Assembly (NCBI RefSeq): GCF_020551945.1
Contig: NZ_JAJBZH010000001.1
Location: 252,108-316,107, forward strand
DNA from: Cellulosimicrobium marinum
GTDB lineage: Bacteria > Actinomycetota > Actinomycetes > Actinomycetales > Cellulomonadaceae
Length of the DNA: 64,000 bases
Reading direction: 5' to 3'
Position numbers and translations under genes: made by a program. Under the pieces are notes generated by a model, which saw only the letters and a program-made list of their open reading frames with translations, was not told where the DNA came from and ran no database searches. Below are positions 1-64,000 of this stretch, one piece after another. Within the stretch, counting starts at the first letter, position 1. Every line of letters starts with the position of its first letter.

Positions 1-732
1 CACGCGGCCCTGGCCGTCGATGTGCTTCGTCGCCGAGTACACGACGACGTCCGCGCCGAGCTCGAGCGGCTTCTGCATCAGCGGCGTGGCGAACACGTTG
101 TCGAGCACGACGACGGCTCCGGCCGCGTGGGCCAGGTCGGCGACCCGCCGCGCGTCGACGACGTCCTGCATGGGGTTGGACGGCGTCTCGAAGAACACGA
201 CGTCCGCGGGCGTGGAGAGCGCCTCCTCCCACTGCGACAGGACGTGTCCGTCGACGTAGTCGGTGCGCACGCCCCACTTGCGGAAGATCTCGTCGAAGAT
301 CACCACCGACGACCCGAACAGCGCGCGGGCCGCCACGATGCGCGAGCCGGAGGACACGAGCGCCGCGAGCGACGTGAACACCGCCGACATGCCCGACGCC
401 GTCGCGTAGCACGCCTCGGCGCCCTCGATCAGACGCAGGCGCTCCTCGAACGTGTGCACCGTCGGGTTGCCGTACCGCGAGTAGACGAACCGGTCGAGCT
501 CGCCCTTGAACGCCGCCTCGGCGTCGGCCGCGCGGTCGTACGTGTACCCCTGCGTGAGGAACAGCGCCTCGGACGTCTCCTGGAACTCGGTGCGCGCGTG
601 GCCGCCGCGCACCGCGAGCGTCGCGGGGCGGACGCCCGCGGGCAGGGGCTTGCGGCCCGAGCCGCCCGGCACCCCGGGCAGGGCACCGGACCCGGGCACG
701 ACGTCAGGCACGGCGTCAGGGACCGCGGTCAC
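1..732 (-). CDS. metZ: O-succinylhomoserine sulfhydrylase, C-terminus cut by window edge
   Basis: PLP-dependent trans-sulfuration enzyme that makes homocysteine directly from an O-acylated homoserine and sulfide in methionine synthesis. The visible 244 residues cover the start of the Cys/Met-metabolism fold: an arginine-glycine-rich start, the conserved SRYGNPT-like block (read here as YSRYGNPT), ETPSNP, and the PLP-lysine motif SATKHIDGQGR with Lys at residue 236. SATKHIDGQGR is typical of MetZ rather than MetB or MetC. About 150 residues lie beyond the left edge. The GTG start overlaps the TGA of the upstream rhodanese gene by four bases (GTGA), so translation is probably coupled. It should fall under the SAM-type riboswitch in front of the rhodanese gene. 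Family assignment is strong; the exact acyl substrate (succinyl or acetyl) is not decided by the sequence. Confidence 0.9.
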   Translation of the reverse strand, partial: MTAVPDAVPDVVPGSGALPGVPGGSGRKPLPAGVRPATLAVRGGHARTEFQETSEALFLTQGYTYDRAADAEAAFKGELDRFVYSRYGNPTVHTFEERLRLIEGAEACYATASGMSAVFTSLAALVSSGSRIVAARALFGSSVVIFDEIFRKWGVRTDYVDGHVLSQWEEALSTPADVVFFETPSNPMQDVVDARRVADLAHAAGAVVVLDNVFATPLMQKPLELGADVVVYSATKHIDGQGRV

Positions 733-1214
733 CGCGCGACCTCGCCGTCCGCCGCACGCGCCGCGAGCGCGGCGTCGTACGTCGTGGCGGGCAGCCCGCG
801 GACCTTCCAGCCCTCGACGTCCCGCGCGCCGGAGAACCCCTGGCCGCCCTCGAACCCCTCGAGCACGTTGTACGACGGGCCGAGCCCGGCGGCGGTCGCG
901 GCCCGCGCGGCGCCGATGGAGCGCTGACCGGACCGGCACAGGAAGACGACGGGGCGCTCGTCGCCCGGCGTGAGACCCGCGCCGACGAGGGTGTCGAGGA
1001 ACGCGGGGTTGGGGCCGAGGGGGGTGACCCACTCGTCGAACAGGACGTCGCGGCCCAGGTCCGTGGAGTCGGGCACGCCGACGGTGCGCCACTCGCCCTC
1101 GGTGCGCACGTCGACGAGCACGGCGCGCTCGTCGGCGGCGAGCAGGTCCCACGCCTGCTGCGGGGTGAGGTCGCCGGCGTAGCCGACGGCGGGGCGGGGG
1201 GTGAGGTCGCTCAT
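729..1214 (-). CDS. Rhodanese-like sulfurtransferase domain protein
   Basis: Single rhodanese domain of 161 residues. The active-site loop is VFLCRSGQRS with the catalytic Cys at residue 93, and the N-terminal VDVRTEGEW block is the usual rhodanese signature. Such proteins carry sulfane sulfur as a cysteine persulfide. Here the gene leads an operon with metZ, whose start codon it overlaps, so a likely role is delivering or detoxifying sulfide/sulfane sulfur for homocysteine synthesis. That role is inferred from context. The ATG is preceded by a strong GGAGGAG ribosome-binding site. This site sits directly on the 3' strand of the riboswitch P1 helix, which would allow SAM to control translation initiation. 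Confidence 0.88.
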   Translation of the reverse strand: MSDLTPRPAVGYAGDLTPQQAWDLLAADERAVLVDVRTEGEWRTVGVPDSTDLGRDVLFDEWVTPLGPNPAFLDTLVGAGLTPGDERPVVFLCRSGQRSIGAARAATAAGLGPSYNVLEGFEGGQGFSGARDVEGWKVRGLPATTYDAALAARAADGEVAR

Positions 1215-1223
1215 GGGTCTCCT

Positions 1224-1334
1224 CCATCGATCGTGGCAGTAGCACCCTGCACCCGGTGCCGCGCCTCGAGAGGTCGCGACCCCGGGGGGTTGCTGCGGCG
1301 TCGACGTGCCACGTCACTCGGCCGCTCCGGATGG
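1224..1334 (-). ncRNA. SAM-clan (S-box-like) riboswitch, no visible P4, ahead of rhodanese-metZ
   Basis: Read on the minus strand, the leader follows the S-box core. CCAUC (1330-1334) pairs with GAUGG (1224-1228) as P1. Inside follow GAGCGGCCGAG with the UGAC kink-turn, a GCCGCAGCAACC segment closing P2, a GC-rich P3, and GGGUGCUACUGCC in the place of the SAM-binding GGUGCCAAUUCC segment. The canonical P4 helix between that segment and P1 is missing or very short, as in SAM-IV and SAM-I/IV relatives. P1's 3' strand runs straight into the GGAGGAG ribosome-binding site, so ligand-stabilised P1 could block translation. Core motifs are seen directly; class and mechanism are inferred. Confidence 0.7.
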
Positions 1335-1480
1335 TTGCTCGGATCGTACGACACCTCGCGGGCCCGCCGGAACGGACGTCTCGCGTCGTGGAAGGGACGC
1401 GCGTCCCGCCGTCGTCTCGCCATGCGAGAGCCCGTGCCCACGGGTTGACACCCCGGAAGGGCTCGCACATCCTGGACGCA

Positions 1481-1607
1481 GGTCATGAGCGCCAGCGTGA
1501 AACCCCGGTTTGCTGGCCGGCAACCCTCCTCTCGCGGCGGGGTGCCCCGGGTGACGACCAGGCCGCCCGTCGACCGGCGTGCGGCAAGCGCGGGGAGCAC
1601 CTCCCCG
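1481..1607 (+). ncRNA. SAM-IV riboswitch
   Basis: The leader of the class V aminotransferase contains the SAM-IV core. P1 GGUCAU (1481-1486) pairs with ACGACC (1554-1559) with one mismatch. It encloses GAGCGCCAGCG, CCCCGG, GCUGGCCGGCAACCC and GGGGUGCCCCGGGUGA in consensus order. A downstream P5 hairpin follows, GCCGC (1562-1566) with GCGGC (1581-1585). Next comes a perfect 7-bp stem, CGGGGAG (1591-1597) with CTCCCCG (1601-1607). The CCTCC in that second stem could instead pair with the CGGAGGA ribosome-binding site at 1617-1623, a plausible translational expression platform (inference). SAM-IV is known as an actinobacterial SAM sensor that normally represses sulfur-metabolism genes. Confidence 0.9.
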
Positions 1608-1630
1608 ACACGACCTCGGAGGACCGTGCC

Positions 1631-3061
1631 ATGACCGCTCTCGCCGACACCGCCTGTCCGACGACGCCCCCCGCCGTCACCGACGTCGCGGCCCGGCCCG
1701 CGCTCCTGCCCGTCGTCGGCAGCGACACGCTCGTCCCGCTCGTCGACGGCCGCGCCGTGCCGTACGCCAACCTCGACGTCGCCGCCTCCGCGCCCGCCCT
1801 GCGGTCCGTCGCGGACCGTGTCACCGAGGTCCTGCCGCTCTACGCGAGCGTGCACCGCGGCGCGGGCTACCTCTCGCAGGTCTCCACCGCGCTGTACGAG
1901 GCGTCGCGCCGCACCGTCGGCGCGTTCGTCGGGGCCCGCGAGGACGACGTCACGATCGTCACCCGCAACACCACCGACTCCCTCAACCTCCTCGCCGGCT
2001 GCGTCCCCGCGAACCCGGACGGCACGCCCGGCCGCGTGCTCGTCCTCGACGTCGAGCACCACGCCAACCTCCTGCCCTGGCAGCGCACGGGCGGCGCGAC
2101 AGTCCTCGCGGGCGGGAACAGCGTCGCCGAGACCCTCGCGGGGCTGCGCACCGAGCTCGCCCGGTTCGACTACGCGCTCGTCGCCGTCACCGGGGCGTCC
2201 AACGTCACGGGCGAGTCCCTGCCGCTCGCCGACGTCGTGCGCACGGTGCACGACGCCGGGGCGCGCCTCGTGCTCGACGGCGCCCAGCTCGTCCCGCACC
2301 GCGGGTTCTCCCTCGCCGCCTCCGGCGTCGACTACGTCGCCTTCTCCGGCCACAAGACGTACGCGCCGTTCGGCGCGGGCGCGCTCGTCGGACGCCGCGA
2401 CTGGCTCGACGCCGGGACGCCGCACCTCGCGGGCGGGGGCGCGGTCCGCCACGTCCGCGTCGACGGCACCGACTGGCAGACGGCGCCCGCGCGCCACGAG
2501 GCCGGGTCGCCCAACGTCGTGGGCGCCGTCGCGCTCGCGGCCGCGTGCGACGCGCTCGCCGCGCTCGACCCGGCCGCGCTGCACGCGCACGAGGCCGCGC
2601 TGCGCGCCGCGCTCGTGGCCGGGCTCGCGGACGTCGACGGGGTGCGGGTCGTGAGCGTGTGGCCCGACGCGACCGACCCCGTGGGCGTCGTGACGTTCAC
2701 GGTCGCCGGGCACGACCCGGGTCTCGTCGCCGCATACCTGTCCGCCGAGCACGGCATCGGCGTGCGCGACGGGCGCTTCTGCGCGCACCCGCTGCTCGCG
2801 CGCCTCGGCCTCGACGAGGGCGCGATCCGCGCGTCCGTCGGGGTGGGCACGACGGGGGCGGAGGTCGCCCGGCTCGTCGACGCGGTGCGCGCCTACGTCG
2901 AGCACGGCCCGGCCGCGCGGTACGCGGTGGTCGACGGGTGCTGGGCCGTCGTCGACGACCCCCGTCCGGTGCCCGCGGGGTCCGGGCTCGAAGGCCTCGT
3001 CGCGACCGCCGCGGCCGGTCTCCTCGCGGAGGCCGCGGGCTGCGGCCCGGCCCCCGCGTAG
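1631..3061 (+). CDS. Class V aminotransferase (cysteine desulfurase/selenocysteine lyase-like)
   Basis: Fold-type I PLP enzyme of 476 residues. Visible marks are EHHAN (His143/144) for cofactor stacking, LVLDGAQ (Asp216) for the pyridine nitrogen, and SGHKTYAPFGAG with the Schiff-base lysine at residue 242. These match cysteine desulfurase/selenocysteine lyase-like members of class V rather than serine-pyruvate transaminases. The ATG at 1631 follows a CGGAGGA site. The open frame reaches upstream into the riboswitch, but no start there is plausible. Control by a SAM-IV riboswitch ties the enzyme to methionine/cysteine metabolism; desulfuration of cysteine or a related sulfur amino acid is an inference. 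No Isc or Suf partners lie nearby, so a housekeeping IscS role is unlikely. Confidence 0.85.
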   Translation: MTALADTACPTTPPAVTDVAARPALLPVVGSDTLVPLVDGRAVPYANLDVAASAPALRSVADRVTEVLPLYASVHRGAGYLSQVSTALYEASRRTVGAFVGAREDDVTIVTRNTTDSLNLLAGCVPANPDGTPGRVLVLDVEHHANLLPWQRTGGATVLAGGNSVAETLAGLRTELARFDYALVAVTGASNVTGESLPLADVVRTVHDAGARLVLDGAQLVPHRGFSLAASGVDYVAFSGHKTYAPFGAGALVGRRDWLDAGTPHLAGGGAVRHVRVDGTDWQTAPARHEAGSPNVVGAVALAAACDALAALDPAALHAHEAALRAALVAGLADVDGVRVVSVWPDATDPVGVVTFTVAGHDPGLVAAYLSAEHGIGVRDGRFCAHPLLARLGLDEGAIRASVGVGTTGAEVARLVDAVRAYVEHGPAARYAVVDGCWAVVDDPRPVPAGSGLEGLVATAAAGLLAEAAGCGPAPA

Positions 3062-3094
3062 CCGCCCGCCGACCGCCCGCCGACCGCCCGCCGA
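3062..3094. repeat. Three tandem 11-bp repeats
   Basis: Immediately after the aminotransferase stop codon, the unit CCGCCCGCCGA occurs three times without interruption, followed by a partial fourth copy. It is noncoding. It may reflect slippage in GC-rich DNA; no function is evident. Confidence 0.8.
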
Positions 3095-3195
3095 CCGCCC
3101 GACGGACGGCTGTTCACGCACTCGTCGACCGACGTTCTCCCCCGGTGCGTCCCGGGCCCTTTGCGCGCGCCCCGCGGTGTGCTCTGATATGCGCT

Positions 3196-3843
3196 GTGCT
3201 GCACGACGTCGTCCTCACGGGGTACGGGTTCCGCCTGGAACCGCTCGCCCCGGAGCACGCTGGACCGCTCGCCGGCATCGTCGACGAGGCGATGTGGTCC
3301 GGCATGAGCACACCCCTGCCCCGCGGGCTCGACGGTATGGCCGACCTCGTCGCCGCGACACGCTCCGCGGCCGACCTGACGGGCTTCGTCGTGCGCCGGG
3401 CGGAGCCGGACGGGAGCCCCGGCGACGTGCTCGGCAGCACCGCGTTCCGCGACCTGTCGCTCGTCGACCGGCGCGTCGAGATCGGCCGCACGTTCTACGC
3501 GCGCCCCGCGTGGGGGACCCTCGTCAACCCGGTGACGAAGTGGCTGCTCATGCGGCACGCGTTCGAGACCTGGGACGTGCACCGCGTCGGATTTCGCGTC
3601 GACGCGCGCAACGAGCGCTCGCTCGCGGCGATGCGTCGTCTCGGCGCGTACGAGGAGGGCGTGATGCGCGGTCACCGCGCCGCGCCCGACGGGTCGCGCG
3701 CCGACTCCGTCGTCTTCTCCGTCCTCGCGCCCGAGTGGCCCGGGATCGAGGTGGGCCTGCTCGACCGGATCACCCGCCCGCGCGTCGTGCCCGCCCTCGC
3801 GACCCTCGCCCCCGCGCCGGCCCTGCCGCTCGCGGCGTCGTGA
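3196..3843 (+). CDS. GNAT-family N-acetyltransferase (RimJ/RimL-like)
   Basis: A 215-residue acetyltransferase of the RimJ/RimL type, which transfer acetyl from acetyl-CoA to amine groups of proteins or small molecules. The start of the domain is the usual GYGFRLEPLAPEHA strand-helix. The middle carries EIGRTFYARPAWGTLVN and ends with the conserved GFRVDARNERSLAAMRRLGA helix and EEGVMRGH strand that form the acetyl-CoA site. The chosen GTG start lines up with the normal family N-terminus. No convincing ribosome-binding site precedes it, so the start is uncertain by a few codons; the next in-frame Met is at 3304. The C-terminal 30 residues are a low-complexity Ala/Pro tail. The substrate cannot be told from sequence. 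Confidence 0.8.
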   Translation: MLHDVVLTGYGFRLEPLAPEHAGPLAGIVDEAMWSGMSTPLPRGLDGMADLVAATRSAADLTGFVVRRAEPDGSPGDVLGSTAFRDLSLVDRRVEIGRTFYARPAWGTLVNPVTKWLLMRHAFETWDVHRVGFRVDARNERSLAAMRRLGAYEEGVMRGHRAAPDGSRADSVVFSVLAPEWPGIEVGLLDRITRPRVVPALATLAPAPALPLAAS

Positions 3844-3883
3844 CGCCCACCGGGCCCCGGCTGCACGACGAGGGGCCTGCACG

Positions 3884-3917
3884 ACGAGGGGCCCCGCCGG
3901 TCGGCGAGGCCCCTCGT
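3884..3917. terminator. Bidirectional hairpin terminator
   Basis: ACGAGGGGCC (3884-3893) pairs with GGCCCCTCGT (3908-3917), with an inner CGCCG/CGGCG stem. It lies between the convergent acetyltransferase and CsbD genes. The left arm is duplicated just upstream (CACGACGAGGGGCC at about 3864-3877), so two alternative hairpins are possible. No U-tract is present. Confidence 0.7.
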
Positions 3918-3934
3918 GCGTCGTACCCGAGCTA

Positions 3935-4105
3935 CTACTTGAAGGCGTCCCGGACGTCGTCGCCCGCCTGCTTGAGGTTGGCCTTCGACTGCTCCGCCTG
4001 GCCCTCGGCCTCCAGGCGCTCGTCGTCCTTCGCCTTGCCGGTGCCCTCCTTGATCTTGCCCTTGGCCTCCTCGGCCGCGTGCTCGATCTTGTCGCCGAGT
4101 CCCAT
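3935..4105 (-). CDS. CsbD family stress-response protein
   Basis: Small 56-residue, highly charged protein with the CsbD pattern: an N-terminal GLGDKIEHAAEEAKGKIKE helix, then GKAKDDERLEAEGQAEQ and the KANLKQAGDDVRDAFK end. Members are abundant soluble proteins induced in general stress; their molecular function is unknown. An AGGAGG site stands seven bases before the ATG. The gene is monocistronic, with a hairpin terminator downstream, and diverges from the membrane protein at 4295. Confidence 0.88.
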   Translation of the reverse strand: MGLGDKIEHAAEEAKGKIKEGTGKAKDDERLEAEGQAEQSKANLKQAGDDVRDAFK

Positions 4106-4294
4106 GGGGACCTCCTCTCGTCGGTACCACCGAACGTAGGCAGGCTTCGGCGTGCTCGCACGCGGTGAGGGGTCGCGCACGCCGTCCCCCGGGGAACCGG
4201 GCCTGTGGACGACGGCCGCGGGGTCGTGCGGCGCGGCTACGGTGACCGGGGCGCGCCGGAGCGGCGGCCGGACCGGACACGAGGGGGAGACGGG

Positions 4295-4840
4295 ATGGTG
4301 CACGACCACGGGCCGCAGGGCACGCGCGGGACGCTCGACGACTGGGCACGGGTGCACGACGACGAGGTGCGGCGGGACCGCCGGGACGGACGCACGGGAC
4401 CGCGGCGCGGCGCGGCGGAGCGCCGGTGGTCGGTCGCGCCTCGCACCGTCGTCGTCGCGTCCCGGCACCTCGTCGCCGGTGCCGCGCTCGTGCCCGTCGG
4501 TGCGACCCTCGTGCTCGGCCTCGACGTCCCTCCCGGGATCGGTGCGCTGCTCGTCGTCCAGGCGCTGGTCGGTCTGACGCTCGCCGCCACCGCGCCGTCG
4601 CTCGTCCGGGGCGGCCGGACGGTCCGCGCAGCCGTCGTGGCGCTCGCAGGCTCGCTGCTCGCGCTCGCCGTCGCCGACCTCGTGCTCCTGGCCGGGCTCC
4701 ATGCCGGGGCCCGGTGGGGCGGCCTGCCCGTCCTCGCCGCGGGGCTCGTCACGACCGCGACCGGCATCGTCCTCCTCCGCGGCGCCGACGCCCGGTCGTG
4801 GGTGGCGCAGCGGTCGGTCGCCCGCGCGCGCCTCCGCTGA
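4295..4840 (+). CDS. Predicted membrane protein, about four transmembrane helices
   Basis: A 181-residue protein that I do not recognise. The first 60 residues are hydrophilic and rich in Arg/Asp (for example DDEVRRDRRDGRTGPRRG). Four hydrophobic segments follow at roughly residues 55-75, 80-100, 108-130 and 135-160, separated by short turns, then a basic tail. The open frame starts 30 codons earlier at 4205. I prefer the ATG at 4295 because GAGGGGGA precedes it at proper spacing. It converges with the MaoC gene, leaving only 25 bases between the stops. Confidence 0.65.
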   Translation: MVHDHGPQGTRGTLDDWARVHDDEVRRDRRDGRTGPRRGAAERRWSVAPRTVVVASRHLVAGAALVPVGATLVLGLDVPPGIGALLVVQALVGLTLAATAPSLVRGGRTVRAAVVALAGSLLALAVADLVLLAGLHAGARWGGLPVLAAGLVTTATGIVLLRGADARSWVAQRSVARARLR

Positions 4841-4865
4841 CCCGGTGCCTCCGGGGGCGGGCGCG

Positions 4866-5942
4866 TCAGCGCGGGACGACGCGCCCCGCGAGATGGAGGC
4901 GGCCACGCCGGTCCCAGGCCTCGTAGGCGAGACCCGTGCCCGGGTCGCCCGCGCCGTCGGACACCGCCGCCGCGACCTGCCCGACGGCGCGCCGCACCTC
5001 CGCGGGGGCGGACCCCGCCGGGCGCAGCGCGACGTCGACCGTGCCGGGCAGCAGCACCGGCGCGGCGAACGAGACGGTCCAGTCGTACGTCTCGCCCCGC
5101 GCCGGCCCCGCCTCGGCGAGCGCCCGCGCGGCCGTGTACATGCCGTGCGCGATAGCCCGCGGGAACCCGAACGCCTTCGCCCCCAGGGACGACGTGTGGA
5201 TCGGGTTACGGTCGCCCGACACGGCCGCGTACGCGCGACCCGTCCCCGCACCGAGCGACCAGCGGGCCGTCGGCAACGGCGGGACGAACGCGCCGCCCCG
5301 CGGGGCCTCCTCCTCCGCGGTCGGGACGCCGAGGTCGACCCCCTTCGCGAGGTACGTCGACACGCCCCGGTACGCGAGCGTCGTCGCAGGCAGCCCGGAG
5401 CCCCCCGCGCGCTCTGCGTCCGTGCGCTCCACCGACACCTCCGTGACGAGGTCCACCCGGGCGCCCCGGCGGTGCGGCCGCAGGTCCTGCGCCCACGACC
5501 GCACCTCGAGCGAGTCCCCGAGGCGCACCGGCCGCACGAGCGACACCGAGTTCGCCAGGTGCACCATCCCGAGCAGCGGCAACGGGAAGTCACCACGCAC
5601 CATGAGCGCGGTCGCCAGCGGGAACGCGAGCACGTGCAGGTACCCGGCCGGCAGCAGCTCCGACGGCGCCTCGCCCACCACCTCGCCGTACCGCGCGACG
5701 TGCTCCGCGCTGCCGGGAGCCCCCGGCTCCGCGTCGTCGCCCGTCCGCACCCCGGCCACCCGGTACGTCACGTCCGGCAGCACCAGGTCGGGCCCGCGAC
5801 CACCGGGGAGCCGGCGCGCCGCCGCGAGCCGGCCCGACGCCGCGACCCCCCGCACGTACAGACCGCCGAGACCCGGGACGGCCGGCAGCGTCTCGACGCG
5901 CGCCGGCGCCCCGACCGCCCCGGGGACGCCCGCGCCCGTCAC
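4866..5942 (-). CDS. MaoC-like (R)-specific enoyl/3-hydroxyacyl dehydratase
   Basis: A 358-residue double-hotdog hydratase. The catalytic hydratase-2 signature SGDRNPIH, followed by a downstream Ala, sits in the C-terminal half with the catalytic Asp/His pair. The N-terminal half is a decayed hotdog, as in actinobacterial proteins that pair with FabG4. The expected reaction is reversible hydration of a trans-2-enoyl thioester. Its GTG start overlaps the TGA of the reductase gene by four bases, the third such link in the thiolase-reductase-hydratase operon. Together the three could perform the thiolysis, ketoacyl reduction and dehydration steps of beta-oxidation or of its reversal. Direction and chain length are not visible. 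Confidence 0.82.
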   Translation of the reverse strand: MTGAGVPGAVGAPARVETLPAVPGLGGLYVRGVAASGRLAAARRLPGGRGPDLVLPDVTYRVAGVRTGDDAEPGAPGSAEHVARYGEVVGEAPSELLPAGYLHVLAFPLATALMVRGDFPLPLLGMVHLANSVSLVRPVRLGDSLEVRSWAQDLRPHRRGARVDLVTEVSVERTDAERAGGSGLPATTLAYRGVSTYLAKGVDLGVPTAEEEAPRGGAFVPPLPTARWSLGAGTGRAYAAVSGDRNPIHTSSLGAKAFGFPRAIAHGMYTAARALAEAGPARGETYDWTVSFAAPVLLPGTVDVALRPAGSAPAEVRRAVGQVAAAVSDGAGDPGTGLAYEAWDRRGRLHLAGRVVPR

Positions 5943-7498
5943 CGGCCCACCAGGTTCTGCCCGCACACGCGCAGCACCTGACCGTTCACGCCCGCCGCAC
6001 CCGGCGACGCGAGGAACGCGATCGCCTCCGCGACGTCGACCGGCTGGCCGCCCTGCTGCAGCGACGCCACCCGTCGCGCCACCTCGCGCGTCACGAACGG
6101 GATCGACGCCGTCATGTCCGTCTCGATGAACCCCGGTGCGACCGCGTTCGCCGTCCCGCCCGTGCCCTGCTCGTCGAGGAGGCGCGCGAACGCGCGCGTG
6201 TGCCCGATCACGCCCGCCTTCGAGAACGCGTAGTTCGCCTGCCCGCGGTTCCCCGCGATACCGCTCGTCGACGCGAGCGACACCACACGCGGCGCCCCCG
6301 AGAAGCCGTTCGCCCCCAGCAGGTACTCCGTGATCCGCAGCTGCGCCGCGAGGTTCACCGCGACCACCGCGTCCCACTTGTCCGCAGACATGTTGGCGAG
6401 CAGCTTGTCGCGCAGGATCCCGGCGTTGTGCACCAGCACGTCCAGACCGCCGTGCCGCGCCCGCGCGTGCTCGAGGATCCGCGCGCCCGCGTCGTCGGCC
6501 GTCACGTCGAGCTGCAGCGCCGTGCCGCCGATCTCGTTCGCCACCGCGGCGAGCGACTCGCCCGCAGCCGGCACGTCCACGACGACCACCTTGGCGCCGT
6601 CGCGCGCCAGCGTCCGGGCCACCTGCGCACCGATCCCGCGCGCGGCCCCCGTGACGACCGCGACCTTCCCCGCAAGGGGGTGCTCGGGTCCGACGGTGTC
6701 GGGTCCGGCGGGGGTGGCGGCGTCGGGTCCGGCGGGGGTGGTGGGCTCGGGTCCGGCGGGGGAGGCGGCGTCGAGGCTCGGGCTACCATCCGGAGCCCTC
6801 GTTCCTCGGGCTCCTCCCGCCAGGCCCGCCACGCCCTTCGCCTCCGACGCCGCCGCCCCCGCCTCGGCGGCCGTCTCGCCTGCCGAGGGAGAACCCTGGT
6901 CGACGCCTGAGGGGTCGCCGACGCGCAGGAGCTGGCCGTCGACGAAGGCGGACTTCGCGGAGAGGAAGAAGCGGAGCGTCGCGAGGGCGCTGGGGCTGTC
7001 GACGGCGGCGCCGTCGGTGAGCTGGACGCCGTTGCCGGTCGCGCCGTAGCGCAGCTCCTTGGCGACGGAGCGGAGGAACCCGTCGACGCCCTCGCGGGCG
7101 GCGGCGAGCTCGGGGGCGTCATCGGCGCCGGGAGCGCGGGAGACCGTCACGACGCGCCCGTTGGGAGCGAGGCGTCGCAGGTTCGCGGACAGCGCCATGA
7201 CGGGCGCGGAGGTGTCCTCGGGGCGCTCGATGCCGCTGAGCACGACGACGATCGCACCCCACCGGGCCTGGTCGTCCGGGGACTGGCGGACGTCGAGGTC
7301 CCAGGCGAGCAGCGCCGTCGCGACGCGGTCCGCGTCGTCGTGCACGCCGGGCGTCCCGCCGAGGACGAGCACCGGCCCGACGGTGAGCGGGTCGCCCGCG
7401 CGGTGGCGGCGCAGGGCGGCGGGGCGCGGCAGGCCGAGCTTCTTCGCGAGGGTCTTGGTGAAGCCGGAGTTGACGGCCTTGACGTAGGAGTCGGTCAC
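5939..7498 (-). CDS. fabG4: 3-oxoacyl-thioester reductase, high-molecular-weight FabG4 type
   Basis: A 519-residue two-domain short-chain dehydrogenase. The N-terminal 210 residues form a flavodoxin-like domain (GPVLVLGGTPG, then an Asp/Ala-rich region). The C-terminal 250 residues are a classical SDR with the NAD(P) motif TGAARGIGAQ, HNAG, and a catalytic Ser/YAFSK pair. This architecture is that of the actinobacterial FabG4 reductases, which reduce 3-oxoacyl-CoA with NADH. The domains are joined by a Pro/Ala/Gly linker made from an 8-residue tandem repeat (6698-6769). GTG at 7498 has an AGAGGA site upstream. An in-frame GTG at 7531, overlapping the thiolase stop as GTGA, is an alternative start. 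It overlaps the MaoC gene downstream. Confidence 0.85.
   Translation of the reverse strand: MTDSYVKAVNSGFTKTLAKKLGLPRPAALRRHRAGDPLTVGPVLVLGGTPGVHDDADRVATALLAWDLDVRQSPDDQARWGAIVVVLSGIERPEDTSAPVMALSANLRRLAPNGRVVTVSRAPGADDAPELAAAREGVDGFLRSVAKELRYGATGNGVQLTDGAAVDSPSALATLRFFLSAKSAFVDGQLLRVGDPSGVDQGSPSAGETAAEAGAAASEAKGVAGLAGGARGTRAPDGSPSLDAASPAGPEPTTPAGPDAATPAGPDTVGPEHPLAGKVAVVTGAARGIGAQVARTLARDGAKVVVVDVPAAGESLAAVANEIGGTALQLDVTADDAGARILEHARARHGGLDVLVHNAGILRDKLLANMSADKWDAVVAVNLAAQLRITEYLLGANGFSGAPRVVSLASTSGIAGNRGQANYAFSKAGVIGHTRAFARLLDEQGTGGTANAVAPGFIETDMTASIPFVTREVARRVASLQQGGQPVDVAEAIAFLASPGAAGVNGQVLRVCGQNLVGR
6698..6769 (-). repeat. Three 24-bp in-frame repeats in the FabG4 linker
   Basis: Three adjacent 24-bp units begin at 6698, 6722 and 6746 and differ at only a few positions. 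They encode eight-residue Pro-Ala-Gly-Pro units between the two domains of the reductase. Because the unit is a multiple of three, copy-number change would lengthen or shorten the linker without a frameshift. Confidence 0.85.
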
Positions 7499-7527
7499 GG
7501 GGGTGGTCCTCTCGGTCGTCGGGCCGG

Positions 7528-8970
7528 TCACGCGGCGTCGGGGGTGGCGGGCTTGCCGGCCTGGTCGTCGGTGGGCACCGACTCGAGGATCGCGGCGACG
7601 CCGAGGCCGCCGGCTGCGCACACGGAGACGAGGGCGCGGGCGGGTCGGCCGGTCTCGGCCGCGCGGGCGGCGAGCAGCTTGGCGGCCGTCGCGACGATGC
7701 GTCCGCCGGTCGCGGCGAAGGGGTGCCCCGCGGCGAGCGACGAGCCGTTGACGTTGAGTCGCGACCGGTCGATCGACCCGAGGGCGCCGTCGAGGCCGAG
7801 CTCGGTGCGGCAGTACTCGTCGTCCTCCCAGGCCTTGAGGGTCGAGAGGACGGTGGAGGCGAACGCCTCGTGGATCTCGTACAGGTCGAAGTCGCCCAGG
7901 GTGAGGCCGTTGCGCGCGAGCAGGCGCGGGACGGCGTGGACGGGCGCCATGAGCAGACCCTCGTGCCCGTGCACGAAGTCCACGGCCGCGGTCTCGGCGT
8001 CGACGACGCGGGCGAGCAGCGGCAGGTCGCGCGCCGTCGCCCACTCGCGCGACGCGAGGAGGACGGTCGACGCGCCGTCGGTCAGCGGGGTGGAGTTGCC
8101 CGCGGTCATGCTGGGCTCGGCGCCGCCCTCCGACCCGGCGAGGCGCTTTCCGTACACCGGCTTGAGCGACGCGAGCTTCTCCAGCGAGGAGTCGGCGCGC
8201 AGGTTCTGGTCGCGCACGAGGCCGCGGAACGGCGTGACGAGGTCGTCGAAGAACCCGGCGTCCCAGGCCGCGGCGAGGTGCTGGTGGGAGGCGAGGGCGA
8301 GCTCGTCCTGCGCCTCGCGGGTGATGCCCCAGCGCGCCGTCGTGACGGCCTGGTGCTCGCCCATCGACAGGCCGGTGCGGGGCTCGTCGGTCGCGGGGGT
8401 CAGGGGTGCGAGGTCCGACGGGCGGATCGACGCGAAGGCCTTGAGGCGTGCCGGGAAGGTCTTCGCGTGCGAGGCGTCGAGCAGCGCGCGGCGCAGGCCC
8501 TCGCTCACGGCGATCGGGGCGTCGGAGACGGTGTCGGTGCCGCCCGCGATGCCGGACTCGACCTGGCCGAGGCGGATCTTGTTCGCGACGGTGACCGTCG
8601 CCTCGAGGCCGGTGGCGCAGGCCTGCTGCAGGTCGTACGCGGGGGTCTGCGGCGACAGCGACGAGCCGAGGACCGACTCGCGGACGAGGTTGAAGTCGCG
8701 GGAGTGCTTGAGCACAGCACCGCCGACGACCTCGCCGATGCGCTCGCCCTGCAGGCCGAAGCGCGCGACGAGGCCCTCGAGCGCGGCGGTGAACATCTCC
8801 TGGTTGCTCGCCCGCGAGTACTTCCCGCCGGCGCGGGCGAAGGGGATCCGGTTGCCGCCGACGACGTACGCGTCGCGCACGCCGGGCGTGCCCGCGCCGT
8901 CCGGGGTGGTGCTCTGCTGGGTGGTCCGGTCGCTCGTCGTGCTCGTCGCCGGCGTCTTCCTCGTGGCCAC
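7528..8970 (-). CDS. Acetyl-CoA C-acyltransferase (thiolase, FadI-like)
   Basis: A 480-residue thiolase that cleaves 3-ketoacyl-CoA, or condenses acyl-CoAs in reverse. The nucleophilic cysteine lies in QQACATGLEA. The activating histidine is in NGSSLAAGHPFAATGGR, and the second cysteine in VCAAGGLG. The HEAF loop appears as YEIHEAFAS. The N-terminus carries about 45 extra Thr/Ser-rich residues. I chose GTG at 8970 because GAGGAAGG precedes it; the frame stays open to an ATG at 9108, which lies against the operator and has no ribosome-binding site. It is first in the operon with the reductase and hydratase and diverges from the TetR gene. Confidence 0.88.
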   Translation of the reverse strand: MATRKTPATSTTSDRTTQQSTTPDGAGTPGVRDAYVVGGNRIPFARAGGKYSRASNQEMFTAALEGLVARFGLQGERIGEVVGGAVLKHSRDFNLVRESVLGSSLSPQTPAYDLQQACATGLEATVTVANKIRLGQVESGIAGGTDTVSDAPIAVSEGLRRALLDASHAKTFPARLKAFASIRPSDLAPLTPATDEPRTGLSMGEHQAVTTARWGITREAQDELALASHQHLAAAWDAGFFDDLVTPFRGLVRDQNLRADSSLEKLASLKPVYGKRLAGSEGGAEPSMTAGNSTPLTDGASTVLLASREWATARDLPLLARVVDAETAAVDFVHGHEGLLMAPVHAVPRLLARNGLTLGDFDLYEIHEAFASTVLSTLKAWEDDEYCRTELGLDGALGSIDRSRLNVNGSSLAAGHPFAATGGRIVATAAKLLAARAAETGRPARALVSVCAAGGLGVAAILESVPTDDQAGKPATPDAA

Positions 8971-9116
8971 TGCGCCTGCCTTCCTCGTCCGCACTCGCTG
9001 CGCTGCGTTGCTCGTCGGTCTCCGGGGCGGCCTGGTCGACCCGCTCCCGTCCCCGCCGTCGTCGCGTCCGGCGGGAGGGGCCGGACCAGGGCGGGTGTCC
9101 AAGACCAACAGTACCT

Positions 9117-9131
9117 GATACTGTCAGTATC
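9117..9131. promoter_or_regulatory. Perfect palindrome, probable TetR operator
   Basis: GATACTG-T-CAGTATC is a perfect inverted repeat with 7-bp arms. It lies in the 245-bp divergent region between the thiolase operon and the TetR gene, and is among the few AT-containing stretches there. Its position suits control of both transcription units by the adjacent TetR protein. Binding is inferred from geometry only. Confidence 0.65.
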
Positions 9132-9214
9132 GTGAGTCGGGTCACAGGGACCTGCCGTGCCCGGACGTGCCGGGCAGGCTCACGACGACACCGACGTCGC
9201 GACGGAGGACGAGC

Positions 9215-10024
9215 GTGAACGCAAGCGTGAGCGGGGTGGGTGCCCGCCCGGCAGCGGGCCGGCCCACGGTGGACGGACGCTCCACCCGCTGGGACGAGCA
9301 CCGGGCCGCACGGCGCGCGGAGCTCATCCGTGCCGCCAGCAAGGCCGTGCACCGCGGCGGCCCCGGCGTCTCCATGGACGAGATCGCCGCCGCGTCGGGC
9401 ACCTCGAAGTCGATCATCTACCGCTACTTCGACGACAAGACGGGCCTGCAGGTCGCGCTCGGCGCCGCTGTCGTCGGGCAGATGCACGACGCGCTGACCC
9501 AGGCCGCCGAGGCCGCCGAGACCCCCAAGCGCGCCCTGCGCGCGATGGTCGGCGTGTATCTCGAGATGATCGAGAGCTCGCCCAACGTCTACTACTTCGT
9601 CACCCGCACGAGCGCGGTCGCCGGGACGCAGGACACCGCGGGCGTCGTCACCGCCGGTGCGGGCACCGGTGCGCGGGCCCCGCTCGCCGCGTTCCTCGAC
9701 TCCGTCATCGAGCTCGTCGCCGAGCCGTTCGCCCGCGTGACGGACGTCCCGCCCGCCGACGCCGCGGCGTGGGCCGCGGGCGCCGTCGGCTTCGTCCGCG
9801 GGGCGGGCGAGTGGTGGCTCGCGCACCGCGCCGCCCCGGACACCCCGGACCGTGAGCAGCTCACCGAGCGCGTCGCCTCGTGGCTGTGGTCCGGGCCCGT
9901 CGGCGTCCTCTCCCACAACCCGGGCGGCTCCCGCCCCGAGAACGCTCCCCGACCCGAGAACGCTCCCCGCACGACCGCGCCCTCGTCGGCCGCGCCGTCC
10001 TCAGACCCCCAGGAGACCCGATGA
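9215..10024 (+). CDS. TetR-family transcriptional regulator of the fatty-acid module
   Basis: A 269-residue repressor-type regulator. The DNA-binding helix-turn-helix is at residues 52-78 (VSMDEIAAASGTSKSIIYRYF). An all-helical ligand domain rich in Trp/Tyr follows (GEWWLAHR) and would suit an acyl-CoA pocket. The GTG at 9215 follows GGAGGA; an ATG at 9167 is a weaker alternative. The final 40 residues are disordered Pro/Ala/Asn-rich and include an 18-bp tandem duplication (9935-9970) giving PENAPR twice. The stop overlaps the acyl-CoA oxidase ATG (ATGA), so the two are co-translated. The palindrome at 9117-9131 is the likely operator. The ligand is not known. Confidence 0.82.
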   Translation: MNASVSGVGARPAAGRPTVDGRSTRWDEHRAARRAELIRAASKAVHRGGPGVSMDEIAAASGTSKSIIYRYFDDKTGLQVALGAAVVGQMHDALTQAAEAAETPKRALRAMVGVYLEMIESSPNVYYFVTRTSAVAGTQDTAGVVTAGAGTGARAPLAAFLDSVIELVAEPFARVTDVPPADAAAWAAGAVGFVRGAGEWWLAHRAAPDTPDREQLTERVASWLWSGPVGVLSHNPGGSRPENAPRPENAPRTTAPSSAAPSSDPQETR

Positions 10025-12153
10025 CCGCCACGTCCGACCGTCCCGCCCTCAGCCCGGTGGACGGCTCCCTCACGACCGGCTCCGACGCGCGCGTGGACGT
10101 GCCCGGCCTGGAGCGTCTCCTCCTCGGCCGGTGGGCCGAGCTGCGCATGACGGCGCGGGCGACGGCGGGCGAGCCGGCGTTCTGGCGCGTCGAGGGCCAG
10201 AGCAAGGAGGTGCACCGCGAGCACGTCCTGGAGCAGATGCACCTGCTCGTGGGCAAGAAGCAGGTGTGGCGCGCGTTCCCCGAGCGCCTCGGCGGCGCGA
10301 ACGACCCCGGCGGCAACCTCGCCGGGTTCGAGGAGCTCGTCGCCGCGGACCCGTCGCTGCAGATCAAGGCGGGCGTCCAGTGGGGGCTGTTCGCCTCGGC
10401 GATCCTCCATCTCGGCACGCCCGAGCAGCAGGACCGCCTGCTCCCCGGCGCGATGGACCTGTCCGTCCCCGGCGCGTTCGCGATGACGGAGACCGGGCAC
10501 GGGTCCGACGTCGCGAGCATCGGCACCACGGCGACCTACGACCCCGAGACGGACGAGTTCGTCATCCACACCCCGTTCCGCGGGGCGTGGAAGGACTACC
10601 TCGGCAACGCGGCCGTGCACGCCACCGCCGCCGTCGTGTTCGCGCAGCTGATCACGAAGAACGTCGACCACGGCGTGCACGCGTTCTACGTGCCGATCCG
10701 CGACCCGCAGGGCGAGCGCGACGAGCTCGGCCGTCTGCCGTTCCTGCCGGGCGTCGGCGGCGAGGACGACGGCCAGAAGGGCGGCCTCAACGGCATCGAC
10801 AACGGCCGCCTGCACTTCGACCACGTGCGCGTCCCGCGCACGGACCTCCTCGCGCGGTACGGGTCGGTCGCGGCGGACGGCACCTACTCGAGCCCGATCG
10901 ACAGCCCCGGGCGCCGCTTCTTCACCATGCTGGGCTCGCTCGTCCAGGGGCGGGTGTCGCTCGACGGCGCCGCGGTCACCGCCGCGAAGCTCGGCCTGGC
11001 GATCGCGGTGCGCTACGCGAACGAGCGCCGCCAGTTCACGGGGGCGTCGTCGACGGACGAGGTCGTGCTTCTCGACTACGGCACGCACAAGCGCCGGCTG
11101 ATCGTGCCGATCGCGGAGGCGTACGCCGCGCACTTCGCGCACGACCGCCTGCTCGACCTGTTCCACTCCGTGTTCTCCGGCGAGGAGGACACCCCGGAGC
11201 AGCGCGAGGACCTGGAGACCACGGCCGCCGCGCTCAAGGCGACGAGCACCCGGTTCGCGCTCGACACCCTCCAGGAGACGCGCGAGGCGTGCGGCGGCGC
11301 GGGCTTCCTCACGGAGAACCGCATCACGAGCCTGCACGCCGACCTCGACGTCTACGCGACGTTCGAGGGCGACAACACGGTGCTGCTCCAGCTCGTCGCG
11401 AAGCGACTGCTCGCCGACTACGGCAAGCAGTTCAAGGGCATCACGCCGGGGCAGATGGCGCGCGTCGTCGTCGAGCGCGCCGGTGACATGGCCCTGCACC
11501 GCACGCCGCTGAAGCGCGCGGCGCAGGCGCTCGCCGACGTGGGCGACCCGCGTCGTGCGGCGGGTCACCTGCGCGACCCGGAGACGCAGCGCGAGCTGCT
11601 CACGGACCGCGTCGAGACGATGGTCGCGGAGGTCGCGCAGGCGCTGCGCCCCGCGCAGAAGGCGGACCCGGAGACGGCGGCGAACCTGTTCAACGCCCAC
11701 CAGGTCGAGCTCGTCGAGGCGGCCCGCGCGCACGCGGAGCTGCTGCGGTGGGAGGCGTTCACGCAGGCCCTGTCGACGGTCGAGGACGCCGGCACCCGCG
11801 AGGTGCTCACGACGGTGCGCGACCTGTTCGGTCTCAGCCTCGTGGAGCGTCACCTCGCCTGGTACCTGCTCAACGGGCGCCTGTCGGCGCAGCGCGCCCG
11901 CACGGTGACGAGCTACCTCGACCGCCTGATCGACCGGCTGCGCCCGCACGCGCAGGACCTCGTCGACGCGTGGGGCTACGGTCCGGAGCACCTGCGCGCG
12001 AAGATCGCGTCGGGCGCGGAGAAGGAGCGCCAGGACGAGGCGCGCGACTACTACCGGCGGCTGCGCGCGAGCGGCGACCAGCCGGTCAGCGAGAAGTCGC
12101 TGCGCAAGGCCGAGAAGGCCTCGAAGGGCTCGTCGGTGGCCACCCGCCACTGA
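10021..12153 (+). CDS. Acyl-CoA oxidase/dehydrogenase family flavoprotein
   Basis: A 710-residue FAD enzyme catalysing the first, 2,3-dehydrogenating step of fatty acyl-CoA breakdown. The middle domain has FAMTETGHGSDVASIGTTATYD, the FAD-binding strand. The C-terminal half has EACGGAGFLTENRI and TFEGDNTVLLQLVAKRLL, the signature of the long acyl-CoA oxidase branch rather than the roughly 390-residue dehydrogenases. Whether O2 or an electron-transfer flavoprotein takes the electrons cannot be decided. No ETF or catalase gene is adjacent. ATG overlaps the TetR stop, so the enzyme and its probable regulator form one unit opposite the thiolase operon. Confidence 0.87.
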   Translation: MTATSDRPALSPVDGSLTTGSDARVDVPGLERLLLGRWAELRMTARATAGEPAFWRVEGQSKEVHREHVLEQMHLLVGKKQVWRAFPERLGGANDPGGNLAGFEELVAADPSLQIKAGVQWGLFASAILHLGTPEQQDRLLPGAMDLSVPGAFAMTETGHGSDVASIGTTATYDPETDEFVIHTPFRGAWKDYLGNAAVHATAAVVFAQLITKNVDHGVHAFYVPIRDPQGERDELGRLPFLPGVGGEDDGQKGGLNGIDNGRLHFDHVRVPRTDLLARYGSVAADGTYSSPIDSPGRRFFTMLGSLVQGRVSLDGAAVTAAKLGLAIAVRYANERRQFTGASSTDEVVLLDYGTHKRRLIVPIAEAYAAHFAHDRLLDLFHSVFSGEEDTPEQREDLETTAAALKATSTRFALDTLQETREACGGAGFLTENRITSLHADLDVYATFEGDNTVLLQLVAKRLLADYGKQFKGITPGQMARVVVERAGDMALHRTPLKRAAQALADVGDPRRAAGHLRDPETQRELLTDRVETMVAEVAQALRPAQKADPETAANLFNAHQVELVEAARAHAELLRWEAFTQALSTVEDAGTREVLTTVRDLFGLSLVERHLAWYLLNGRLSAQRARTVTSYLDRLIDRLRPHAQDLVDAWGYGPEHLRAKIASGAEKERQDEARDYYRRLRASGDQPVSEKSLRKAEKASKGSSVATRH

Positions 12154-12257
12154 CGCCGCGCGCCGGGCGCCCGCCTCGACCTGAGGTGGCCGCCCGGTGC
12201 GCGACCCACTCCTCGACCACGCACGGCGGAGCGGTACCGCCGGTCGAGGGTCCTCCC

Positions 12258-12292
12258 GGGCGCCGTGACGACCACCAGCCGTCACGGCGCCC
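12258..12292 (+). terminator. Hairpin terminator after the acyl-CoA oxidase gene
   Basis: GGGCGCCGTGACG (12258-12270) pairs perfectly with CGTCACGGCGCCC (12280-12292) around a 9-nt loop. It has no U-tract, as is common in high-GC actinobacteria. It lies about 100 bases after the stop. Confidence 0.7.
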
Positions 12293-12313
12293 GTCGGCGT
12301 CCCGCACCCTGTC

Positions 12314-12374
12314 CCGCCGAGCACGAGGTTGCTGTTGTTCTCGCCCGTATAACGGCATCAGGCTCGTGTTCGCG
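12314..12374. repeat. Degenerate member of a dispersed palindrome family
   Basis: The left arm CCGCCGAGCACGAGGTTG matches, base for base, the left arm of the long palindrome at 20589. The right arm, ending CTCGTGTTCGCGGG, is a diverged inverted copy with about 70 percent complementarity. It lies in the 275-bp gap between two convergent genes. Confidence 0.65.
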
Positions 12375-12428
12375 GGCGAGGAGGCTCGTGGTCGGCAGGC
12401 GGGCCGGGCCGGGCGGGTCGCGTGCGGG

Positions 12429-13316
12429 TCAGGTCGGGTTGCAGCGGGCGGCGACCACGGCGACGAGCCCGACGTCGGGTCTCCACGGCTCGAGGTTCCA
12501 CGTCGCCTTGTCGGGCGCGCCGAGGGCGTGGCAGACCAGCTGGTCGTGCATGCCGGGCGTCCCGGCCTCGGGCTCCGCCGCCACGAGCGCCTCCCACAGC
12601 ACCGCGCGTCCCGCGACTCCGGCGGACCGCGCCCACGCCGTCGGGTCGACGGCGAGCGACCGCCCGCCCTCGTTCTCGCCCCACTCGGCGGAGCGCAGCG
12701 GGTCGGTGCCGAGCGTCGTCGTCACGGTGACGGTCCCCGTGCCCTCCTCGGTCTCCGTGCCCTTCGTGGTCCCCGTGCCCGACGTCGCGCCCTCCTCGGC
12801 CGGGTCGGTCGCCCGGTCCGGGGTGCGGATCTCGACGCGTCGCGCGTCCACGACGACGAGCCGCGCGTCCCCGGCGCGTGTGCCGGTGCCGGTGGCGCGC
12901 GGGGCGGTGAGCCCACCCACGGGCGACCCCGCGGCGTCGAGCACGGTGACGGTCCCGTCGGTGTTCGCGAGGAAGGTCACGTCGTCGGAGAGCCGGAGGC
13001 CGACGGAGCCGCTGCCGCCCCCGACGGTCAGGGTCGTCGCCCCCTCGCCGTCGGGGTCGAGCCGCACGCCGGCGTCCGGCGGGGAGACGACCTCGATCTC
13101 CACGTCGCCGGAGGACAGCACGACCGGCGGTGCGGCCGGGTCGGGGGTGGTCGGGCCGTCGCCGGTCCCGTCCTCCTGCGCAGGGTCTCGGGCAGCGTCC
13201 GAGGGGGCGTGCGTCTCCGTGCCGGTGGCCGTGCCGCTCGGGCTTGGCGCCGACGTGCACGCCGCCGTCGCGAGCACGGCGAGGACCACGGACCCCGCGG
13301 CGACGCGGGTCAGCAC
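12429..13316 (-). CDS. Secreted lipoprotein of unknown function
   Basis: A 295-residue protein. The first 20 residues are a hydrophobic signal ending in the lipobox LATAAC, then a Ser/Thr/Pro/Gly-rich linker. The rest is predicted mostly beta strand with Gly/Thr-rich turns and a second low-complexity stretch (GTGTTKGTETEEGTG) near residue 190. The end, near LVCHALGAPDKATWNLEP, contains two cysteines that could form a disulfide. I do not recognise the family; the tail looks like a DUF2599-type domain (tentative). The GTG start lacks a clear ribosome-binding site. A 24-codon reading frame (13321-13395) ends just upstream and might allow coupling. Confidence 0.7.
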   Translation of the reverse strand: MLTRVAAGSVVLAVLATAACTSAPSPSGTATGTETHAPSDAARDPAQEDGTGDGPTTPDPAAPPVVLSSGDVEIEVVSPPDAGVRLDPDGEGATTLTVGGGSGSVGLRLSDDVTFLANTDGTVTVLDAAGSPVGGLTAPRATGTGTRAGDARLVVVDARRVEIRTPDRATDPAEEGATSGTGTTKGTETEEGTGTVTVTTTLGTDPLRSAEWGENEGGRSLAVDPTAWARSAGVAGRAVLWEALVAAEPEAGTPGMHDQLVCHALGAPDKATWNLEPWRPDVGLVAVVAARCNPT

Positions 13317-13435
13317 GCGATCACAGGCGCTCGAGTGCGGCCACGACGTCGAGGAGGCCGGCCCAGCGGCGCGCGGTGTCGGCGCGAAGGTCCATGCGCT
13401 CATCATGGGGCCTCGCGGGCGCGTGCGACAGGTCG

Positions 13436-14902
13436 TCAGCGCTCGTCGACGTCGTCGTCGAGGCGCGAGACGTCGGTGAAGGCGATCTGCCGCTTGCGGA
13501 CGGCACGGTTCCACAGCCAGGTGAGGAAGGAGAGCACGACGCCGAGCCCGACGAGCGCACCGGCGATGACGTACTGCTCCTGCTGCTCGGCGCTGCGTGC
13601 CCACGGGCCGGCGAGGTAGCCGCACGTGACGGCGCCGAGCACGGCGAGGGGGGTGCGGGTCCGGAAGTGCTCGTGGTCGACGGGTCGGCGGCGCAGCACG
13701 AGCAGCGCGACGTTGACGACGGTGAACACGACGAGCAGCAGCAGGGACGTCGTCCCGCCGAGCAGCGCGACGGCGTTCGCGCCGCCCTCGGTCGCGGACT
13801 GCCGCACGACGTACGTGATGAGGCCGAACGCGATGGCCGTCGTCACGACGATCGAGACCCACGGGGTGCGGCGGAAGGGGTGCACCTGCCCGAACGCGCG
13901 GGGGAGCACGCCCTGGTTCGCCATGCCGTAGAGCAGGCGGGACGCCATGAGCATGTTGATGAGGGCGGAGTTCGCGACGGCGAACATGCCGATGAACGGG
14001 AAGATGGTCGCGAAGGGCAGGTTCGGCGCGCCGACGGCGACGACCTGGGTGAGCGCGGAGCCCTTCGACTCGTCGACGAGGTCGCCGACGGGGACGAGCG
14101 CGACGGCGGTGACGGCGACGAGCACGTAGATGACACCGGTGATGGACAGCCCGGTGAGCATCATGCGGGGGAAGTCGCGCACGGGGTTCGTGCACTCCTC
14201 GGCCATGTTCACGGAGTCCTCGAACCCGACCATGGCGAAGAACGCGAGGGTCGTCGCGGCGGTGACGGCGAGGAACACGCTCTTGTCGTCGGCGGACTCG
14301 AACACGACGACGCGCGAGAAGTCGGCCCTGCCCTGCGTCGCGGCCCACAGGCCCACGAAGATCACGAGGAGCAGGCCGGACAGCTCGACGAGGGACAGCA
14401 CGACGTTGGCGCGCACGCTCTCGCCGACGCCACGGAAGTTGACGAGCGCGACGAGCGCCATGAACCCGAGCGCGATCCACAGGCGTCCGGCGCCCCCGAC
14501 GTCGAGGTCGAGGCCGAACCCGTCGGACACGAACCCGGCGAACGCGTTGGACGCCGTCGACGCGGAGGTGATGCCCGAGCTCATGACCATGAACGCGACG
14601 ACGAACGTGAGCAGGTGGATGCCGAACGCCTTGTGCGTGTAGAGGGCGGCGCCCGCGGCGCTCGGGTACTTGGTGACGAGCTCGAGGTAGGAGAAAGCGG
14701 TGATCGTCGCGACGACGAAGGCGAGCAGGAACGGCAGCCACGCCGCCCCGCCCACCTCGCCCGCGACCTGACCGGTGAGGGCGTAGACGCCCGTGCCGAG
14801 GATGTCCCCGACGATGAACAGCAGGAGGAGCTTGGGGCCCATGACGCGGCGCAGCTCGGGCCGCCCGTCGCGCTCGGTGGTCGTGCCGGCGTCCTCGGTC
14901 AT
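13436..14902 (-). CDS. APC-superfamily amino acid permease
   Basis: A 488-residue integral membrane protein with about 12 hydrophobic helices. The first helix has the APC glycine motif FIVGDILGTGVYALTGQVAG, which forms the substrate-amine contact. TM6 carries FFAMVGFEDSVNMAEE, typical of cationic amino acid/polyamine-type APC permeases. The ATG at 14902 follows GAGGGGG. It lies 16 bases after the EamA exporter, so the two are probably co-transcribed. The substrate is not determined; amino acids or amines are expected for the family. Confidence 0.85.
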   Translation of the reverse strand: MTEDAGTTTERDGRPELRRVMGPKLLLLFIVGDILGTGVYALTGQVAGEVGGAAWLPFLLAFVVATITAFSYLELVTKYPSAAGAALYTHKAFGIHLLTFVVAFMVMSSGITSASTASNAFAGFVSDGFGLDLDVGGAGRLWIALGFMALVALVNFRGVGESVRANVVLSLVELSGLLLVIFVGLWAATQGRADFSRVVVFESADDKSVFLAVTAATTLAFFAMVGFEDSVNMAEECTNPVRDFPRMMLTGLSITGVIYVLVAVTAVALVPVGDLVDESKGSALTQVVAVGAPNLPFATIFPFIGMFAVANSALINMLMASRLLYGMANQGVLPRAFGQVHPFRRTPWVSIVVTTAIAFGLITYVVRQSATEGGANAVALLGGTTSLLLLVVFTVVNVALLVLRRRPVDHEHFRTRTPLAVLGAVTCGYLAGPWARSAEQQEQYVIAGALVGLGVVLSFLTWLWNRAVRKRQIAFTDVSRLDDDVDER

Positions 14903-14918
14903 GACGGCCCCCTCGCGC

Positions 14919-15995
14919 TCACGGACGTCCTGGACCTCCATTGGACCGCGCCGGGGTCCTGGCCGCCACGGCGATCCGGGGCGTGTCGCGGCGCAGCACG
15001 CCGGTGGTGATCGCGACGCCCAGGAGGAGCACGACGCCGCCGGTCGCCTCGGCCGGGTTCGGCACCTCACCGAGCACGAGCCACGCGGCGAGGATCCCGA
15101 CGGGAGGGACGAGCATCGTGAAGGGCACGACCGCCGACGCCGGGTAGCGCGCGAGCAGCCCGTTCCAGACGCCGTACCCGACGAGGCTCGCGAGCCACGC
15201 CGTGTACAGCGTGGACAGCACGGGGGCGAGCGTCAGGTGGGTGAGGGCGTGCCCGACGGCGTCCGGCCCGTCGACCCAGAGCGACAGCCCGAGCAGGGGG
15301 ACCGGCACGACGAGCGCGGACCAGACGGTCATCGACAGCCCGTCCGCCCACGCGGGCGCACCGCGCCGCCCCCGCGAGGGAGCACCCCGGTCGCGCGAGG
15401 TAGAACGCTGGTCACGCGAGGTAGAACGCTGGTCACGCGAGGTAGAACGCTGGTCCCGCGAGGTAGAACGCTGGTCCCGCGAGGTAGTACTCCGGTCACG
15501 CCTGCCCGCCCGGCGCGCGACGACGTTCCCGACCGCCCACGACGACGCGGCGGCGAGGGTGAGCAGGAAGGCGAGCGCCGGCGTCGTCTCGCTGCGGCCG
15601 AGACCGACGACGAGGAGGCCGAGCGCCCCGACGACGACCCCGACGACCTGGCGGCGTGTCGGCGACTCGCGCAGGGACAGGGCGGCGAAGAGGACGGTGA
15701 GGCCGACCTGCGCCTGGAGGACGAGGGAGGCGAGGCCGGGCGGCATGCCGAGGGACAGCGCCGTGTAGAGCAGGCCGAACTGGCCGAGGCTCATGAACAG
15801 GCCGACGAGCAGGACGTCGCGCCACCGGGCGGTGGGGCGCGGGACGAGGAAGATCGCGGGGACGAGCACGACGGCGAACCGCAGGGCGACGAAGAGCGTG
15901 GGCGGCAGGTCGCCGAGGCCGAGGTCGATGACGACGAAGTTCGCTCCCCAGAGCACGGCGACGAGGGTCGCGAGGAGGGAGGGGCGCAGGGGCAT
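14919..15995 (-). CDS. EamA/DMT-superfamily exporter with repeat insertion
   Basis: A 358-residue drug/metabolite transporter with the usual two EamA halves of five helices each. Half one starts LLATLVAVLWGANFVVID; half two ends LGEVPNPAEATGGVVLLLG, the EamA signature. Between them, after TM5, is a 50-residue hydrophilic insert made of repeats of SRDQRST encoded by the 21-bp array at 15374-15499. Family members normally have a short loop there. The gene diverges from a LysR regulator, a common pairing in which the regulator controls the exporter. Amino acids or related metabolites are the usual cargo of LysR-linked members; this is inference. Confidence 0.82.
   Translation of the reverse strand: MPLRPSLLATLVAVLWGANFVVIDLGLGDLPPTLFVALRFAVVLVPAIFLVPRPTARWRDVLLVGLFMSLGQFGLLYTALSLGMPPGLASLVLQAQVGLTVLFAALSLRESPTRRQVVGVVVGALGLLVVGLGRSETTPALAFLLTLAAASSWAVGNVVARRAGRRDRSTTSRDQRSTSRDQRSTSRDQRSTSRDQRSTSRDRGAPSRGRRGAPAWADGLSMTVWSALVVPVPLLGLSLWVDGPDAVGHALTHLTLAPVLSTLYTAWLASLVGYGVWNGLLARYPASAVVPFTMLVPPVGILAAWLVLGEVPNPAEATGGVVLLLGVAITTGVLRRDTPRIAVAARTPARSNGGPGRP
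15374..15499. repeat. Six 21-bp tandem repeats inside the EamA gene
   Basis: Six units start at 15374, 15395, 15416, 15437, 15458 and 15479. The four central ones share GCGAGGTAGAACGCTGGTC. The outer two are a second type, GCGAGGGAGCACCCCGGTC and GCGAGGTAGTACTCCGGTC. The same two unit types recur between genes at 62671-62712 with identical 21-bp phasing. Inside the gene they read in frame as SRDQRST-like heptapeptides on the minus strand. Confidence 0.92.
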
Positions 15996-16084
15996 GCGGT
16001 CAGCGTGCCCCCGCCCGATCGTGCACGTCCAGCGAACGATCATGACGAGTTCCCGGAAGCGTGGCTGCACGGTACCGTCGAGGG

Positions 16085-16981
16085 ATGATCGACCTCGCCG
16101 CCGTGGACGCGCTCGTCGCCGTCGACCGCACCGGCACCGTGCACGCCGCCGCCCGCGACCTGGGGTACACGCCGTCGGCCGTGTCGCAGCAGGTCAAGCG
16201 GCTGGAACGCGAGCTCGGGGTGCGCCTGCTCGACCGGGCCGGACGCGGCGTCGTCCTCACCGCCGCGGGGCGCCGCGTCGTCGACGAGGGCCGCGTCCTG
16301 CGCGAGCAGGTCGAGGCGCTGCGCGCGCGCCTGCACGACGCCGGGGCCCGCCCCACCGGCACCGTGCGCCTCGGGACGTTCTCCACCGCGGCGCGCGGCG
16401 TCGTCGCCCCGCTGCTCGCCGGGGTCCGCGCGGACGAGCCGGACCTGCGCGTCGTCGTGCAGGAGCTCGAGCCCTGGGACGCGGTGGCCGCCGTCGCCGC
16501 GGGCACCCTCGACCTCGCGCTCGTGCACCACTGGGAGGGTGTGGGGATCTCGCTGCCGCCCGCCCTGCGCAGCGAGGAGCTGTTCCGCGACGAGGCGGAC
16601 GTGCTCGTGCACCGGTCGAGCCCGCTCGCCGCCCGCGAGACCCTGACGCCCGCGGACCTCCTCGACGAGACGTGGGTCTGCACGCCCGACGGCACGATCT
16701 GCTACGAGTGGTTCTGCCACATGTTCGCCCGCGAGCCCCGCGTGCCGCGCATCGACTACCGGTGCCTGGAGTTCGCGTCGCAGGTCGAGCTCGTCCGGCA
16801 CGGGCTCGCCGTGGCGCTCGTCCCGCGCCTCGGCCGCGGACCGCTGCCCGCCGACGTCGCCGCCGTCCCGGTGCGCGAGCCCGTCCCCACGCGGCCCGTG
16901 ACCGTCGTGTGGCGCGCGACGATGTCCGACGCGCCCGCGGTGCGGTTCCTGCGGGAGCGGCTGCGCGACGTCGTGCCCTGA
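16085..16981 (+). CDS. LysR-family transcriptional regulator
   Basis: A 298-residue LysR regulator. The winged HTH spans residues 1-60, with AARDLGYTPSAVSQQVKRLE as recognition region. The effector domain starts near residue 90 (GTVRLGTFSTAARGVVAPLL). The divergent EamA exporter, 89 bp away, is its likely target. TACCGT at 16073-16078 stands six bases before the ATG, so the transcript may be leaderless. Two nearby cysteine-containing motifs in the effector domain (TPDGTICYEWFCHMF) are unusual and could be part of ligand or metal sensing, but this is only suggestive. Confidence 0.87.
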   Translation: MIDLAAVDALVAVDRTGTVHAAARDLGYTPSAVSQQVKRLERELGVRLLDRAGRGVVLTAAGRRVVDEGRVLREQVEALRARLHDAGARPTGTVRLGTFSTAARGVVAPLLAGVRADEPDLRVVVQELEPWDAVAAVAAGTLDLALVHHWEGVGISLPPALRSEELFRDEADVLVHRSSPLAARETLTPADLLDETWVCTPDGTICYEWFCHMFAREPRVPRIDYRCLEFASQVELVRHGLAVALVPRLGRGPLPADVAAVPVREPVPTRPVTVVWRATMSDAPAVRFLRERLRDVVP

Positions 16982-17090
16982 CGGTGCCGGAACTCCGACC
17001 GGGCCCGGGCCGTTGGGCACCAGGAGACCTCGACGCACGACCCGCGCGCTGCCGAGAACCGGACGCCGCGCCCCGACGAGAAGGGCACCG

Positions 17091-17663
17091 ATGACCGCGG
17101 ACACCCCGACCGCCCGACGCACCCCCGACCCCACGGCCGTCGCGGTCGCCGGGGCGATGACCCTCGCCTGGTACGCCGTGCCCGACGTCGCCCGCCGCCG
17201 GGGCGTGCGCGCCCTGCTCAAGTCGGTGGTCGGCGTGGCCGGTGCGGTCGCCACGGTGACCGCGACGCGCGACGGTCGCGACCTGCAGGACGCGGTGCGC
17301 ACCCTGCGGGACACGGCCCGCGCGGCCGCCGACGGCACCCTCCCCACGGACGGGGAGGCGTCCGACGGGACGCCCGACGACGGCCCGCGCGAGGACAACG
17401 CCTACGTCCCCGCCGTCGACGACGCCCCGTTCCCCGTCCCGCCGGCGGTGCTCGCCGCCGCGAGCGTCGGGGCGGTCGCGCTGAGCGCGGCTCTCGTCGT
17501 CGCGGGGGAGAAGTGGGCGTACCGCCGCGGCGAGAGGCTGCGCGAGCGCGGCGTGCGCCTGCCGCACACCCGTGTCGGCGTCGCGATGGCCGGGGTCGCC
17601 GTGGCGCTCGCGGTCGCCGAGCCCTTCCTGTGGAAGGGTGAGGACACCGAGCCGACGGCCTGA
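17091..17663 (+). CDS. Hypothetical membrane protein
   Basis: A 190-residue protein, not recognised. Hydrophobic segments lie near residues 14-28, 40-56, 112-132 and 163-180. The stretch at 60-105 is acidic and disordered ([16 protein letters not shown]). The basic cytoplasmic segment [18 protein letters not shown] before the last helix resembles peptidase-like or accessory membrane proteins of actinobacteria without known role. The ATG is preceded by a weak GAGAAGGG. It may be transcribed with the DUF1304 gene 41 bases downstream. Confidence 0.62.
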
Positions 17664-17704
17664 CGCCGGCTCCCGTCGGGGCCCGAGGGCCGGAGGGAGG
17701 CGCC

Positions 17705-18091
17705 GTGCTCGTCGTCGGGCTGGTGCTCGCGGGGGTCGCCGCGGCGGTCCACGTCTGGATCTTCGTCATGGAGTCGCTCACGTGGACGAGCGCGCGCACG
17801 CGCGCGACGTTCGGGACCACCCGCGAGCAGGCCGAGCAGACGAGGGAGCTCGCGTTCAACCAGGGGTTCTACAACCTCTTCCTCGCCGTCCTCGTCCTGC
17901 TCGGGATCGTCCTGCACGCGGCGGGGTGGACGACGGCGGGCGCGACCCTCGTGCTCGCGGGGACCGGGTGCATGGTCGCGGCGGGTGCCGTGCTGCTCGT
18001 GTCGTCGCCGTCGAAGGCGCGGGCGGCGCTCGTGCAGCTCGTCCCTCCGCTCCTCGGCGCGGTCGGCGTCGTCGTGGGCCTGGTGTCCTGA
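17705..18091 (+). CDS. DUF1304 family four-helix membrane protein
   Basis: A 128-residue membrane protein with four helices. Conserved family features are [12 protein letters not shown] in the first helix and the [13 protein letters not shown] motif before the second. Members are small inner-membrane proteins of unknown function. GTG start, with GGAGGG nine bases upstream. It lies just before purL, but a promoter-like element separates them. Confidence 0.8.
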
Positions 18092-18128
18092 GCCTCGGGC
18101 GGCAGCCGACCGGTCGGCGAACCGCCGG

Positions 18129-18134
18129 TAGACT
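18129..18134 (+). promoter_or_regulatory. Putative -10 element for purL
   Basis: TAGACT fits the actinobacterial TANNNT -10 consensus and lies 49 bases before the purL ATG. No strong -35 hexamer is visible. The same hexamer occurs ahead of the gene at 21833 (21778-21783). Confidence 0.4.
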
Positions 18135-18183
18135 GGCCGCGCGCCGTCGTGCGCTCCCCGTCAGCGTCCACCCGAGGGAACCG

Positions 18184-20571
18184 ATGACCGCCCCCGCACC
18201 CCAGGCCTCCGCACGCCCTGCTGCTCCCAGCGCCGCTCGACCGACGTTGGACACGGTCGAGCAGGCCGCAGCCACCCCCGACGAGGTCCAGCCGTTCGCC
18301 GAGCTCGGCCTCAAGCCCGACGAGTACCAGCGCATCCGCGACATCCTCGGGCGCCGCCCGACGGCCGCGGAGCTCGCCATGTACTCCGTGATGTGGTCCG
18401 AGCACTGCTCCTACAAGTCGTCCAAGGTGCACCTGTCGTCGTTCGGCAGGGCCACGACCGACGAGATGAAGGAGCACCTGCTCGTCGGCATCGGCGAGAA
18501 CGCGGGTGTCGTCGACATCGGCGACGGCTGGGCCGTGACGTTCAAGGTCGAGTCGCACAACCACCCGTCGTTCGTCGAGCCCTACCAGGGCGCCGCGACG
18601 GGCGTCGGCGGCATCGTCCGCGACATCATCTCGATGGGCGCGCGCCCGGTCGCCGTCATGGACCAGCTCCGCTTCGGCGCGGTCGACCACCCGGACACGG
18701 CCCGCGTGGTCCACGGCGTGGTGTCGGGCGTCGGCGGCTACGGCAACTCGCTCGGCCTGCCGAACATCGGCGGCGAGCTCGTGTTCGACCCGTCGTACCA
18801 GGGCAACCCGCTCGTCAACGCGCTGTGCCTCGGCGTGCTGCGCCACGAGGACATCCACCTCGCCAACGCCTCGGGCGTGGGCAACAAGGTCGTCCTGTTC
18901 GGTGCGCGCACGGGCGGCGACGGCATCGGCGGCGCCTCGATCCTCGCGTCGGAGACGTTCGAGGACGGCGTCCCCGCGAAGCGCCCGAGCGTGCAGGTGG
19001 GCGACCCCTTCATGGAGAAGGTGCTCATCGAGTGCTGCCTCGAGCTCTACGCGGCGAAGGTCGTCGAGGGCATCCAGGACCTCGGTGCCGCGGGCATCTC
19101 CTGCGCGACGTCGGAGCTCGCCTCCAACGGCGACGGCGGCATGCACGTGTGGCTCGACGACGTCCTGCTGCGCGACCCCACGCTCAACGCGGGCGAGATC
19201 CTCATGTCGGAGTCGCAGGAGCGCATGATGGCGGTCGTCGCGCCGGACAAGCTCGACGCGTTCCTCGCGATCACCGGGAAGTGGGACGTCGAGACGGCCG
19301 TCATCGGCGAGGTCAACGACTCCGGCCGCCTGACGATCGACCACCACGGGCAGCGCATCGTCGACGTCGACCCGCGCACGGTCGCGCACGAGGGCCCGGT
19401 GTACCACCGGCCGTACGCGCGCCCGACGTGGCAGGACGGGCTGAACGCGGACACCGTCTCGGGGCCCGACGGCGCGGCTCGCCTCGCCCGTCCGGAGACC
19501 GGCGACGACCTGCGCGCCACGGCGCTGCGCCTGCTCGCCTCGCCGAACCTCGCGTCGAAGGAGTGGGTGACGAACCAGTACGACCGGTTCGTCCAGGGCA
19601 ACACGGCTCTCGCCCAGCCCGACGACTCGGGTGTCGTGCGCGTCGACGAGACGACGGGCCTCGGGGTCGCGCTCGCGACGGACGCGAACGGCCGGTACGG
19701 CAAGCTCGACCCGCGCACGGGCGCCCAGCTCGCGCTCGCCGAGGCGTACCGCAACGTCGCGACGACGGGCGCTCGCCCGCTCGCCGTGACGGACTGCCTG
19801 AACTTCGGCTCGCCGGAGGACCCGGACTCGATGTGGCAGCTCGTCGAGGCGATCGAGGGCCTCGCGGACGCGTGCCGCGAGCTCGGCACGCCCGTCACGG
19901 GCGGCAACGTCTCGCTCTACAACGGCACGGGCGAGCCCGGGCAGATCGACTCGTCGATCCACCCGACCCCCGTCGTGGGCGTCCTGGGCGTGCTCGACGA
20001 CGTCGCGCACGCCACGCCCTCGGGCTGGCGCGAGACCGGCGAGGCCATCTACCTGCTGGGCACCACGCGCGGCGAGCTCGACGGGTCGGCCTGGGCCGAC
20101 GTCGAGCACGGCCACCTCGGCGGTGTCCCGCCGCGCGTCGACCTCGCGGCCGAGAAGGCGCTCGCCGGGGTGCTGGTCAACGCGAGCCGCGACGACCTCG
20201 TCTCCGCGGCGCACGACCTGTCCGAGGGCGGCCTCGTCCAGGGCCTGCTCGAGGCGTCGCTGCGGTTCGGGGTCGGCGCGAGCGTGTCGCTCGACGCGAT
20301 CACCGAGCGCGACGGCGTCACGCCGTTCGAGGCGCTGTTCTCCGAGTCGACGGCGCGTGCGCTGGTCTCCGTGCCGCGGGGTGAAGAGAGCAAGCTCGTC
20401 GACGCGTGCGTGGCGCGCGGCGTCCCGGTCGTGAAGATCGGCGAGACGGGCACGGACCCCGCCGCCGCGGCGGACGCGGGCGAGACGCTCGACGTCGTCG
20501 GGTTGTTCACGATCCCGCTGGCCGAGGCCGACGAGGCCTTCCGCGGGACGCTGCCGCGCATCTTCGGCTGA
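18184..20571 (+). CDS. purL: Phosphoribosylformylglycinamidine synthase subunit PurL (small type)
   Basis: ATP-dependent fourth step of purine synthesis, converting FGAR to FGAM with ammonia from PurQ. At 795 residues this is the three-component PurL used with separate PurS and PurQ. It shows [14 protein letters not shown], the [24 protein letters not shown]/substrate loop, GLPNIGGEL, and the second-half [16 protein letters not shown] 18184 follows GAGGGAAC. PurS and PurQ are not in the window; purF and purM lie about 20 kb away, so the purine genes are scattered. The first 40 residues are an Ala/Pro-rich extension. Confidence 0.95.
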
Positions 20572-20588
20572 CATCGTGGGCTGACCGG

Positions 20589-20651
20589 CCGCCGAGCACG
20601 AGGTTGATGTCGTCAAGAGGCCCAGAACGACATCGACCTCGTGCTCGGCGG
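20589..20651. repeat. Long palindrome, 25-bp arms, after purL
   Basis: The left arm (20589-20613) begins CCGCCGAGCACGAGGTTG and the right arm (20627-20651) ends CCTCGTGCTCGGCGG. The arms are complementary over 25 bp with one wobble pair, around a 13-nt loop. It may end purL transcription. Its left arm recurs at 12314, so it is also a dispersed repeat. The sequence ends 87 bases before the next ATG. Confidence 0.9.
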
Positions 20652-20737
20652 TCGCCGTGCGCGGGTTTCGTGGAGGTCGGCGGGCGACGTGGTGCGGGGC
20701 GTGGCTCGGCGACCGCGCGCGCTGGGAGAGTCCGGGC

Positions 20738-21745
20738 ATGACCTCGACGGCCACCGCGCTCCCGCCCGCCCGCGTCGCCACCCGTCGTCGCCCGGGCGGC
20801 CCGGTGCTCGGGGTCGTGCTGGGCCTGGCGACGGCGGCCGTCGTCGCGATGACGCTCGTGCGCCTCGTGCCGTTCGACGCGGCCGTGCCGTTCGCGCAGC
20901 TCGTGGGGCTCACGCCCTGGGTCGCGGGCGCGGCCGCGCTGCTGCTGGTCGTGGTGCTGCTCGCGCGGCGTCGGGCCCTCGCGCTGCTCGTGGCGGCGTG
21001 CGTCGTCGGGCAGGCGCTGTGGGTCGTGCCGTTCTTCGTCCCCGAGGAGCGCGCGCCCGCGACCGGGTCCGCGCCGCTGCGGGTGCTCGGCGCCAACGCC
21101 TGGCTCGGGCAGGCCGACGCCCGGCAGGTCGTGGACCTCGTCCGCGCGGAGGACGTGCAGGTGCTCGCCGTCGTCGAGCTCACCGCGGACTTCCGCGAGC
21201 GCCTCGTGGCGGAGGGGCTGGAGGAGGTCCTGCCGCACCACGTGGACGACAAGGCGGGCAACGGGTCGGAGGGCAGCGGGCTGTGGAGCGCGCTGCCGCT
21301 GACCGACGTGGACCTGACGCCGTTCTCGACGTTCGCGATGCCGTCCGCGACGGTCGAGCTCGACGGGCGCCCGGTGCGGGTCACGGCCGTCCACCCGGTG
21401 CCGCCGCTGCTGCGGACCACGTCGACGTGGCACGACGAGCTGCTGCGCCTGGGTGCGAGGGCGCGCGCCGACGCGCAGCCGCAGGTCCTCGTGGGGGACT
21501 TCAACGCCACCTACGACCACGCGTCGTTCCGGGCGCTGCTGGGCGACCGCTTCCAGGACGCGACGCGCAGCGCGGGGCATGGGCTCAACCTCTCGTGGTC
21601 CGCGCGGCCCGGCACGCCCGACCTGCTGGACCTCGACCACGTGGTGACGGACCGGGAGAACGTCGTGACCGACGTCGGCTCGGTCGCGGTGCGGGGGAGC
21701 GACCACCGGGCGATCCTCGCGACCGTGCACGTGCCGCGGCCCTGA
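20738..21745 (+). CDS. Endonuclease/exonuclease/phosphatase-family membrane protein
   Basis: A 335-residue protein with three N-terminal helices (about residues 20-45, 50-75 and 80-100), then an extracytoplasmic EEP domain from about residue 112. The domain shows GANAWLGQAD, a VELT metal-site strand, GDFNATYDHASF and the C-terminal GSDHRAIL with the catalytic Asp-His pair. EEP domains hydrolyse phosphodiesters or phosphomonoesters; membrane-anchored actinobacterial members have no assigned substrate. The ATG at 20738 follows GGGAGAG; the frame is open further upstream into the palindrome. Confidence 0.8.
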   Translation: MTSTATALPPARVATRRRPGGPVLGVVLGLATAAVVAMTLVRLVPFDAAVPFAQLVGLTPWVAGAAALLLVVVLLARRRALALLVAACVVGQALWVVPFFVPEERAPATGSAPLRVLGANAWLGQADARQVVDLVRAEDVQVLAVVELTADFRERLVAEGLEEVLPHHVDDKAGNGSEGSGLWSALPLTDVDLTPFSTFAMPSATVELDGRPVRVTAVHPVPPLLRTTSTWHDELLRLGARARADAQPQVLVGDFNATYDHASFRALLGDRFQDATRSAGHGLNLSWSARPGTPDLLDLDHVVTDRENVVTDVGSVAVRGSDHRAILATVHVPRP

Positions 21746-21832
21746 CGACTCCCTGGGCCGGGCGGCGGGTCGGTGCCTAGACTGGGAGGGTCCCTGGGCG
21801 CGGGACCCGTGGGGCGTGCGAGGTCGCTGACG

Positions 21833-22234
21833 ATGACGTGGCAGCTCCTGTTCTGGTGCGCGACGGCGTGCACGACGGTCGCCGTCGTCCGGGTGCTGCT
21901 GCGCCACCGGCCGGACGTGGTGGCGGCCCTGCGCGCGGCGGTGCCGCGTCGTCGCCGGGTCGGGCCCCCGGACCCGCTGCGGACGCTCGCGCTGCAGGTG
22001 CGGCTCACGGAGCTCGCGGCGGAGATGCGGCGCATCGAGGCGGACCCGGACGTGTACGCGCGCGCCCACCACTACCTGGCCGTGCAGGGCGCGTACGACG
22101 CGCTGCTGCGGGAGGCGTGCCGCCTGACGGGCCTGCCGGTCGAGGACGCGCCGCTGCGCGCGGGGCTGCGGGCGCACGACGACGAGCGGTTGCGCGAGGA
22201 GCTCGAGCTCAGCGCGCGCGGCTGGAGCTGGTGA
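21833..22234 (+). CDS. Small hypothetical protein with an N-terminal membrane helix
   Basis: A 133-residue protein, not recognised. One hydrophobic helix (WQLLFWCATACTTVAVV) is followed by a basic stretch and a helical domain (LALQVRLTELAAEMRRIEAD, then AYDALLREACRLTG). The TAGACT hexamer at 21778-21783 could be its promoter. The later part looks soluble and cytoplasmic. No partner is evident. Confidence 0.6.
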   Translation: MTWQLLFWCATACTTVAVVRVLLRHRPDVVAALRAAVPRRRRVGPPDPLRTLALQVRLTELAAEMRRIEADPDVYARAHHYLAVQGAYDALLREACRLTGLPVEDAPLRAGLRAHDDERLREELELSARGWSW

Positions 22235-22259
22235 CCGCTGCGGGCGGCCCGCGCGTCGT

Positions 22260-22275
22260 GTGACGGGGGCGACAC
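22260..22275 (+). promoter_or_regulatory. Weak GlnR-box-like site upstream of gdhA
   Basis: GTGAC-N6-GACAC matches the actinobacterial GlnR consensus GTNAC-N6-GNAAC except at one base of the second half. It lies about 100 bases before the gdhA ATG and about 45 bases before a TACAGT (22319-22324) -10-like hexamer. Since gdhA is a known type of GlnR target the match is worth noting, but it is weak. Confidence 0.3.
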
Positions 22276-22279
22276 GTGA

Positions 22280-23695
<1,416 letters not shown>

Positions 23696-23761
23696 GCGTC
23701 GTCTACCCTGACGGGCGGCCGTCGTCCTCGTCGGCCGCACGGCGAGCGACAGGAGCACGAG

Positions 23762-24571
23762 GTGTCGGCAGGCAGCAGCACGGGGTCCGGTCCGCAGGGG
23801 CGCGACGTCGCGCTCGAGATCGCGGTCCAGGACCCGGCAGGCGTCGGTGTCGCGGCGACGGTCGGCGCGCGACGCGTCGAGCTCTGCACCGGACTGGGCG
23901 CCACGGGCGGCCTGACGCCGGGCGCGGGGCTCGTGGAGGCCGCGCTGCACGCCTCCGCGGAGGCGGCACGGGCCGCGGGTGCCGGACCGGAGGTGCACGT
24001 CCTCGTCCGCCCCCGGCCCGGGGGCTTCGTCTACGCCGCCGACGAGCTCGACGTGCAGGTGCGCGAGGTCCGGGCAGCGGTCGCCGCCGGCGCCCACGGC
24101 GTCGTCGTCGGCGCGCTCACCCCGCAGGGCCGGGTCGACGAGGACGCGGTCGCCGCGCTCGTCGCGGCGGCGGGCGACGCCGAGGTCACCTTCCACCGCG
24201 CGCTCGACGTGGTCCCCGACGCTCTCGCCGCGCTCGACCGGCTCGCCGCCCTCGGCGTCCGGCGGGTCCTGACGTCCGGCGGGGCGCCGCGCAGCATCGA
24301 CGGCGTGGACCGGCTCGCGCACCTCGCCCGCCACGCCCACGACGTGCTCGACGGGAGCCTCCAGGTCATGGCGGGCGGCGGCGTGCGGGTCGAGGACGTC
24401 CCCGCGCTCGTCGCGGCCGGGGTGGACGCGGTCCACCTCTCCGCCAAGCGGGTCGTGACCGACGACGCCGGGCCGGGCGGGGGCGGGGACGCCGGCTACG
24501 AGGTCACCGACCCCGGCGTCGCCGCGGCCGCGCGTGCGGCGCTGGACGCCGCGCGGGGACCCGAGTCCTGA
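23762..24571 (+). CDS. cutC: CutC family protein
   Basis: A 269-residue TIM-barrel protein of the CutC family. Typical blocks are ARRVELCTGLGATGGLTPG, VLVRPRPGGFVY, VVVGALTPQGRVD, VTFHRALDVVPD, RRVLTSGGA and VMAGGGVRVEDV. The family is linked to copper tolerance, though direct biochemical function is unsettled. GTG start with AGGAGCACGAG ahead. No copper transporter or metal regulator is adjacent, so the copper link rests on the family name alone. Confidence 0.88.
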   Translation: MSAGSSTGSGPQGRDVALEIAVQDPAGVGVAATVGARRVELCTGLGATGGLTPGAGLVEAALHASAEAARAAGAGPEVHVLVRPRPGGFVYAADELDVQVREVRAAVAAGAHGVVVGALTPQGRVDEDAVAALVAAAGDAEVTFHRALDVVPDALAALDRLAALGVRRVLTSGGAPRSIDGVDRLAHLARHAHDVLDGSLQVMAGGGVRVEDVPALVAAGVDAVHLSAKRVVTDDAGPGGGGDAGYEVTDPGVAAAARAALDAARGPES

Positions 24572-24608
24572 CACCACGACGACACCGCACGACCTAGGGG
24601 GAAGCACG

Positions 24609-25562
24609 ATGTTCGACCTGACCAGTCCCGTCCCGTTCGTCCTGGGCACGCTGCCCTTCGGCTCGCGGGTCGACCGCGCGACGTCGTACGCGGTGCTGGA
24701 CCGCTTCCGGGAGGCCGGCGGGCAGCACCTGGACACGGCGAACAACTACGTCCAGTGGGAGGACGGTGCCAGCGGGGACGAGAGCGAGGACCTGCTGGCC
24801 CGGTGGTTCGCCGACCGGCCGGGCGCCCGCGACGGGACGGTGCTCGCCACGAAGGTCGGTGCCCGCAGCGACCCGGCACGGCCCGGAGGGTGCCCGGCCG
24901 ACATGGAGGGCCTGTCGCGCCCGGCGGTCCGGCGTGCGGTCGAGGGCAGCCTGCGCCGGCTGGGCACGGACCGCGTCGACCTGCTGTACGCGCACGTGAC
25001 GGACCCGGCGACGCCGGTGCGCGAGACCGTCTCCGCCCTCGCCGAGGTGGTGGACGAGGGCCTGGTCGGTGCGCTGGGCTGCAGCAACCACGACCTGGGC
25101 ACCCTGCGCGCCGCGCACCGGGCGGCCGACGAGCTCGGCGTCCCGGGGTACACCGCCGTGCAGCAGCGCTTCACGTACCTGCGGCCGGCGGAGGGCACGG
25201 ACTTCGGCGTGCAACGGCTCGCCGGGGCCGACCTGCTGGACCACCTGGGGCGACGACCCGGCTGCACGGCGCTCGGGTACTCGCCGCTGCTCTCGGGCGC
25301 CTACGCGTCCCGCGACCGGCTGCCGGACGCGTACCGCGGCCCGCGGTCCGACGCGGCGCTGCGTGTGCTGGACCAGGTGGCGGACGAGCACGGCGTGGGG
25401 CCGGTGCAGGTGGTCCTGGCCTGGATGGTCCGGCGGGCGCGGCCCGTGGTCCCGGTGGTGGGGGTCAGCACCGTCGCGCAGCTCGACGAGTGCCTGGGCG
25501 CGGCGGCGCTGCGCCTGGACGAGGACCAGCTCGCGCGGCTCGACGACGCGCACCAGGGCTGA
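24609..25562 (+). CDS. Aldo/keto reductase
   Basis: A 317-residue AKR-type oxidoreductase using NADPH. The catalytic tetrad is visible as Asp and Tyr in HLDTANNYVQWEDG, Lys in LATKVG, and His in LLYAHVTD. The C-terminal part holds the cofactor site VPVVGVSTVAQLDECLGA. It starts 37 bases after cutC and could share its transcript. The substrate is not inferable. Confidence 0.87.
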   Translation: MFDLTSPVPFVLGTLPFGSRVDRATSYAVLDRFREAGGQHLDTANNYVQWEDGASGDESEDLLARWFADRPGARDGTVLATKVGARSDPARPGGCPADMEGLSRPAVRRAVEGSLRRLGTDRVDLLYAHVTDPATPVRETVSALAEVVDEGLVGALGCSNHDLGTLRAAHRAADELGVPGYTAVQQRFTYLRPAEGTDFGVQRLAGADLLDHLGRRPGCTALGYSPLLSGAYASRDRLPDAYRGPRSDAALRVLDQVADEHGVGPVQVVLAWMVRRARPVVPVVGVSTVAQLDECLGAAALRLDEDQLARLDDAHQG

Positions 25563-25640
25563 CGCCGGACCGCCCGGCAGAGCGGGACGACGGTCTGCGT
25601 GTCGTCTCGTCACCCCGCGCCGACGTGAGAGAAATCTCAG

Positions 25641-25700
25641 TTAGGTAACTTTCCTGTCGTATCGACCGGAAGACGGTTCCTCATTAGTTAGTGTTCCTGC
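25641..25700 (+). promoter_or_regulatory. Pair of operator-like direct repeats before the ABC importer
   Basis: TTAGGTAACTTTCCTGTC (25641-25658) and TTAGTTAGTGTTCCTGCC (25684-25701) agree at 13 of 18 positions. They sit in an unusually AT-rich 80-bp stretch before the binding-protein gene. The first copy is an imperfect palindrome around TAACTT. The look resembles sites of sugar-responsive ROK-family repressors; this likeness is inference. A small TGAGA/TCTCA hairpin (25626-25639) precedes them. Confidence 0.5.
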
Positions 25701-25766
25701 CACACGCCCTCCGGGGGCGCACGACGAACGACGCGAGGGCGCGTCGTCCCTGCGAAAGGACCGAAG

Positions 25767-27449
25767 ATGATTCGACGCACGACGCGCAAGCGTCTGCTCA
25801 CGGCGGCGGCGCTCGTGACCGGCGTGTCGCTCCTCGCGGCCGGGTGCACCGGCGGTGGCGGCGAGGGCGAGGGCGACGGCGAGGCCGCGGCCGGCCGGAC
25901 CCTCAACATCTGGGCCGGGACCCAGACGCCCGTGGTCGCGAACTTCAACCCCTACTCGCCGAACCCGCTGCACGCGGCGAACGGCGCGATCTACGAGCCG
26001 CTCTTCTACTACAACAAGGCGCAGGCCAGCGAGCCGGAGCCCCGCCTCGGCCAGACGATGGAGTGGTCCGAGGACGGCCTCGAGCTCACCGTCACGCTGC
26101 GCGAGGGCGTCAAGTGGACCGACGGCGAGGACTTCGACGCCGACGACGTCGTGTTCTCCCAGACGAACGCCGCGGCGCAGCGCGACTTCATCGAGTCCGT
26201 CGAGGCGCTCGACACCCACACGGTGAAGTGGACGTTCAGCTCGCCGCAGTTCACGTCCGAGGTGCAGCTCCTCGGGACGGCGTTCGTGGTCCCCGAGCAC
26301 ATCTTCGCCGAGGTCGACGACCTCGTGACGTTCACCAACGAGAACCCGGTCGGCACCGGTCCGTTCAAGTTCGACTCGGTGACCGAGGCCGCGTACACGG
26401 TCGTCGCGAACGAGGACTACTGGGACGGTGCGCCGAAGCTGGAGAAGGTCCGCTACCTCGGCATCGACCAGAACCAGAGCGCCGAGGACCTCATGACCAC
26501 GGGCAAGGTCGACTGGACCGCGATGTTCGTCGCCGACCCCGACCGCATCACCGCGGACGGCCGCCTGTCGATGCTCAACACGCCGCAGAACCCGACGACG
26601 ATCTACAGCTGCGTCTCGGTGGACCTCGGCTGCGAGGGCCCGCAGACCGACGTCGCCGTGCGCCAGGCGCTCAACCTCGCCATGGACCGCACGGAGATCA
26701 ACGAGAAGGCCTTCGCCGGCCTCTCGGCGACCGCGTCCCCGACGTTCGCCCTGCTCGGGCGCGACGACCGCTGGATCTCGCCCGACGTCGAGGCCGAGTC
26801 GCCGCAGAGCGCCGACCCCGAGGCCGCAGCGAAGGTCCTCGAGGACGCCGGCTACACCAAGGGTGCGGACGGCATCTACGAGAAGGACGGCCAGAAGGTC
26901 GAGATGGACCTCATCACGGTCGACGGCTGGAACGACTACAACGCCCTCGGCGACCTGTTCGTCGAGGACGCGAAGGCCGCGGGCATCGCCCTGACGCACA
27001 CGAAGGTCTCCCAGCAGGAGATGTCGGACGCGCGCGCCGCGGGCACCTACGAGCTCATGGTCGGCGGCATCACGGGCACCGCGCTCGACGACCCGTTCCA
27101 GATCTACCGCCAGTGGATGTCGACGGAGTACACGCTCCCGGTCGGCGAGGTCATGGAGTCGGGCAAGTTCAACTTCGTGCGCTACACCAACCCGAAGCTC
27201 GACGCCGCGGTCTCGGCGGCCGCGGCCACCGAGGACGAGGCGGCCAAGCAGGAGCAGTACGCGATCATCCAGGAGGAGATCGCTCGTGACCTGCCCTACA
27301 TCCCCGTCGTCGTGAACGCGACGCAGACCTTCATGGACACGAAGGACTTCACGGGCTGGCCCACGGAGGACGACCTCTATGCCTTCCCGCCCTCGTGGGA
27401 GAACGTCGCGAACGGCATCGTGCTCTCGAAGCTCGAGCCCAAGAGCTGA
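25767..27449 (+). CDS. ABC importer solute-binding lipoprotein, family 5
   Basis: A 560-residue extracytoplasmic solute-binding protein of the SBP_bac_5 type (DppA/OppA and oligosaccharide binders). The signal peptide ends in the lipobox LLAAGC with the lipid-modified Cys at residue 27, then a Gly/Glu linker. Family blocks include LREGVKWTDGEDFDADDVVFS and NPVGTGPFKFD. The opening NIWAGTQTPVVANFNPYSPN is like binding proteins that take beta-linked oligosaccharides, but peptides remain possible. AAAGGA precedes the ATG. First gene of a five-gene importer. Confidence 0.88.
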   Translation: MIRRTTRKRLLTAAALVTGVSLLAAGCTGGGGEGEGDGEAAAGRTLNIWAGTQTPVVANFNPYSPNPLHAANGAIYEPLFYYNKAQASEPEPRLGQTMEWSEDGLELTVTLREGVKWTDGEDFDADDVVFSQTNAAAQRDFIESVEALDTHTVKWTFSSPQFTSEVQLLGTAFVVPEHIFAEVDDLVTFTNENPVGTGPFKFDSVTEAAYTVVANEDYWDGAPKLEKVRYLGIDQNQSAEDLMTTGKVDWTAMFVADPDRITADGRLSMLNTPQNPTTIYSCVSVDLGCEGPQTDVAVRQALNLAMDRTEINEKAFAGLSATASPTFALLGRDDRWISPDVEAESPQSADPEAAAKVLEDAGYTKGADGIYEKDGQKVEMDLITVDGWNDYNALGDLFVEDAKAAGIALTHTKVSQQEMSDARAAGTYELMVGGITGTALDDPFQIYRQWMSTEYTLPVGEVMESGKFNFVRYTNPKLDAAVSAAAATEDEAAKQEQYAIIQEEIARDLPYIPVVVNATQTFMDTKDFTGWPTEDDLYAFPPSWENVANGIVLSKLEPKS

Positions 27450-27501
27450 TGCTCACGCGCCGAGGAGGAGGACCGGGGAACGAGAGGCACAGGCACGCAT
27501 C

Positions 27502-28500
27502 ATGAGGTACTACGTCCGGCGGATCACGTTCTACGTGATCACCCTCTGGGCAGCGGTCTCGCTGAACTTCCTCATCCCGAAGCTCATGCCTGGTGACCCC
27601 AAGCAGATCTTCATCGACCGGCTGATGCGACGGGGCGGCGAGATGACGCCCCAGATGCAGAACAGTGTCGACCTCCTCTTCGGCGCGGACGACGACGCCA
27701 CCCTCTGGCAGCAGTACCTCGCGTACTGGGGCCGACTCTTCCAGGGCGAGCTCGGCGTCTCCATCACGTACTACCCCCAGCCCGTCGTCGAGCTGATCGG
27801 CCAGGCACTGCCCTGGACGGTGGGCCTCGTCGGTCTCGCGACGATCATCTCGTTCGCGCTCGGCGTCGGGCTGGGGGCCTGGGCCGGCTGGAAGCGCGGC
27901 ACCTGGGTGGACAGCATCATCCCGGCGTCCACGCTCCTCCAGGCCGTCCCGTACTTCTGGCTCGCTCTCATCCTCGTGTCGGTGTTCTCGGTCTCGACGG
28001 GATGGTTCCCGCGGATCGGCAACTACGACATCTTCGGGTTCGACAACGGTCCGGAGTGGTCGTGGGCCTTCGTCGGGTCCGTGATCTACCACGGCTTCCT
28101 GCCGGCGCTGACGATCGTCCTGTCGTCCGTCGGCGGATGGCTCCTCGGGATGCGCAACATGATGGTGTCCACGCTGTCCGAGGACTACGTCGTCACGGCC
28201 GAGGCCAAGGGCCTGCGGCGCATGCGGGTGGCCCTGACGTACGCGACGCGCAACGCGGCGCTCCCGTCGTTCGCCGGCTTCGGCGTCGCGCTCGGGTTCG
28301 TCGTCGCCGGGTCCGTGGTCATGGAGCAGGTGTTCAGCTACCCGGGTCTCGGCAAGCTGCTGTTCAACGCGGTCCAGGCGAGCGACTTCGCCCTCATGCA
28401 GGGCACGTTCCTCGTCATCACCGTCGCGGTGCTGGCGGCGAACTTCCTCATGGACATCATCTACGGCTTCATCGACCCGAGGGCGCGCGCCAATGTCTGA
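27502..28500 (+). CDS. ABC importer permease, DppB/OppB type
   Basis: A 332-residue permease with six helices. It starts MRYYVRRITFYVITLW and has a long extracytoplasmic segment between TM1 and TM2 (residues about 30-95). The EAA-type cytoplasmic loop reads VVTAEAKGLRRMRVALTYATRNA and docks with the ATPases. ATG 27502 is 52 bases after the binding protein, with GAGAGGCA upstream, and the end overlaps the next permease by eight bases. Confidence 0.9.
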   Translation: MRYYVRRITFYVITLWAAVSLNFLIPKLMPGDPKQIFIDRLMRRGGEMTPQMQNSVDLLFGADDDATLWQQYLAYWGRLFQGELGVSITYYPQPVVELIGQALPWTVGLVGLATIISFALGVGLGAWAGWKRGTWVDSIIPASTLLQAVPYFWLALILVSVFSVSTGWFPRIGNYDIFGFDNGPEWSWAFVGSVIYHGFLPALTIVLSSVGGWLLGMRNMMVSTLSEDYVVTAEAKGLRRMRVALTYATRNAALPSFAGFGVALGFVVAGSVVMEQVFSYPGLGKLLFNAVQASDFALMQGTFLVITVAVLAANFLMDIIYGFIDPRARANV

Positions 28501-29634
28501 CAACTCCCGCGACACGGAAGTCGTGACCCCCGCCGCCGACGCCGCGCCGGCCGCCACGGTCGTCGTGGACGGTCTCCCGCCCGCCACCACGACGAAGGGG
28601 ATCGTCCCCGACGTCCGCGACACCCCGGCGATGCAGGACCAGGGCGCACCGCCCGCCCCGCCCCGTCGCGGGCTGCGCGCGATGCTGCCGCGCCGTTCCG
28701 GCAAGCTCACCGCGGGCATCGCCCTCGTGGTCGGCATCCTGCTCTTCACGTTCGTCGCGCCGTTCTTCACGCAGGACCCGCGCTCGTCGGACAACGAGCG
28801 CTTCCTCCCGCCGAGCGCCGAGCACCTGCTCGGCACCAACCACATCGGCGTCGACATCTTCGCCCAGGTCGCCTACGGCGGACAGGGCTCGCTCATGGTC
28901 GGGCTCATCGCCGGGTCGATCGCGCTCGTGATGTCGATCCTCTTCGGCATCGTCGCGGGCTACCGCGGCCGGTTCACGGACGAGGCGCTCTCGCTCGTCA
29001 CGAACGTCATGCTGGTCATCCCCGGTCTGCCGCTCATCATCGTCATCTCGGCCTACCTGCAGACCCGTTCGCTCGTCGTCGTCGCGGTCATCCTCGGCCT
29101 GACGGCCTGGCCGGGCGCGGCGATCGTGCTCCGCATGCAGGCGAAGTCGCTGCGCAGCCGGGACTACGTCTCGGCGGCGCGCGTCGCGGGGGAGAAGACG
29201 CCGCGCATCATCCTCGTCGAGATCTTCCCCAACCTGCTGCCGCTGCTCACCGCGCAGTTCCTCGGGGCCGTGCTGCTCGCCATCCTCGGCGAGGCGGGCC
29301 TGTCGTTCCTCGGCCTCGGCCCGTCCGGGTCGATCACGTGGGGGACGATCCTCAACCAGGCGAGCGCCAACAACGCCCTGAGCCTCGGCATGTGGTGGTG
29401 GTTCGTGCCACCGGGCCTGCTCATCGCACTGTTCGGGTGCGGCCTCGCGCTCATCAACTTCAGCCTCGACGAGATCATCAACCCGCGCCTGCGTCTCGCG
29501 CCCGCCGCCGTCAAGAGCGTGCGCAAGGCGCGCAAGGCAGGCCTGGGCGTCGAGACCGACGCGCACGGCGCGCCGACCACCGAGGCGGCCCCGCGCACCG
29601 ACGGGGACGACGACGCGAAGGAGACGGTGGACGC

Positions 29635-29638
<4 letters not shown>
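28493..29638 (+). CDS. ABC importer permease, DppC/OppC type
   Basis: A 381-residue second permease. About 70 hydrophilic residues precede TM1, then TFVAPFFTQDPR and the conserved GTNHIGVDIFAQVAYGG that starts the OppC core. The EAA loop is SRDYVSAARVAGEKTPRII. The C-terminal 45 residues form a charged tail. It overlaps the gene before by 8 bases and the ATPase after by 4 (ATGA), so the operon is tightly coupled. Confidence 0.9.
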
Positions 29639-30578
<940 letters not shown>

Positions 30579-30582
<4 letters not shown>

Positions 30583-31463
30583 GCACCCTCGAGGTCCGCA
30601 ACCTGGTCAAGGACTTCGCGCTCCGCAAGGGGCTGAAGCGGTCCACGCTGCGCGCCGTGAACGACGTGTCGTTCACGCTGGAGCCCGGCAAGACGATCGC
30701 CGTCGTCGGGGAGTCCGGCTCCGGCAAGTCGACCGTGGCGCGGATGATCTCCAAGCTGGAGACGCCGACGTCGGGCCAGATCCTGCTCGACGGCAGGCCG
30801 TCCGCCACGCGGGGGCGCGCCCTCGACGCCTACCGGCACGACGTGCAGATGGTGTTCCAGGACCCGTTCGCGTCGCTCAACCCGTTCCACACGGTGGCGC
30901 ACCACCTGGAGCGTCCGTTGCGCCTGCACAAGGTCGCGCGGGGGCGGGAGGCGATCGACGCCCGGGTGCACGAGCTTCTGGAGCGCGTGAACCTCACCCC
31001 CGCACCCGTGTTCGCGGCCAAGCAGCCGCACGAGATGTCCGGCGGACAGCGCCAGCGCGTCGCGATCGCCCGCGCGCTCGCCCCGGGGGCGCGGTTCCTC
31101 GTCGCCGACGAGCCCGTGTCGATGCTCGACGTGTCGATCCGCCTCGGCGTGCTCAACCTGCTCGCGCGGCTGCAGCGCGAGGAGAACCTCGGGGTCCTGT
31201 ACATCACGCACGACCTCGCGACGGCCCGGCACTTCTCGGACGAGATCATCGTCATGTTCCGCGGCAACGTCGTGGAGCGCGGACCGTCGGACCGCGTGAT
31301 CCTCGACCCGCAGCACGACTACACGAAGCTGCTCCTGGGCGCTGCGCCCAACCCGGAGAACCAGGGTCGTCTGCGCGAGGAGGTGCGTGCCGAGCTCGCC
31401 GCGGCCGGCGCCGGCGCGCAGGACGACGCGACGCGCGACCGCTTCGGGACGCGCGACCTCTGA
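30579..31463 (+). CDS. ABC importer ATP-binding protein, DppF/OppF type
   Basis: A 294-residue ATPase. Walker A GESGSGKST, FQDPFASLNPFHTV, signature MSGGQRQRVAIARAL, Walker B FLVADEPVSMLD, and ITHDLATAR. Walker B ends in EPVSMLD rather than the common EPTSALD, but Glu and Asp are retained, so catalysis should be intact. The N-terminal stretch ALRKGLKRSTLRAVNDVSFT is normal for the family. Last gene of the importer operon; a strong terminator follows 30 bases later. Confidence 0.9.
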
Positions 31464-31492
31464 GACGCACCGGCCCCTGCCCCGGGCCGGTG

Positions 31493-31522
31493 GGCGGGCG
31501 TCCGGTTCGCCGGACGCCCGCC
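31493..31522 (+). terminator. Strong hairpin terminator of the ABC importer operon
   Basis: GGCGGGCGTCCGG (31493-31505) pairs perfectly with CCGGACGCCCGCC (31510-31522) around TTCG. There is no long U-run, but the stem is exceptionally stable. Confidence 0.8.
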
Positions 31523-31623
31523 ATCTTCCCGCGCGCCGGGTGGTGGTGCGTGCGGGGGCGCGGGCCAGGGCCGTCGGACGTCCTGGCCCGCGCGCTCGTC
31601 CCGGCGCCAGTAGGGTCGGGACC

Positions 31624-33246
31624 GTGCCTCGACCCCACGTGCGTCTTGCCGCCACGCCCGACGACGGTGCCGCCGCCCGGTCCGCCCTCGCCGCGCTGCG
31701 CCGCGAGATGGAGATCCCCGAGGCGTTCGCGCCGCAGGCTCTCGACGAGGCGCGCGCTGCGGCAGGCTCCTTCGCGGCAGCGATGCCTGTCGGGGACCGC
31801 GCGGACCTGCGCGACCTCCCGTTCCTCACCGTCGACCCTCCGGGGTCGATGGACCTCGACCAGGCGCTGCACCTCGAACGGGAGACCGGCGGCGAGGGTG
31901 CGTTCGTCGTCCACTACGCCATCGCGGACGTCGGCGCGTTCGTCGAGCCCGGTGGTGCGCTCGACGCCGCCGTCCACGAGCGCGGCACGACGCTCTACGC
32001 CCCGGACCACCGCACACCGCTCCACCCCGCCGAGCTGTCGGAGGGCGCCGCAAGCCTCCTGCCGGGCGAGGACCGTCCCGCCGCGGCCTGGCGCATCGTC
32101 CTCGACGACCGGGGCGAGATCGTCGGCGCGCAGGTCCGGCGCGCCGTCGTCCGTTCCCGGCAGCGCCTGACCTACGAGGAGGCGCAGCGGCGGATCGACG
32201 CCCTCCCGTCCGACGCCGCGCACGTCGAACCCTCGCCCGCCGCCTCGTCCGACGACTCGCCCGACGGTCCGCCCGGCACCTCGTCCGGCACCGTCTCGCC
32301 CGACGGGACGCTCGGGCTGCTGCGGACGGTGGGCGAGCTGCGGCTCGCGCGGGAGCGCGAGCGCGGCGGGGTGTCGCTGGAGGTCCCGGAGCAGGAGGTC
32401 GTCGTGCGCGACGACGGGTCGTTCGGGCTGGAGTTCCGCGCGACGCTGCCGGTCGAGGCGTGGAACGCGCAGATCTCACTCCTCACGGGGATCGCGGCGG
32501 CCGGTCTCATGCGGGCGGGTGGCGTGGGGGTCTTCCGGGCGCTGCCGCCCGCGGACGCGCGTGACGTGGCCCGCCTGCGGCGCACCGCCCGGGCGCTCGG
32601 GATCGACTGGCCCCGCGACGTCGAGTACGCCGACCTCGTGCCGACGCTGGACTCGTCGTCGCCCGCGCACGCGGCGTTCCTCAACGAGGCGACGTCGCTG
32701 TTCCGGGGGGCGTCGTACGAGGCGTTCGGCGGCACGGGTCAGGAGCCGGGCGTGCCGGACGACGCGGTGCACGCCGCGATCGGCGCGGAGTACGCGCACG
32801 TCACGGCCCCGCTGCGGCGCCTCGTCGACCGGTACGGCACCGAGGTGTGCCTGGCGCTGTGCGCCGACGAGCCGGTCCCGGACTGGGTGCTGGAGGCGCT
32901 TCCCGGGCTGCCGCGGACGATGGCGCGCACGGGGCAGCGGGCCGGGTCGTACGAGCGGGCGATCGTCGACGTCGTCGAGGCCGTGCTGCTGTCCGGGCGC
33001 GAGGGCGAGGAGTTCGACGCCGTGGTCGTCGACGTCGAGGACGACGCCGAGCGTGCCCGTCGCGTCGACCGCGAGGGAGGTGCGCAGGACGGTGCGGGCG
33101 CGCTGCGTCGCGGGCAGGTGGTCCTCGCGGACCCGGCCGTGCGGGCCCGTGCCGAGGGGGTCGACCTTCCCCTCGGCGAGGCGGTGCGCGCGACGTTGCG
33201 GGAGGTCTCCGTGGCCGACCGCCGCGTGCTCTTCACCGTCGACTGA
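31624..33246 (+). CDS. RNB-domain exoribonuclease (RNase II family)
   Basis: A 540-residue RNase II-type 3'-5' exoribonuclease. The catalytic acidic cluster is in FLTVDPPGSMDLDQALHLER (residues about 74-93), followed by VHYAIADVGAFVEPGGALD and the TLYAPDH motif. The C-terminal half has EYAHVTAPLRRLVDRYG, the conserved RNB end. Cold-shock and S1 RNA-binding domains of RNase II/R are absent, as is usual for the short actinobacterial form. A low-complexity insert (SSDDSPDGPPGTSSG) lies near residue 212. GTG start with TAGGGT seven bases before it, suggesting a leaderless message. Confidence 0.85.
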   Translation: MPRPHVRLAATPDDGAAARSALAALRREMEIPEAFAPQALDEARAAAGSFAAAMPVGDRADLRDLPFLTVDPPGSMDLDQALHLERETGGEGAFVVHYAIADVGAFVEPGGALDAAVHERGTTLYAPDHRTPLHPAELSEGAASLLPGEDRPAAAWRIVLDDRGEIVGAQVRRAVVRSRQRLTYEEAQRRIDALPSDAAHVEPSPAASSDDSPDGPPGTSSGTVSPDGTLGLLRTVGELRLARERERGGVSLEVPEQEVVVRDDGSFGLEFRATLPVEAWNAQISLLTGIAAAGLMRAGGVGVFRALPPADARDVARLRRTARALGIDWPRDVEYADLVPTLDSSSPAHAAFLNEATSLFRGASYEAFGGTGQEPGVPDDAVHAAIGAEYAHVTAPLRRLVDRYGTEVCLALCADEPVPDWVLEALPGLPRTMARTGQRAGSYERAIVDVVEAVLLSGREGEEFDAVVVDVEDDAERARRVDREGGAQDGAGALRRGQVVLADPAVRARAEGVDLPLGEAVRATLREVSVADRRVLFTVD

Positions 33247-33265
33247 GCACGCCTAGGCTGGGCGC

Positions 33266-33637
33266 ATGCCTGCCCGACGCCGCACCGACCCGTCCGCCGG
33301 CCGTCTCGCCCTGGCCGCGTGGCGGGAGGGGACGGCGGAGCGCCGTGACGTCGCGACGGCGGTGCGCTTCACGCTCGAGGAGCTCGCCGACGTCGCGCCG
33401 GGGCACGCGGTCGAGGTGCGGGTGCCTCCGGCGGGCGTGGTGCAGGCCGTGGAGGGGCCGCGGCACACGCGGGGGACGCCGCCGGGCGTGGTCGAGACGG
33501 ACCCGCAGACCTGGCTGGCCCTGGCGTCGGGTGCGACGACCTGGGCGGAGGCGGTCGCCGCGGGGCGGGTGCGGGCGTCGGGGGAGCGGACCGACCTGTC
33601 GGCGTACCTGCCGCTGCAGGCGGCGCGGGCGCGCTGA
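33266..33637 (+). CDS. Sterol-carrier-like (SCP2/TIGR03083-type) family protein
   Basis: A 123-residue protein of the actinobacterial 'sterol carrier family' type. Its core is [24 protein letters not shown], then [29 protein letters not shown], the SCP2-like helix. Ligand and function are unknown. In related genomes this gene usually sits beside purF; here the nuclease gene and two membrane-protein genes separate them. TAGGCT six bases before ATG suggests a leaderless transcript. Confidence 0.78.
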
Positions 33638-33667
33638 GCGGAACGGCCCGGCGATACCGTCGCGGGT

Positions 33668-33683
33668 GTTACTGATGCGTAAC
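33668..33683. promoter_or_regulatory. GlnR-box-like inverted repeat upstream of secreted nuclease
   Basis: GTTAC-TGATGC-GTAAC, extended to TGTTAC/GTAACA, matches the GTNAC-N6-GNAAC consensus of actinobacterial GlnR at all fixed positions and is at the same time a perfect inverted repeat. It lies 242 bases before the nuclease start and 30 bases after the sterol-carrier stop. A single GTTCATGTGGG (33820-33830) nearer the gene is a possible but weak PHO-box unit. The rest of the 288-bp gap shows nothing clear. Confidence 0.5.
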
Positions 33684-33925
33684 AGTCGCGGCGATCTCTG
33701 GCGGCCCGCGATCCGGAGGGCTAGGTTCCGAGGATGATCGGCCACCGTCCGTGCCGGACGGTCGACGCACGACGACGTGCGACGACGTTCTCGCGGCGGT
33801 GACACGGATGCAACCGTGCGTTCATGTGGGTGGGGTGCGATCTCCTGCGGGGGCGGAGAGCCGCGCTGTCCACGACGTGGACCGCGGGCGTCACCGGGCC
33901 GTCCGCACGAGATGAAGGAGTCAGC

Positions 33926-36900
33926 GTGTCCGACCACCAGCACCTGCGGCGACGGAGGGTGGTGGCGAGCGGGCTGACGCTGGCGCTCGCCGTCCCCCTG
34001 TCCGTGACCGCGGCCACCGCCGCGAGCGCCGCGCCCGACGGTTCGGGCGTCGTCATCAACGAGGCCTACCTGAGCGGCGGGAGCGCCAACGCCCCGTTCA
34101 CGAACAAGTTCGTCGAGCTGTACAACCCGACGTCGGCCGACGTCGCGCTCGACGGCTGGTCGGTCCAGTACCGGTCCGCGACCGGCTCGGCCGCGTTCTC
34201 GGGGGTCGTCCCGCTGTCCGGCAGCATCGAGGCGGGCGGGTACTACCTCGTGCAGGCGGCGTCGAACGGCTCGAACGGTGCGGCGCTGCCGACGCCGGAC
34301 GCGAGCGGGACCGTCTCGTTCCAGGGGCAGAACGGGACGATCGCGCTCGCGAGCACGACGACGGCGCTGAACCCGGGGACGGGTGACCTCGCCGGGACCG
34401 CCGGGGTCGTGGACCTCGTCGGGTACGGGTCGTCGAACTCGTTCGAGACCGCGGCGGCGCCCGCGGGGCGCGCGAACACCGCCGGCGGCTCGCTCAACCG
34501 CGCGGGCTTCGCCGACACGGACGACAACAGCGCGGACTTCGCGGTGCTCGACGCGGTGACCCCGCAGAACAGCGGCGACGACGGCGGCCCGGACCCGGAG
34601 CCGGGCGAGGTGGTCCCGATCGCCGAGATCCAGGGCACGGGCGCGGCGAGCCCGCTCGTGGGGCAGACGGTCACGACGCGGGGCGTGGTGACGGCGTCGT
34701 ACCCGACGGGCGGCTACGACGGCTTCTACCTCCAGACGGAGGGCACGGGTGACCTGGCCGACGACCACGACGCGTCCGACGCGATCTTCGTGTACTCGGC
34801 GGCCGCGGCCGCGGGGGTCGAGGCGGGTGACCACGTCGAGGTGACGGGCCCGGTCTCGGAGTACTTCTCGATGACGCAGATCGCGCCCGCCGCGGGCGGC
34901 TGGACCGTGCTCGACGAGCCGGCCGAGGCCGTGAAGCCGGCGGACGTCGCGTTCCCCGCGTCGGACGCCGAGCGGGAGGCGCTGGAGGGGATGCTGCTGC
35001 AGCCTGCCGGCGACTACACCGTCGCGGACAACTACGACACGAACTTCTACGGTTCGTTCCTGCTGGCGGCGGGAACGGACCCGTTCCTGCAGCCGACGTC
35101 GGCCGGTCGCCCGGGCAGCGCGGAGGCGGCTGCCGCGGTGGCGGACCGGGCGGCGCGCGGCGTCGTCCTCGACGACGGTGCGACGACGAACTTCAACAGC
35201 ACGGCGAACAAGGCGATCCCCCTGCCGTACCTGACCGGCGGTGCGCCGGCCCGGGTCGGTGCCGGGGTGACGTTCGAGACGCCCGTGATCCTCGACTACC
35301 GGTTCGACGCCTGGACGTTCCAGCCGCTCACCCACCTGCGTGCGGGCGACGGCGGCAACGCGGACGAGGTCCAGCCGGCCACGTTCGCGGACACGCGCGA
35401 GGCGGCACCTGCCGCGGTGGGCGGGGACCTGAGCGTCGCGACGTTCAACGTCCTCAACTACTTCACGACGACGGGCGACCAGCTCGCGGGCTGCCAGTTC
35501 TACACCGACCGTGAGGGCAACCCGATCACGGTCCGCACCGGGTGCGCCGCGCGCGGTGCGGCGGACGCGGAGAACCTCGAGCGGCAGCAGACGAAGATCG
35601 TCGCGGCGATCGACGCGCTCGACGCCGACGTGGTGGCGCTCATGGAGATCGAGAACTCCGCACCGTTCGGCAAGGACCGTGACCAGGCGCTGTCCGACCT
35701 CGTGGACGCCCTCAACGACGCCGCCGGTGCCGACGAGTGGGCGTTCGTCCCGTCCCCGGCTGCGCTGCCGGACGACGAGGACGTCATCCGCCTCGCGTAC
35801 ATCTACCAGGTCGACGCGGCCGAGCCGGTGGGCGGGTCGCAGATCCTGCTCGACGACGCGGCGTTCGTCAACGCGCGCGAGCCGCTGGCGCAGGTGTTCC
35901 AGCCCGCGGGTGGCGCCGACGGTGCGGAGGACGACGTGCTCGTCGTCGCCAACCACTTCAAGTCGAAGGGCTCGGGTACCCCGGTGCTCGACGGCGACGA
36001 GGACTCGGGCGACGGCCAGGGCGCGTTCAACGCGTCCCGCGTCGCGCAGGCGGAGGCGCTCGTCGGCTTCGCGGAGGACGTCGCGGCGGACGCCGGGACG
36101 GACACGGTCCTGCTCGCGGGCGACTTCAACTCGTACTCGCAGGAGGACCCGCTCGAGGTGTTCAAGGAGGCCGGCTACGTCGACCTCGGCGCGACCACGG
36201 GCGAGCAGACGTACCTGTTCGACGGCTACGTCGGGTCGCTCGACCACGTGTTCGCCTCGCCGGCCGCGGCGGACGCCGTGACGGGTACCGACGTGTGGAA
36301 CATCAACTCGGTCGAGCCGATCGCGAACGAGTACAGCCGGTACAACTACAACGCGTCGATCCTCTACGACGAGACGGCGTTCCGGTCCTCCGACCACGAC
36401 CCGGTCCTCGTGGGCCTGGACCTCGCGGGCGACGTCGAGCCGGGCACCACGACGATCGACCTGCTCGCGATCAACGACTTCCACGGGCGGATCGAGCCGT
36501 ACTCGACGAACTCGACCACGGGTGTCGTCACGAACAACACGCTGTCGTTCGCCGGGACGGTCGAGGAGCTGCGGGCGCAGAACCCCGACGGCACGGCGTT
36601 CGTGTCCGCGGGGGACAACATCGGCGCGTCGCTGTTCGCCTCGGCGCTGCAGCAGGACCAGCCGACGATCGACGTGCTCAACGCCCTCGACCTCGCCACC
36701 TCCGCGGTGGGCAACCACGAGTTCGACCAGGGCTTCGACGACCTCACGGGTCGGGTGGCCGACGCCGCCGACTGGACCTACACGGGGGCGAACGTCTACG
36801 ACAAGGGCACCCAGGACCCGGCCCTGCCGGAGTACCAGGTGGTCGAGATCGACGGGATCGACGTCGGGTTCGTCGGCGTCGTCACGGAGGAGACGCCGAC

Positions 36901-38719
36901 GCTCGTCACCCCCGCCGGCATCGCGGACCTCGACTTCGGGGACCCGGTCGAGGCGCTCAACCGTGTCACCGCCCAGCTCCAGGACGGTGACGACGCGAAC
37001 GGCGAGGCGGACGTCGTGGTCGCGCTCGTGCACGAGGGTGCGGGCGCGGGGACGCCGGACGGGTCGACCCTGGAGGAGGAGGTCGCCGCGGGCGGCCCCT
37101 TCGCCGAGCTCGTCACCGAGACGGACCCGCGCGTCGCGGCGTTCTTCACGGGCCACACCCACAAGCAGTACGCGTGGGAGGCGCCCGTCCCGGGCGTCGA
37201 GGGGGCGACGCGACCGATCGTCCAGACCGGCAGCTACGGCGAGTTCGTCGGGCACATCACCCTGACGATCGACGACGAGACGCACGAGGTCGTCGACCAC
37301 GCGGCGGTCAACGTGCGGCGCACCACCACTCCGTGGGAGCAGCTCGTCGAGACGTACCCGCGCGTGCAGGCCGTCAAGGACGTGCTCGACCCGGCGCTGG
37401 CCGAGGCCGAGGTCATCGGCTCGCAGCCCGTGGGCGAGGTCACGGCCGACATCACGACCGCGTACACCGGCGGCGCCTACACGGGCCCGGGCGGGACGTA
37501 CGTCGGTCCTGGTCCGCAGCCGAGCTCGGGCCGTGACGACCGCATGTCGGAGTCGACCCTGGGCAACCTCGTGGCGAACTCGCTGCGCGACACGCTCGCC
37601 GACCCGGACCGCGGCGGCGCCGACCTCGGCGTCGTCAACCCGGGCGGCCTGCGCAACGAGCTGTTCTACGGCCCGGACGGCGTCGTCACGTTCGCCGAGG
37701 CGAACGCGGTGCTCCCGTTCGTCAACAACCTGTGGACGGTGACCCTCACGGGCGAGCAGGTCGTGGAGATGCTCGAGCAGCAGTGGCAGACCCTCCCGAA
37801 CGGGACGCGCCCGTCGCGCCCGTACCTCGCGCTCGGGCTGTCGGACAACGTGAGCTGGACGGCGGCGACCGCGGACGGCAACGCCGCTCCCGGGGACAAC
37901 GTCCTGTCGGTGACGATCGACGGCGAGCCCGTCGACCCCGCCGGCGAGTACCGGGTCGCCACGTTCTCGTTCCTCGCGACGGGCGGCGACAACTTCCGGG
38001 TGTTCACGCAGGGCACGAACCCGCGCGACTCGGGCCTGGTCGACCGCGACGCGTGGATCGCTTACCTCGAGGAGAACTCGCCGCTCACGCCGTCCTTCGC
38101 GCGGTCGCGCGTGGTGGTCGGCGCGCTGCCCGGCCCGGTCACGGCGGGCGAGGACGTGAGCGTGGAGCTCTCCGCCCTCGACCTCACGTCGCTCGGGTCG
38201 CCGCGCAACACCGAGGTGACGGGGTACCTCGTCCCCGCCGACGGCACGTTCGACCCGGAGAACCCGGGCGACGCCGTGGCGACGGCGACCGCGACCGACG
38301 GCGCTGCGACCCTCACCGCGACCGTCCCCGAGGACACCGCCGAGGGGGCGTACGACCTGTGGGTCGTCGCGTCGCCCAGCGGGACCGTGAGCCGCGTCCC
38401 GGTCACGGTGGAGGCGGCCGAGGAGCCGACCGGCGTCGACGTCGCCGTCACCGCGCAGGCGCGCTGCCTCGCCGGGACGGCGTACCTCGCGGTCCGGGCG
38501 ACCAACGGCGAGGACGTGCGGATCGACGTCCGCCACTACACGCCGTTCGGCGAGAAGCGGTTCGCGGGCGTCCAGCCCGGGTCGTCGGCGTACCAGGCGT
38601 ACAACAGCCGCCAGTCCTCGATCGAGGGTGGTTCGGTGACGGTGGCGGGCTACGTGTCCGGCGCGACGCCGCGCTACGAGCAGCACCGCGTCACGTACGA
38701 GGGCATCACCTGCGGCTGA
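33926..38719 (+). CDS. Secreted bifunctional nuclease/5'-nucleotidase (ExeM/NucH plus UshA)
   Basis: A 1597-residue exported protein. A signal peptide with an Arg-rich start (about 36 residues, ending ATAASAAP) is followed by: a lamin-tail domain (about 38-180, INEAYLSGGSANAP, FVELYNPTSADVALDGWSV); an OB-fold segment as in ExeM (about 230-335); an EEP nuclease (about 500-825, ATFNVLNYF, MEIENSA, GDFNSY, SSDHDPVLVG); a metallophosphatase (about 843-1140, INDFHGR, GNHEFDQGF, GHTHKQY); a 5'-nucleotidase C domain (about 1190-1380, FLATGGDNFRVF); and beta-rich C-terminal domains with two cysteines. It could degrade DNA to nucleosides plus phosphate outside the cell. No LPXTG or other anchor is seen, so it is probably released. 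AAGGAG precedes the GTG. Confidence 0.92.
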   Translation: MSDHQHLRRRRVVASGLTLALAVPLSVTAATAASAAPDGSGVVINEAYLSGGSANAPFTNKFVELYNPTSADVALDGWSVQYRSATGSAAFSGVVPLSGSIEAGGYYLVQAASNGSNGAALPTPDASGTVSFQGQNGTIALASTTTALNPGTGDLAGTAGVVDLVGYGSSNSFETAAAPAGRANTAGGSLNRAGFADTDDNSADFAVLDAVTPQNSGDDGGPDPEPGEVVPIAEIQGTGAASPLVGQTVTTRGVVTASYPTGGYDGFYLQTEGTGDLADDHDASDAIFVYSAAAAAGVEAGDHVEVTGPVSEYFSMTQIAPAAGGWTVLDEPAEAVKPADVAFPASDAEREALEGMLLQPAGDYTVADNYDTNFYGSFLLAAGTDPFLQPTSAGRPGSAEAAAAVADRAARGVVLDDGATTNFNSTANKAIPLPYLTGGAPARVGAGVTFETPVILDYRFDAWTFQPLTHLRAGDGGNADEVQPATFADTREAAPAAVGGDLSVATFNVLNYFTTTGDQLAGCQFYTDREGNPITVRTGCAARGAADAENLERQQTKIVAAIDALDADVVALMEIENSAPFGKDRDQALSDLVDALNDAAGADEWAFVPSPAALPDDEDVIRLAYIYQVDAAEPVGGSQILLDDAAFVNAREPLAQVFQPAGGADGAEDDVLVVANHFKSKGSGTPVLDGDEDSGDGQGAFNASRVAQAEALVGFAEDVAADAGTDTVLLAGDFNSYSQEDPLEVFKEAGYVDLGATTGEQTYLFDGYVGSLDHVFASPAAADAVTGTDVWNINSVEPIANEYSRYNYNASILYDETAFRSSDHDPVLVGLDLAGDVEPGTTTIDLLAINDFHGRIEPYSTNSTTGVVTNNTLSFAGTVEELRAQNPDGTAFVSAGDNIGASLFASALQQDQPTIDVLNALDLATSAVGNHEFDQGFDDLTGRVADAADWTYTGANVYDKGTQDPALPEYQVVEIDGIDVGFVGVVTEETPTLVTPAGIADLDFGDPVEALNRVTAQLQDGDDANGEADVVVALVHEGAGAGTPDGSTLEEEVAAGGPFAELVTETDPRVAAFFTGHTHKQYAWEAPVPGVEGATRPIVQTGSYGEFVGHITLTIDDETHEVVDHAAVNVRRTTTPWEQLVETYPRVQAVKDVLDPALAEAEVIGSQPVGEVTADITTAYTGGAYTGPGGTYVGPGPQPSSGRDDRMSESTLGNLVANSLRDTLADPDRGGADLGVVNPGGLRNELFYGPDGVVTFAEANAVLPFVNNLWTVTLTGEQVVEMLEQQWQTLPNGTRPSRPYLALGLSDNVSWTAATADGNAAPGDNVLSVTIDGEPVDPAGEYRVATFSFLATGGDNFRVFTQGTNPRDSGLVDRDAWIAYLEENSPLTPSFARSRVVVGALPGPVTAGEDVSVELSALDLTSLGSPRNTEVTGYLVPADGTFDPENPGDAVATATATDGAATLTATVPEDTAEGAYDLWVVASPSGTVSRVPVTVEAAEEPTGVDVAVTAQARCLAGTAYLAVRATNGEDVRIDVRHYTPFGEKRFAGVQPGSSAYQAYNSRQSSIEGGSVTVAGYVSGATPRYEQHRVTYEGITCG

Positions 38720-38746
38720 CCCCCGTGCGCTGACGCGCAGACCGAG

Positions 38747-38786
38747 ACCGCGACCCGGGTTCCGTCCGACGGACCCGGGTCGCGGT
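38747..38786 (+). terminator. Hairpin terminator after the nuclease gene
   Basis: ACCGCGACCCGGGT (38747-38760) pairs perfectly with ACCCGGGTCGCGGT (38773-38786). An inner CCG/CGG extends the stem. It begins 27 bases after the stop. Confidence 0.82.
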
Positions 38787-38923
38787 GCGTCCAGCCGGGC
38801 CGCGGGCCGTCCGCCCGCGCCTACGCGTGAACGTCGCGCGCACCGCCGACCGTCCGCGTGCGTCCCGCCGGTGCGCGCGACGTGCTCCGTTCCCTCCCAG
38901 GGAGCCCGGGTATCGTCGTGCCC

Positions 38924-39271
38924 GTGAGCTCTGAGCAGTCCCCCGTGCCCGACGCCGCGTCCTCCGACACCTCCGGCGCGCCGCAGGGCGGTGCCCCGGC
39001 GCAGGAGGAGGTGGAGGTCGAGCAGGTCCTCGATCCCGCCACGGTGCGTCGTGCGCCGCGCTATCGCGCGTTCTTCACCGTGGGGGTCGTGCTCGGTCTC
39101 GTCGTGGGGCTCGGGCTCGGCGGCGCGTGGCTGCAGTCGCCGATGTCCGCACCGGTGTTCAAGCCGGGCGTCTACTTCTCCGTGATCCTCGTGACGTGCG
39201 CCGCGCTCGGCGCGGGCGTCGCGGGCCTGTGGGCGGTCGTCGCGGACCGTCGGAGCATGCGCGGGCGCTGA
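38924..39271 (+). CDS. Hypothetical two-helix membrane protein
   Basis: A 115-residue protein. Residues 1-45 are acidic and disordered; then YRAFFTVGVVLGLVVGLGLG and VYFSVILVTCAALGAGVAG form two helices separated by a short loop. It resembles small actinobacterial membrane proteins of unknown role. A TATCGT hexamer ends seven bases before the chosen GTG; GTG at 38918 is a second option. Confidence 0.62.
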   Translation: MSSEQSPVPDAASSDTSGAPQGGAPAQEEVEVEQVLDPATVRRAPRYRAFFTVGVVLGLVVGLGLGGAWLQSPMSAPVFKPGVYFSVILVTCAALGAGVAGLWAVVADRRSMRGR

Positions 39272-39305
39272 GCCGCGCCCCGACGGGGTCGGTGACGGCT
39301 CCCGG

Positions 39306-40601
39306 TCAGGCGGGGGTCCGGTCGCCGGGTGTCCACCGGGTCCGGACCTGGTCGCGCAGGGCGGCCGCGCGCCGGACGTCGGCGACGACGACGTACCCGG
39401 CGGCGAGTCCCGTGACCGCGCAGGCGATCGCGACGAGCTGCGCCGACCCCGCGGACCACGGCCCCGGCAGGGTCCCCGTCGCGGCCGCGGTCACCACGGG
39501 GGAGACGAACCCCAGGAGGACGAGCCAGCCCACCGCCACCAGTCCGGCGGTGGTGTGCGGCGCGGTCGCGACGTCGAGCACGACGGCGTCCGGCAGCGGG
39601 CGCGCGAGCGCGGGGTCCGCCAGCGCGGCCCGGACCCGGCGCTCCTGGAGCCCTGCCCGGACGACGGTCGCGCCGAGCCAGACGACCAGGCACAGGGCCG
39701 CTGCGGCGACCAGGACCCCTCCGACGCCCACGAGCACGTCGATCAGCGTCTCCCCGAACGGGCCGTAGTACCGGCGCGGCGCGTTCCTCCCGGGCTGTCG
39801 CAGGAACAGGCCCACCATGAACAGGACGAAGCCCACCGCCCCGCCGGCCCCGACGACCGCGGACCCGACCGTGGTCCGGCGGGACCGGACCCGGTCCTCC
39901 GCGCGGGAACGGCCGGTGACCGGCGCAGGGCCGAGGGCCGCGCGAGCACGCCGCTCGGCGGCCTCCGCAGCGCGCGCCTCGTTCTGCCCCCAGGTCGTCC
40001 GGAGCCAGTGCTGGGTGCTCTCCCACCGGGTGCGCCACCCGCGCGCCGCGACGAGGCCCAGCCCGCTCGCGCCGGCCAGCACGACCCCGGCGACGACGAC
40101 GGCGCGGCCGGACGCGTCGTCGGACGCGAGCATCACCGCCCCGATGCCGCCACCGCCGACCCCGGCGACGGCGAGCGTCGTCCACAGCAGACCGGTCACG
40201 GCGCCCGGTGGGCCGGACCGCGCGATCCGGTCGCGCACGGAGCGGGGTGGCACGTGCGTCCGAGGGCGAGCCGCCGCGGCGAGCTCGTGCGCGAGTCGTG
40301 CCGTCGCGGCCGCGCGCAGCGGGACGAACACCACGGCGGCGAGGACGACGAGCAGGGCCCACCAGCCGAGGACGCCCCGTCCCAGCTCCTCGAGCTCGAA
40401 CCGCCAGGACCCGAACACCTCGCCGCCGACGAGCACCACACCGAGCAGCGCGAGGAAGGATGCGACCGCGGCGCCGAGCACGGCTCCCACGGCGGTCGCC
40501 AGACCGTCCAGCAGGACGAGCGCCCGACCGGGCACGACCTCGACGAAGCGGAACAGCGTCCGTTCGCGCACGTGCGCGGCGCGAGGACGGCGGCTGGACA
40601 C
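39306..40601 (-). CDS. Hypothetical multi-helix membrane protein
   Basis: A 431-residue protein, not recognised. The N-terminus is basic (SSRRPRAAHVRERTLFRFVE). About eight hydrophobic segments follow, arranged as pairs separated by Arg-rich stretches of 30-50 residues (for example EARAAEAAERRARAALG). This layout resembles repeated two-helix units. The frame stays open upstream through purF on the other strand, but GTG at 40601 with TATCCT six bases before it marks the plausible, possibly leaderless, start. It diverges from purF, 63 bases apart. Confidence 0.62.
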   Translation of the reverse strand: MSSRRPRAAHVRERTLFRFVEVVPGRALVLLDGLATAVGAVLGAAVASFLALLGVVLVGGEVFGSWRFELEELGRGVLGWWALLVVLAAVVFVPLRAAATARLAHELAAAARPRTHVPPRSVRDRIARSGPPGAVTGLLWTTLAVAGVGGGGIGAVMLASDDASGRAVVVAGVVLAGASGLGLVAARGWRTRWESTQHWLRTTWGQNEARAAEAAERRARAALGPAPVTGRSRAEDRVRSRRTTVGSAVVGAGGAVGFVLFMVGLFLRQPGRNAPRRYYGPFGETLIDVLVGVGGVLVAAAALCLVVWLGATVVRAGLQERRVRAALADPALARPLPDAVVLDVATAPHTTAGLVAVGWLVLLGFVSPVVTAAATGTLPGPWSAGSAQLVAIACAVTGLAAGYVVVADVRRAAALRDQVRTRWTPGDRTPA

Positions 40602-40664
40602 CGGGCGAGGATAGCGAGAGCGAAGAATCGGAGGGCACCGCGTCCACGTGAGACACTGAAGTAC

Positions 40665-42212
40665 GTGGCCCCCCGCGGAGATGGACTTCTCAACCACGAC
40701 CTCATGCCCGGCGAGAAAGGCCCCCAGGACGCCTGCGGCGTCTTCGGAGTCTGGGCGCCCGGCGAGGAGGTCGCCAAGCTCGCCTACTTCGGGCTCTACG
40801 CGCTGCAGCACCGCGGCCAGGAGTCCGCGGGCATCGCGACGAGCAACGGCGAGCAGATCCTCGTCTACAAGGACATGGGACTCGTCTCGCAGGTGTTCGA
40901 CGAGACGGCGCTCAACGCCCTGACGGGACACATCGCCGTCGGGCACTGCCGCTACTCGACGACCGGTGGGGTAACCTGGGAGAACGCGCAGCCGACGCTC
41001 GGCGCCACGTCCTCCGGCACCGTCGCCCTGGGTCACAACGGCAACCTCACGAACTCCGCCGAGCTCGTCGACCTCGTCGCCGAGCGGTACGGCGCCCAGC
41101 GCCGCGGCGAGCTCGCCCGCGGCAACACGACGGACACGGCGCTCGTCACCGCCCTCCTCGCCGGCGACGCCGACCACACGCTCGAGTCGACCGCGCTCGA
41201 GGTGCTGCCGCGCCTGCGCGGCGCGTTCTCCCTCGTGTTCATGGACGAGCACACCCTCTACGCCGCGCGCGACCCGCAGGGCGTCCGCCCGCTCGTGCTC
41301 GGTCGGCTGGAGCGTGGCTGGGTCGTCGCGAGCGAGACCCCGGCGCTCGACATCGTCGGTGCGTCGTTCGTGCGCGAGGTCGAGCCGGGCGAGCTCATCG
41401 CGATCGACGCCGACGGGCTGCGCTCGCAGCGGTTCGCGCCGGTCGAGCGTGCCGGGTGCGTGTTCGAGTACGTCTACCTGGCCCGCCCGGACACGGCGAT
41501 CAAGGGCCGCTCGGTGCACGCCGCCCGCGTCGAGATGGGGCGCCAGCTCGCCCGCGAGCACCCCGTCGACGCCGACCTCGTCATCCCCGTCCCCGAGTCG
41601 GGCACGCCCGCCGCCGTGGGGTACGCGGCCGAGTCGGGCATCCCGTTCGGGCAGGGCCTGACGAAGAACGCGTACGTCGGACGGACGTTCATCCAGCCGT
41701 CGGACACGCTGCGCCAGCTCGGCATCCGGCTCAAGCTCAACCCGCTGCGCGAGGTCATCCGGGGCAAGCGGCTCGTCGTCGTGGACGACTCGATCGTGCG
41801 CGGGAACACCCAGCGCGCGCTCATCCGGATGCTCCGGGAGGCGGGCGCCGCGGAGGTCCACGTGCGGATCAGCTCGCCGCCCGTGAAGTGGCCCTGCTTC
41901 TACGGCATCGACTTCGCGTCCCGGGCCGAGCTCATCGCCAACGGTCTCTCCCCGGACGAGATCGGCCAGTCGCTCGGTGCCGACACCCTCGGCTACATCT
42001 CGACCGAGGGCATGATCGCCGCCACCGAGCAGCCTGCGTCGCAGCTCTGCACCGCCTGCTTCACCGGGAAGTACCCCATCGAGCTGCCCCCGGACGACCA
42101 GCTCGGCAAGCACCTGCTGGAGCAGGCCGAGCTTCCCCTCGGTGCCCCGGAGGACGGCCTGCGCAGCCTCTCCGTGAGCTCCGGCGGCGCCGGCGCCCTG
42201 CAGCACCCCTGA
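40665..42212 (+). CDS. purF: Amidophosphoribosyltransferase
   Basis: First committed step of purine synthesis: PRPP plus glutamine gives phosphoribosylamine. At 515 residues, an N-terminal propeptide (23 residues) ends before the Ntn nucleophile Cys24 in GPQDACGVFG, as in the B. subtilis-type enzyme. GHCRYSTTGG and GHNGNLTN follow. The PRPP loop reads LVVVDDSIVRGNTQRA. Cysteines in VKWPCFYGID and LCTACF match the ligands of the 4Fe-4S cluster. The GTG start has a near -10 hexamer GACACT seven bases before it. purM begins 47 bases later. Confidence 0.95.
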   Translation: MAPRGDGLLNHDLMPGEKGPQDACGVFGVWAPGEEVAKLAYFGLYALQHRGQESAGIATSNGEQILVYKDMGLVSQVFDETALNALTGHIAVGHCRYSTTGGVTWENAQPTLGATSSGTVALGHNGNLTNSAELVDLVAERYGAQRRGELARGNTTDTALVTALLAGDADHTLESTALEVLPRLRGAFSLVFMDEHTLYAARDPQGVRPLVLGRLERGWVVASETPALDIVGASFVREVEPGELIAIDADGLRSQRFAPVERAGCVFEYVYLARPDTAIKGRSVHAARVEMGRQLAREHPVDADLVIPVPESGTPAAVGYAAESGIPFGQGLTKNAYVGRTFIQPSDTLRQLGIRLKLNPLREVIRGKRLVVVDDSIVRGNTQRALIRMLREAGAAEVHVRISSPPVKWPCFYGIDFASRAELIANGLSPDEIGQSLGADTLGYISTEGMIAATEQPASQLCTACFTGKYPIELPPDDQLGKHLLEQAELPLGAPEDGLRSLSVSSGGAGALQHP

Positions 42213-42259
42213 CCGAACCGCGGGAACGCACCACCCCTGAGACCCTGGAGCCCACGATC

Positions 42260-43387
42260 GTGACTGCCGAGAACCCCGGCCTGACCTATGCCGCCGCGGG
42301 CGTCGACACCGAGGCGGGCGACAAGGCCGTCGAGCTCATGAAGGACGCCGTGCGTCGCACCCAGGGACCGCAGGTCCTGGGCGGCGTGGGCGGGTTCGCG
42401 GGCCTGTACGACGCCGCGGAGCTCACGCGCTATCGCCGCCCTCTGCTCGCGACGTCCACGGACGGCGTCGGGACGAAGGTCGCGATCGCGCAGGCGATGG
42501 ACGTCCACGACACGATCGGCTTCGACCTCGTCGGCATGGTCGTCGACGACATCGTCGTGGTCGGGGCGAAGCCCCTGTTCATGACGGACTACATCGCGTG
42601 CGGCAAGGTCGTGCCCGAGCGCATCGCGGGCGTCGTCCGCGGCATCGCGGCGGCGTGCGAGGTGGCAGGCACCGCGCTCGTGGGCGGCGAGACGGCGGAG
42701 CACCCGGGCCTGCTCGCACCGGACGAGTACGACGTCGCGGGTGCGGCCACCGGCGTCGTCGAGGCGGACGCGCTGCTCGGCCCGGACCGGGTGCGCGAGG
42801 GCGACGTGCTCATCGGCCTCGCCTCGTCGGGCCTGCACTCGAACGGCTACTCGCTCGTGCGGGCGGTGCTTCAGCACGCCGGGTGGGGGCTGGAGCGGCA
42901 CGTCGACGACCTCGGTCGGACCGTCGGCGAGGAGCTCCTGGAGCCGACCCGCGTCTACGCGAGCGACTGCCTCGCCCTCGCCGCCGACGACGCGGCGCAG
43001 GTCCACGCGTTCACGCACGTCACCGGCGGCGGCCTCGCGGCGAACCTCGCACGCGTGCTGCCCGCGGGACTCGTGGGCGTCGTGGACCGGTCGAGCTGGG
43101 CCGTCCCGCCCGTCTTCGGCCTCGTGCGCGATCTCGGCGGTGTCCCGCGCGGCGACCTGGAGAACACGCTGAACCTGGGCGTCGGGATGGTCGCCGTCGT
43201 CGGCGCCGACGGCGTCGACGCGGCGCTCGCCCGCTGCGCCGCGCTCGGCCTGCCCGCGTGGGTGCTCGGCCAGGTCGAGGCGTTCGACCCGACCGCCGCG
43301 GCCGACGTCGCGGACGGCGACCTCGTGGCCGGGACCAAGGGCGTGCAGGCTGGTGCCGTGCGCCTCGTGGGTGACTACCGGGCCTGA
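42260..43387 (+). CDS. purM: Phosphoribosylformylglycinamidine cyclo-ligase
   Basis: AIR synthetase, fifth step of purine synthesis. The 375-residue protein starts TYAAAGVDTEAGDKAVELMK and carries GGFAGLYDA, LLATSTDGVGTK, ACGKVVPERIAGVVRGIAAAC, ALVGGETAEHPG and THVTGGGLAANLAR, all family hallmarks. GTG 42260 follows CTGGAGCC. It is co-directional with purF, followed by a perfect bidirectional terminator. The usual actinobacterial order purF-purM-DUF3073-bldC is kept. Confidence 0.95.
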   Translation: MTAENPGLTYAAAGVDTEAGDKAVELMKDAVRRTQGPQVLGGVGGFAGLYDAAELTRYRRPLLATSTDGVGTKVAIAQAMDVHDTIGFDLVGMVVDDIVVVGAKPLFMTDYIACGKVVPERIAGVVRGIAAACEVAGTALVGGETAEHPGLLAPDEYDVAGAATGVVEADALLGPDRVREGDVLIGLASSGLHSNGYSLVRAVLQHAGWGLERHVDDLGRTVGEELLEPTRVYASDCLALAADDAAQVHAFTHVTGGGLAANLARVLPAGLVGVVDRSSWAVPPVFGLVRDLGGVPRGDLENTLNLGVGMVAVVGADGVDAALARCAALGLPAWVLGQVEAFDPTAAADVADGDLVAGTKGVQAGAVRLVGDYRA

Positions 43388-43418
43388 CATGTCCAGGGCG
43401 GCCCGACGGACTACGCCC

Positions 43419-43462
43419 GACGACGAACGGCGACCCCCGCGCGGGGGTCGCCGTTCGTCGTC
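43419..43462. terminator. Perfect 22-bp inverted repeat, bidirectional terminator
   Basis: The arms 43419-43440 and 43441-43462 are perfect complements (core GACCCCCGC/GCGGGGGTC) with no spacer. It sits between the convergent purM and DUF3073 genes. In RNA the innermost bases would form the loop. Confidence 0.85.
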
Positions 43463-43500
43463 GGTCCGGCTGTGGACCGGGAGATGCTGGGGGTGCCGAC

Positions 43501-43710
43501 TCAGCGGTCGTCGGACCAGCCGGTGTACCGCTGGTCGTACCGCTCGACGTCGTCGGAGGACTCGGCCTCGTAGCGGGAGTCCGTCACGACATCCGTATGG
43601 CTGTGACCGGTGAGCTCCTGCTCGAGAGCCCTGTAGTTCGTCTCGGGGCTGTAGTACTTCAGCGCGCGAGCGACCTTGGTCTGCTTTGCCTTCTGACGGC
43701 CGCGGCCCAT
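43501..43710 (-). CDS. DUF3073 family protein
   Basis: A 69-residue actinobacterial protein. The basic N-terminus MGRGRQKAKQTKVARALKYY and the SPETNYRALEQELTG block are diagnostic of DUF3073; the acidic C-terminal half ends WSDDR. Function unknown, but the positive start suggests nucleic-acid binding. GAGGGGG stands before the ATG. A candidate promoter, TTGGAC-16 bp-TACACC, is readable on the minus strand at about 43774-43801. Confidence 0.9.
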   Translation of the reverse strand: MGRGRQKAKQTKVARALKYYSPETNYRALEQELTGHSHTDVVTDSRYEAESSDDVERYDQRYTGWSDDR

Positions 43711-44093
43711 GGCTCCGACCCCCTCAACGTAGAAGCGGGGCGGCTACGTGCTCAGACGTGCGGCCCCGGGGTGTAGTTTCGTCTGTTCAGAGTCCAACGG
43801 TACATGCTGGACGGCTATTCCATCCACTCGGAAGCGGCCGTGGCGCCCGCGACGTGCAGAGCGTCACACGCCGTCGAGGCGCCCGTCCGTCACCAGGCCG
43901 AGGAGCAGTGGCGCATCGGGCCCGTAAGGCGCAGGAGCGACCCACCGGCCCTTTGGACCATAGAGCGATAAGTTCACCCGTCCGTCAAGTCGCCCGAATT
44001 CCGCATCCTGCCACAATAGAAGGCACTGGCGTCGCGCTGTCGTCGTGCTCCGGGGCAAATCCGCGGGACCAGCGTGCTCCAGGAGGAGGTGCC
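43711..44093. other. 383-bp intergenic region between DUF3073 and bldC
   Basis: Contains the DUF3073 leader and the bldC leader. It is less GC-rich than its surroundings. Visible are GTCCA-N11-TGGAC (about 43795-43815) and, near 44015-44025, CACAATAG, a possible -10 for bldC. On the minus strand, 43864-43977 could encode a 37-residue peptide from a GTG (NLSLYGPKGRW, then LLLGLVTDGRLDGV). It has no recognisable homology by eye and may be a small gene or a remnant. Confidence 0.4.
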
Positions 44094-44096
44094 GTG

Positions 44097-44309
44097 ATGT
44101 CGATGCACGGAGAGTCGGAAGTCCTGCTCACGCCTGCCGAGGTCGCCAGCCTGTTCCGGGTCGATCCCAAGACGGTGACGCGCTGGGCCAAGGCAGGCAA
44201 GCTGTCCTCGATCCGTACCCTCGGTGGGCATCGCCGGTATCGCGAGTCGGAGGTGCGCGCGTTGCTGGGCGCGGCGAGCGAACCGGCCGAGGGCCCCGAC
44301 AAGAGCTGA
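44097..44309 (+). CDS. bldC: BldC-family MerR-like DNA-binding regulator
   Basis: A 70-residue stand-alone MerR-type winged helix. The sequence LLTPAEVASLFRVDPKTVTR and WAKAGKLSSIRTLGGHRRYR matches BldC closely. BldC proteins bind direct repeats cooperatively and control development in Streptomyces; in non-sporulating relatives the role is unclear. It has no effector domain. AGGAGGAGG precedes both a GTG (44094) and the chosen ATG (44097). Confidence 0.92.
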   Translation: MSMHGESEVLLTPAEVASLFRVDPKTVTRWAKAGKLSSIRTLGGHRRYRESEVRALLGAASEPAEGPDKS

Positions 44310-44316
44310 CCCGATC

Positions 44317-44340
44317 GGTCGGGTCGCGCGCGGCCCGACC
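44317..44340. terminator. Hairpin between convergent bldC and DUF3618 genes
   Basis: GGTCGGG (44317-44323) pairs with CCCGACC (44334-44340). More GC-rich inverted repeats (CCCCGGGG, CGGGGCCG/CGGCCCG) follow up to 44395, so the 100-bp gap is almost entirely self-complementary. Confidence 0.5.
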
Positions 44341-44409
44341 CGGGGAACCCCGTCCCCGGGGCGGTCCCGGCGGGGCCGAACGGCCCGTCGATCGGGCTGT
44401 CGGAAGCCC

Positions 44410-44712
44410 TCAGGAGCGGCGGCGCAGCACCGCGGCGAGCACGAGCGCGGCGCCGGCGGCGGCCGCACCGAGCAGCACCTTGACGTTGCGCGAGCGGTCG
44501 GGGTCCTCCTCCGGGAGCCCGCCGCCGGTGAGGAACGTCCCGGTGTCGGTCGCGGCCTGCTTGGCCTGCTGCGCGACCTGCGTCGCCTGGACCCGCGGGT
44601 CGAGACGGGTCGCGAGCTCGTCGATGGTCCCGGCCAGCTCGGCGCGGGTCCGGGCGATCTCGTCCTCGAGCTGGCTCGGGGACGGCGTGGGTGCCTTGTC
44701 GGGCGCGCTCAC
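44410..44712 (-). CDS. DUF3618 family membrane-associated protein
   Basis: A 100-residue protein. The N-terminal helix LEDEIARTRAELAGTIDELATRLDPR is the DUF3618 signature. A C-terminal membrane helix (VLLGAAAAGAALVLAAVLRRR) ends in basic residues. Function unknown. Its ATG overlaps the stop of the holin-X gene (ATGA); these two families commonly form a pair in actinobacteria. Confidence 0.85.
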   Translation of the reverse strand: MSAPDKAPTPSPSQLEDEIARTRAELAGTIDELATRLDPRVQATQVAQQAKQAATDTGTFLTGGGLPEEDPDRSRNVKVLLGAAAAGAALVLAAVLRRRS

Positions 44713-45131
44713 CGGCGGACCCCCTTCTTGATCGTCTCAACGTCTTCCTTGATGCTCTCGACCGCGGTCGTCGGCGTCGGCGGGACCCCGCGCTGGAGCT
44801 GCTTGACGCCGACGAACGCGAGGCCGCCGGCGACGAGGACCAGCGCGAGTCCGACGATGAGCGCGGCGAGCCACGTCGGCATGACCGTGGCGAGGCCCTC
44901 CATGCCGGACGCGAAGAGGAACCCCAGGCCGTAGAGGACGAGGACGGCGCCCACGACGAGCATGCCGATGCCGACTCCCGCGTGCACCGCCTTGTCCTTG
45001 AGCTCGGCCTTGGCGAGCGCGATCTCGGAGCGGACCAGGCGGGTCGCCTGCTCGGACAGTCGTTCCACGAGCTGCCCGACCGTCGGCTTCTGCTCCTCGG
45101 GCGGGATGCGCCCGTCGATCCAGTCGCTCAT
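44709..45131 (-). CDS. Actinobacterial holin-X / phage holin superfamily III-like membrane protein
   Basis: A 140-residue protein. A cytoplasmic amphipathic start (VGQLVERLSEQATRLVRSEI, then ALAKAELKDKA) is followed by two long helices (VGIGMLVVGAVLVLYGLGF and ALIVGLALVLVAGGLAFVG) and a charged tail. This is the holin-X (PF07332-like) pattern. Despite the name it is a chromosomal housekeeping family, and no phage genes are nearby. It is coupled to the DUF3618 gene. Confidence 0.82.
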   Translation of the reverse strand: MSDWIDGRIPPEEQKPTVGQLVERLSEQATRLVRSEIALAKAELKDKAVHAGVGIGMLVVGAVLVLYGLGFLFASGMEGLATVMPTWLAALIVGLALVLVAGGLAFVGVKQLQRGVPPTPTTAVESIKEDVETIKKGVRR

Positions 45132-45224
45132 CTCTCCGCCTCTCGCCGGTGGTCGTCCTCGTCCAACTCAACCGGCCGCGGGGTTGCTCCGCAACTTCCC
45201 GCAGGTGGTCGCAGCACGAGAAAA

Positions 45225-45248
45225 CCCCCGCCCGGTCCCGGGCGGGGG
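45225..45248 (-). terminator. Intrinsic terminator of the tRNA operon
   Basis: CCCCCGCCCGG (45225-45235) and CCGGGCGGGGG (45238-45248) form an 11-bp stem. On the minus strand it is followed by TTTT (45221-45224), making it the only classical hairpin-plus-U-run terminator I found in the window. Confidence 0.85.
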
Positions 45249-45257
45249 TCTCGTGGG

Positions 45258-45330
45258 TGGCTCCGACCGGCGTCGATCCGGTGACCTTTCGATTTTCAGT
45301 CGAACGCTCTACCAACTGAGCTACAGAGCC
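45258..45330 (-). tRNA. tRNA-Phe (GAA)
   Basis: A 73-nt cloverleaf. Acceptor GGCTCTG pairs with CGGAGCC, D-arm GCTC/GAGC, anticodon stem TTCGA/TCGAA with loop CTGAAAA (anticodon GAA), and T-arm ACCGG/CCGGT. The discriminator is A. The CCA end is not encoded. Confidence 0.96.
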
Positions 45331-45336
45331 TTGACA

Positions 45337-45377
45337 CGAGAGCCCGGGCGGCCGATGTCGACCGGCCCGGGCTCTCG
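45337..45377 (-). other. Hairpin between tRNA-Asp and tRNA-Phe
   Basis: CGAGAGCCCGGGC (45337-45349) pairs perfectly with GCCCGGGCTCTCG (45365-45377). A U-run is absent, so it may be a processing signal or a partial terminator within the tRNA operon rather than its end. Confidence 0.65.
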
Positions 45378-45384
45378 CCTCGCG

Positions 45385-45458
45385 CGACCCTGACGGGACT
45401 TGAACCCGCGACCTCCGCCGTGACAGGGCGGCGCGCTAACCAACTGCGCTACAGGGCC
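45385..45458 (-). tRNA. tRNA-Asp (GTC)
   Basis: A 74-nt cloverleaf. Acceptor GGCCCTG pairs with CAGGGTC (one G-U), D-arm GCGC/GCGC, anticodon stem CGCC/GGCG with loop CTGTCAC (anticodon GTC), T-arm CGGG TTCAAGT CCCG. Discriminator G. CCA not encoded. Confidence 0.96.
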
Positions 45459-45576
45459 TTGCATTCGTTAACGTCCGCCGTCCGGCGGCCCGCTTTCGAA
45501 CCGAGAGGATCGTACCGTACCGATGAGCCGATCCGTAAATCGGCCGGTGACCACCGGTCCTGGTGCGACCTCGCCG

Positions 45577-45649
45577 TACCCCCAACGGGATTCGAACCCG
45601 TGCTACCGCCGTGAAAGGGCGGGGTCCTAGGCCGCTAGACGATGGGGGC
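45577..45649 (-). tRNA. tRNA-Glu (TTC)
   Basis: A 73-nt cloverleaf. Acceptor GCCCCCA pairs with TGGGGGT (terminal G-U), anticodon stem CCGCC/GGCGG with loop CTTTCAC (anticodon TTC), T-arm ACGGG TTCGAAT CCCGT, discriminator A. It is the first tRNA of the leftward Glu-Asp-Phe operon. The 118-bp spacer to tRNA-Asp holds no recognisable gene. Confidence 0.96.
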
Positions 45650-45665
45650 TCGAGGACGTCGGCCA

Positions 45666-45671
45666 GTGTAC
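45666..45671 (-). promoter_or_regulatory. Putative -10 element of the tRNA operon
   Basis: TACACT on the minus strand, 17 bases upstream of the tRNA-Glu 5' end. It lies in the short space shared with the metalloprotease gene on the other strand. No clear -35 was found. Confidence 0.4.
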
Positions 45672-45690
45672 AGCGGGAGAGGATGGTCCC

Positions 45691-46044
45691 GTGGTGGAGA
45701 TGACGCGCGAGGCGTTCGAGGACGCGGTGCGGGACGGGCTGGACCTCGTCCCCGCGGACCTCGCGGCCCGGATGGACAACGTGGTGGTGCTCGTCGAGGA
45801 CGAGGCGCCCGCCGACGACCCCGAGCTCCTGGGGCTCTACGAGGGCGTGCCCCTCACGGAGCGGGGCGAGTTCTGGGCGGCGGGGTCGCTGCCCGACCGG
45901 ATCACGATCTACCGGAACCCGACGCTCGCGATCTGCGAGACGCGTGAGGACGTGGTGGAGGAGGTCGCCATCACCGTGGTGCACGAGATCGCGCACCACT
46001 TCGGCATCGACGACGACCGCCTGCACGAGCTCGGCTGGGGCTGA
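45691..46044 (+). CDS. Small metallopeptidase (zincin-like, PF06262 type)
   Basis: A 117-residue protein with the metzincin-like motif HEIAHHFGIDDDRLHELG near its end. Two His and the Glu supply zinc and catalysis, and the following GIDDDRLHELG pattern defines this small family. The N-terminal half (FEDAVRDGLDLVPADLAARM, DNVVVLVEDEA) is the conserved helix-strand. Substrate and biological role unknown; probably cytoplasmic, no signal peptide. GAGAGGA stands ten bases before the GTG. Confidence 0.87.
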   Translation: MVEMTREAFEDAVRDGLDLVPADLAARMDNVVVLVEDEAPADDPELLGLYEGVPLTERGEFWAAGSLPDRITIYRNPTLAICETREDVVEEVAITVVHEIAHHFGIDDDRLHELGWG

Positions 46045-46104
46045 CGCCGCCCGCCCGGTCGACCCGGGCTGGCCGACATCGTCGAGCGCCGATATCATCG
46101 CCAC

Positions 46105-46425
46105 ATGACGATGAATGGCACGGGTCACGACCACGAGGCGGTGGCGCGTCTGCTGCACGCGCTCGCCGAGCCCAGCCGCCTCGCGCTCGTCCACCTGCTC
46201 ACCGGGACGGAGCGGCGCGTCGTCGACCTCACGCGCGAGCTCGGTCTCGCGCAGTCGACCGTCTCCGCCCACCTGACGATGCTGCGCGACGCCGGGGTCG
46301 TGGCGGTCCGGCAGGAGGGACGGTCGTCCTGGTACCGGCTGCTGAGGCCCGAGGTCGCGCACCTGCTGGCGGACGCCGAGCACGTCGCGCTCACCCCGCT
46401 CCCCGGCTCCGGGGAGACCTCGTGA
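46105..46425 (+). CDS. ArsR/SmtB-family metal-responsive regulator
   Basis: A 106-residue winged-helix repressor: LLHALAEPSRLALVHLLTGT, then the recognition helices LGLAQSTVSAHLTMLRDAGV and the wing VRQEGRSSWYRL. It is coupled to a CDF exporter (GTGA overlap), so it likely represses the pair and releases DNA on binding Zn, Cd or a similar ion. The C-terminal helix EVAHLLADAEHV keeps some of the His/Asp/Glu pattern of alpha-5 sensors; the ELCVC alpha-3 site of ArsR/CadC is absent. TATCAT six bases before ATG suggests a leaderless transcript. Confidence 0.87.
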   Translation: MTMNGTGHDHEAVARLLHALAEPSRLALVHLLTGTERRVVDLTRELGLAQSTVSAHLTMLRDAGVVAVRQEGRSSWYRLLRPEVAHLLADAEHVALTPLPGSGETS

Positions 46426-47357
46426 CGGGCCACGTGACGGGCCACGCTCACGGCGGCCACGCCCACGGGACGGCGACGGGCGCGCACCGCCGCCGCCTCG
46501 CCGTCGTCCTCGCGATCACGCTCGCCGTCATGGTCGGGGAGGTGGTGGGCGCGCTCGTCTCCGGGTCGCTGGCGCTCCTCGCCGACGCCGGGCACATGCT
46601 CACCGACGCCTCCGGCATCGCCATCGCGCTGTTCGCGAGCTGGCTCGCGGGGCGCCCGGCGACGACGCGCCGCACCTTCGGCTGGCAGCGGGCCGAGATC
46701 CTCGCGGCCCTCGCCAACGGGCTGCTGCTCGCCGCCGTCGCGGTCACGGTGGTCGTCGAGGGGGTGGCGCGGGTCGCGGCGCCCGAGCCGGAGATCCAGG
46801 CCGGGGTGATGATCGCCGTCGCCGTCGTCGGGCTGGTCGCGAACGCGGTCGGCCTGCGCCTGCTGTCGGCCGGGCAGGCCGAGAGCCTCAACGTGCGGGG
46901 CGCGTACCTGGAGGTGCTGGGCGACCTGCTCGGCTCCGTCGCGGTCGTCGCGGCGGGCGTCGCGGTCGCGGCCGGGTTCCCCCGGGCGGACGGGATCGCG
47001 TCCGTGGCGATCGGCCTCATGATCCTGCCGCGCGCCGTCCTGCTCCTGCGCGACGTCGCGCACGTCCTCCTGGAGGCCACGCCCCCGGGGGTCGACCTCG
47101 ACGCGGTGCGGGAGCACATGGAGGGCGTGCCGGGCGTCGTCGGCGTGCACGACCTCCACGCGTGGACCATCACGTCGGGCGTGCCGGTGCTCTCGGCCCA
47201 CGTGGAGGTCGAGGCGGAGCGGATCGAGCGCGGCGAGGGGACCGAGGTGCTGCGGCGGCTGAAGTCCTGCCTCAGCGGCCACTTCGACGTCGACCACTGC
47301 ACGTTCCAGATCGAGCCGCCGGACATGCGCCGCACGGAGGCGTCGGCCCACCACTGA
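46422..47357 (+). CDS. Cation diffusion facilitator metal exporter (CzcD-like)
   Basis: A 311-residue CDF transporter that exchanges divalent metal for protons. A His-rich N-terminus (HAHGGHAHG) precedes six helices. The TM2 metal-site motif is HMLTD in LLADAGHMLTDASGIAI (His/Asp), TM5 has GDLLGSV in the equivalent position, and the C-terminal cytoplasmic domain carries GVHDLHAWTITSG and SAHVEVE with metal-binding His. HMLTD rather than DSLHD-type motifs suits Zn/Cd transport. The GTG overlaps the regulator's stop. Confidence 0.9.
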   Translation: MTGHVTGHAHGGHAHGTATGAHRRRLAVVLAITLAVMVGEVVGALVSGSLALLADAGHMLTDASGIAIALFASWLAGRPATTRRTFGWQRAEILAALANGLLLAAVAVTVVVEGVARVAAPEPEIQAGVMIAVAVVGLVANAVGLRLLSAGQAESLNVRGAYLEVLGDLLGSVAVVAAGVAVAAGFPRADGIASVAIGLMILPRAVLLLRDVAHVLLEATPPGVDLDAVREHMEGVPGVVGVHDLHAWTITSGVPVLSAHVEVEAERIERGEGTEVLRRLKSCLSGHFDVDHCTFQIEPPDMRRTEASAHH

Positions 47358-47433
47358 GGTGCGTGCCGAGCGCCCTCCGCGCGCGCCCTGGACGGCGCGG
47401 TGGTGCGGCCGGGGCCGCCGATAGGCTGGCCGC

Positions 47434-48429
47434 ATGACGATTCTGGTGACCGGCGGAGCAGGCTACATCGGGGCCCACGTGGTGCGGCTGCTGCAGGAGA
47501 AGGGCGAGGAGGTCGTCGTGGTGGACGACCTGAGCACGGGCAGGGCGGACCGGGTCGGCGGCGCCGAGCTGGTCCAGGTCGACGTCGCGTCGCCCGAGGC
47601 CGTGGACGTCCTGACCCGTGCGCTCACCGAGCACGACGTGCGCGCCGTCATCCACTTCGCGGCCCGCAAGCAGGTGGGCGAGTCGGTGGAGAAGCCGGCG
47701 TGGTACTACCAGCAGAACGTCGGCGGCTTCACCAACCTCGTGTCGGCGATGCAGGCGGCGGGGGTCGACAGGCTCGTGTTCTCGTCGTCCGCGGCGACGT
47801 ACGGGATGCCGTCGGTCTCGCTCGTCGAGGAGAAGCTGCACGCCGAGCCGATCAACCCGTACGGGGAGACCAAGCTCGTGGGCGAGTGGCTCGGTCGTGC
47901 GGCGGGGCGCGCGTGGGGCCTGCGGTTCGTCGCGCTGCGCTACTTCAACGTCGCGGGGGCGGGGTGGCCCGAGCTGGGCGACCCTGCCGTGCTCAACCTC
48001 GTCCCCATGGTGCTGGACCGTCTCGCGCGCGGCGAGCGCCCGAAGATCTTCGGGGACGACTACCCGACGCCCGACGGCACGTGCATCCGCGACTACATCC
48101 ACGTGCTCGACCTCGCGCGCGCGCACCTCGCGTCCCTCGACTACCTCGAGACGGACGAGCGCCCGTTCGACGTGTTCAACGTCGGCACGGGCGAGGGGTC
48201 GTCGGTGCGCGAGGTCGTCGACGAGATCGGGCGCGTGAGCGGTCTCGACGTGACGGTGGACGTGGAGCCGCGCCGTGCGGGGGACCCGCCGCAGCTCGTG
48301 GGGGACCCGCGCCGGATCAACGAGGTGCTCGGGTGGCGGGCCTCGCAGGGGCTGCCCGAGATCATCTCCTCCGCCTGGGAGGCCTGGCAGGCGGGCCCGC
48401 GCCGGATCGAGGTGCCGTCCGGCGTGTAG
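47434..48429 (+). CDS. galE: UDP-glucose 4-epimerase
   Basis: A 331-residue extended SDR that interconverts UDP-glucose and UDP-galactose. The NAD motif is VTGGAGYIGAHVV, the catalytic Ser lies in FSSSAATYG and the Tyr/Lys pair in NPYGETK. DYPTPDGTCIRDYIHVLDLA is the classical GalE substrate loop. TAGGCT six bases before the ATG suggests leaderless transcription. No other gal genes are nearby. Confidence 0.93.
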   Translation: MTILVTGGAGYIGAHVVRLLQEKGEEVVVVDDLSTGRADRVGGAELVQVDVASPEAVDVLTRALTEHDVRAVIHFAARKQVGESVEKPAWYYQQNVGGFTNLVSAMQAAGVDRLVFSSSAATYGMPSVSLVEEKLHAEPINPYGETKLVGEWLGRAAGRAWGLRFVALRYFNVAGAGWPELGDPAVLNLVPMVLDRLARGERPKIFGDDYPTPDGTCIRDYIHVLDLARAHLASLDYLETDERPFDVFNVGTGEGSSVREVVDEIGRVSGLDVTVDVEPRRAGDPPQLVGDPRRINEVLGWRASQGLPEIISSAWEAWQAGPRRIEVPSGV

Positions 48430-48457
48430 CCCGGGCCGTCCCGTGCGAGGATGCATC

Positions 48458-48473
48458 CCTCAGCATGCTGAGG
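48458..48473. promoter_or_regulatory. Perfect 16-bp palindrome before the carotenoid operon
   Basis: CCTCAGCATGCTGAGG reads the same on both strands. It is 29 bases after galE and 54 bases before crtB, a normal place for a repressor site. Carotenoid operons of related bacteria are often controlled by MarR-type regulators; none is encoded here, so the binding protein is unknown. Confidence 0.5.
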
Positions 48474-48526
48474 AATGCGGGGCGGCGTCTGCCCTGCACT
48501 CCGACGACCGGGACGAGGTGGTGGCG

Positions 48527-49441
48527 GTGGGCGCCGAGCAGGACCTGTACGACCGGACGGCGGCGCGGGCGAGCAGGCTCGTGCTCGCGTCGTACTCGAC
48601 GTCGTTCGGCCTGGGCGCGAAGATCCTCGACCGCGAGACGCGCGACGGCATCGACGCCGTCTACGGGCTCGTGCGCATCGCCGACGAGGTGGTCGACACG
48701 TGCCGCGGCGACATCGCCGGCGAGCTCCTCGACCACCTGGAGGAGGAGACGGCGCGAGCGCTGCGCACGGGATGGTCGACGAACCTCGTCGTGCACTCCT
48801 TCGCGCGCACCGCGCGCCGCTGCGGGATCGGCCACGACGAGGTCGACCCGTTCTTCGCGTCGATGCGCGCGGACCTCACCGTCCAGGTGCACGACCGCGC
48901 GAGCTTCGAGCAGTACGTGTACGGCTCCGCCGAGGTCGTCGGGCTCATGTGCCTCGCCGTGTTCCTCAACGCCCACCGCCGCCTCGGGCAGCCCCTCACC
49001 GTCCCGGACGAGACGCTCGTCCGGGGCGCGCGGGCCCTGGGCGCCGCGTTCCAGAAGATCAACTTCCTGCGCGACCTGCGCACCGACTTCGCCGAGCTCG
49101 GCCGGTCGTACCTGCCCGGGGTCACGCCGGACCGCCTCCGGCGCCGCGACGTCGACGACTTCTGCGCGGAGATCGACGCCGACCTCGCGGCCGCGCGCGC
49201 GGCCCTGCCGGGCCTTCCTGCGCGGGCGCGCCTGGCCGTCGCCGCGACGCTCGCCGTCTACGACGCCCTCCTCGCCCGCCTGTGCGCCACCCCGCCGGCG
49301 GAGATCCTGCGTGCCCGGGTGCGCGTGAGCGACCCCACGAAGGTCGCGCTCGCGGCACGTGCGGCGAGCTCGCAGCTCCTCGTGCAGGTCGCGCCGTCCT
49401 TCGGCCGCCCCGTCGGCGCGCGCACCCGGGCGGGCGTGTGA
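48527..49441 (+). CDS. crtB: Phytoene synthase
   Basis: A 304-residue trans-isoprenyl diphosphate synthase that joins two GGPP into phytoene. It has the first Asp motif in YGLVRIADEVVD and the second in QKINFLRDLRTDFAELGRSYLP, and YSTSFGLGAKIL near the start. Several in-frame GTG codons (48518, 48521, 48527) are possible starts; I took 48527 because ACGAGG stands eight bases before it. First gene of crtB-crtI-crtYe-crtYf-crtEb; each following gene starts within GTGA of the previous stop. No crtE (GGPP synthase) is in the window. Confidence 0.88.
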   Translation: MGAEQDLYDRTAARASRLVLASYSTSFGLGAKILDRETRDGIDAVYGLVRIADEVVDTCRGDIAGELLDHLEEETARALRTGWSTNLVVHSFARTARRCGIGHDEVDPFFASMRADLTVQVHDRASFEQYVYGSAEVVGLMCLAVFLNAHRRLGQPLTVPDETLVRGARALGAAFQKINFLRDLRTDFAELGRSYLPGVTPDRLRRRDVDDFCAEIDADLAAARAALPGLPARARLAVAATLAVYDALLARLCATPPAEILRARVRVSDPTKVALAARAASSQLLVQVAPSFGRPVGARTRAGV

Positions 49442-51105
49442 GGGCGCCGCGCGTCGTCGTCGTCGGCGGGGGCATCGCCGGGCTCGCGACCTCCGCCCTG
49501 CTCGCGCGCGGCGGCGCGCGCGTCACGCTGCTCGAACGCCACGACACCGTGGGCGGTCGGGCAGGGACGCTGGAGCTCGACGGGTTCCGGTTCGACACCG
49601 GACCGTCGTGGTACTTCATGCCCGAGGTGTTCGAGCACTTCTTCGGGCTCCTGGGGGAGCGCGTCGAGGACCATGTCGACCTCGTGCGCCTCGACCCCGC
49701 CTATCGGGTCTTCTTCGAGCCGGACGACGCCGCCGGAGCCGCAGCGACCTCGCTCGACGTGTCGGCGGACCGCGCCGCGACGCTCACCGCGCTCGACGCC
49801 CTCGAACCCGGCGCCGGCGAGCGGGTCGGCGCGTACGCGGACGACGCGAGCGAGGCGTACCGCCTCGCGCTCGACCACTTCCTCTACACGACGTTCGAGC
49901 GCCCCGACCGGGCCCTGTCGCCCGAGGTCCTGCGCCGACTCCCGCGGCTCGCGGGGCTGCTGCGCCGCACGCTCGCGCAGCACGCCGCAGGGGCGGTCGA
50001 CGACGCCCGGCTGCGCCAGGTGCTCGGCTACCACGCCGTCTTCCTCGGCTCCTCGCCCTACCGGGCGCCCGCCCTCTACTCGCTCATGAGCCACCTCGAC
50101 CTCGTGGACGGCGTGCGCTACCCCCGCGGGGGCATGTACACGGTCATCGAGGCGATGGCGCGGCTCGCGCGTGCCGAGGGCGTGGACGTGCGCACCGGGT
50201 GCGAGGTCGCCGCGATCGACGTGGAGCCCGGTGCCCGACGCCGCGGGCGCGCCACGGGCGTGCGCCTCGCCTCGGGCGAGACGGTCGCCGCCGACGTCGT
50301 GGTGAGCGCGGCCGACCTCCACCACACCGAGACGCGGCTCCTCGACGCGCGCTGGTCGACGCGGCCCGAGAGCTGGTGGGAGACCCGCAGCCCGGGCATC
50401 TCGGCGCTGCTCGTCCTCGCCGGGGTGCGCGGCGAGCTGCCCGAGCTCGCGCACCACTCGCTGTTCTTCACGCGGGACTGGCCGCGCAACTTCGACGCGA
50501 TCCTCGGGACCGACACGGCGAGCACCGTCGCCGGGCTCCGCGTCCCCGAGCCCGCGTCGCTCTACGTGTCGCGCACGTCCGCGACCGACACCGCGGCGTC
50601 GGGCAGACCGGCCGCACCGCCCGGGCACGAGAACCTCTTCGTGCTCGTGCCGTTCCCCGCCGACCCGGCGCTCGGCGCCGACGCGCCCTCGCGGCGCGCG
50701 CTCGACGGGCTCGCGGACCGCTACCTCGCCCAGGTCGGTGACTGGGCCGGGATCGACGACCTGCCGGGCCGCGTCGTCACCCGGCGGGTCCTCGGGCCCG
50801 CGCACTTCGCGACCGAGCTCTCCGCGTGGCGCGGCGGTGCCCTCGGCATGGAGCACACCCTGCGGCAGTCGGCGCTGTGGCGGCCAGGCGTCGCCTCCCC
50901 GCGCGTCGACGGGCTCTACCACGCCGGGGGTGGCACGATCCCGGGCGTGGGACTGCCGATGTGCCTCATCAGCGCCGAGCTCGTCGCCAAGCGGCTCCTC
51001 GGCGAGACGTCCGCGCGCCCGCTGCCCGAGCCGCTGCGCCCCGGATACCTCGCGGCGAGCCGACGCCCCGCACGCCTCGGCGCACCCGTCGAGGTGCGCC
51101 GGTGA
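49438..51105 (+). CDS. crtI: Phytoene desaturase
   Basis: A 555-residue CrtI flavoprotein that introduces four double bonds to give lycopene. FAD binding motif VVVVGGGIAGLATSALLARG, then ERHDTVGGRAG and GPSWYFMPEVFEHFF. The C-terminal FAD site is GLYHAGGGTIPGVGLPMCLI. GTG overlaps the crtB stop by four bases. Length is slightly above the usual 490-520 because of an extended middle loop near GRPAAPPGHENL. Confidence 0.92.
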   Translation: MRAPRVVVVGGGIAGLATSALLARGGARVTLLERHDTVGGRAGTLELDGFRFDTGPSWYFMPEVFEHFFGLLGERVEDHVDLVRLDPAYRVFFEPDDAAGAAATSLDVSADRAATLTALDALEPGAGERVGAYADDASEAYRLALDHFLYTTFERPDRALSPEVLRRLPRLAGLLRRTLAQHAAGAVDDARLRQVLGYHAVFLGSSPYRAPALYSLMSHLDLVDGVRYPRGGMYTVIEAMARLARAEGVDVRTGCEVAAIDVEPGARRRGRATGVRLASGETVAADVVVSAADLHHTETRLLDARWSTRPESWWETRSPGISALLVLAGVRGELPELAHHSLFFTRDWPRNFDAILGTDTASTVAGLRVPEPASLYVSRTSATDTAASGRPAAPPGHENLFVLVPFPADPALGADAPSRRALDGLADRYLAQVGDWAGIDDLPGRVVTRRVLGPAHFATELSAWRGGALGMEHTLRQSALWRPGVASPRVDGLYHAGGGTIPGVGLPMCLISAELVAKRLLGETSARPLPEPLRPGYLAASRRPARLGAPVEVRR

Positions 51106-51440
51106 GCGTGACCGGGCTCGCCTACCTCGGGGCGCTCGTCGTGTCGATCGGCGGCATGGCGATGATCGACCGGCGCTGGCGCCTCGCGTTCTGGCACGAC
51201 GCACGACGCGCCGCCCTCACGGTCGGGCTCGGCGTCGTCGCGTTCCTGCTGTGGGACGTCGCCGGGCTCGTGCTGGGGATCTTCGCGCGCGGCGAGAGCC
51301 CCTGGATGACCGGCATCCTCCTCGCGCCCGACCTGCCCGTCGAGGAGGTCTTCTTCCTCACGCTGCTCTGCTACGTCGCGCTCGTGCTGTGGCGGCTCCT
51401 GGAGAAGGCACCGCGACCGCGGGACGGGGGACAGGCGTGA
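51102..51440 (+). CDS. crtYe: C50 carotenoid cyclase subunit, CrtYe/CrtYg type
   Basis: A 112-residue membrane protein with three helices, one half of the heterodimeric lycopene-cyclase-domain enzyme. PDLPVEEVFFLTLLCY holds the conserved PVEE motif thought to act in cyclisation. Together with the next gene it forms epsilon or gamma rings on C50 flavuxanthin, giving decaprenoxanthin- or sarcinaxanthin-like pigments. Ring type cannot be read from the sequence. GTGA overlap with crtI. Confidence 0.88.
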   Translation: MSVTGLAYLGALVVSIGGMAMIDRRWRLAFWHDARRAALTVGLGVVAFLLWDVAGLVLGIFARGESPWMTGILLAPDLPVEEVFFLTLLCYVALVLWRLLEKAPRPRDGGQA

Positions 51441-51790
51441 CCAACATCGTCCTCAACGCGATCGTCCTCGCGGTGCTCGTCGTCGTCTCCTGGCGCGTCC
51501 TGCGGCGCCTGCGGCCCGGACCGCTCTGGCTCACCGTGCTCGCGCTGTGCGTCCTCACGCTCGTGTTCGACACCCTCATGATCGCCGCCGACCTCTACGT
51601 CTACGACCCGGACAAGATCCTCGGCGTGTACCTGTGGGGCGCACCCCTCGAGGACTTCGCCTACGCCGTCGCCGCGGCGCTCGGCATGCCCGTGCTGTGG
51701 ACGGTGCTCGGCCGCCGCCGACGCCCGGTCGCCGACCACGACGCGGACCACGGCACCGACCACGACGCCCACCAGGAGGACGGCCGGTGA
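51437..51790 (+). CDS. crtYf: C50 carotenoid cyclase subunit, CrtYf/CrtYh type
   Basis: A 117-residue three-helix protein, the second half of the cyclase. GVYLWGAPLEDFAYAVAAAL holds the second conserved acidic motif (PLEDF). The last 20 residues are Asp/His-rich (DHDADHGTDHDAHQED), an unusual tail that might bind metal but has no known function. Starts within GTGA of crtYe and ends within GTGA of crtEb. Confidence 0.88.
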   Translation: MTNIVLNAIVLAVLVVVSWRVLRRLRPGPLWLTVLALCVLTLVFDTLMIAADLYVYDPDKILGVYLWGAPLEDFAYAVAAALGMPVLWTVLGRRRRPVADHDADHGTDHDAHQEDGR

Positions 51791-52659
51791 AGGAGGTCCT
51801 CGCCGCGTCCCGCCCGTTCTCGTGGGTCAACACCGCCTACCCGTTCGCCGCCGGCTACCTCGTCGCGACCGGCGGCCGGGTCGACGTCGCGCTCGTCGTC
51901 GGCACCCTCTACTTCCTCGTCCCGTACAACCTGCTCATGTACGGCGTGAACGACGTCTTCGACTACGAGAGCGACCTGCGCAACCCCCGCAAGGGCGGGA
52001 TCGAGGGGGCGCTCGCAGACCCCGCGACCGCGCGCGCGACGCACCGGCGCATCCTGTGGGCGTGCGCCGTGACCAACGTGCCGCTCGTCGCGTGGCTGCT
52101 CGCGCTCGGCGACGCCGCCGCGGGCTTCGTGCTCGCGCTCGTCGTGTTCCTCGTCGTCGCCTACTCCGCACCGGTGCTGCGGTTCAAGGAGCGGCCCTTC
52201 CTCGACTCGGTCACGTCGTCGATGCACTTCGTGGGCCCGCTGCTGTACGCGCTCGTCCTCGTGGACGCCGACCTCGCGGCGCGCTCGGTGTGGCCCGTGC
52301 TCGTCGGGTTCTTCCTCTGGGGCGTCGCGTCCCACGCGTTCGGCGCGGTGCAGGACGTCCGGGCCGACCGAGAGGCCGGCATCGGGTCCGTCGCCACGGT
52401 CGTGGGCGCGCACGCCACGGTGCTCGGCGCCGCGGCGTCGTACGTCGCCGCGGCCACCGTGCTCGCCCTGCTGCCGTGGCCCGGCTGGCTCGCGGCCCTG
52501 CTCCCGCTGCCGTACGCGCTCAACGTCCTGCGCTTCCGGGACGTGCGCGACGCCGACTGTGAGCGCGCCAACGCCGGGTGGCGCACGTTCCTCTGGCTGA
52601 ACCTCGTGACCGGCTTCGTCGTGACGATGCTCCTGCTCGTCACGGCGCTCGCCGGCTGA
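51787..52659 (+). CDS. crtEb: Lycopene elongase (UbiA-type prenyltransferase)
   Basis: A 290-residue membrane prenyltransferase that adds C5 units to lycopene to form C50 flavuxanthin. The Asp-rich Mg-PPi motifs are NDVFDYESD and DVRADREAG. LMYGVNDVFDYESDLRNPRK is typical of the CrtEb/LyeJ group. About eight helices. Last gene of the carotenoid operon, so the cluster predicts a cyclised C50 pigment. Confidence 0.9.
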   Translation: MKEVLAASRPFSWVNTAYPFAAGYLVATGGRVDVALVVGTLYFLVPYNLLMYGVNDVFDYESDLRNPRKGGIEGALADPATARATHRRILWACAVTNVPLVAWLLALGDAAAGFVLALVVFLVVAYSAPVLRFKERPFLDSVTSSMHFVGPLLYALVLVDADLAARSVWPVLVGFFLWGVASHAFGAVQDVRADREAGIGSVATVVGAHATVLGAAASYVAAATVLALLPWPGWLAALLPLPYALNVLRFRDVRDADCERANAGWRTFLWLNLVTGFVVTMLLLVTALAG

Positions 52660-52787
52660 TCCAGGGAGCCGACGCGATCGGTCAGTGCACGATCTGTGGA
52701 CGAACCCGCGGGGGCGAGGCGCCGTCCCGGTAGCATCTCGCGCGGCATCAGGGGGCGCGCCTCTGTTGCATGGCACCAGGGGGACGC

Positions 52788-54320
52788 ATGGAGAGAACTC
52801 GCACGATCGTCGGGGCCTGCGCACTAGCCCTTCTTCTCATGGCCACGTCCGCCTGCAGCGACGCGGTGATCCATGGACGTGATCCGATCGTAAACGCGGA
52901 CGAGTTCCTCACCGAAGCGGACGCGCTCTTCGACGAGGTCTTCGCCGACGTCGATGTGGACGTCGCGCGTGTCGCTCCTGGCGCGCGCTGCTATCTCGAG
53001 AACCTCGGCGATCGAGAGATCAGTGACGAGCTCTACTGCGGCCCTGTGCGCCTGCTCGGCTACGACGAGCCGTGGTTCACGATGAGCTTCACCACCAACG
53101 TGCGTGACGACGAGGTCGTCCTGTCCGAGCCGGTCGTCGGTGACTACCGCAGCCCGACGGGGACCTTGTTTCGTCCTGACGGCCAGGAACCCGATGACCC
53201 CGCAAGCCTGGCGCCCCCAGACGGACCGCGAACGTCTCTGAAGGACTTCGCCGCGCTCGTACCGCTCGATGCGGTCCGCTCGATCGAGCTCAACGGGATC
53301 GAGAAGCCTGCGGAGATCCGTGCCCCCGCCGCGACGGTCACCGTGTCTGCACAGGTCGTGCTCGAGCACATCCCCGTCCCCGTTCTCGGTGCGCTCGACC
53401 CGAGCACGCCGCTCGACGCATCCCTGTACCGACCGGCCGAGAACCAGACACTCACCGGCTGGCAGATCGACATCGCTGACCCGCCGGATCTCGGGCCCTC
53501 CGACGAGTATTCCGCCTGGGCGGCGAGGGAGCAGTATCGGGACGCATCCCTCAGCCTCGCGGTCGGCGTCGGTAGTCAGCGGCTCGCGGTGGTGGGAGGA
53601 CCGGCCGACACCGCGAACCCGCTCGGCGCGCAGGACGGTGACGGGGTCGCGAAGATTCCCTGCGCCGCCGTGCCGTGCACACCGCCGGATCCAGCGCGCT
53701 ATCTCCTCGTGGTGTCCTCGTCGTCGTCGGAGGAACCAGCTCTCGTCGCGATGACGGACGGCGAGGAGGAGATCGTTCACCTCGCCGGAGGCGAGGTGGA
53801 GACGGAGCACTCGCGAGCGGCTTACAGCGACCTCCCGACCGTGCGGCAGGTTTCCGTCGCGTGGGGGACGAAGACCTTCGAGACAGTGTCCTCGGAAGAG
53901 CGCGGGACGTACGACCGCTCCCCGATCTCCTACAGCTACGGTGGAGACATCGCGAGCGTGTACCGCACTCCGTTCGACGCTGTACACGGGTGGGCGCCGG
54001 ACGGGCGGGCCTGGCTCGTCGTCCCGCTGCAGAACGCGAGCCACGGTGCCCGCGGAACAGACTCGTCGCTGAACTGGTCGGAGTCGTGGGTGGCGGAGTT
54101 CGGCGACGAGGGCATCCATGCCGAGCCCGCTACCTCCGACGATGATCGAGCCGTGTTCCTCGTGGACTCCGACGCGACGACGTTCACGGTCTCATTCCGT
54201 CCGGTGGGCAGCATCGAGTACTCACGGATCGATACGTCCGGGATGACGCAGCACCGCAAGACGTTCAGTGCGCCGGAGGTTCTCACGTTCGACGTCTCGT
54301 TCTCCGACGAAGCGTCGTAG
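52788..54320 (+). CDS. Large lipoprotein of unknown function, atypical composition
   Basis: A 510-residue predicted lipoprotein: signal helix CALALLLMATSAC with lipid-modified Cys at 23. The rest is acidic, mostly predicted beta, with a CYLENLGDREISDELYC pair of cysteines that may form a disulfide near residue 70. I recognise no domain. The DNA uses A/T-ending codons (gat, tct, tat, gga) far more than its neighbours, which suggests recent acquisition or weak selection. GGGGGA lies before ATG 52788; an ATG at 52770 is less likely. The 128-bp leader has TAGCAT at 52731-52736. Confidence 0.65.
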   Translation: MERTRTIVGACALALLLMATSACSDAVIHGRDPIVNADEFLTEADALFDEVFADVDVDVARVAPGARCYLENLGDREISDELYCGPVRLLGYDEPWFTMSFTTNVRDDEVVLSEPVVGDYRSPTGTLFRPDGQEPDDPASLAPPDGPRTSLKDFAALVPLDAVRSIELNGIEKPAEIRAPAATVTVSAQVVLEHIPVPVLGALDPSTPLDASLYRPAENQTLTGWQIDIADPPDLGPSDEYSAWAAREQYRDASLSLAVGVGSQRLAVVGGPADTANPLGAQDGDGVAKIPCAAVPCTPPDPARYLLVVSSSSSEEPALVAMTDGEEEIVHLAGGEVETEHSRAAYSDLPTVRQVSVAWGTKTFETVSSEERGTYDRSPISYSYGGDIASVYRTPFDAVHGWAPDGRAWLVVPLQNASHGARGTDSSLNWSESWVAEFGDEGIHAEPATSDDDRAVFLVDSDATTFTVSFRPVGSIEYSRIDTSGMTQHRKTFSAPEVLTFDVSFSDEAS

Positions 54321-54321
54321 G

Positions 54322-55782
54322 TCAGGACGGGTCGCCGTACTCCCAGTGCCACGCCTCGGGGAGGGCGCCGCCGGCGCGCGCGAACTCCGGGTTGTCCCAG
54401 CCGAACGCCGGGGCGTTCTCCCGCATCCAGGTGTACTGCGCGGTGCCGAAGCTCTGGATCCCGCCGCTCAGGTCGAGCGCGAGCCCCAGGCCGTGGTTCG
54501 ACGTGCCCGGGACGGCGGCGAAGTGACCGCGCGCCGCCTTCGTCGCGACCTGCGAGGCGTACGAGCGGTACGAGTCCGTGACCTGCAGGTCCGTGCCGAA
54601 CTTCTCGCGGTACTTCACGTTGAGCGCCTCGATCTGGTGGTCGGCGTCGCAGCGCAGCATCTCGCCCGGCGCGAACGACAGCTCGCACAGCGTCGACTCG
54701 GGGATCCGCCCGTTGCCGTACCCCTCGGTCGAGGACGCCCAGGCGTCGAGCTGCGCGGCGACCTCCGCCGCCGACGGCGGGCCCGGGACGACCTCGACCG
54801 CGGTGCCGGCCTCCGACGCGTCGAGGAGCGCCCGGAGCTCCGCGGTCAGCGTGGTGATCTCGTCCACCGACGGCACGCCAGGCGCGGCGTCCGCGCTGGT
54901 CGTCTCCTCGTCGGCCGTGTCGGTGGCGGCTGTGTCGGTGGCTGCAGCGTCGCTGGCGGCAGGGTCGGCGTCGGTCGTGTCGGCGTCGGCCTCCGCCGAC
55001 CCGGCCCCGTCCGGGGCGCTCTTCGCGTCGGCGGTCTCGCCGGCCACGGGCTCTGCGGCGGACGCCGTCGCGGTGTCCTCGTCACCCAGCGGGACGAGCG
55101 GTACCGAGAGGCCGCCGTCGGCCGTCAGCGGCGCGGCGAGGTCCTCGAGGGCGGTCCGTCCGGCGCTGCGGCTCGCCCGGTCCTCGACACGGTCGCCGAG
55201 CGGGCCCGCGTCGGTGGCGGTGGGGGTGTCCGCGGCGGTGGTCGCGTCGTCGGCCTCCCGGTCCGGGGCGACGTCGGCCTCGGCGGAGGACAGGGTCACC
55301 GTCCCCAGGGCGTCGACGGCGGGTGCGGTGGACCCGGAGGCGGAGATCACCTCGGCGAGACGCGTGCGCGCCTTCTCGATCTTCGCGGACTGCTCGGCCG
55401 AGAGCGCCCCCGAGCCCTCCTGGGTCAGGTACTCGGCGCGCACGAGCGCGTCGCTCGCGGCGTCGAGGACCTCCGGGTCGCTGATGGCTGCGTCGGCGAC
55501 GAGCGCGCGGACGGTGGCGCCGGCCGCCGGGCTCGTGCCGTCGGCCGTCGAACCCGTCGTCGTGCCGGTTGTCGTGCCGGTCGTGGTGGGCGCGCCGGTC
55601 GTCGCGCCGCCGGCCGTCAGGGCCGCGGTCGCGGTGCTCGCCGTGAGGGCGACGGCGGCGACGGCCGCGCCCGCCCCGGTGAGGGTGCGTCGGGTCCCGC
55701 CGAGGCGGCGGGTCTGCGCGCGCAGGGGGGTCGCGAGGAAGGCCGCGCGCAGGGACGGGCGGGAGGCGGAGTGGCGGCCCAT
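54322..55782 (-). CDS. Secreted VanY-like D-alanyl-D-alanine carboxypeptidase
   Basis: A 486-residue exported protein. A Tat/Sec-like signal (basic start, then GAAVAAVALTASTATA) leads into about 270 residues of low-complexity Ala/Thr/Asp/Ser-rich sequence. A C-terminal VanY domain (about residues 355-486) holds DSYRSYASQVATKA, the zinc motif SNHGLGLALDL and EAWHWEYGDPS. The enzyme would trim the terminal D-Ala of peptidoglycan peptides. The linker probably spans the thick wall. It converges with the lipoprotein gene, one base between the stops. Confidence 0.85.
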   Translation of the reverse strand: MGRHSASRPSLRAAFLATPLRAQTRRLGGTRRTLTGAGAAVAAVALTASTATAALTAGGATTGAPTTTGTTTGTTTGSTADGTSPAAGATVRALVADAAISDPEVLDAASDALVRAEYLTQEGSGALSAEQSAKIEKARTRLAEVISASGSTAPAVDALGTVTLSSAEADVAPDREADDATTAADTPTATDAGPLGDRVEDRASRSAGRTALEDLAAPLTADGGLSVPLVPLGDEDTATASAAEPVAGETADAKSAPDGAGSAEADADTTDADPAASDAAATDTAATDTADEETTSADAAPGVPSVDEITTLTAELRALLDASEAGTAVEVVPGPPSAAEVAAQLDAWASSTEGYGNGRIPESTLCELSFAPGEMLRCDADHQIEALNVKYREKFGTDLQVTDSYRSYASQVATKAARGHFAAVPGTSNHGLGLALDLSGGIQSFGTAQYTWMRENAPAFGWDNPEFARAGGALPEAWHWEYGDPS

Positions 55783-56148
55783 TCAGCGGCCTCCGCCGGT
55801 GCGGGCCCGGCGGGACGCGCAGGCGTGGTGGAGCGAGGTGGTCAAGACGTCGTCCGATCGTCGGTCGGGTCGCGCAGCGCCCGGACGGTCCGGTCCGGGG
55901 CGCAGGCCACCCACGCAGGGCGGTGGGTGGCCACGACGGTGTGTGCGGCCGCGGCGTCGGGGGACGGTCCGGCGCGCGGCGAGCCGGCCAGGCGACGTCC
56001 GGGGAGCCCGCGAGCGACCTGTCGGCCGTTCAATGGTCAACTAGACGGGCGTCCAGCCAGACCCGTTTCCGCGGGGAAGCGACGCGAATGGGGTGGCGGG
56101 TCGGTGGCCGGGATGTGAAGAGCGGACGACCGGCACGACTCGACGCCC
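55783..56148. other. 366-bp noncoding region before the VanY-like gene
   Basis: No plausible gene on either strand; the open frames are GC-driven. Inverted repeat GTGGCCACCCACCGCCC/GGGTGGCC (about 55908-55938) forms a hairpin. GTTCAATGGTCAAC (about 56030) is AT-rich and could be a promoter or operator for the VanY-like gene on the minus strand, where it reads TTGACC near a -35 position. Nothing firmer is visible. Confidence 0.4.
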
Positions 56149-56553
56149 TCACCGGCTCCGCGCGACGAGCTCCAGGAGCGCCCGGCCGTACGCCCCGGCG
56201 GGGTCGGCGTCGTCGAAGGTCCGGGGCGCGCCGAGGATCTCCACCTCGACCACGTACCCGTCCGACGTGCGGCGCAGCGCGCGGAACGTCGAGCGCAGCA
56301 GGTCGCGCAGCTGGCCCTCCGTCGGGTGCCACAGCGCGTCCTCGAGCGCCACGGAGTCCAGGGCCCACTCCGTGGTGCCGTTGAACCCGAGGATCACGCC
56401 GGTGTCGAACTCGTGGGGCTCGATCGTCATGTCGCTCACGGTGAAGAGGTCGCCGCCCGGGCCGGTCGCGAGGAGCCGGAACCGGTCGCCGGACGCGGGG
56501 GACCAGCGCAGACCGGCGTCCCGTAGGGCGAGGGCGAGGTCCCACGAGATCAT
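56149..56553 (-). CDS. Conserved hypothetical protein
   Basis: A 134-residue soluble protein. It begins MISWDLALALRDAGLRW and includes DRFRLLATGPGGDLFTVSDM and GFNGTTEWALDSVALEDALW. I believe this is a conserved actinobacterial family sometimes mislabelled as a pilus-assembly protein; no catalytic motif is visible and I assign no function. TACGGT six bases before the ATG suggests leaderless transcription, back to back with the equally leaderless mscS gene. Confidence 0.7.
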   Translation of the reverse strand: MISWDLALALRDAGLRWSPASGDRFRLLATGPGGDLFTVSDMTIEPHEFDTGVILGFNGTTEWALDSVALEDALWHPTEGQLRDLLRSTFRALRRTSDGYVVEVEILGAPRTFDDADPAGAYGRALLELVARSR

Positions 56554-56627
56554 CCGACCACCGTAGGGCGCAGGAGCCCCGCCCGCAGCGGCGCGCGACG
56601 CGGCGTCGTCCTGCCTACGTTGGGGGG

Positions 56628-58271
56628 ATGGAGCCGGAGATCGAGAACGCCACCGACATCGTCGTGACCCTCGCCGCCGCGGCGGGCGGACTCGTCGTCG
56701 CGTTCCTGCTCGGCACGGTCCTGTCGGCCGTCGTGGGCAGGATCGGCCGCCGCAGCGAGCTCGTGCGGGACCTGTCCCGGCGCCTGCGCAGGCCGGACCG
56801 CGCGCTGCTCATGGTCGTCGCGGTGTGGATCGCCGTCCGGGTCACCACCGACGCGGCGACGCCGTGGCTGCCGCTCGTCGAGCACCTCCTCCTCATCGCC
56901 CTCATCTGCGTGGCGGCCTGGTGGGTGGGGGCGTTCGCGTTCGTCCTGGAGGACTCGGCGCTCCAGCGCTACCGCGTGGACACCACGGACAACCGGCACG
57001 CGCGCCGGGTGCGGACGCAGATCACCGTGATCCGGCGCCTCACCGTCGCGATCATCGTCGTCTGCGCCATCGCGGGCGTGCTCCTCACCTTCCCCGAGGC
57101 GCGGGCGGCCGGGGCGAGCCTCCTCGCGTCCGCCGGTCTCATCTCGATCGTCGCGGGCCTCGCGGCGCAGACGTCGCTCGCGAGCGTCTTCGCCGGGATG
57201 CAGATCGCGTTCACCGACGCGATCCGCGTCGACGACGTCGTCGTGCTGGAGGGGGAGTGGGGCCGGATCGAGGAGATCACCATGACCTACGTCGTGGTGC
57301 ACCTGTGGGACGACCGCCGCCTCATCATGCCGTCCACGTACTTCACGACGACGCCGTTCCAGAACTGGACGCGCCGCGCCGCGGACCTGCTCGGCACGGT
57401 GGAGCTGGACCTGGACTTCGAGGTGCCCGTGGGTCCGATGCGGGCGGAGCTCAAGCGGCTGCTCGCGCTCACGGACCTGTGGGACGAGCGCGTGGGGATC
57501 CTCCAGGTGACCGACGCCGTCGGCGGCCTCGTGCGCGTGCGGGCGCTCGTGAGCGCGCACGACGCCCCGACGCTGTTCGACCTGCGGTGCTTCGTGCGCG
57601 AGGGACTGGTCGACTGGCTGCAGCGGGCCGCGCCGCAGGGCCTGCCGCGCACGCGCTTCGAGGGCGCCGTGGACGGGCCCGACGACGCCCGGTCGGCCCC
57701 GGCGGTCGGGTCGGCTCCCGCCGGGGCGGGCGTGCACGACGGGGCCGCGCGGGACGACGCCGCGTCGCGCGGGTTCCCGGACGACGAGTCGGACCGCGCC
57801 GACGACGAGCCGCCCGTCGCGCCCGCGCGACCGCCGCGTCTCCCGCCCGACCGGGGGGCCCGGCGGGCCGACGCCCCGGTCGTCCTGGGGACGCTGCGCC
57901 GCGCGGGCGGCGCGGGTGCGGCGCCGAGCGACGACCCGACGCGGCTCGTCGGGGTGGTGCCCGGCCCGGAGGACGACGGCGGGACCACGGTGCTCCCCGC
58001 CGTCGGGCCCGACGCGGGGGAGCACCTGGAGGCGGCCGAGTCGGCGTTCTTCAGCGGCAGCGCCGAGGGCGAGCAGCGGTCGCGCGCGTTCGCGGGGCCC
58101 GGTCAGGACGTCATCGACGAGCGCGAGCGCACGGCCGAGCACGACCTGGTCGACGACGAGCAGCACGCGACGGGCAGCACCGGCACCGCCGAGGCGGGTG
58201 ACGCGGGCGAGCCGGGGTCCGCGCACGACGCGGGGGCCGAGGGGCGCGAGCCACCGGCTCGCGAGCGCTGA
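56628..58271 (+). CDS. MscS-family mechanosensitive ion channel
   Basis: A 547-residue channel. Four hydrophobic helices; the pore helix is ASLLASAGLISIVAGLAAQT with alternating Gly/Ala. It is followed by the beta domain VDDVVVLEGEWGRIEEIT and PSTYFTTTPFQNWTR. The C-terminal 190 residues are disordered, acidic and Pro/Ala-rich, much longer than in E. coli MscS, and end with SAFFSGSAEGEQRSRAF, a tail block shared by actinobacterial members. It opens under hypo-osmotic membrane tension. Stop codons of this gene and surE are seven bases apart. Confidence 0.88.
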   Translation: MEPEIENATDIVVTLAAAAGGLVVAFLLGTVLSAVVGRIGRRSELVRDLSRRLRRPDRALLMVVAVWIAVRVTTDAATPWLPLVEHLLLIALICVAAWWVGAFAFVLEDSALQRYRVDTTDNRHARRVRTQITVIRRLTVAIIVVCAIAGVLLTFPEARAAGASLLASAGLISIVAGLAAQTSLASVFAGMQIAFTDAIRVDDVVVLEGEWGRIEEITMTYVVVHLWDDRRLIMPSTYFTTTPFQNWTRRAADLLGTVELDLDFEVPVGPMRAELKRLLALTDLWDERVGILQVTDAVGGLVRVRALVSAHDAPTLFDLRCFVREGLVDWLQRAAPQGLPRTRFEGAVDGPDDARSAPAVGSAPAGAGVHDGAARDDAASRGFPDDESDRADDEPPVAPARPPRLPPDRGARRADAPVVLGTLRRAGGAGAAPSDDPTRLVGVVPGPEDDGGTTVLPAVGPDAGEHLEAAESAFFSGSAEGEQRSRAFAGPGQDVIDERERTAEHDLVDDEQHATGSTGTAEAGDAGEPGSAHDAGAEGREPPARER

Positions 58272-58278
58272 GCCGCGG

Positions 58279-59034
58279 TCAGGCGAGCCCGGGGACCTCG
58301 ACCTCCGTGTCGGCGAACGGGGCGCGCAGGAGGGTCGCGGTCGCCCACCCGCGCGTGAGGAGGCCGGTGTCCGAGTCGGGCTCGGAGTGCCGCTCGGTGC
58401 CCGAGTACTGGAGCATGAGGTGCCGGTCGCCGTCCTCGTGCACGCGCGCCTGCACCAGCCCGAACGTCGCGAGCGGTGCCGCGCGCAGCCCGCGCAGCCG
58501 GTCGACGGGCAGGTCGGGGACGTTGACGTTGAGGGTGCGTCCCTCGAGGGGCGTGCGACGCACCCAGTCGAGCACGTGGTCCGTGACGAGCCGGGCGGTC
58601 TCCCAGTGCCGCGGGTCCGCGGCGTCGACCGACACCGCGATCGACGCGATGCCGTGCGTCGTCGCGGACAGCGCCGCGCCCACCGTGCCCGAGTGGAGGA
58701 TCGCGTTGCCCGTGTTCGCGCCCTTGTTCACCCCGGACAGCACGAGGTCCGGCTTCGGGCCGAACCCGCCGTAGGCCGCGACGAACGCGATGAGCGCCGG
58801 TGCCGCGCGCACCGCGAGGGAGGCCGTCACGCCCTCGGGCAGCCCCGGTGCGTCGCGCGGCTCCACGACGAGGCGACCGTCGTGCTCCGCGCCGAGCAGT
58901 GACGCGCTCGCACCGGAGGACTCGCGCGCCGGGGAGGCGACGGTCACCGCGTACCCGGCGTCGAGCGCGGCGCCCGCGAGCACCGCGAGGCCGGGGGAGT
59001 CGATCCCGTCGTCGTTCGTCACGAGCGCGTGCAC
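58279..59034 (-). CDS. surE: 5'/3'-nucleotidase SurE
   Basis: A 251-residue metal-dependent nucleoside monophosphate phosphatase. The metal site is LVTNDDGIDSPG (Asp-Asp), with SPARESSGASAS, DLVLSGVNKGANTGNAILHS and the THGIASIAVS strand. The GTG start has CAGGAGGA upstream. The upstream kinase gene ends 20 bases earlier, so the pair is an operon. Confidence 0.92.
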   Translation of the reverse strand: MHALVTNDDGIDSPGLAVLAGAALDAGYAVTVASPARESSGASASLLGAEHDGRLVVEPRDAPGLPEGVTASLAVRAAPALIAFVAAYGGFGPKPDLVLSGVNKGANTGNAILHSGTVGAALSATTHGIASIAVSVDAADPRHWETARLVTDHVLDWVRRTPLEGRTLNVNVPDLPVDRLRGLRAAPLATFGLVQARVHEDGDRHLMLQYSGTERHSEPDSDTGLLTRGWATATLLRAPFADTEVEVPGLA

Positions 59035-59054
59035 GGCGTCCTCCTGGGTCGGGG

Positions 59055-60047
59055 TCAGCGGGCCTCGCGCACCGTGACGCGGTGCGCGAACCGTTCGATC
59101 TGGTCGCGGCGGCCCGTGCCGAGGCCGCGGCGCGTGACGTTGAGGGCGCCCGCCGCGGCACCGAGACGCACGGCGTCGGGCAGCGCGAGCCCGCGCCCCA
59201 GCCCCACGGCGATGCCGGCGGTCATCGAGTCGCCCGCGCCACGGTGGTCCACGGTCGTCACGCGCGGCGTCGTCACGCGGTAGGTGTGCTCGCGCGTCAC
59301 GAGCAGCGTGGGGTCCTGGGCACGCGAGACGACGAGGGCCCGCACCCCGGCGTCGACCATCCCCCGGGCGGCCGCGAGCAGCGACGCCTCCGTGTCGTCG
59401 TCGCTGAAGCCGCCCTCGACGAGCTCCTCGTGGCTCATCTTGAGCACCACGCCGGGGGCTCCCGCGAGCGCACGGGCCTGGTCGCCGGAGAGGTCCGCGA
59501 CGACCTGCCGGTCGGAGGCGTCGAGGTCGCGCGCGAGGCGTCCGAAGAACGACGCGGGCACGCCGACCGCCGTCTCGGACCCGGTGAGGATGGTCACCGC
59601 GGCGTCGAGGGCGCTGACGAGGACGGTGCTGTAGAGGTCGTCGACCTCGTGCCGGTTGAGGGGGTACGGGTCCATCGTCACGACCTCCGTGCGCTCGCCC
59701 GAGCGGCGGTCGTGGACGAACGCGCCGTTGCCGCCCGTCGCCACGGTGCGCAGCTCCAGGTTCTCCGCGCGGGCCAGGTGGGCCGCGACCTGGCCCGTCT
59801 CGCCCCCGAACGGGCCGCAGACGACGACGCGCGCCCCGAGCGAGTACGCCATGCGCCCGAGCCACAGGCCCTGGCCGCCGGGGTGCACGTGCACCTCGGG
59901 CGACGTCTCGTGCGGGCCCGACGGCTCGATCTCGATCGTCAGCAGCGGCGTCAGGGCGAGGACGCACACCGTCGGCGTGCGCCCCTCGGCCCCGGGCGCC
60001 GCGGAACCGGCCGGCGTGGGCCCGGAGGCCGGTACGGTCGCGTCCAT
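59055..60047 (-). CDS. PfkB-family sugar kinase (1-phosphofructokinase-like)
   Basis: A 330-residue ribokinase-fold kinase. HVHPGGQGLWLGRMAYSLGA is the substrate-binding N-terminal glycine motif. The C-terminal anion hole is VDHRGAGDSMTAGIAVGLG with catalytic Asp in GAGDS. Most like the 1-phosphofructokinase/hexose-kinase branch, but no PTS or fructose genes are adjacent. TAGCCT six bases before the ATG suggests a leaderless start. It is co-transcribed with surE; a role in nucleoside or sugar-phosphate salvage is inference. Confidence 0.83.
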   Translation of the reverse strand: MDATVPASGPTPAGSAAPGAEGRTPTVCVLALTPLLTIEIEPSGPHETSPEVHVHPGGQGLWLGRMAYSLGARVVVCGPFGGETGQVAAHLARAENLELRTVATGGNGAFVHDRRSGERTEVVTMDPYPLNRHEVDDLYSTVLVSALDAAVTILTGSETAVGVPASFFGRLARDLDASDRQVVADLSGDQARALAGAPGVVLKMSHEELVEGGFSDDDTEASLLAAARGMVDAGVRALVVSRAQDPTLLVTREHTYRVTTPRVTTVDHRGAGDSMTAGIAVGLGRGLALPDAVRLGAAAGALNVTRRGLGTGRRDQIERFAHRVTVREAR

Positions 60048-60192
60048 CCGTCGAGGCTAGGGTGCCGGGCGGGTCCTCACCCGGCGAGCGGCGCGTCCGG
60101 GGTGCCGAGCCGACCGTCGAGCCACCCGGCGAGCCGGTCCGGCCGGTCGGTGACGCCCCGGGTTTTCCCGTCCGGCGGGTGCGGGTGGTTTC

Positions 60193-60738
60193 ATGCTGAC
60201 CATGACCCAGCGACCCGCCGTGACCCGGCGCGCCCGCGCGGCGGGACCCGCCGTCGTCGTCGGCGTGCTCTGCGCCGCCCTGCTCGGCGCCTGCACCGGC
60301 ACGTCCGACGACCCGGACGACCCCGCGCCGTCGGCCACGACCACGACCGCCCCGACGACGGAGCCCGCGGACCCCGACGCGCCCCTCAGCGCGCAGCAGG
60401 CGTGCGCCGCGATGTACGTCGACGGCGACGAGCCGTTGGAACGGCGCGTCGTCGCCGCCCTCGTGGACGTGAGCGAGGGAGCCGACACCGAGAGCGTCCA
60501 GGCGATGACGGCCGTCGGCATCGAGCTGGGCTCGCTCTCGGTGCGCGTGCCGGAGGAGTTCACGGACGCCGTCGACCAGGTGCGCGTCCCCTTCCTCCAG
60601 CTCCAGGAGAACCTCGACACGGCGACCGAGGAGTCGGTCGACCTGGACGTCGCGTCCGCGCACGCGGGGCTGACCGCCTACCGCGAGCTGTGCGGTACGA
60701 CGGACGGGACGGGCACCGGGGAGCCGTCGGACGCCTGA
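60193..60738 (+). CDS. Small lipoprotein of unknown function
   Basis: A 181-residue lipoprotein. The signal helix VVVGVLCAALLGAC ends in a lipobox. A Thr/Pro/Asp linker follows, then a helical domain with two cysteines (QQACAAMYVDGDEPL, and YRELCG near the end). ATG at 60193; an in-frame ATG at 60202 is equally possible. Not recognised. Confidence 0.65.
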   Translation: MLTMTQRPAVTRRARAAGPAVVVGVLCAALLGACTGTSDDPDDPAPSATTTTAPTTEPADPDAPLSAQQACAAMYVDGDEPLERRVVAALVDVSEGADTESVQAMTAVGIELGSLSVRVPEEFTDAVDQVRVPFLQLQENLDTATEESVDLDVASAHAGLTAYRELCGTTDGTGTGEPSDA

Positions 60739-60775
60739 GCGCGGCTCCGTGCGGCTCAGGGCGGCCGGGCGCCGC

Positions 60776-60958
60776 TCAGGACCGGACGACGAGCGCGACC
60801 CCGAGGGCGACCGCACCCCACACCGCGAGGCCCGCCCCGCACGCGATCGCCAGTCCGTTGGCGCCGGTCGAGCGGTCGCGAGGCGTGCTCCGGACGGCCG
60901 TCGCGGTGACCGCGACGCCTGACACGACGAGCAACGCGCCCACGGCGATCCACAGCAT
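60776..60958 (-). CDS. Small two-helix membrane protein
   Basis: A 60-residue protein with two helices (LWIAVGALLVVSGVAVTA and LAIACGAGLAVWGAVALGV) joined by TPRDRSTGANG. AAGGGTGG stands before the ATG. It converges with the lipoprotein gene. Plausible by codon use and start signal; no homology recognised. Confidence 0.5.
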   Translation of the reverse strand: MLWIAVGALLVVSGVAVTATAVRSTPRDRSTGANGLAIACGAGLAVWGAVALGVALVVRS

Positions 60959-61054
60959 CGCGACCACCCTTCCACGGGCTCTCGGTCGCCGCACAGCGGG
61001 CCGTCGTGCCGTCGCGGCTTGCGCCGCGGGGCCCCGGCACGCCACGGTGTGCCC

Positions 61055-62653
61055 GTGCCCGACACCCTCGTCCGCCGCGTCCTGTTCCCCGGCCGGCACC
61101 ACCTCGTCACCCGTTTCCAGGTCGACTACCTGCGTGCGCTGCGCGCCGGCCTCGTCCACGACCTCGACGGGCACCGTGTCCGGTGCGCGCCCGACGTCGA
61201 GGTGGTCTGGGCGGTCACGTCCGCGAACCACTCCGGCACCCGGCGCAACCCCCTGCCGGGCCACCGGCGCGAGGCGCTGATCGAGAACGTCGCGGTCCGC
61301 GAAGGGTTGCCGGGCGTCGTCGTGCCGGTGCCCGACGTCGCGCCCCACCCCCGGTTCGCCGCGCTCGTGGTGACGAGCGTCGCCACGCAGACCGGCCGCG
61401 CCCCGACCCCGGACGACACGGTCGTGGCGTGCTCCACGCCCGCCGTGGTCGCCGCGTACCAGGACCTCGGGTTCCGGGTCGTGGGTGTCGAGCTCGACGT
61501 GGCCGACGGCGCCGACGCCGCGCCCCGGCCGTGGGACGCCGTCGAGCTCCTCGCCGCCGGCGACGCGCGCTGGCACGACCTCGCGCACCCCGCCGTCCCC
61601 GAGTTCTACGCCCGCTACGGCCTCGTCGAGCAGGTGCGCGAGATCTTCGCCGACCCCGTCGTGTCCGGCGACGGCGACCTCACGACGACGCGCGACTACC
61701 GCACGTACGCCGCCGCGTTCGAGGAGGCGTCAGCGCGCAAGTGGGCGCAGGTCGCGCCGCACGTGCGCCCCGGGCGCGTCGTCGACATCGGCTGCGCGAC
61801 GGGCGGCCTCCTCGAGCACGCCGCGCGCGAGCCGCGCCTGCACGAGTCCGACCTGTTCGGCGTCGACGTCGCCCGCCACCTCGTCGCCGAGGCGGAGCAC
61901 AAGAAGGCGCAGGGCGTCTTCGCGAACCCCAACGTGTGGTTCGTCCAGGCGAACATCCTCGCCCGGTCCGTCATGCCCGCCGCGTCGGTGGACACCACGC
62001 TGACGATCGCGCTCACGCACGAGGTGTCGTCGTACGGCGACGGTGTGCGCGACGTCGAGACGTTCGCGCGACGCGTGCACGACCACACGCGGCCCGGCGG
62101 CGTGTGGGTCAACTCGGACGTGTGCGGGCCCGCGGAGCCGGCCCGCGCCGTCGTGCTCACGCTGCGCACGGACGACGGCCTGGGTGCGCAGGGCGACGGG
62201 CCGCACGGGGCGCGCACGGATCTCGGCTCGCTCGCCCGCGAGGACGTCGCCGCGTACGTCGGCGCGCTGTCGACCGACGCGCGCATGGCGCAGTTCGCGC
62301 ACGACTTCCCCCGGTCCTCCGGCGCGCTCTTCGCGCCCGCGGCGCTCGGCGGCGGGCGGTGGCGCCTCACGCTGCGCGAGGCGATGGAGTTCATGACGCG
62401 CAAGGACTACGTCGACAACTGGCTGTCCGAGGCCCACGAACGGTTCTGCGACCTCACCGGGGCGGGGTGGGCCACCCTCCTGGAGGACGCCGGCTTCGTC
62501 CTGGAGCCGGGCAGCGGCGCGTGGCGCAACGCGTGGCTCGTCGAGCACTCCTTCGCGCCCGTCGCCGCGCTGCACGACGCCGTCACGGGCGAGCCCGTCG
62601 ACTGGCCCGACACCCACGTCCTCACCGTCGCCCGCCGCCCCGAGCTCGCCTGA
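61055..62653 (+). CDS. Nucleotidyltransferase-like/SAM-dependent methyltransferase fusion
   Basis: A 532-residue protein. The C-terminal half (about residues 225-500) is a class I methyltransferase, with SAM motif I VVDIGCATGGLLEHA and TRPGGVWVNSDVCGP. The N-terminal 160 residues look like a nucleotidyltransferase fold of the NMN-adenylyltransferase type: RRVLFPGRHHLVTRFQVDYL in the place of GRFQPFHxGH, then VWAVTSANHSGTRRNPLPGH and RREALIE in the place of the SAQxSHTxxNPFTAGER block. The HxGH pair is altered (HHLVT), so catalysis there is uncertain. Several starts are possible (61019, 61049, 61055). Function unknown; RNA or cofactor modification is a guess. Confidence 0.68.
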   Translation: MPDTLVRRVLFPGRHHLVTRFQVDYLRALRAGLVHDLDGHRVRCAPDVEVVWAVTSANHSGTRRNPLPGHRREALIENVAVREGLPGVVVPVPDVAPHPRFAALVVTSVATQTGRAPTPDDTVVACSTPAVVAAYQDLGFRVVGVELDVADGADAAPRPWDAVELLAAGDARWHDLAHPAVPEFYARYGLVEQVREIFADPVVSGDGDLTTTRDYRTYAAAFEEASARKWAQVAPHVRPGRVVDIGCATGGLLEHAAREPRLHESDLFGVDVARHLVAEAEHKKAQGVFANPNVWFVQANILARSVMPAASVDTTLTIALTHEVSSYGDGVRDVETFARRVHDHTRPGGVWVNSDVCGPAEPARAVVLTLRTDDGLGAQGDGPHGARTDLGSLAREDVAAYVGALSTDARMAQFAHDFPRSSGALFAPAALGGGRWRLTLREAMEFMTRKDYVDNWLSEAHERFCDLTGAGWATLLEDAGFVLEPGSGAWRNAWLVEHSFAPVAALHDAVTGEPVDWPDTHVLTVARRPELA

Positions 62654-62670
62654 CGGCAGCACCCGTCCCG

Positions 62671-62712
62671 CCGAGGTAGAACGCTGGTCGCGCGAGGGAG
62701 TACCCCGGTCGC
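62671..62712. repeat. Two 21-bp repeat units between genes
   Basis: One unit of type GAGGTAGAACGCTGGTC (62671-62691) and one of type GAGGGAGTACCCCGGTC (62692-62712), in the same 21-bp phase as the six-copy array inside the EamA gene 47 kb away. It lies 17 bases after the fusion gene's stop. Confidence 0.9.
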
Positions 62713-62750
62713 GCGGTTGACGGACGCCGTCGGGCTGGGATCGTGGAGAC

Positions 62751-63344
62751 GTGCTGCTCGACGCGCGGACGCTCCGCGGCATCCAGGACGGGACGGTGAC
62801 GCTCGCCTTCCGGCGCTGGACGACGCCGCGCGTGCGGGTCGGGACGCGCCAGCGCACCCGCATCGGGGTGGTCGAGGTGACGTCGGTCGACCGCGTGCCG
62901 GTCGGCCCCGACGGCGTCCCGCTCGTGTCCGACGACGACGCGCACCTCGCCGGGATGGCGTCGCCCGAGCGGGTGCTCGCGCGGGGAGCCGCCCGGGAGG
63001 GCGACCTGTACCGGGTGGGGCTGCGGTTCGCGGGCGAGGACCCGCGCGTCGCGCTGCGTGCCGACGCCGACCTCGACCCTGCCGCGGTGGAGGCGATCCG
63101 GGTGCGGCTCGGGCGCATGGACCGCGCGGCCGACGCGCCGTGGACGCGCGCGTACCTCGAGCTGGTCGCCGGGAACCCGGGTGTCGTCGCGCGCGAGCTG
63201 GCCGCGGGGATCGGGATGGAGCGCGACCCGTTCAAGGTGCGGGTGCGACGGCTCAAGGAGCTGGGACTGACGGAGAGCCTCGACGTCGGCTACCGGATCT
63301 CGCCGCGCGGCGCGGCGTACCTGGCGGCGACGACCGTCGGCTGA
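62751..63344 (+). CDS. ASCH-like domain protein with C-terminal winged-helix-like region
   Basis: A 197-residue protein. The N-terminal RTLRGIQDGTVTLAFRRWTT, then TRQRTRIGVVEVTSVDRVP, resembles an ASCH fold (RNA-binding beta barrel). The C-terminal 70 residues (AYLELVAGNPGVVARELAAG, then DPFKVRVRRLKELGLTES and YRISPRGAAYL) look like a winged helix. Together this suggests a nucleic-acid-binding regulator; no experimental role is known to me. The GTG start follows GTGGAGAC. Confidence 0.62.
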   Translation: MLLDARTLRGIQDGTVTLAFRRWTTPRVRVGTRQRTRIGVVEVTSVDRVPVGPDGVPLVSDDDAHLAGMASPERVLARGAAREGDLYRVGLRFAGEDPRVALRADADLDPAAVEAIRVRLGRMDRAADAPWTRAYLELVAGNPGVVARELAAGIGMERDPFKVRVRRLKELGLTESLDVGYRISPRGAAYLAATTVG

Positions 63345-63398
63345 CGGCCTGTTGTCAGCGCTCCACGGGTCGGGGGACCGGTGGGGTGCTGACAGGTG

Positions 63399-63950
63399 TC
63401 AACCGATCGCGGGCAGGCCGTCGAGGCTCTGGGCGTTGCGGTCGCGCCAGTACGTCTCGAAGTACTCGGGCGATCGGCGCTCCTGCGCCCGGTCGAGCAC
63501 GTCGCGGTCCTCGACGAAGCCCATGCGGGGCACGGAGAACCCGCACGAGTCGGAGACACGGTCGACGTCCACCACGACGACCCCGCGCTGGCCGATCTCG
63601 CGCGGCTTCGCGAACGCCGGACGCAGCGCGTCGAACTCCGCGGTGCCCGCCTCGACGTAGCGGCCCGTGCCGTGGAGCCGCACGATGTTCGGTGGTCCGT
63701 CGAACGCGCAGAACATGAGGACGACGCGCCCGTTCTCGCGCAGGTGCGCGGCCGTCTCGGCCCCGGACCCGGTGTAGTCGAGGTACGCGACCCGGTGCGG
63801 GTCGAGGACGGCGAACGTCCCGGCCATGCCCTTGGGAGAGACGTTGACGTGCCCGTCGGCGGCCAGCGGAGCCGTCCCGACGAAGAACACCGGCTGGGCG
63901 ACGACGAACGACGCGATCCTCTCGGTGATCTCCGCGTGGACGGTGGCCAT
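63399..63950 (-). CDS. Pyridoxamine 5'-phosphate oxidase-fold protein
   Basis: A 183-residue flavin-binding split-barrel protein. FFVGTAPLAADGHVNVSPKG, then DYTGSGAETAAHLRENGRVV and MFCAFDGPPNIVRLHGTGRY, are the typical PNPOx-like strands, and RVSDSCGFSVPRMGF is the C-terminal conserved block. Members bind FMN or F420; this Pro-Lys-Gly pattern is common in actinobacterial members that lack PNPOx activity. ATG start at 63950, CAGACT upstream. The remaining 50 bases of the window hold no further gene. Confidence 0.85.
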   Translation of the reverse strand: MATVHAEITERIASFVVAQPVFFVGTAPLAADGHVNVSPKGMAGTFAVLDPHRVAYLDYTGSGAETAAHLRENGRVVLMFCAFDGPPNIVRLHGTGRYVEAGTAEFDALRPAFAKPREIGQRGVVVVDVDRVSDSCGFSVPRMGFVEDRDVLDRAQERRSPEYFETYWRDRNAQSLDGLPAIG

Positions 63951-64000
63951 GCGAAAAGTCTGGCATGCCGGCGGTGGCTCGGGAGTAGCGTCCGGGTGAT

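Follow-up and report, generated by a model that had tools for sequence, protein, structure and literature searches.

A 21-bp repeat of Cellulosimicrobium behaves as a candidate REP/BIME-like element at gene ends

By following a 21-bp tandem repeat (R) from an EamA-family transporter gene to the rest of its genome and to other genomes, we found a family of directional arrays that lie mainly at gene 3' ends and are only occasionally read as protein. We propose that R units build up a REP/BIME-like intergenic family, present in Cellulosimicrobium and in at least one sister genus, and that this family would act at transcript ends, as DNA or as RNA. Such a transcript-end role is the most likely function for a gene-end element of this kind, and we give this reading about an even chance. 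The window, that is, the whole 64,000-nt stretch of DNA that was analysed (positions 252108-316107 of contig C1 of the 3.83-Mb genome G000), holds R at three sites, one of them beside a long hairpin that we call H:

14919..15995, minus strand: EamA-family transporter gene, 358 aa from its ATG, which carries the array below
15375..15497, plus strand: six-unit R array (GAGGGAGCACCCCGGTC, four times GAGGTAGAACGCTGGTC, GAGGTAGTACTCCGGTC), antisense to the EamA gene
62672..62710, plus strand: two R units, intergenic, 19 bp past the stop of the upstream plus-strand gene (which ends at 62653)
5939..7498, minus strand: gene of a FabG-like short-chain dehydrogenase, whose dehydrogenase domain (aa 278-512) is preceded by R and H
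6884..6901, plus strand: one R unit, antisense to the dehydrogenase gene and read in frame as DQGSPS
6798..6827, plus strand: H core, a long hairpin with the 11-nt loop CTCGTTCCTCG, inside the dehydrogenase gene

The six in-frame units of EamA and the two further units between genes had both been described in the original prediction and were recovered here, while the third site, with its R unit and H core 86 bp apart (start to start), was absent from it. In the EamA array, the 18-mers start at 15375, 15396, 15417, 15438, 15459 and 15480, with an exact 21-bp period, and none of the other TRF rows for the window (131 in all) reaches its score of 188. The gene reads the array in frame as RDQRSTS heptads (DQRSTSR phase), the insert covering aa 167-207; the EamA domain is matched twice in the protein (best stretch 7-130), and a longer GTG start reaches 16070.

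Searching the whole genome, we found the core CGAGGKAGNRCNNNGGTY at 221 places with up to one mismatch, compared to 16 for the control, and CGAGGTAGAACGCTGGTC at 75 places with up to three mismatches, compared to 2 for the reversed pattern, which bears out the expectation of further copies elsewhere in the genome. A chance origin of R is ruled out by these control counts. Within the window alone, a looser motif with 3 mismatches gave 27 matches, no excess over the shuffle mean of 27.4, so that only exact matches stand out there. For the anatomy of the arrays we used a 454-kb sample of G000, which includes the window and is made of loci fetched for holding R or H, with genes called by a simple model made for this analysis. 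At a score of at least 11 there were 236 hits (5 for the reversed control); those below 16 were dropped and the 215 units kept form 84 directional tandem arrays, in which adjacent units are spaced by exactly 21 bp in 108/131 cases and by 20 bp in 15/131. We also noticed that contigs C2, C7 and C12 of G000, as well as several contigs of G004, end within a few hundred bases of R or H; the elements thus seem to interrupt assembly, and the copies may be undercounted.

In the 18-bp core, 13 positions are conserved at 0.85-0.99 and five (6, 9, 13, 14 and 18) at 0.36-0.66, a contrast that is partly built in since the motif itself was used to find the units, and the 3-nt spacer between cores is conserved at 0.41-0.48. 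Whereas the first spacer base matches about as often between neighbouring units (0.38) as between units of different arrays (0.37), the other two match more often between neighbours (0.54 and 0.55 vs 0.33 and 0.39), which we read as a mark left by local duplication. GTAG occupies positions 5-8, preceded by CGAG, with T6 present in just 0.66 of 221 units. The consensus has GGT at positions 4-6 and 15-17, so that within an array GGT recurs every 11 and 10 bp. Positions 9 and 14 are strictly linked: T14 accompanies T9 in 0/111 units and A9 in 69/89, a dependence that persists when one unit per array is taken (p at most 5e-11; 84 arrays, 215 units). When T9 is present, position 14 is a mix of A, C and G, so that the link is not accounted for by simple descent from a single subfamily; no stem joining the two positions was seen by hand.

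Mapped relative to genes, as had been proposed along with the original prediction, the arrays lie mainly at gene 3' ends. In the G000 sample, 77/84 are outside called genes, and R is present in 22/68 convergent, 26/241 tandem and 1/59 divergent intergenic gaps (convergent vs rest, p 3e-6; divergent vs rest, p 0.003). The gene upstream is on the same strand as the array in 58 cases and on the opposite one in 18. Of the placements at most 60 bp from a gene 3' end, 46 point away from the gene and 16 toward it; at the same distance from a 5' end there are 11, of which 6 point away and 5 toward. Moreover, the TAG of an R unit is itself the stop codon of the same-strand upstream gene in 18/58 cases, and TAG stops are found in 22/46 genes with R at most 60 bp downstream vs 26/339 others (p 1e-10). 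We also analysed contiguous stretches that were not chosen around R, namely 400 kb of G012 and 369 kb of G009. The position and orientation bias is weaker there than in the G000 loci, and the numbers are small: the upstream gene is on the same vs the opposite strand in 8 to 4 cases (G012) and 10 to 5 (G009), and R is found in 3/60 convergent, 3/203 tandem and 0/60 divergent gaps of G012 and in 3/61, 6/194 and 1/62 of G009, whose motif model is loose (17 control hits vs 125).

One junction could be followed across the genus. The threonine aldolase gene was located in 17 genomes and is convergent with a hydrolase gene in 6 of them, 5 of which hold R between the two genes, in layouts going from one inverted pair to R3-H-R1. 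In these five junctions the aldolase stop is a TAG supplied by R or by an R-like unit. In the other 11 genomes the aldolase gene has another neighbour, and there is no R at that end of the gene. At locus L187 (G005:C1:851049-852170), we observed an in-frame TAG near the end of the threonine aldolase; the matched aldolase stretches of the other 16 genomes have no internal stop.

Arrays are often paired. An inward-facing inverted partner lies within 330 bp for 40/84 arrays of G000, leaving 44/84 without one, and the 20 inward pairs are separated by 2-3 bp (5 pairs) or by 29-256 bp (15 pairs). Many of the wider spaces hold H, and 34/84 arrays lie at most 320 bp from an H core. When two tail-to-tail paired stretches were folded, both beat all 200 shuffles (z -10.1 and -4.3); the stretch folded around the H core of the window is 6760-6860 (z -4.3). 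In contrast, the plus strands of single-orientation stretches folded no better than shuffles (z +3.0, +0.5 and -1.0); for the EamA array, the plus strand folded worse than all 200 shuffles and the EamA-sense strand gave z +0.1. As judged from these three single-orientation stretches, a single R unit is not a palindrome able to fold as a stem-loop. Since unpaired arrays are common and direct arrays fold no better than shuffles, a hairpin terminator cannot explain everything.

H is a second dispersed element, whose long hairpin has an 11-nt loop that hardly changes and stems that vary in sequence and are mostly complementary. The loop is the same in 26/32 copies. Twenty different inner stems occur, and the outer arms, roughly counted, have 7 to 34 pairs; G000 has 25 exact copies, and H was found in 4/149 genomes of the order sample, G000 among them (further example loci: L119, L120 and L126). 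By eye, a compound R-H-R of ~330 bp is nearly identical at L119, L120, C8:153057, C8:247655, C2:68165 and C12:170015 of G000, as if it were copied as one unit; two of these loci are cut by contig ends, and the likeness fades outward within the R arrays. A tRNA or a known RNA family within the elements was considered and rejected, as 10 loci gave no match to Rfam at its gathering threshold and 19 loci gave no tRNA.

R was found in 17/17 Cellulosimicrobium genomes, at 21 to 536 places each (controls, 5 to 19), a ~25-fold range of copy number among species in which the lowest counts are near control (21 vs 8 in G015, 30 vs 7 in G003). Exact matches were also present in 2/42 sampled genomes of other genera, G026 and G034. 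The first, from a sister genus, has 92 places vs 12 for the control and 11 tail-to-tail pairs, and its adjacent same-strand units are spaced by 20 bp in 17/17 cases; the second has 26 places vs 7, without evident arrays. At syntenic sites of G012 and G009, the number of units differs (4/1, 9/4 and 4/2, respectively) in flanks that are 92.6 to 96.3% identical, as they also are at other shared arrays, and a three-unit array of G009 (B 34223) has no R array at the corresponding G012 site; this comparison left out some arrays, for want of a flank match or of synteny, as well as the single weak hits of G009, which resemble coding background. Such shifting unit numbers fit local slippage or duplication. 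The motif itself also shifts between genomes. By exact A:G counts, position 10 leans to A in G000 (72:4), G005 (162:9) and G013 (66:1), leans to G in G002 (3:98), G016 (13:109), G012 (16:106) and G006 (41:162), and is mixed in G004 (133:64) and G001 (46:90). This lean could come from gene conversion, from respreading or from co-evolution with a reader.

In the G000 sample, seven arrays are in frame inside six proteins: EamA, the SDR dehydrogenase, a P-type ATPase, HemD, a xanthine-dehydrogenase-like protein (two arrays) and a 2Fe-2S thioredoxin-like (NuoE-type) protein. None of the seven overlaps the best Pfam stretch of its protein, and 6/7 are antisense to the gene and read in the DQ(G/R)S(T/P)S frame. 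Among arrays within called genes of G012 and G009, which were not inspected individually, 5 are antisense and 3 sense. The best EamA relatives are mostly Cellulosimicrobium records, on which we base the assignment of the window to this genus. The insert is present, with 2 to 7 units, in 9/12 Cellulosimicrobium-type orthologues (L031-L042). Conservation in distant EamA proteins, which would have spoken against the original prediction, is not seen: none of 68 more distant loci has an array, L101 and L108 showing one isolated match each with at most 2 mismatches. We noticed that L039, a record titled Sphaerisporangium cinnabarinum ATCC 31213, has a Cellulosimicrobium-type EamA with five R units, so its label may be wrong. 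In the SDR dehydrogenase, R (up to 3 mismatches) is present in 8 of the 15 species in which the linker was found and absent in 7, one further locus being unresolved and G001 giving just a distant match. We propose that the intragenic copies, that of EamA included, are passengers: 21 bp make seven codons, and one antisense frame gives DQ(G/R)S(T/P)S, a hydrophilic heptad free of stops. The period and this frame would together offer a gene-end repeat a route into proteins.

We also looked for a source of mobilisation. The Y1 (RAYT-type) transposase domain PF01797 was found in 0/17 genomes of the genus, the control giving 5/14, and a very divergent enzyme could escape such a search; mobilisation by a recognisable Y1 enzyme was rejected on this ground. 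Viral contigs contained neither exact two-unit R arrays nor exact H cores, and a phage origin was rejected to that extent. The original prediction had offered slippage or a small mobile element as a source of the repeat; slippage agrees with the varying unit numbers, and the mobile half found no backing in these searches.

To account for these observations, we propose that the basic module would be a tail-to-tail pair of R units, 2-3 bp apart, that lies between convergent genes. It would form a hairpin-forming palindrome, and the TAG near each outer end could serve as the stop of the flanking gene. In Cellulosimicrobium, local tandem duplication may have extended one or both sides of this module into directional 21-bp arrays, which would often come to surround H. 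Because paired stretches fold strongly and single-orientation ones do not, the pairs between convergent genes are good candidates for two-way transcript ends, and the paired form may end or insulate transcription between neighbouring genes. The unpaired arrays need another reason. They may be kept through recognition of the 18-bp motif, probably as double-stranded DNA on one helical face; both the motif-like conservation and the period, close to two helical turns, suggest that DNA is what is recognised.

Against this transcript-end proposal, R could be a selfish miniature mobile element (REP-like or the end of a non-autonomous transposon) with no host function, whose position at gene ends would reflect harmless insertion sites. 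We regard this as possible, if doubtful. Such an element would be expected at high copy number, nearly absent from divergent gaps and at times inserted in proteins, as R is, and it would fit a GTAG tag resembling that of the GTAG REPs (PMC3733652), the near-identity by eye of the ~330-bp R-H-R compounds at several G000 loci and the G009 array that is absent at the G012 site. However, several arrays occupy syntenic sites in these two genomes, PF01797 has no match in the 17 genomes and matches in 5/14 of the control, and viral contigs hold no two-unit array. Nor would the selfish reading lead one to expect a conservation so sharply position-dependent, even allowing for the use of the motif in finding units, or the dependence between positions 9 and 14. 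Alternatively, the arrays could be sites for a protein that binds DNA at gene 3' ends, loading cooperatively on phased half-sites, with a role in the nucleoid or in topology; the hairpins would then be a by-product of having sites on both strands. The periods of 21 bp in G000 and 20 bp in G026, both about two helical turns, the return of GGT every 11 and 10 bp, the exclusion of T14 by T9 and the many unpaired arrays are consistent with such a protein, as is the genome-wide lean of position 10 (G000 and G005 vs G002 and G012, for example); but gene conversion or respreading could produce the same leans, copy number differs ~25-fold between species, and we consider that this explanation is rather unlikely.

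The last reading takes the heptapeptide as a selected linker module and the intergenic copies as its decayed remnants. It would explain the common frame of 6/7 intragenic G000 arrays and the retention of the EamA insert in most orthologues of the genus, but just 7/84 arrays are inside called genes, the others being oriented to gene ends, the dehydrogenase has R in about half of the species compared, and 3/8 intragenic arrays of G012 and G009 are sense. In addition, a 20-bp period, as in the sister-genus genome G026, cannot keep a reading frame. We thus find a peptide module very improbable, disfavoured by array location, period and sense copies. Since arrays lie mostly outside genes, are mostly antisense when inside (6/7 in G000) and have this 20-bp period in the sister-genus genome, the DNA or RNA rather than the peptide is likely the object of selection, in agreement with what the original prediction held.

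More speculatively, and with little confidence on our part, the arrays may make up a genus-specific chromosomal code at gene ends, in which half-sites phased about every 10.5 bp would load a candidate cooperative protein and separate neighbouring, above all convergent, transcription units. If so, hundreds of sites would co-evolve with one protein, and this would account for the A/G lean at position 10, the strict rule linking positions 9 and 14 and the choice of 20 or 21 bp at two turns. Whichever reading holds, R offers a compact and countable system for the function of REP-like repeats, with hundreds of oriented sites, natural variation in unit number, a motif that shifts genome-wide from one species to another, and genomes in which no Y1 transposase was found.

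Known repeat systems resemble R in part. In the Cellulosimicrobium repeat literature, judged by title or the start of the abstract, we found no work on such repeats, and the main text of the GTAG REP paper (Di Nocera et al. 2013; PMC3733652) has no word beginning with 'actinobacter'. According to section 15 of that paper, GTAG REPs are situated at gene 3' ends in convergent or unidirectional gaps, frequently provide TAG stops and are sometimes intragenic (PMC3733652). R is like them in being short, of high copy number, downstream of coding regions and often in opposite-orientation pairs, and it shows the same location at 3' ends in convergent or unidirectional gaps; GTAG REPs are 20-40 bp palindromes tied to RAYT transposases (PMC3733652), while a single R is not a palindrome, forms direct tandem arrays with a constant 21-bp period and occurs in genomes without a Y1 match (17 searched). 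With single units that do not fold as palindromes and no Y1 enzyme found, R behaves as a REP/BIME and is not filed as a member of the GTAG REPs. BIMEs are bound by IHF, gyrase or Pol I. Like them, R shows repeated modules in alternating orientation with regular spacing (in part after PMC2817692), and the mosaic is seen in the 40/84 arrays with an inward partner and the 34/84 near an H core; unlike in BIMEs, the modules here are R arrays, some of them around the long hairpin H. The Rickettsia palindromic elements likewise lie both between genes and inside unrelated proteins, but they are palindromic and come from another phylum, whereas the coding copies of R in G000 are mostly antisense direct arrays. 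These Rickettsia elements are named in section 15 of PMC3733652. Finally, R varies in unit number as tandem VNTRs do, both between G012 and G009 and among the EamA orthologues, and it shares with the mycobacterial MIRU, whose units are longer, the character of an actinobacterial tandem repeat at gene junctions with variable copy number.
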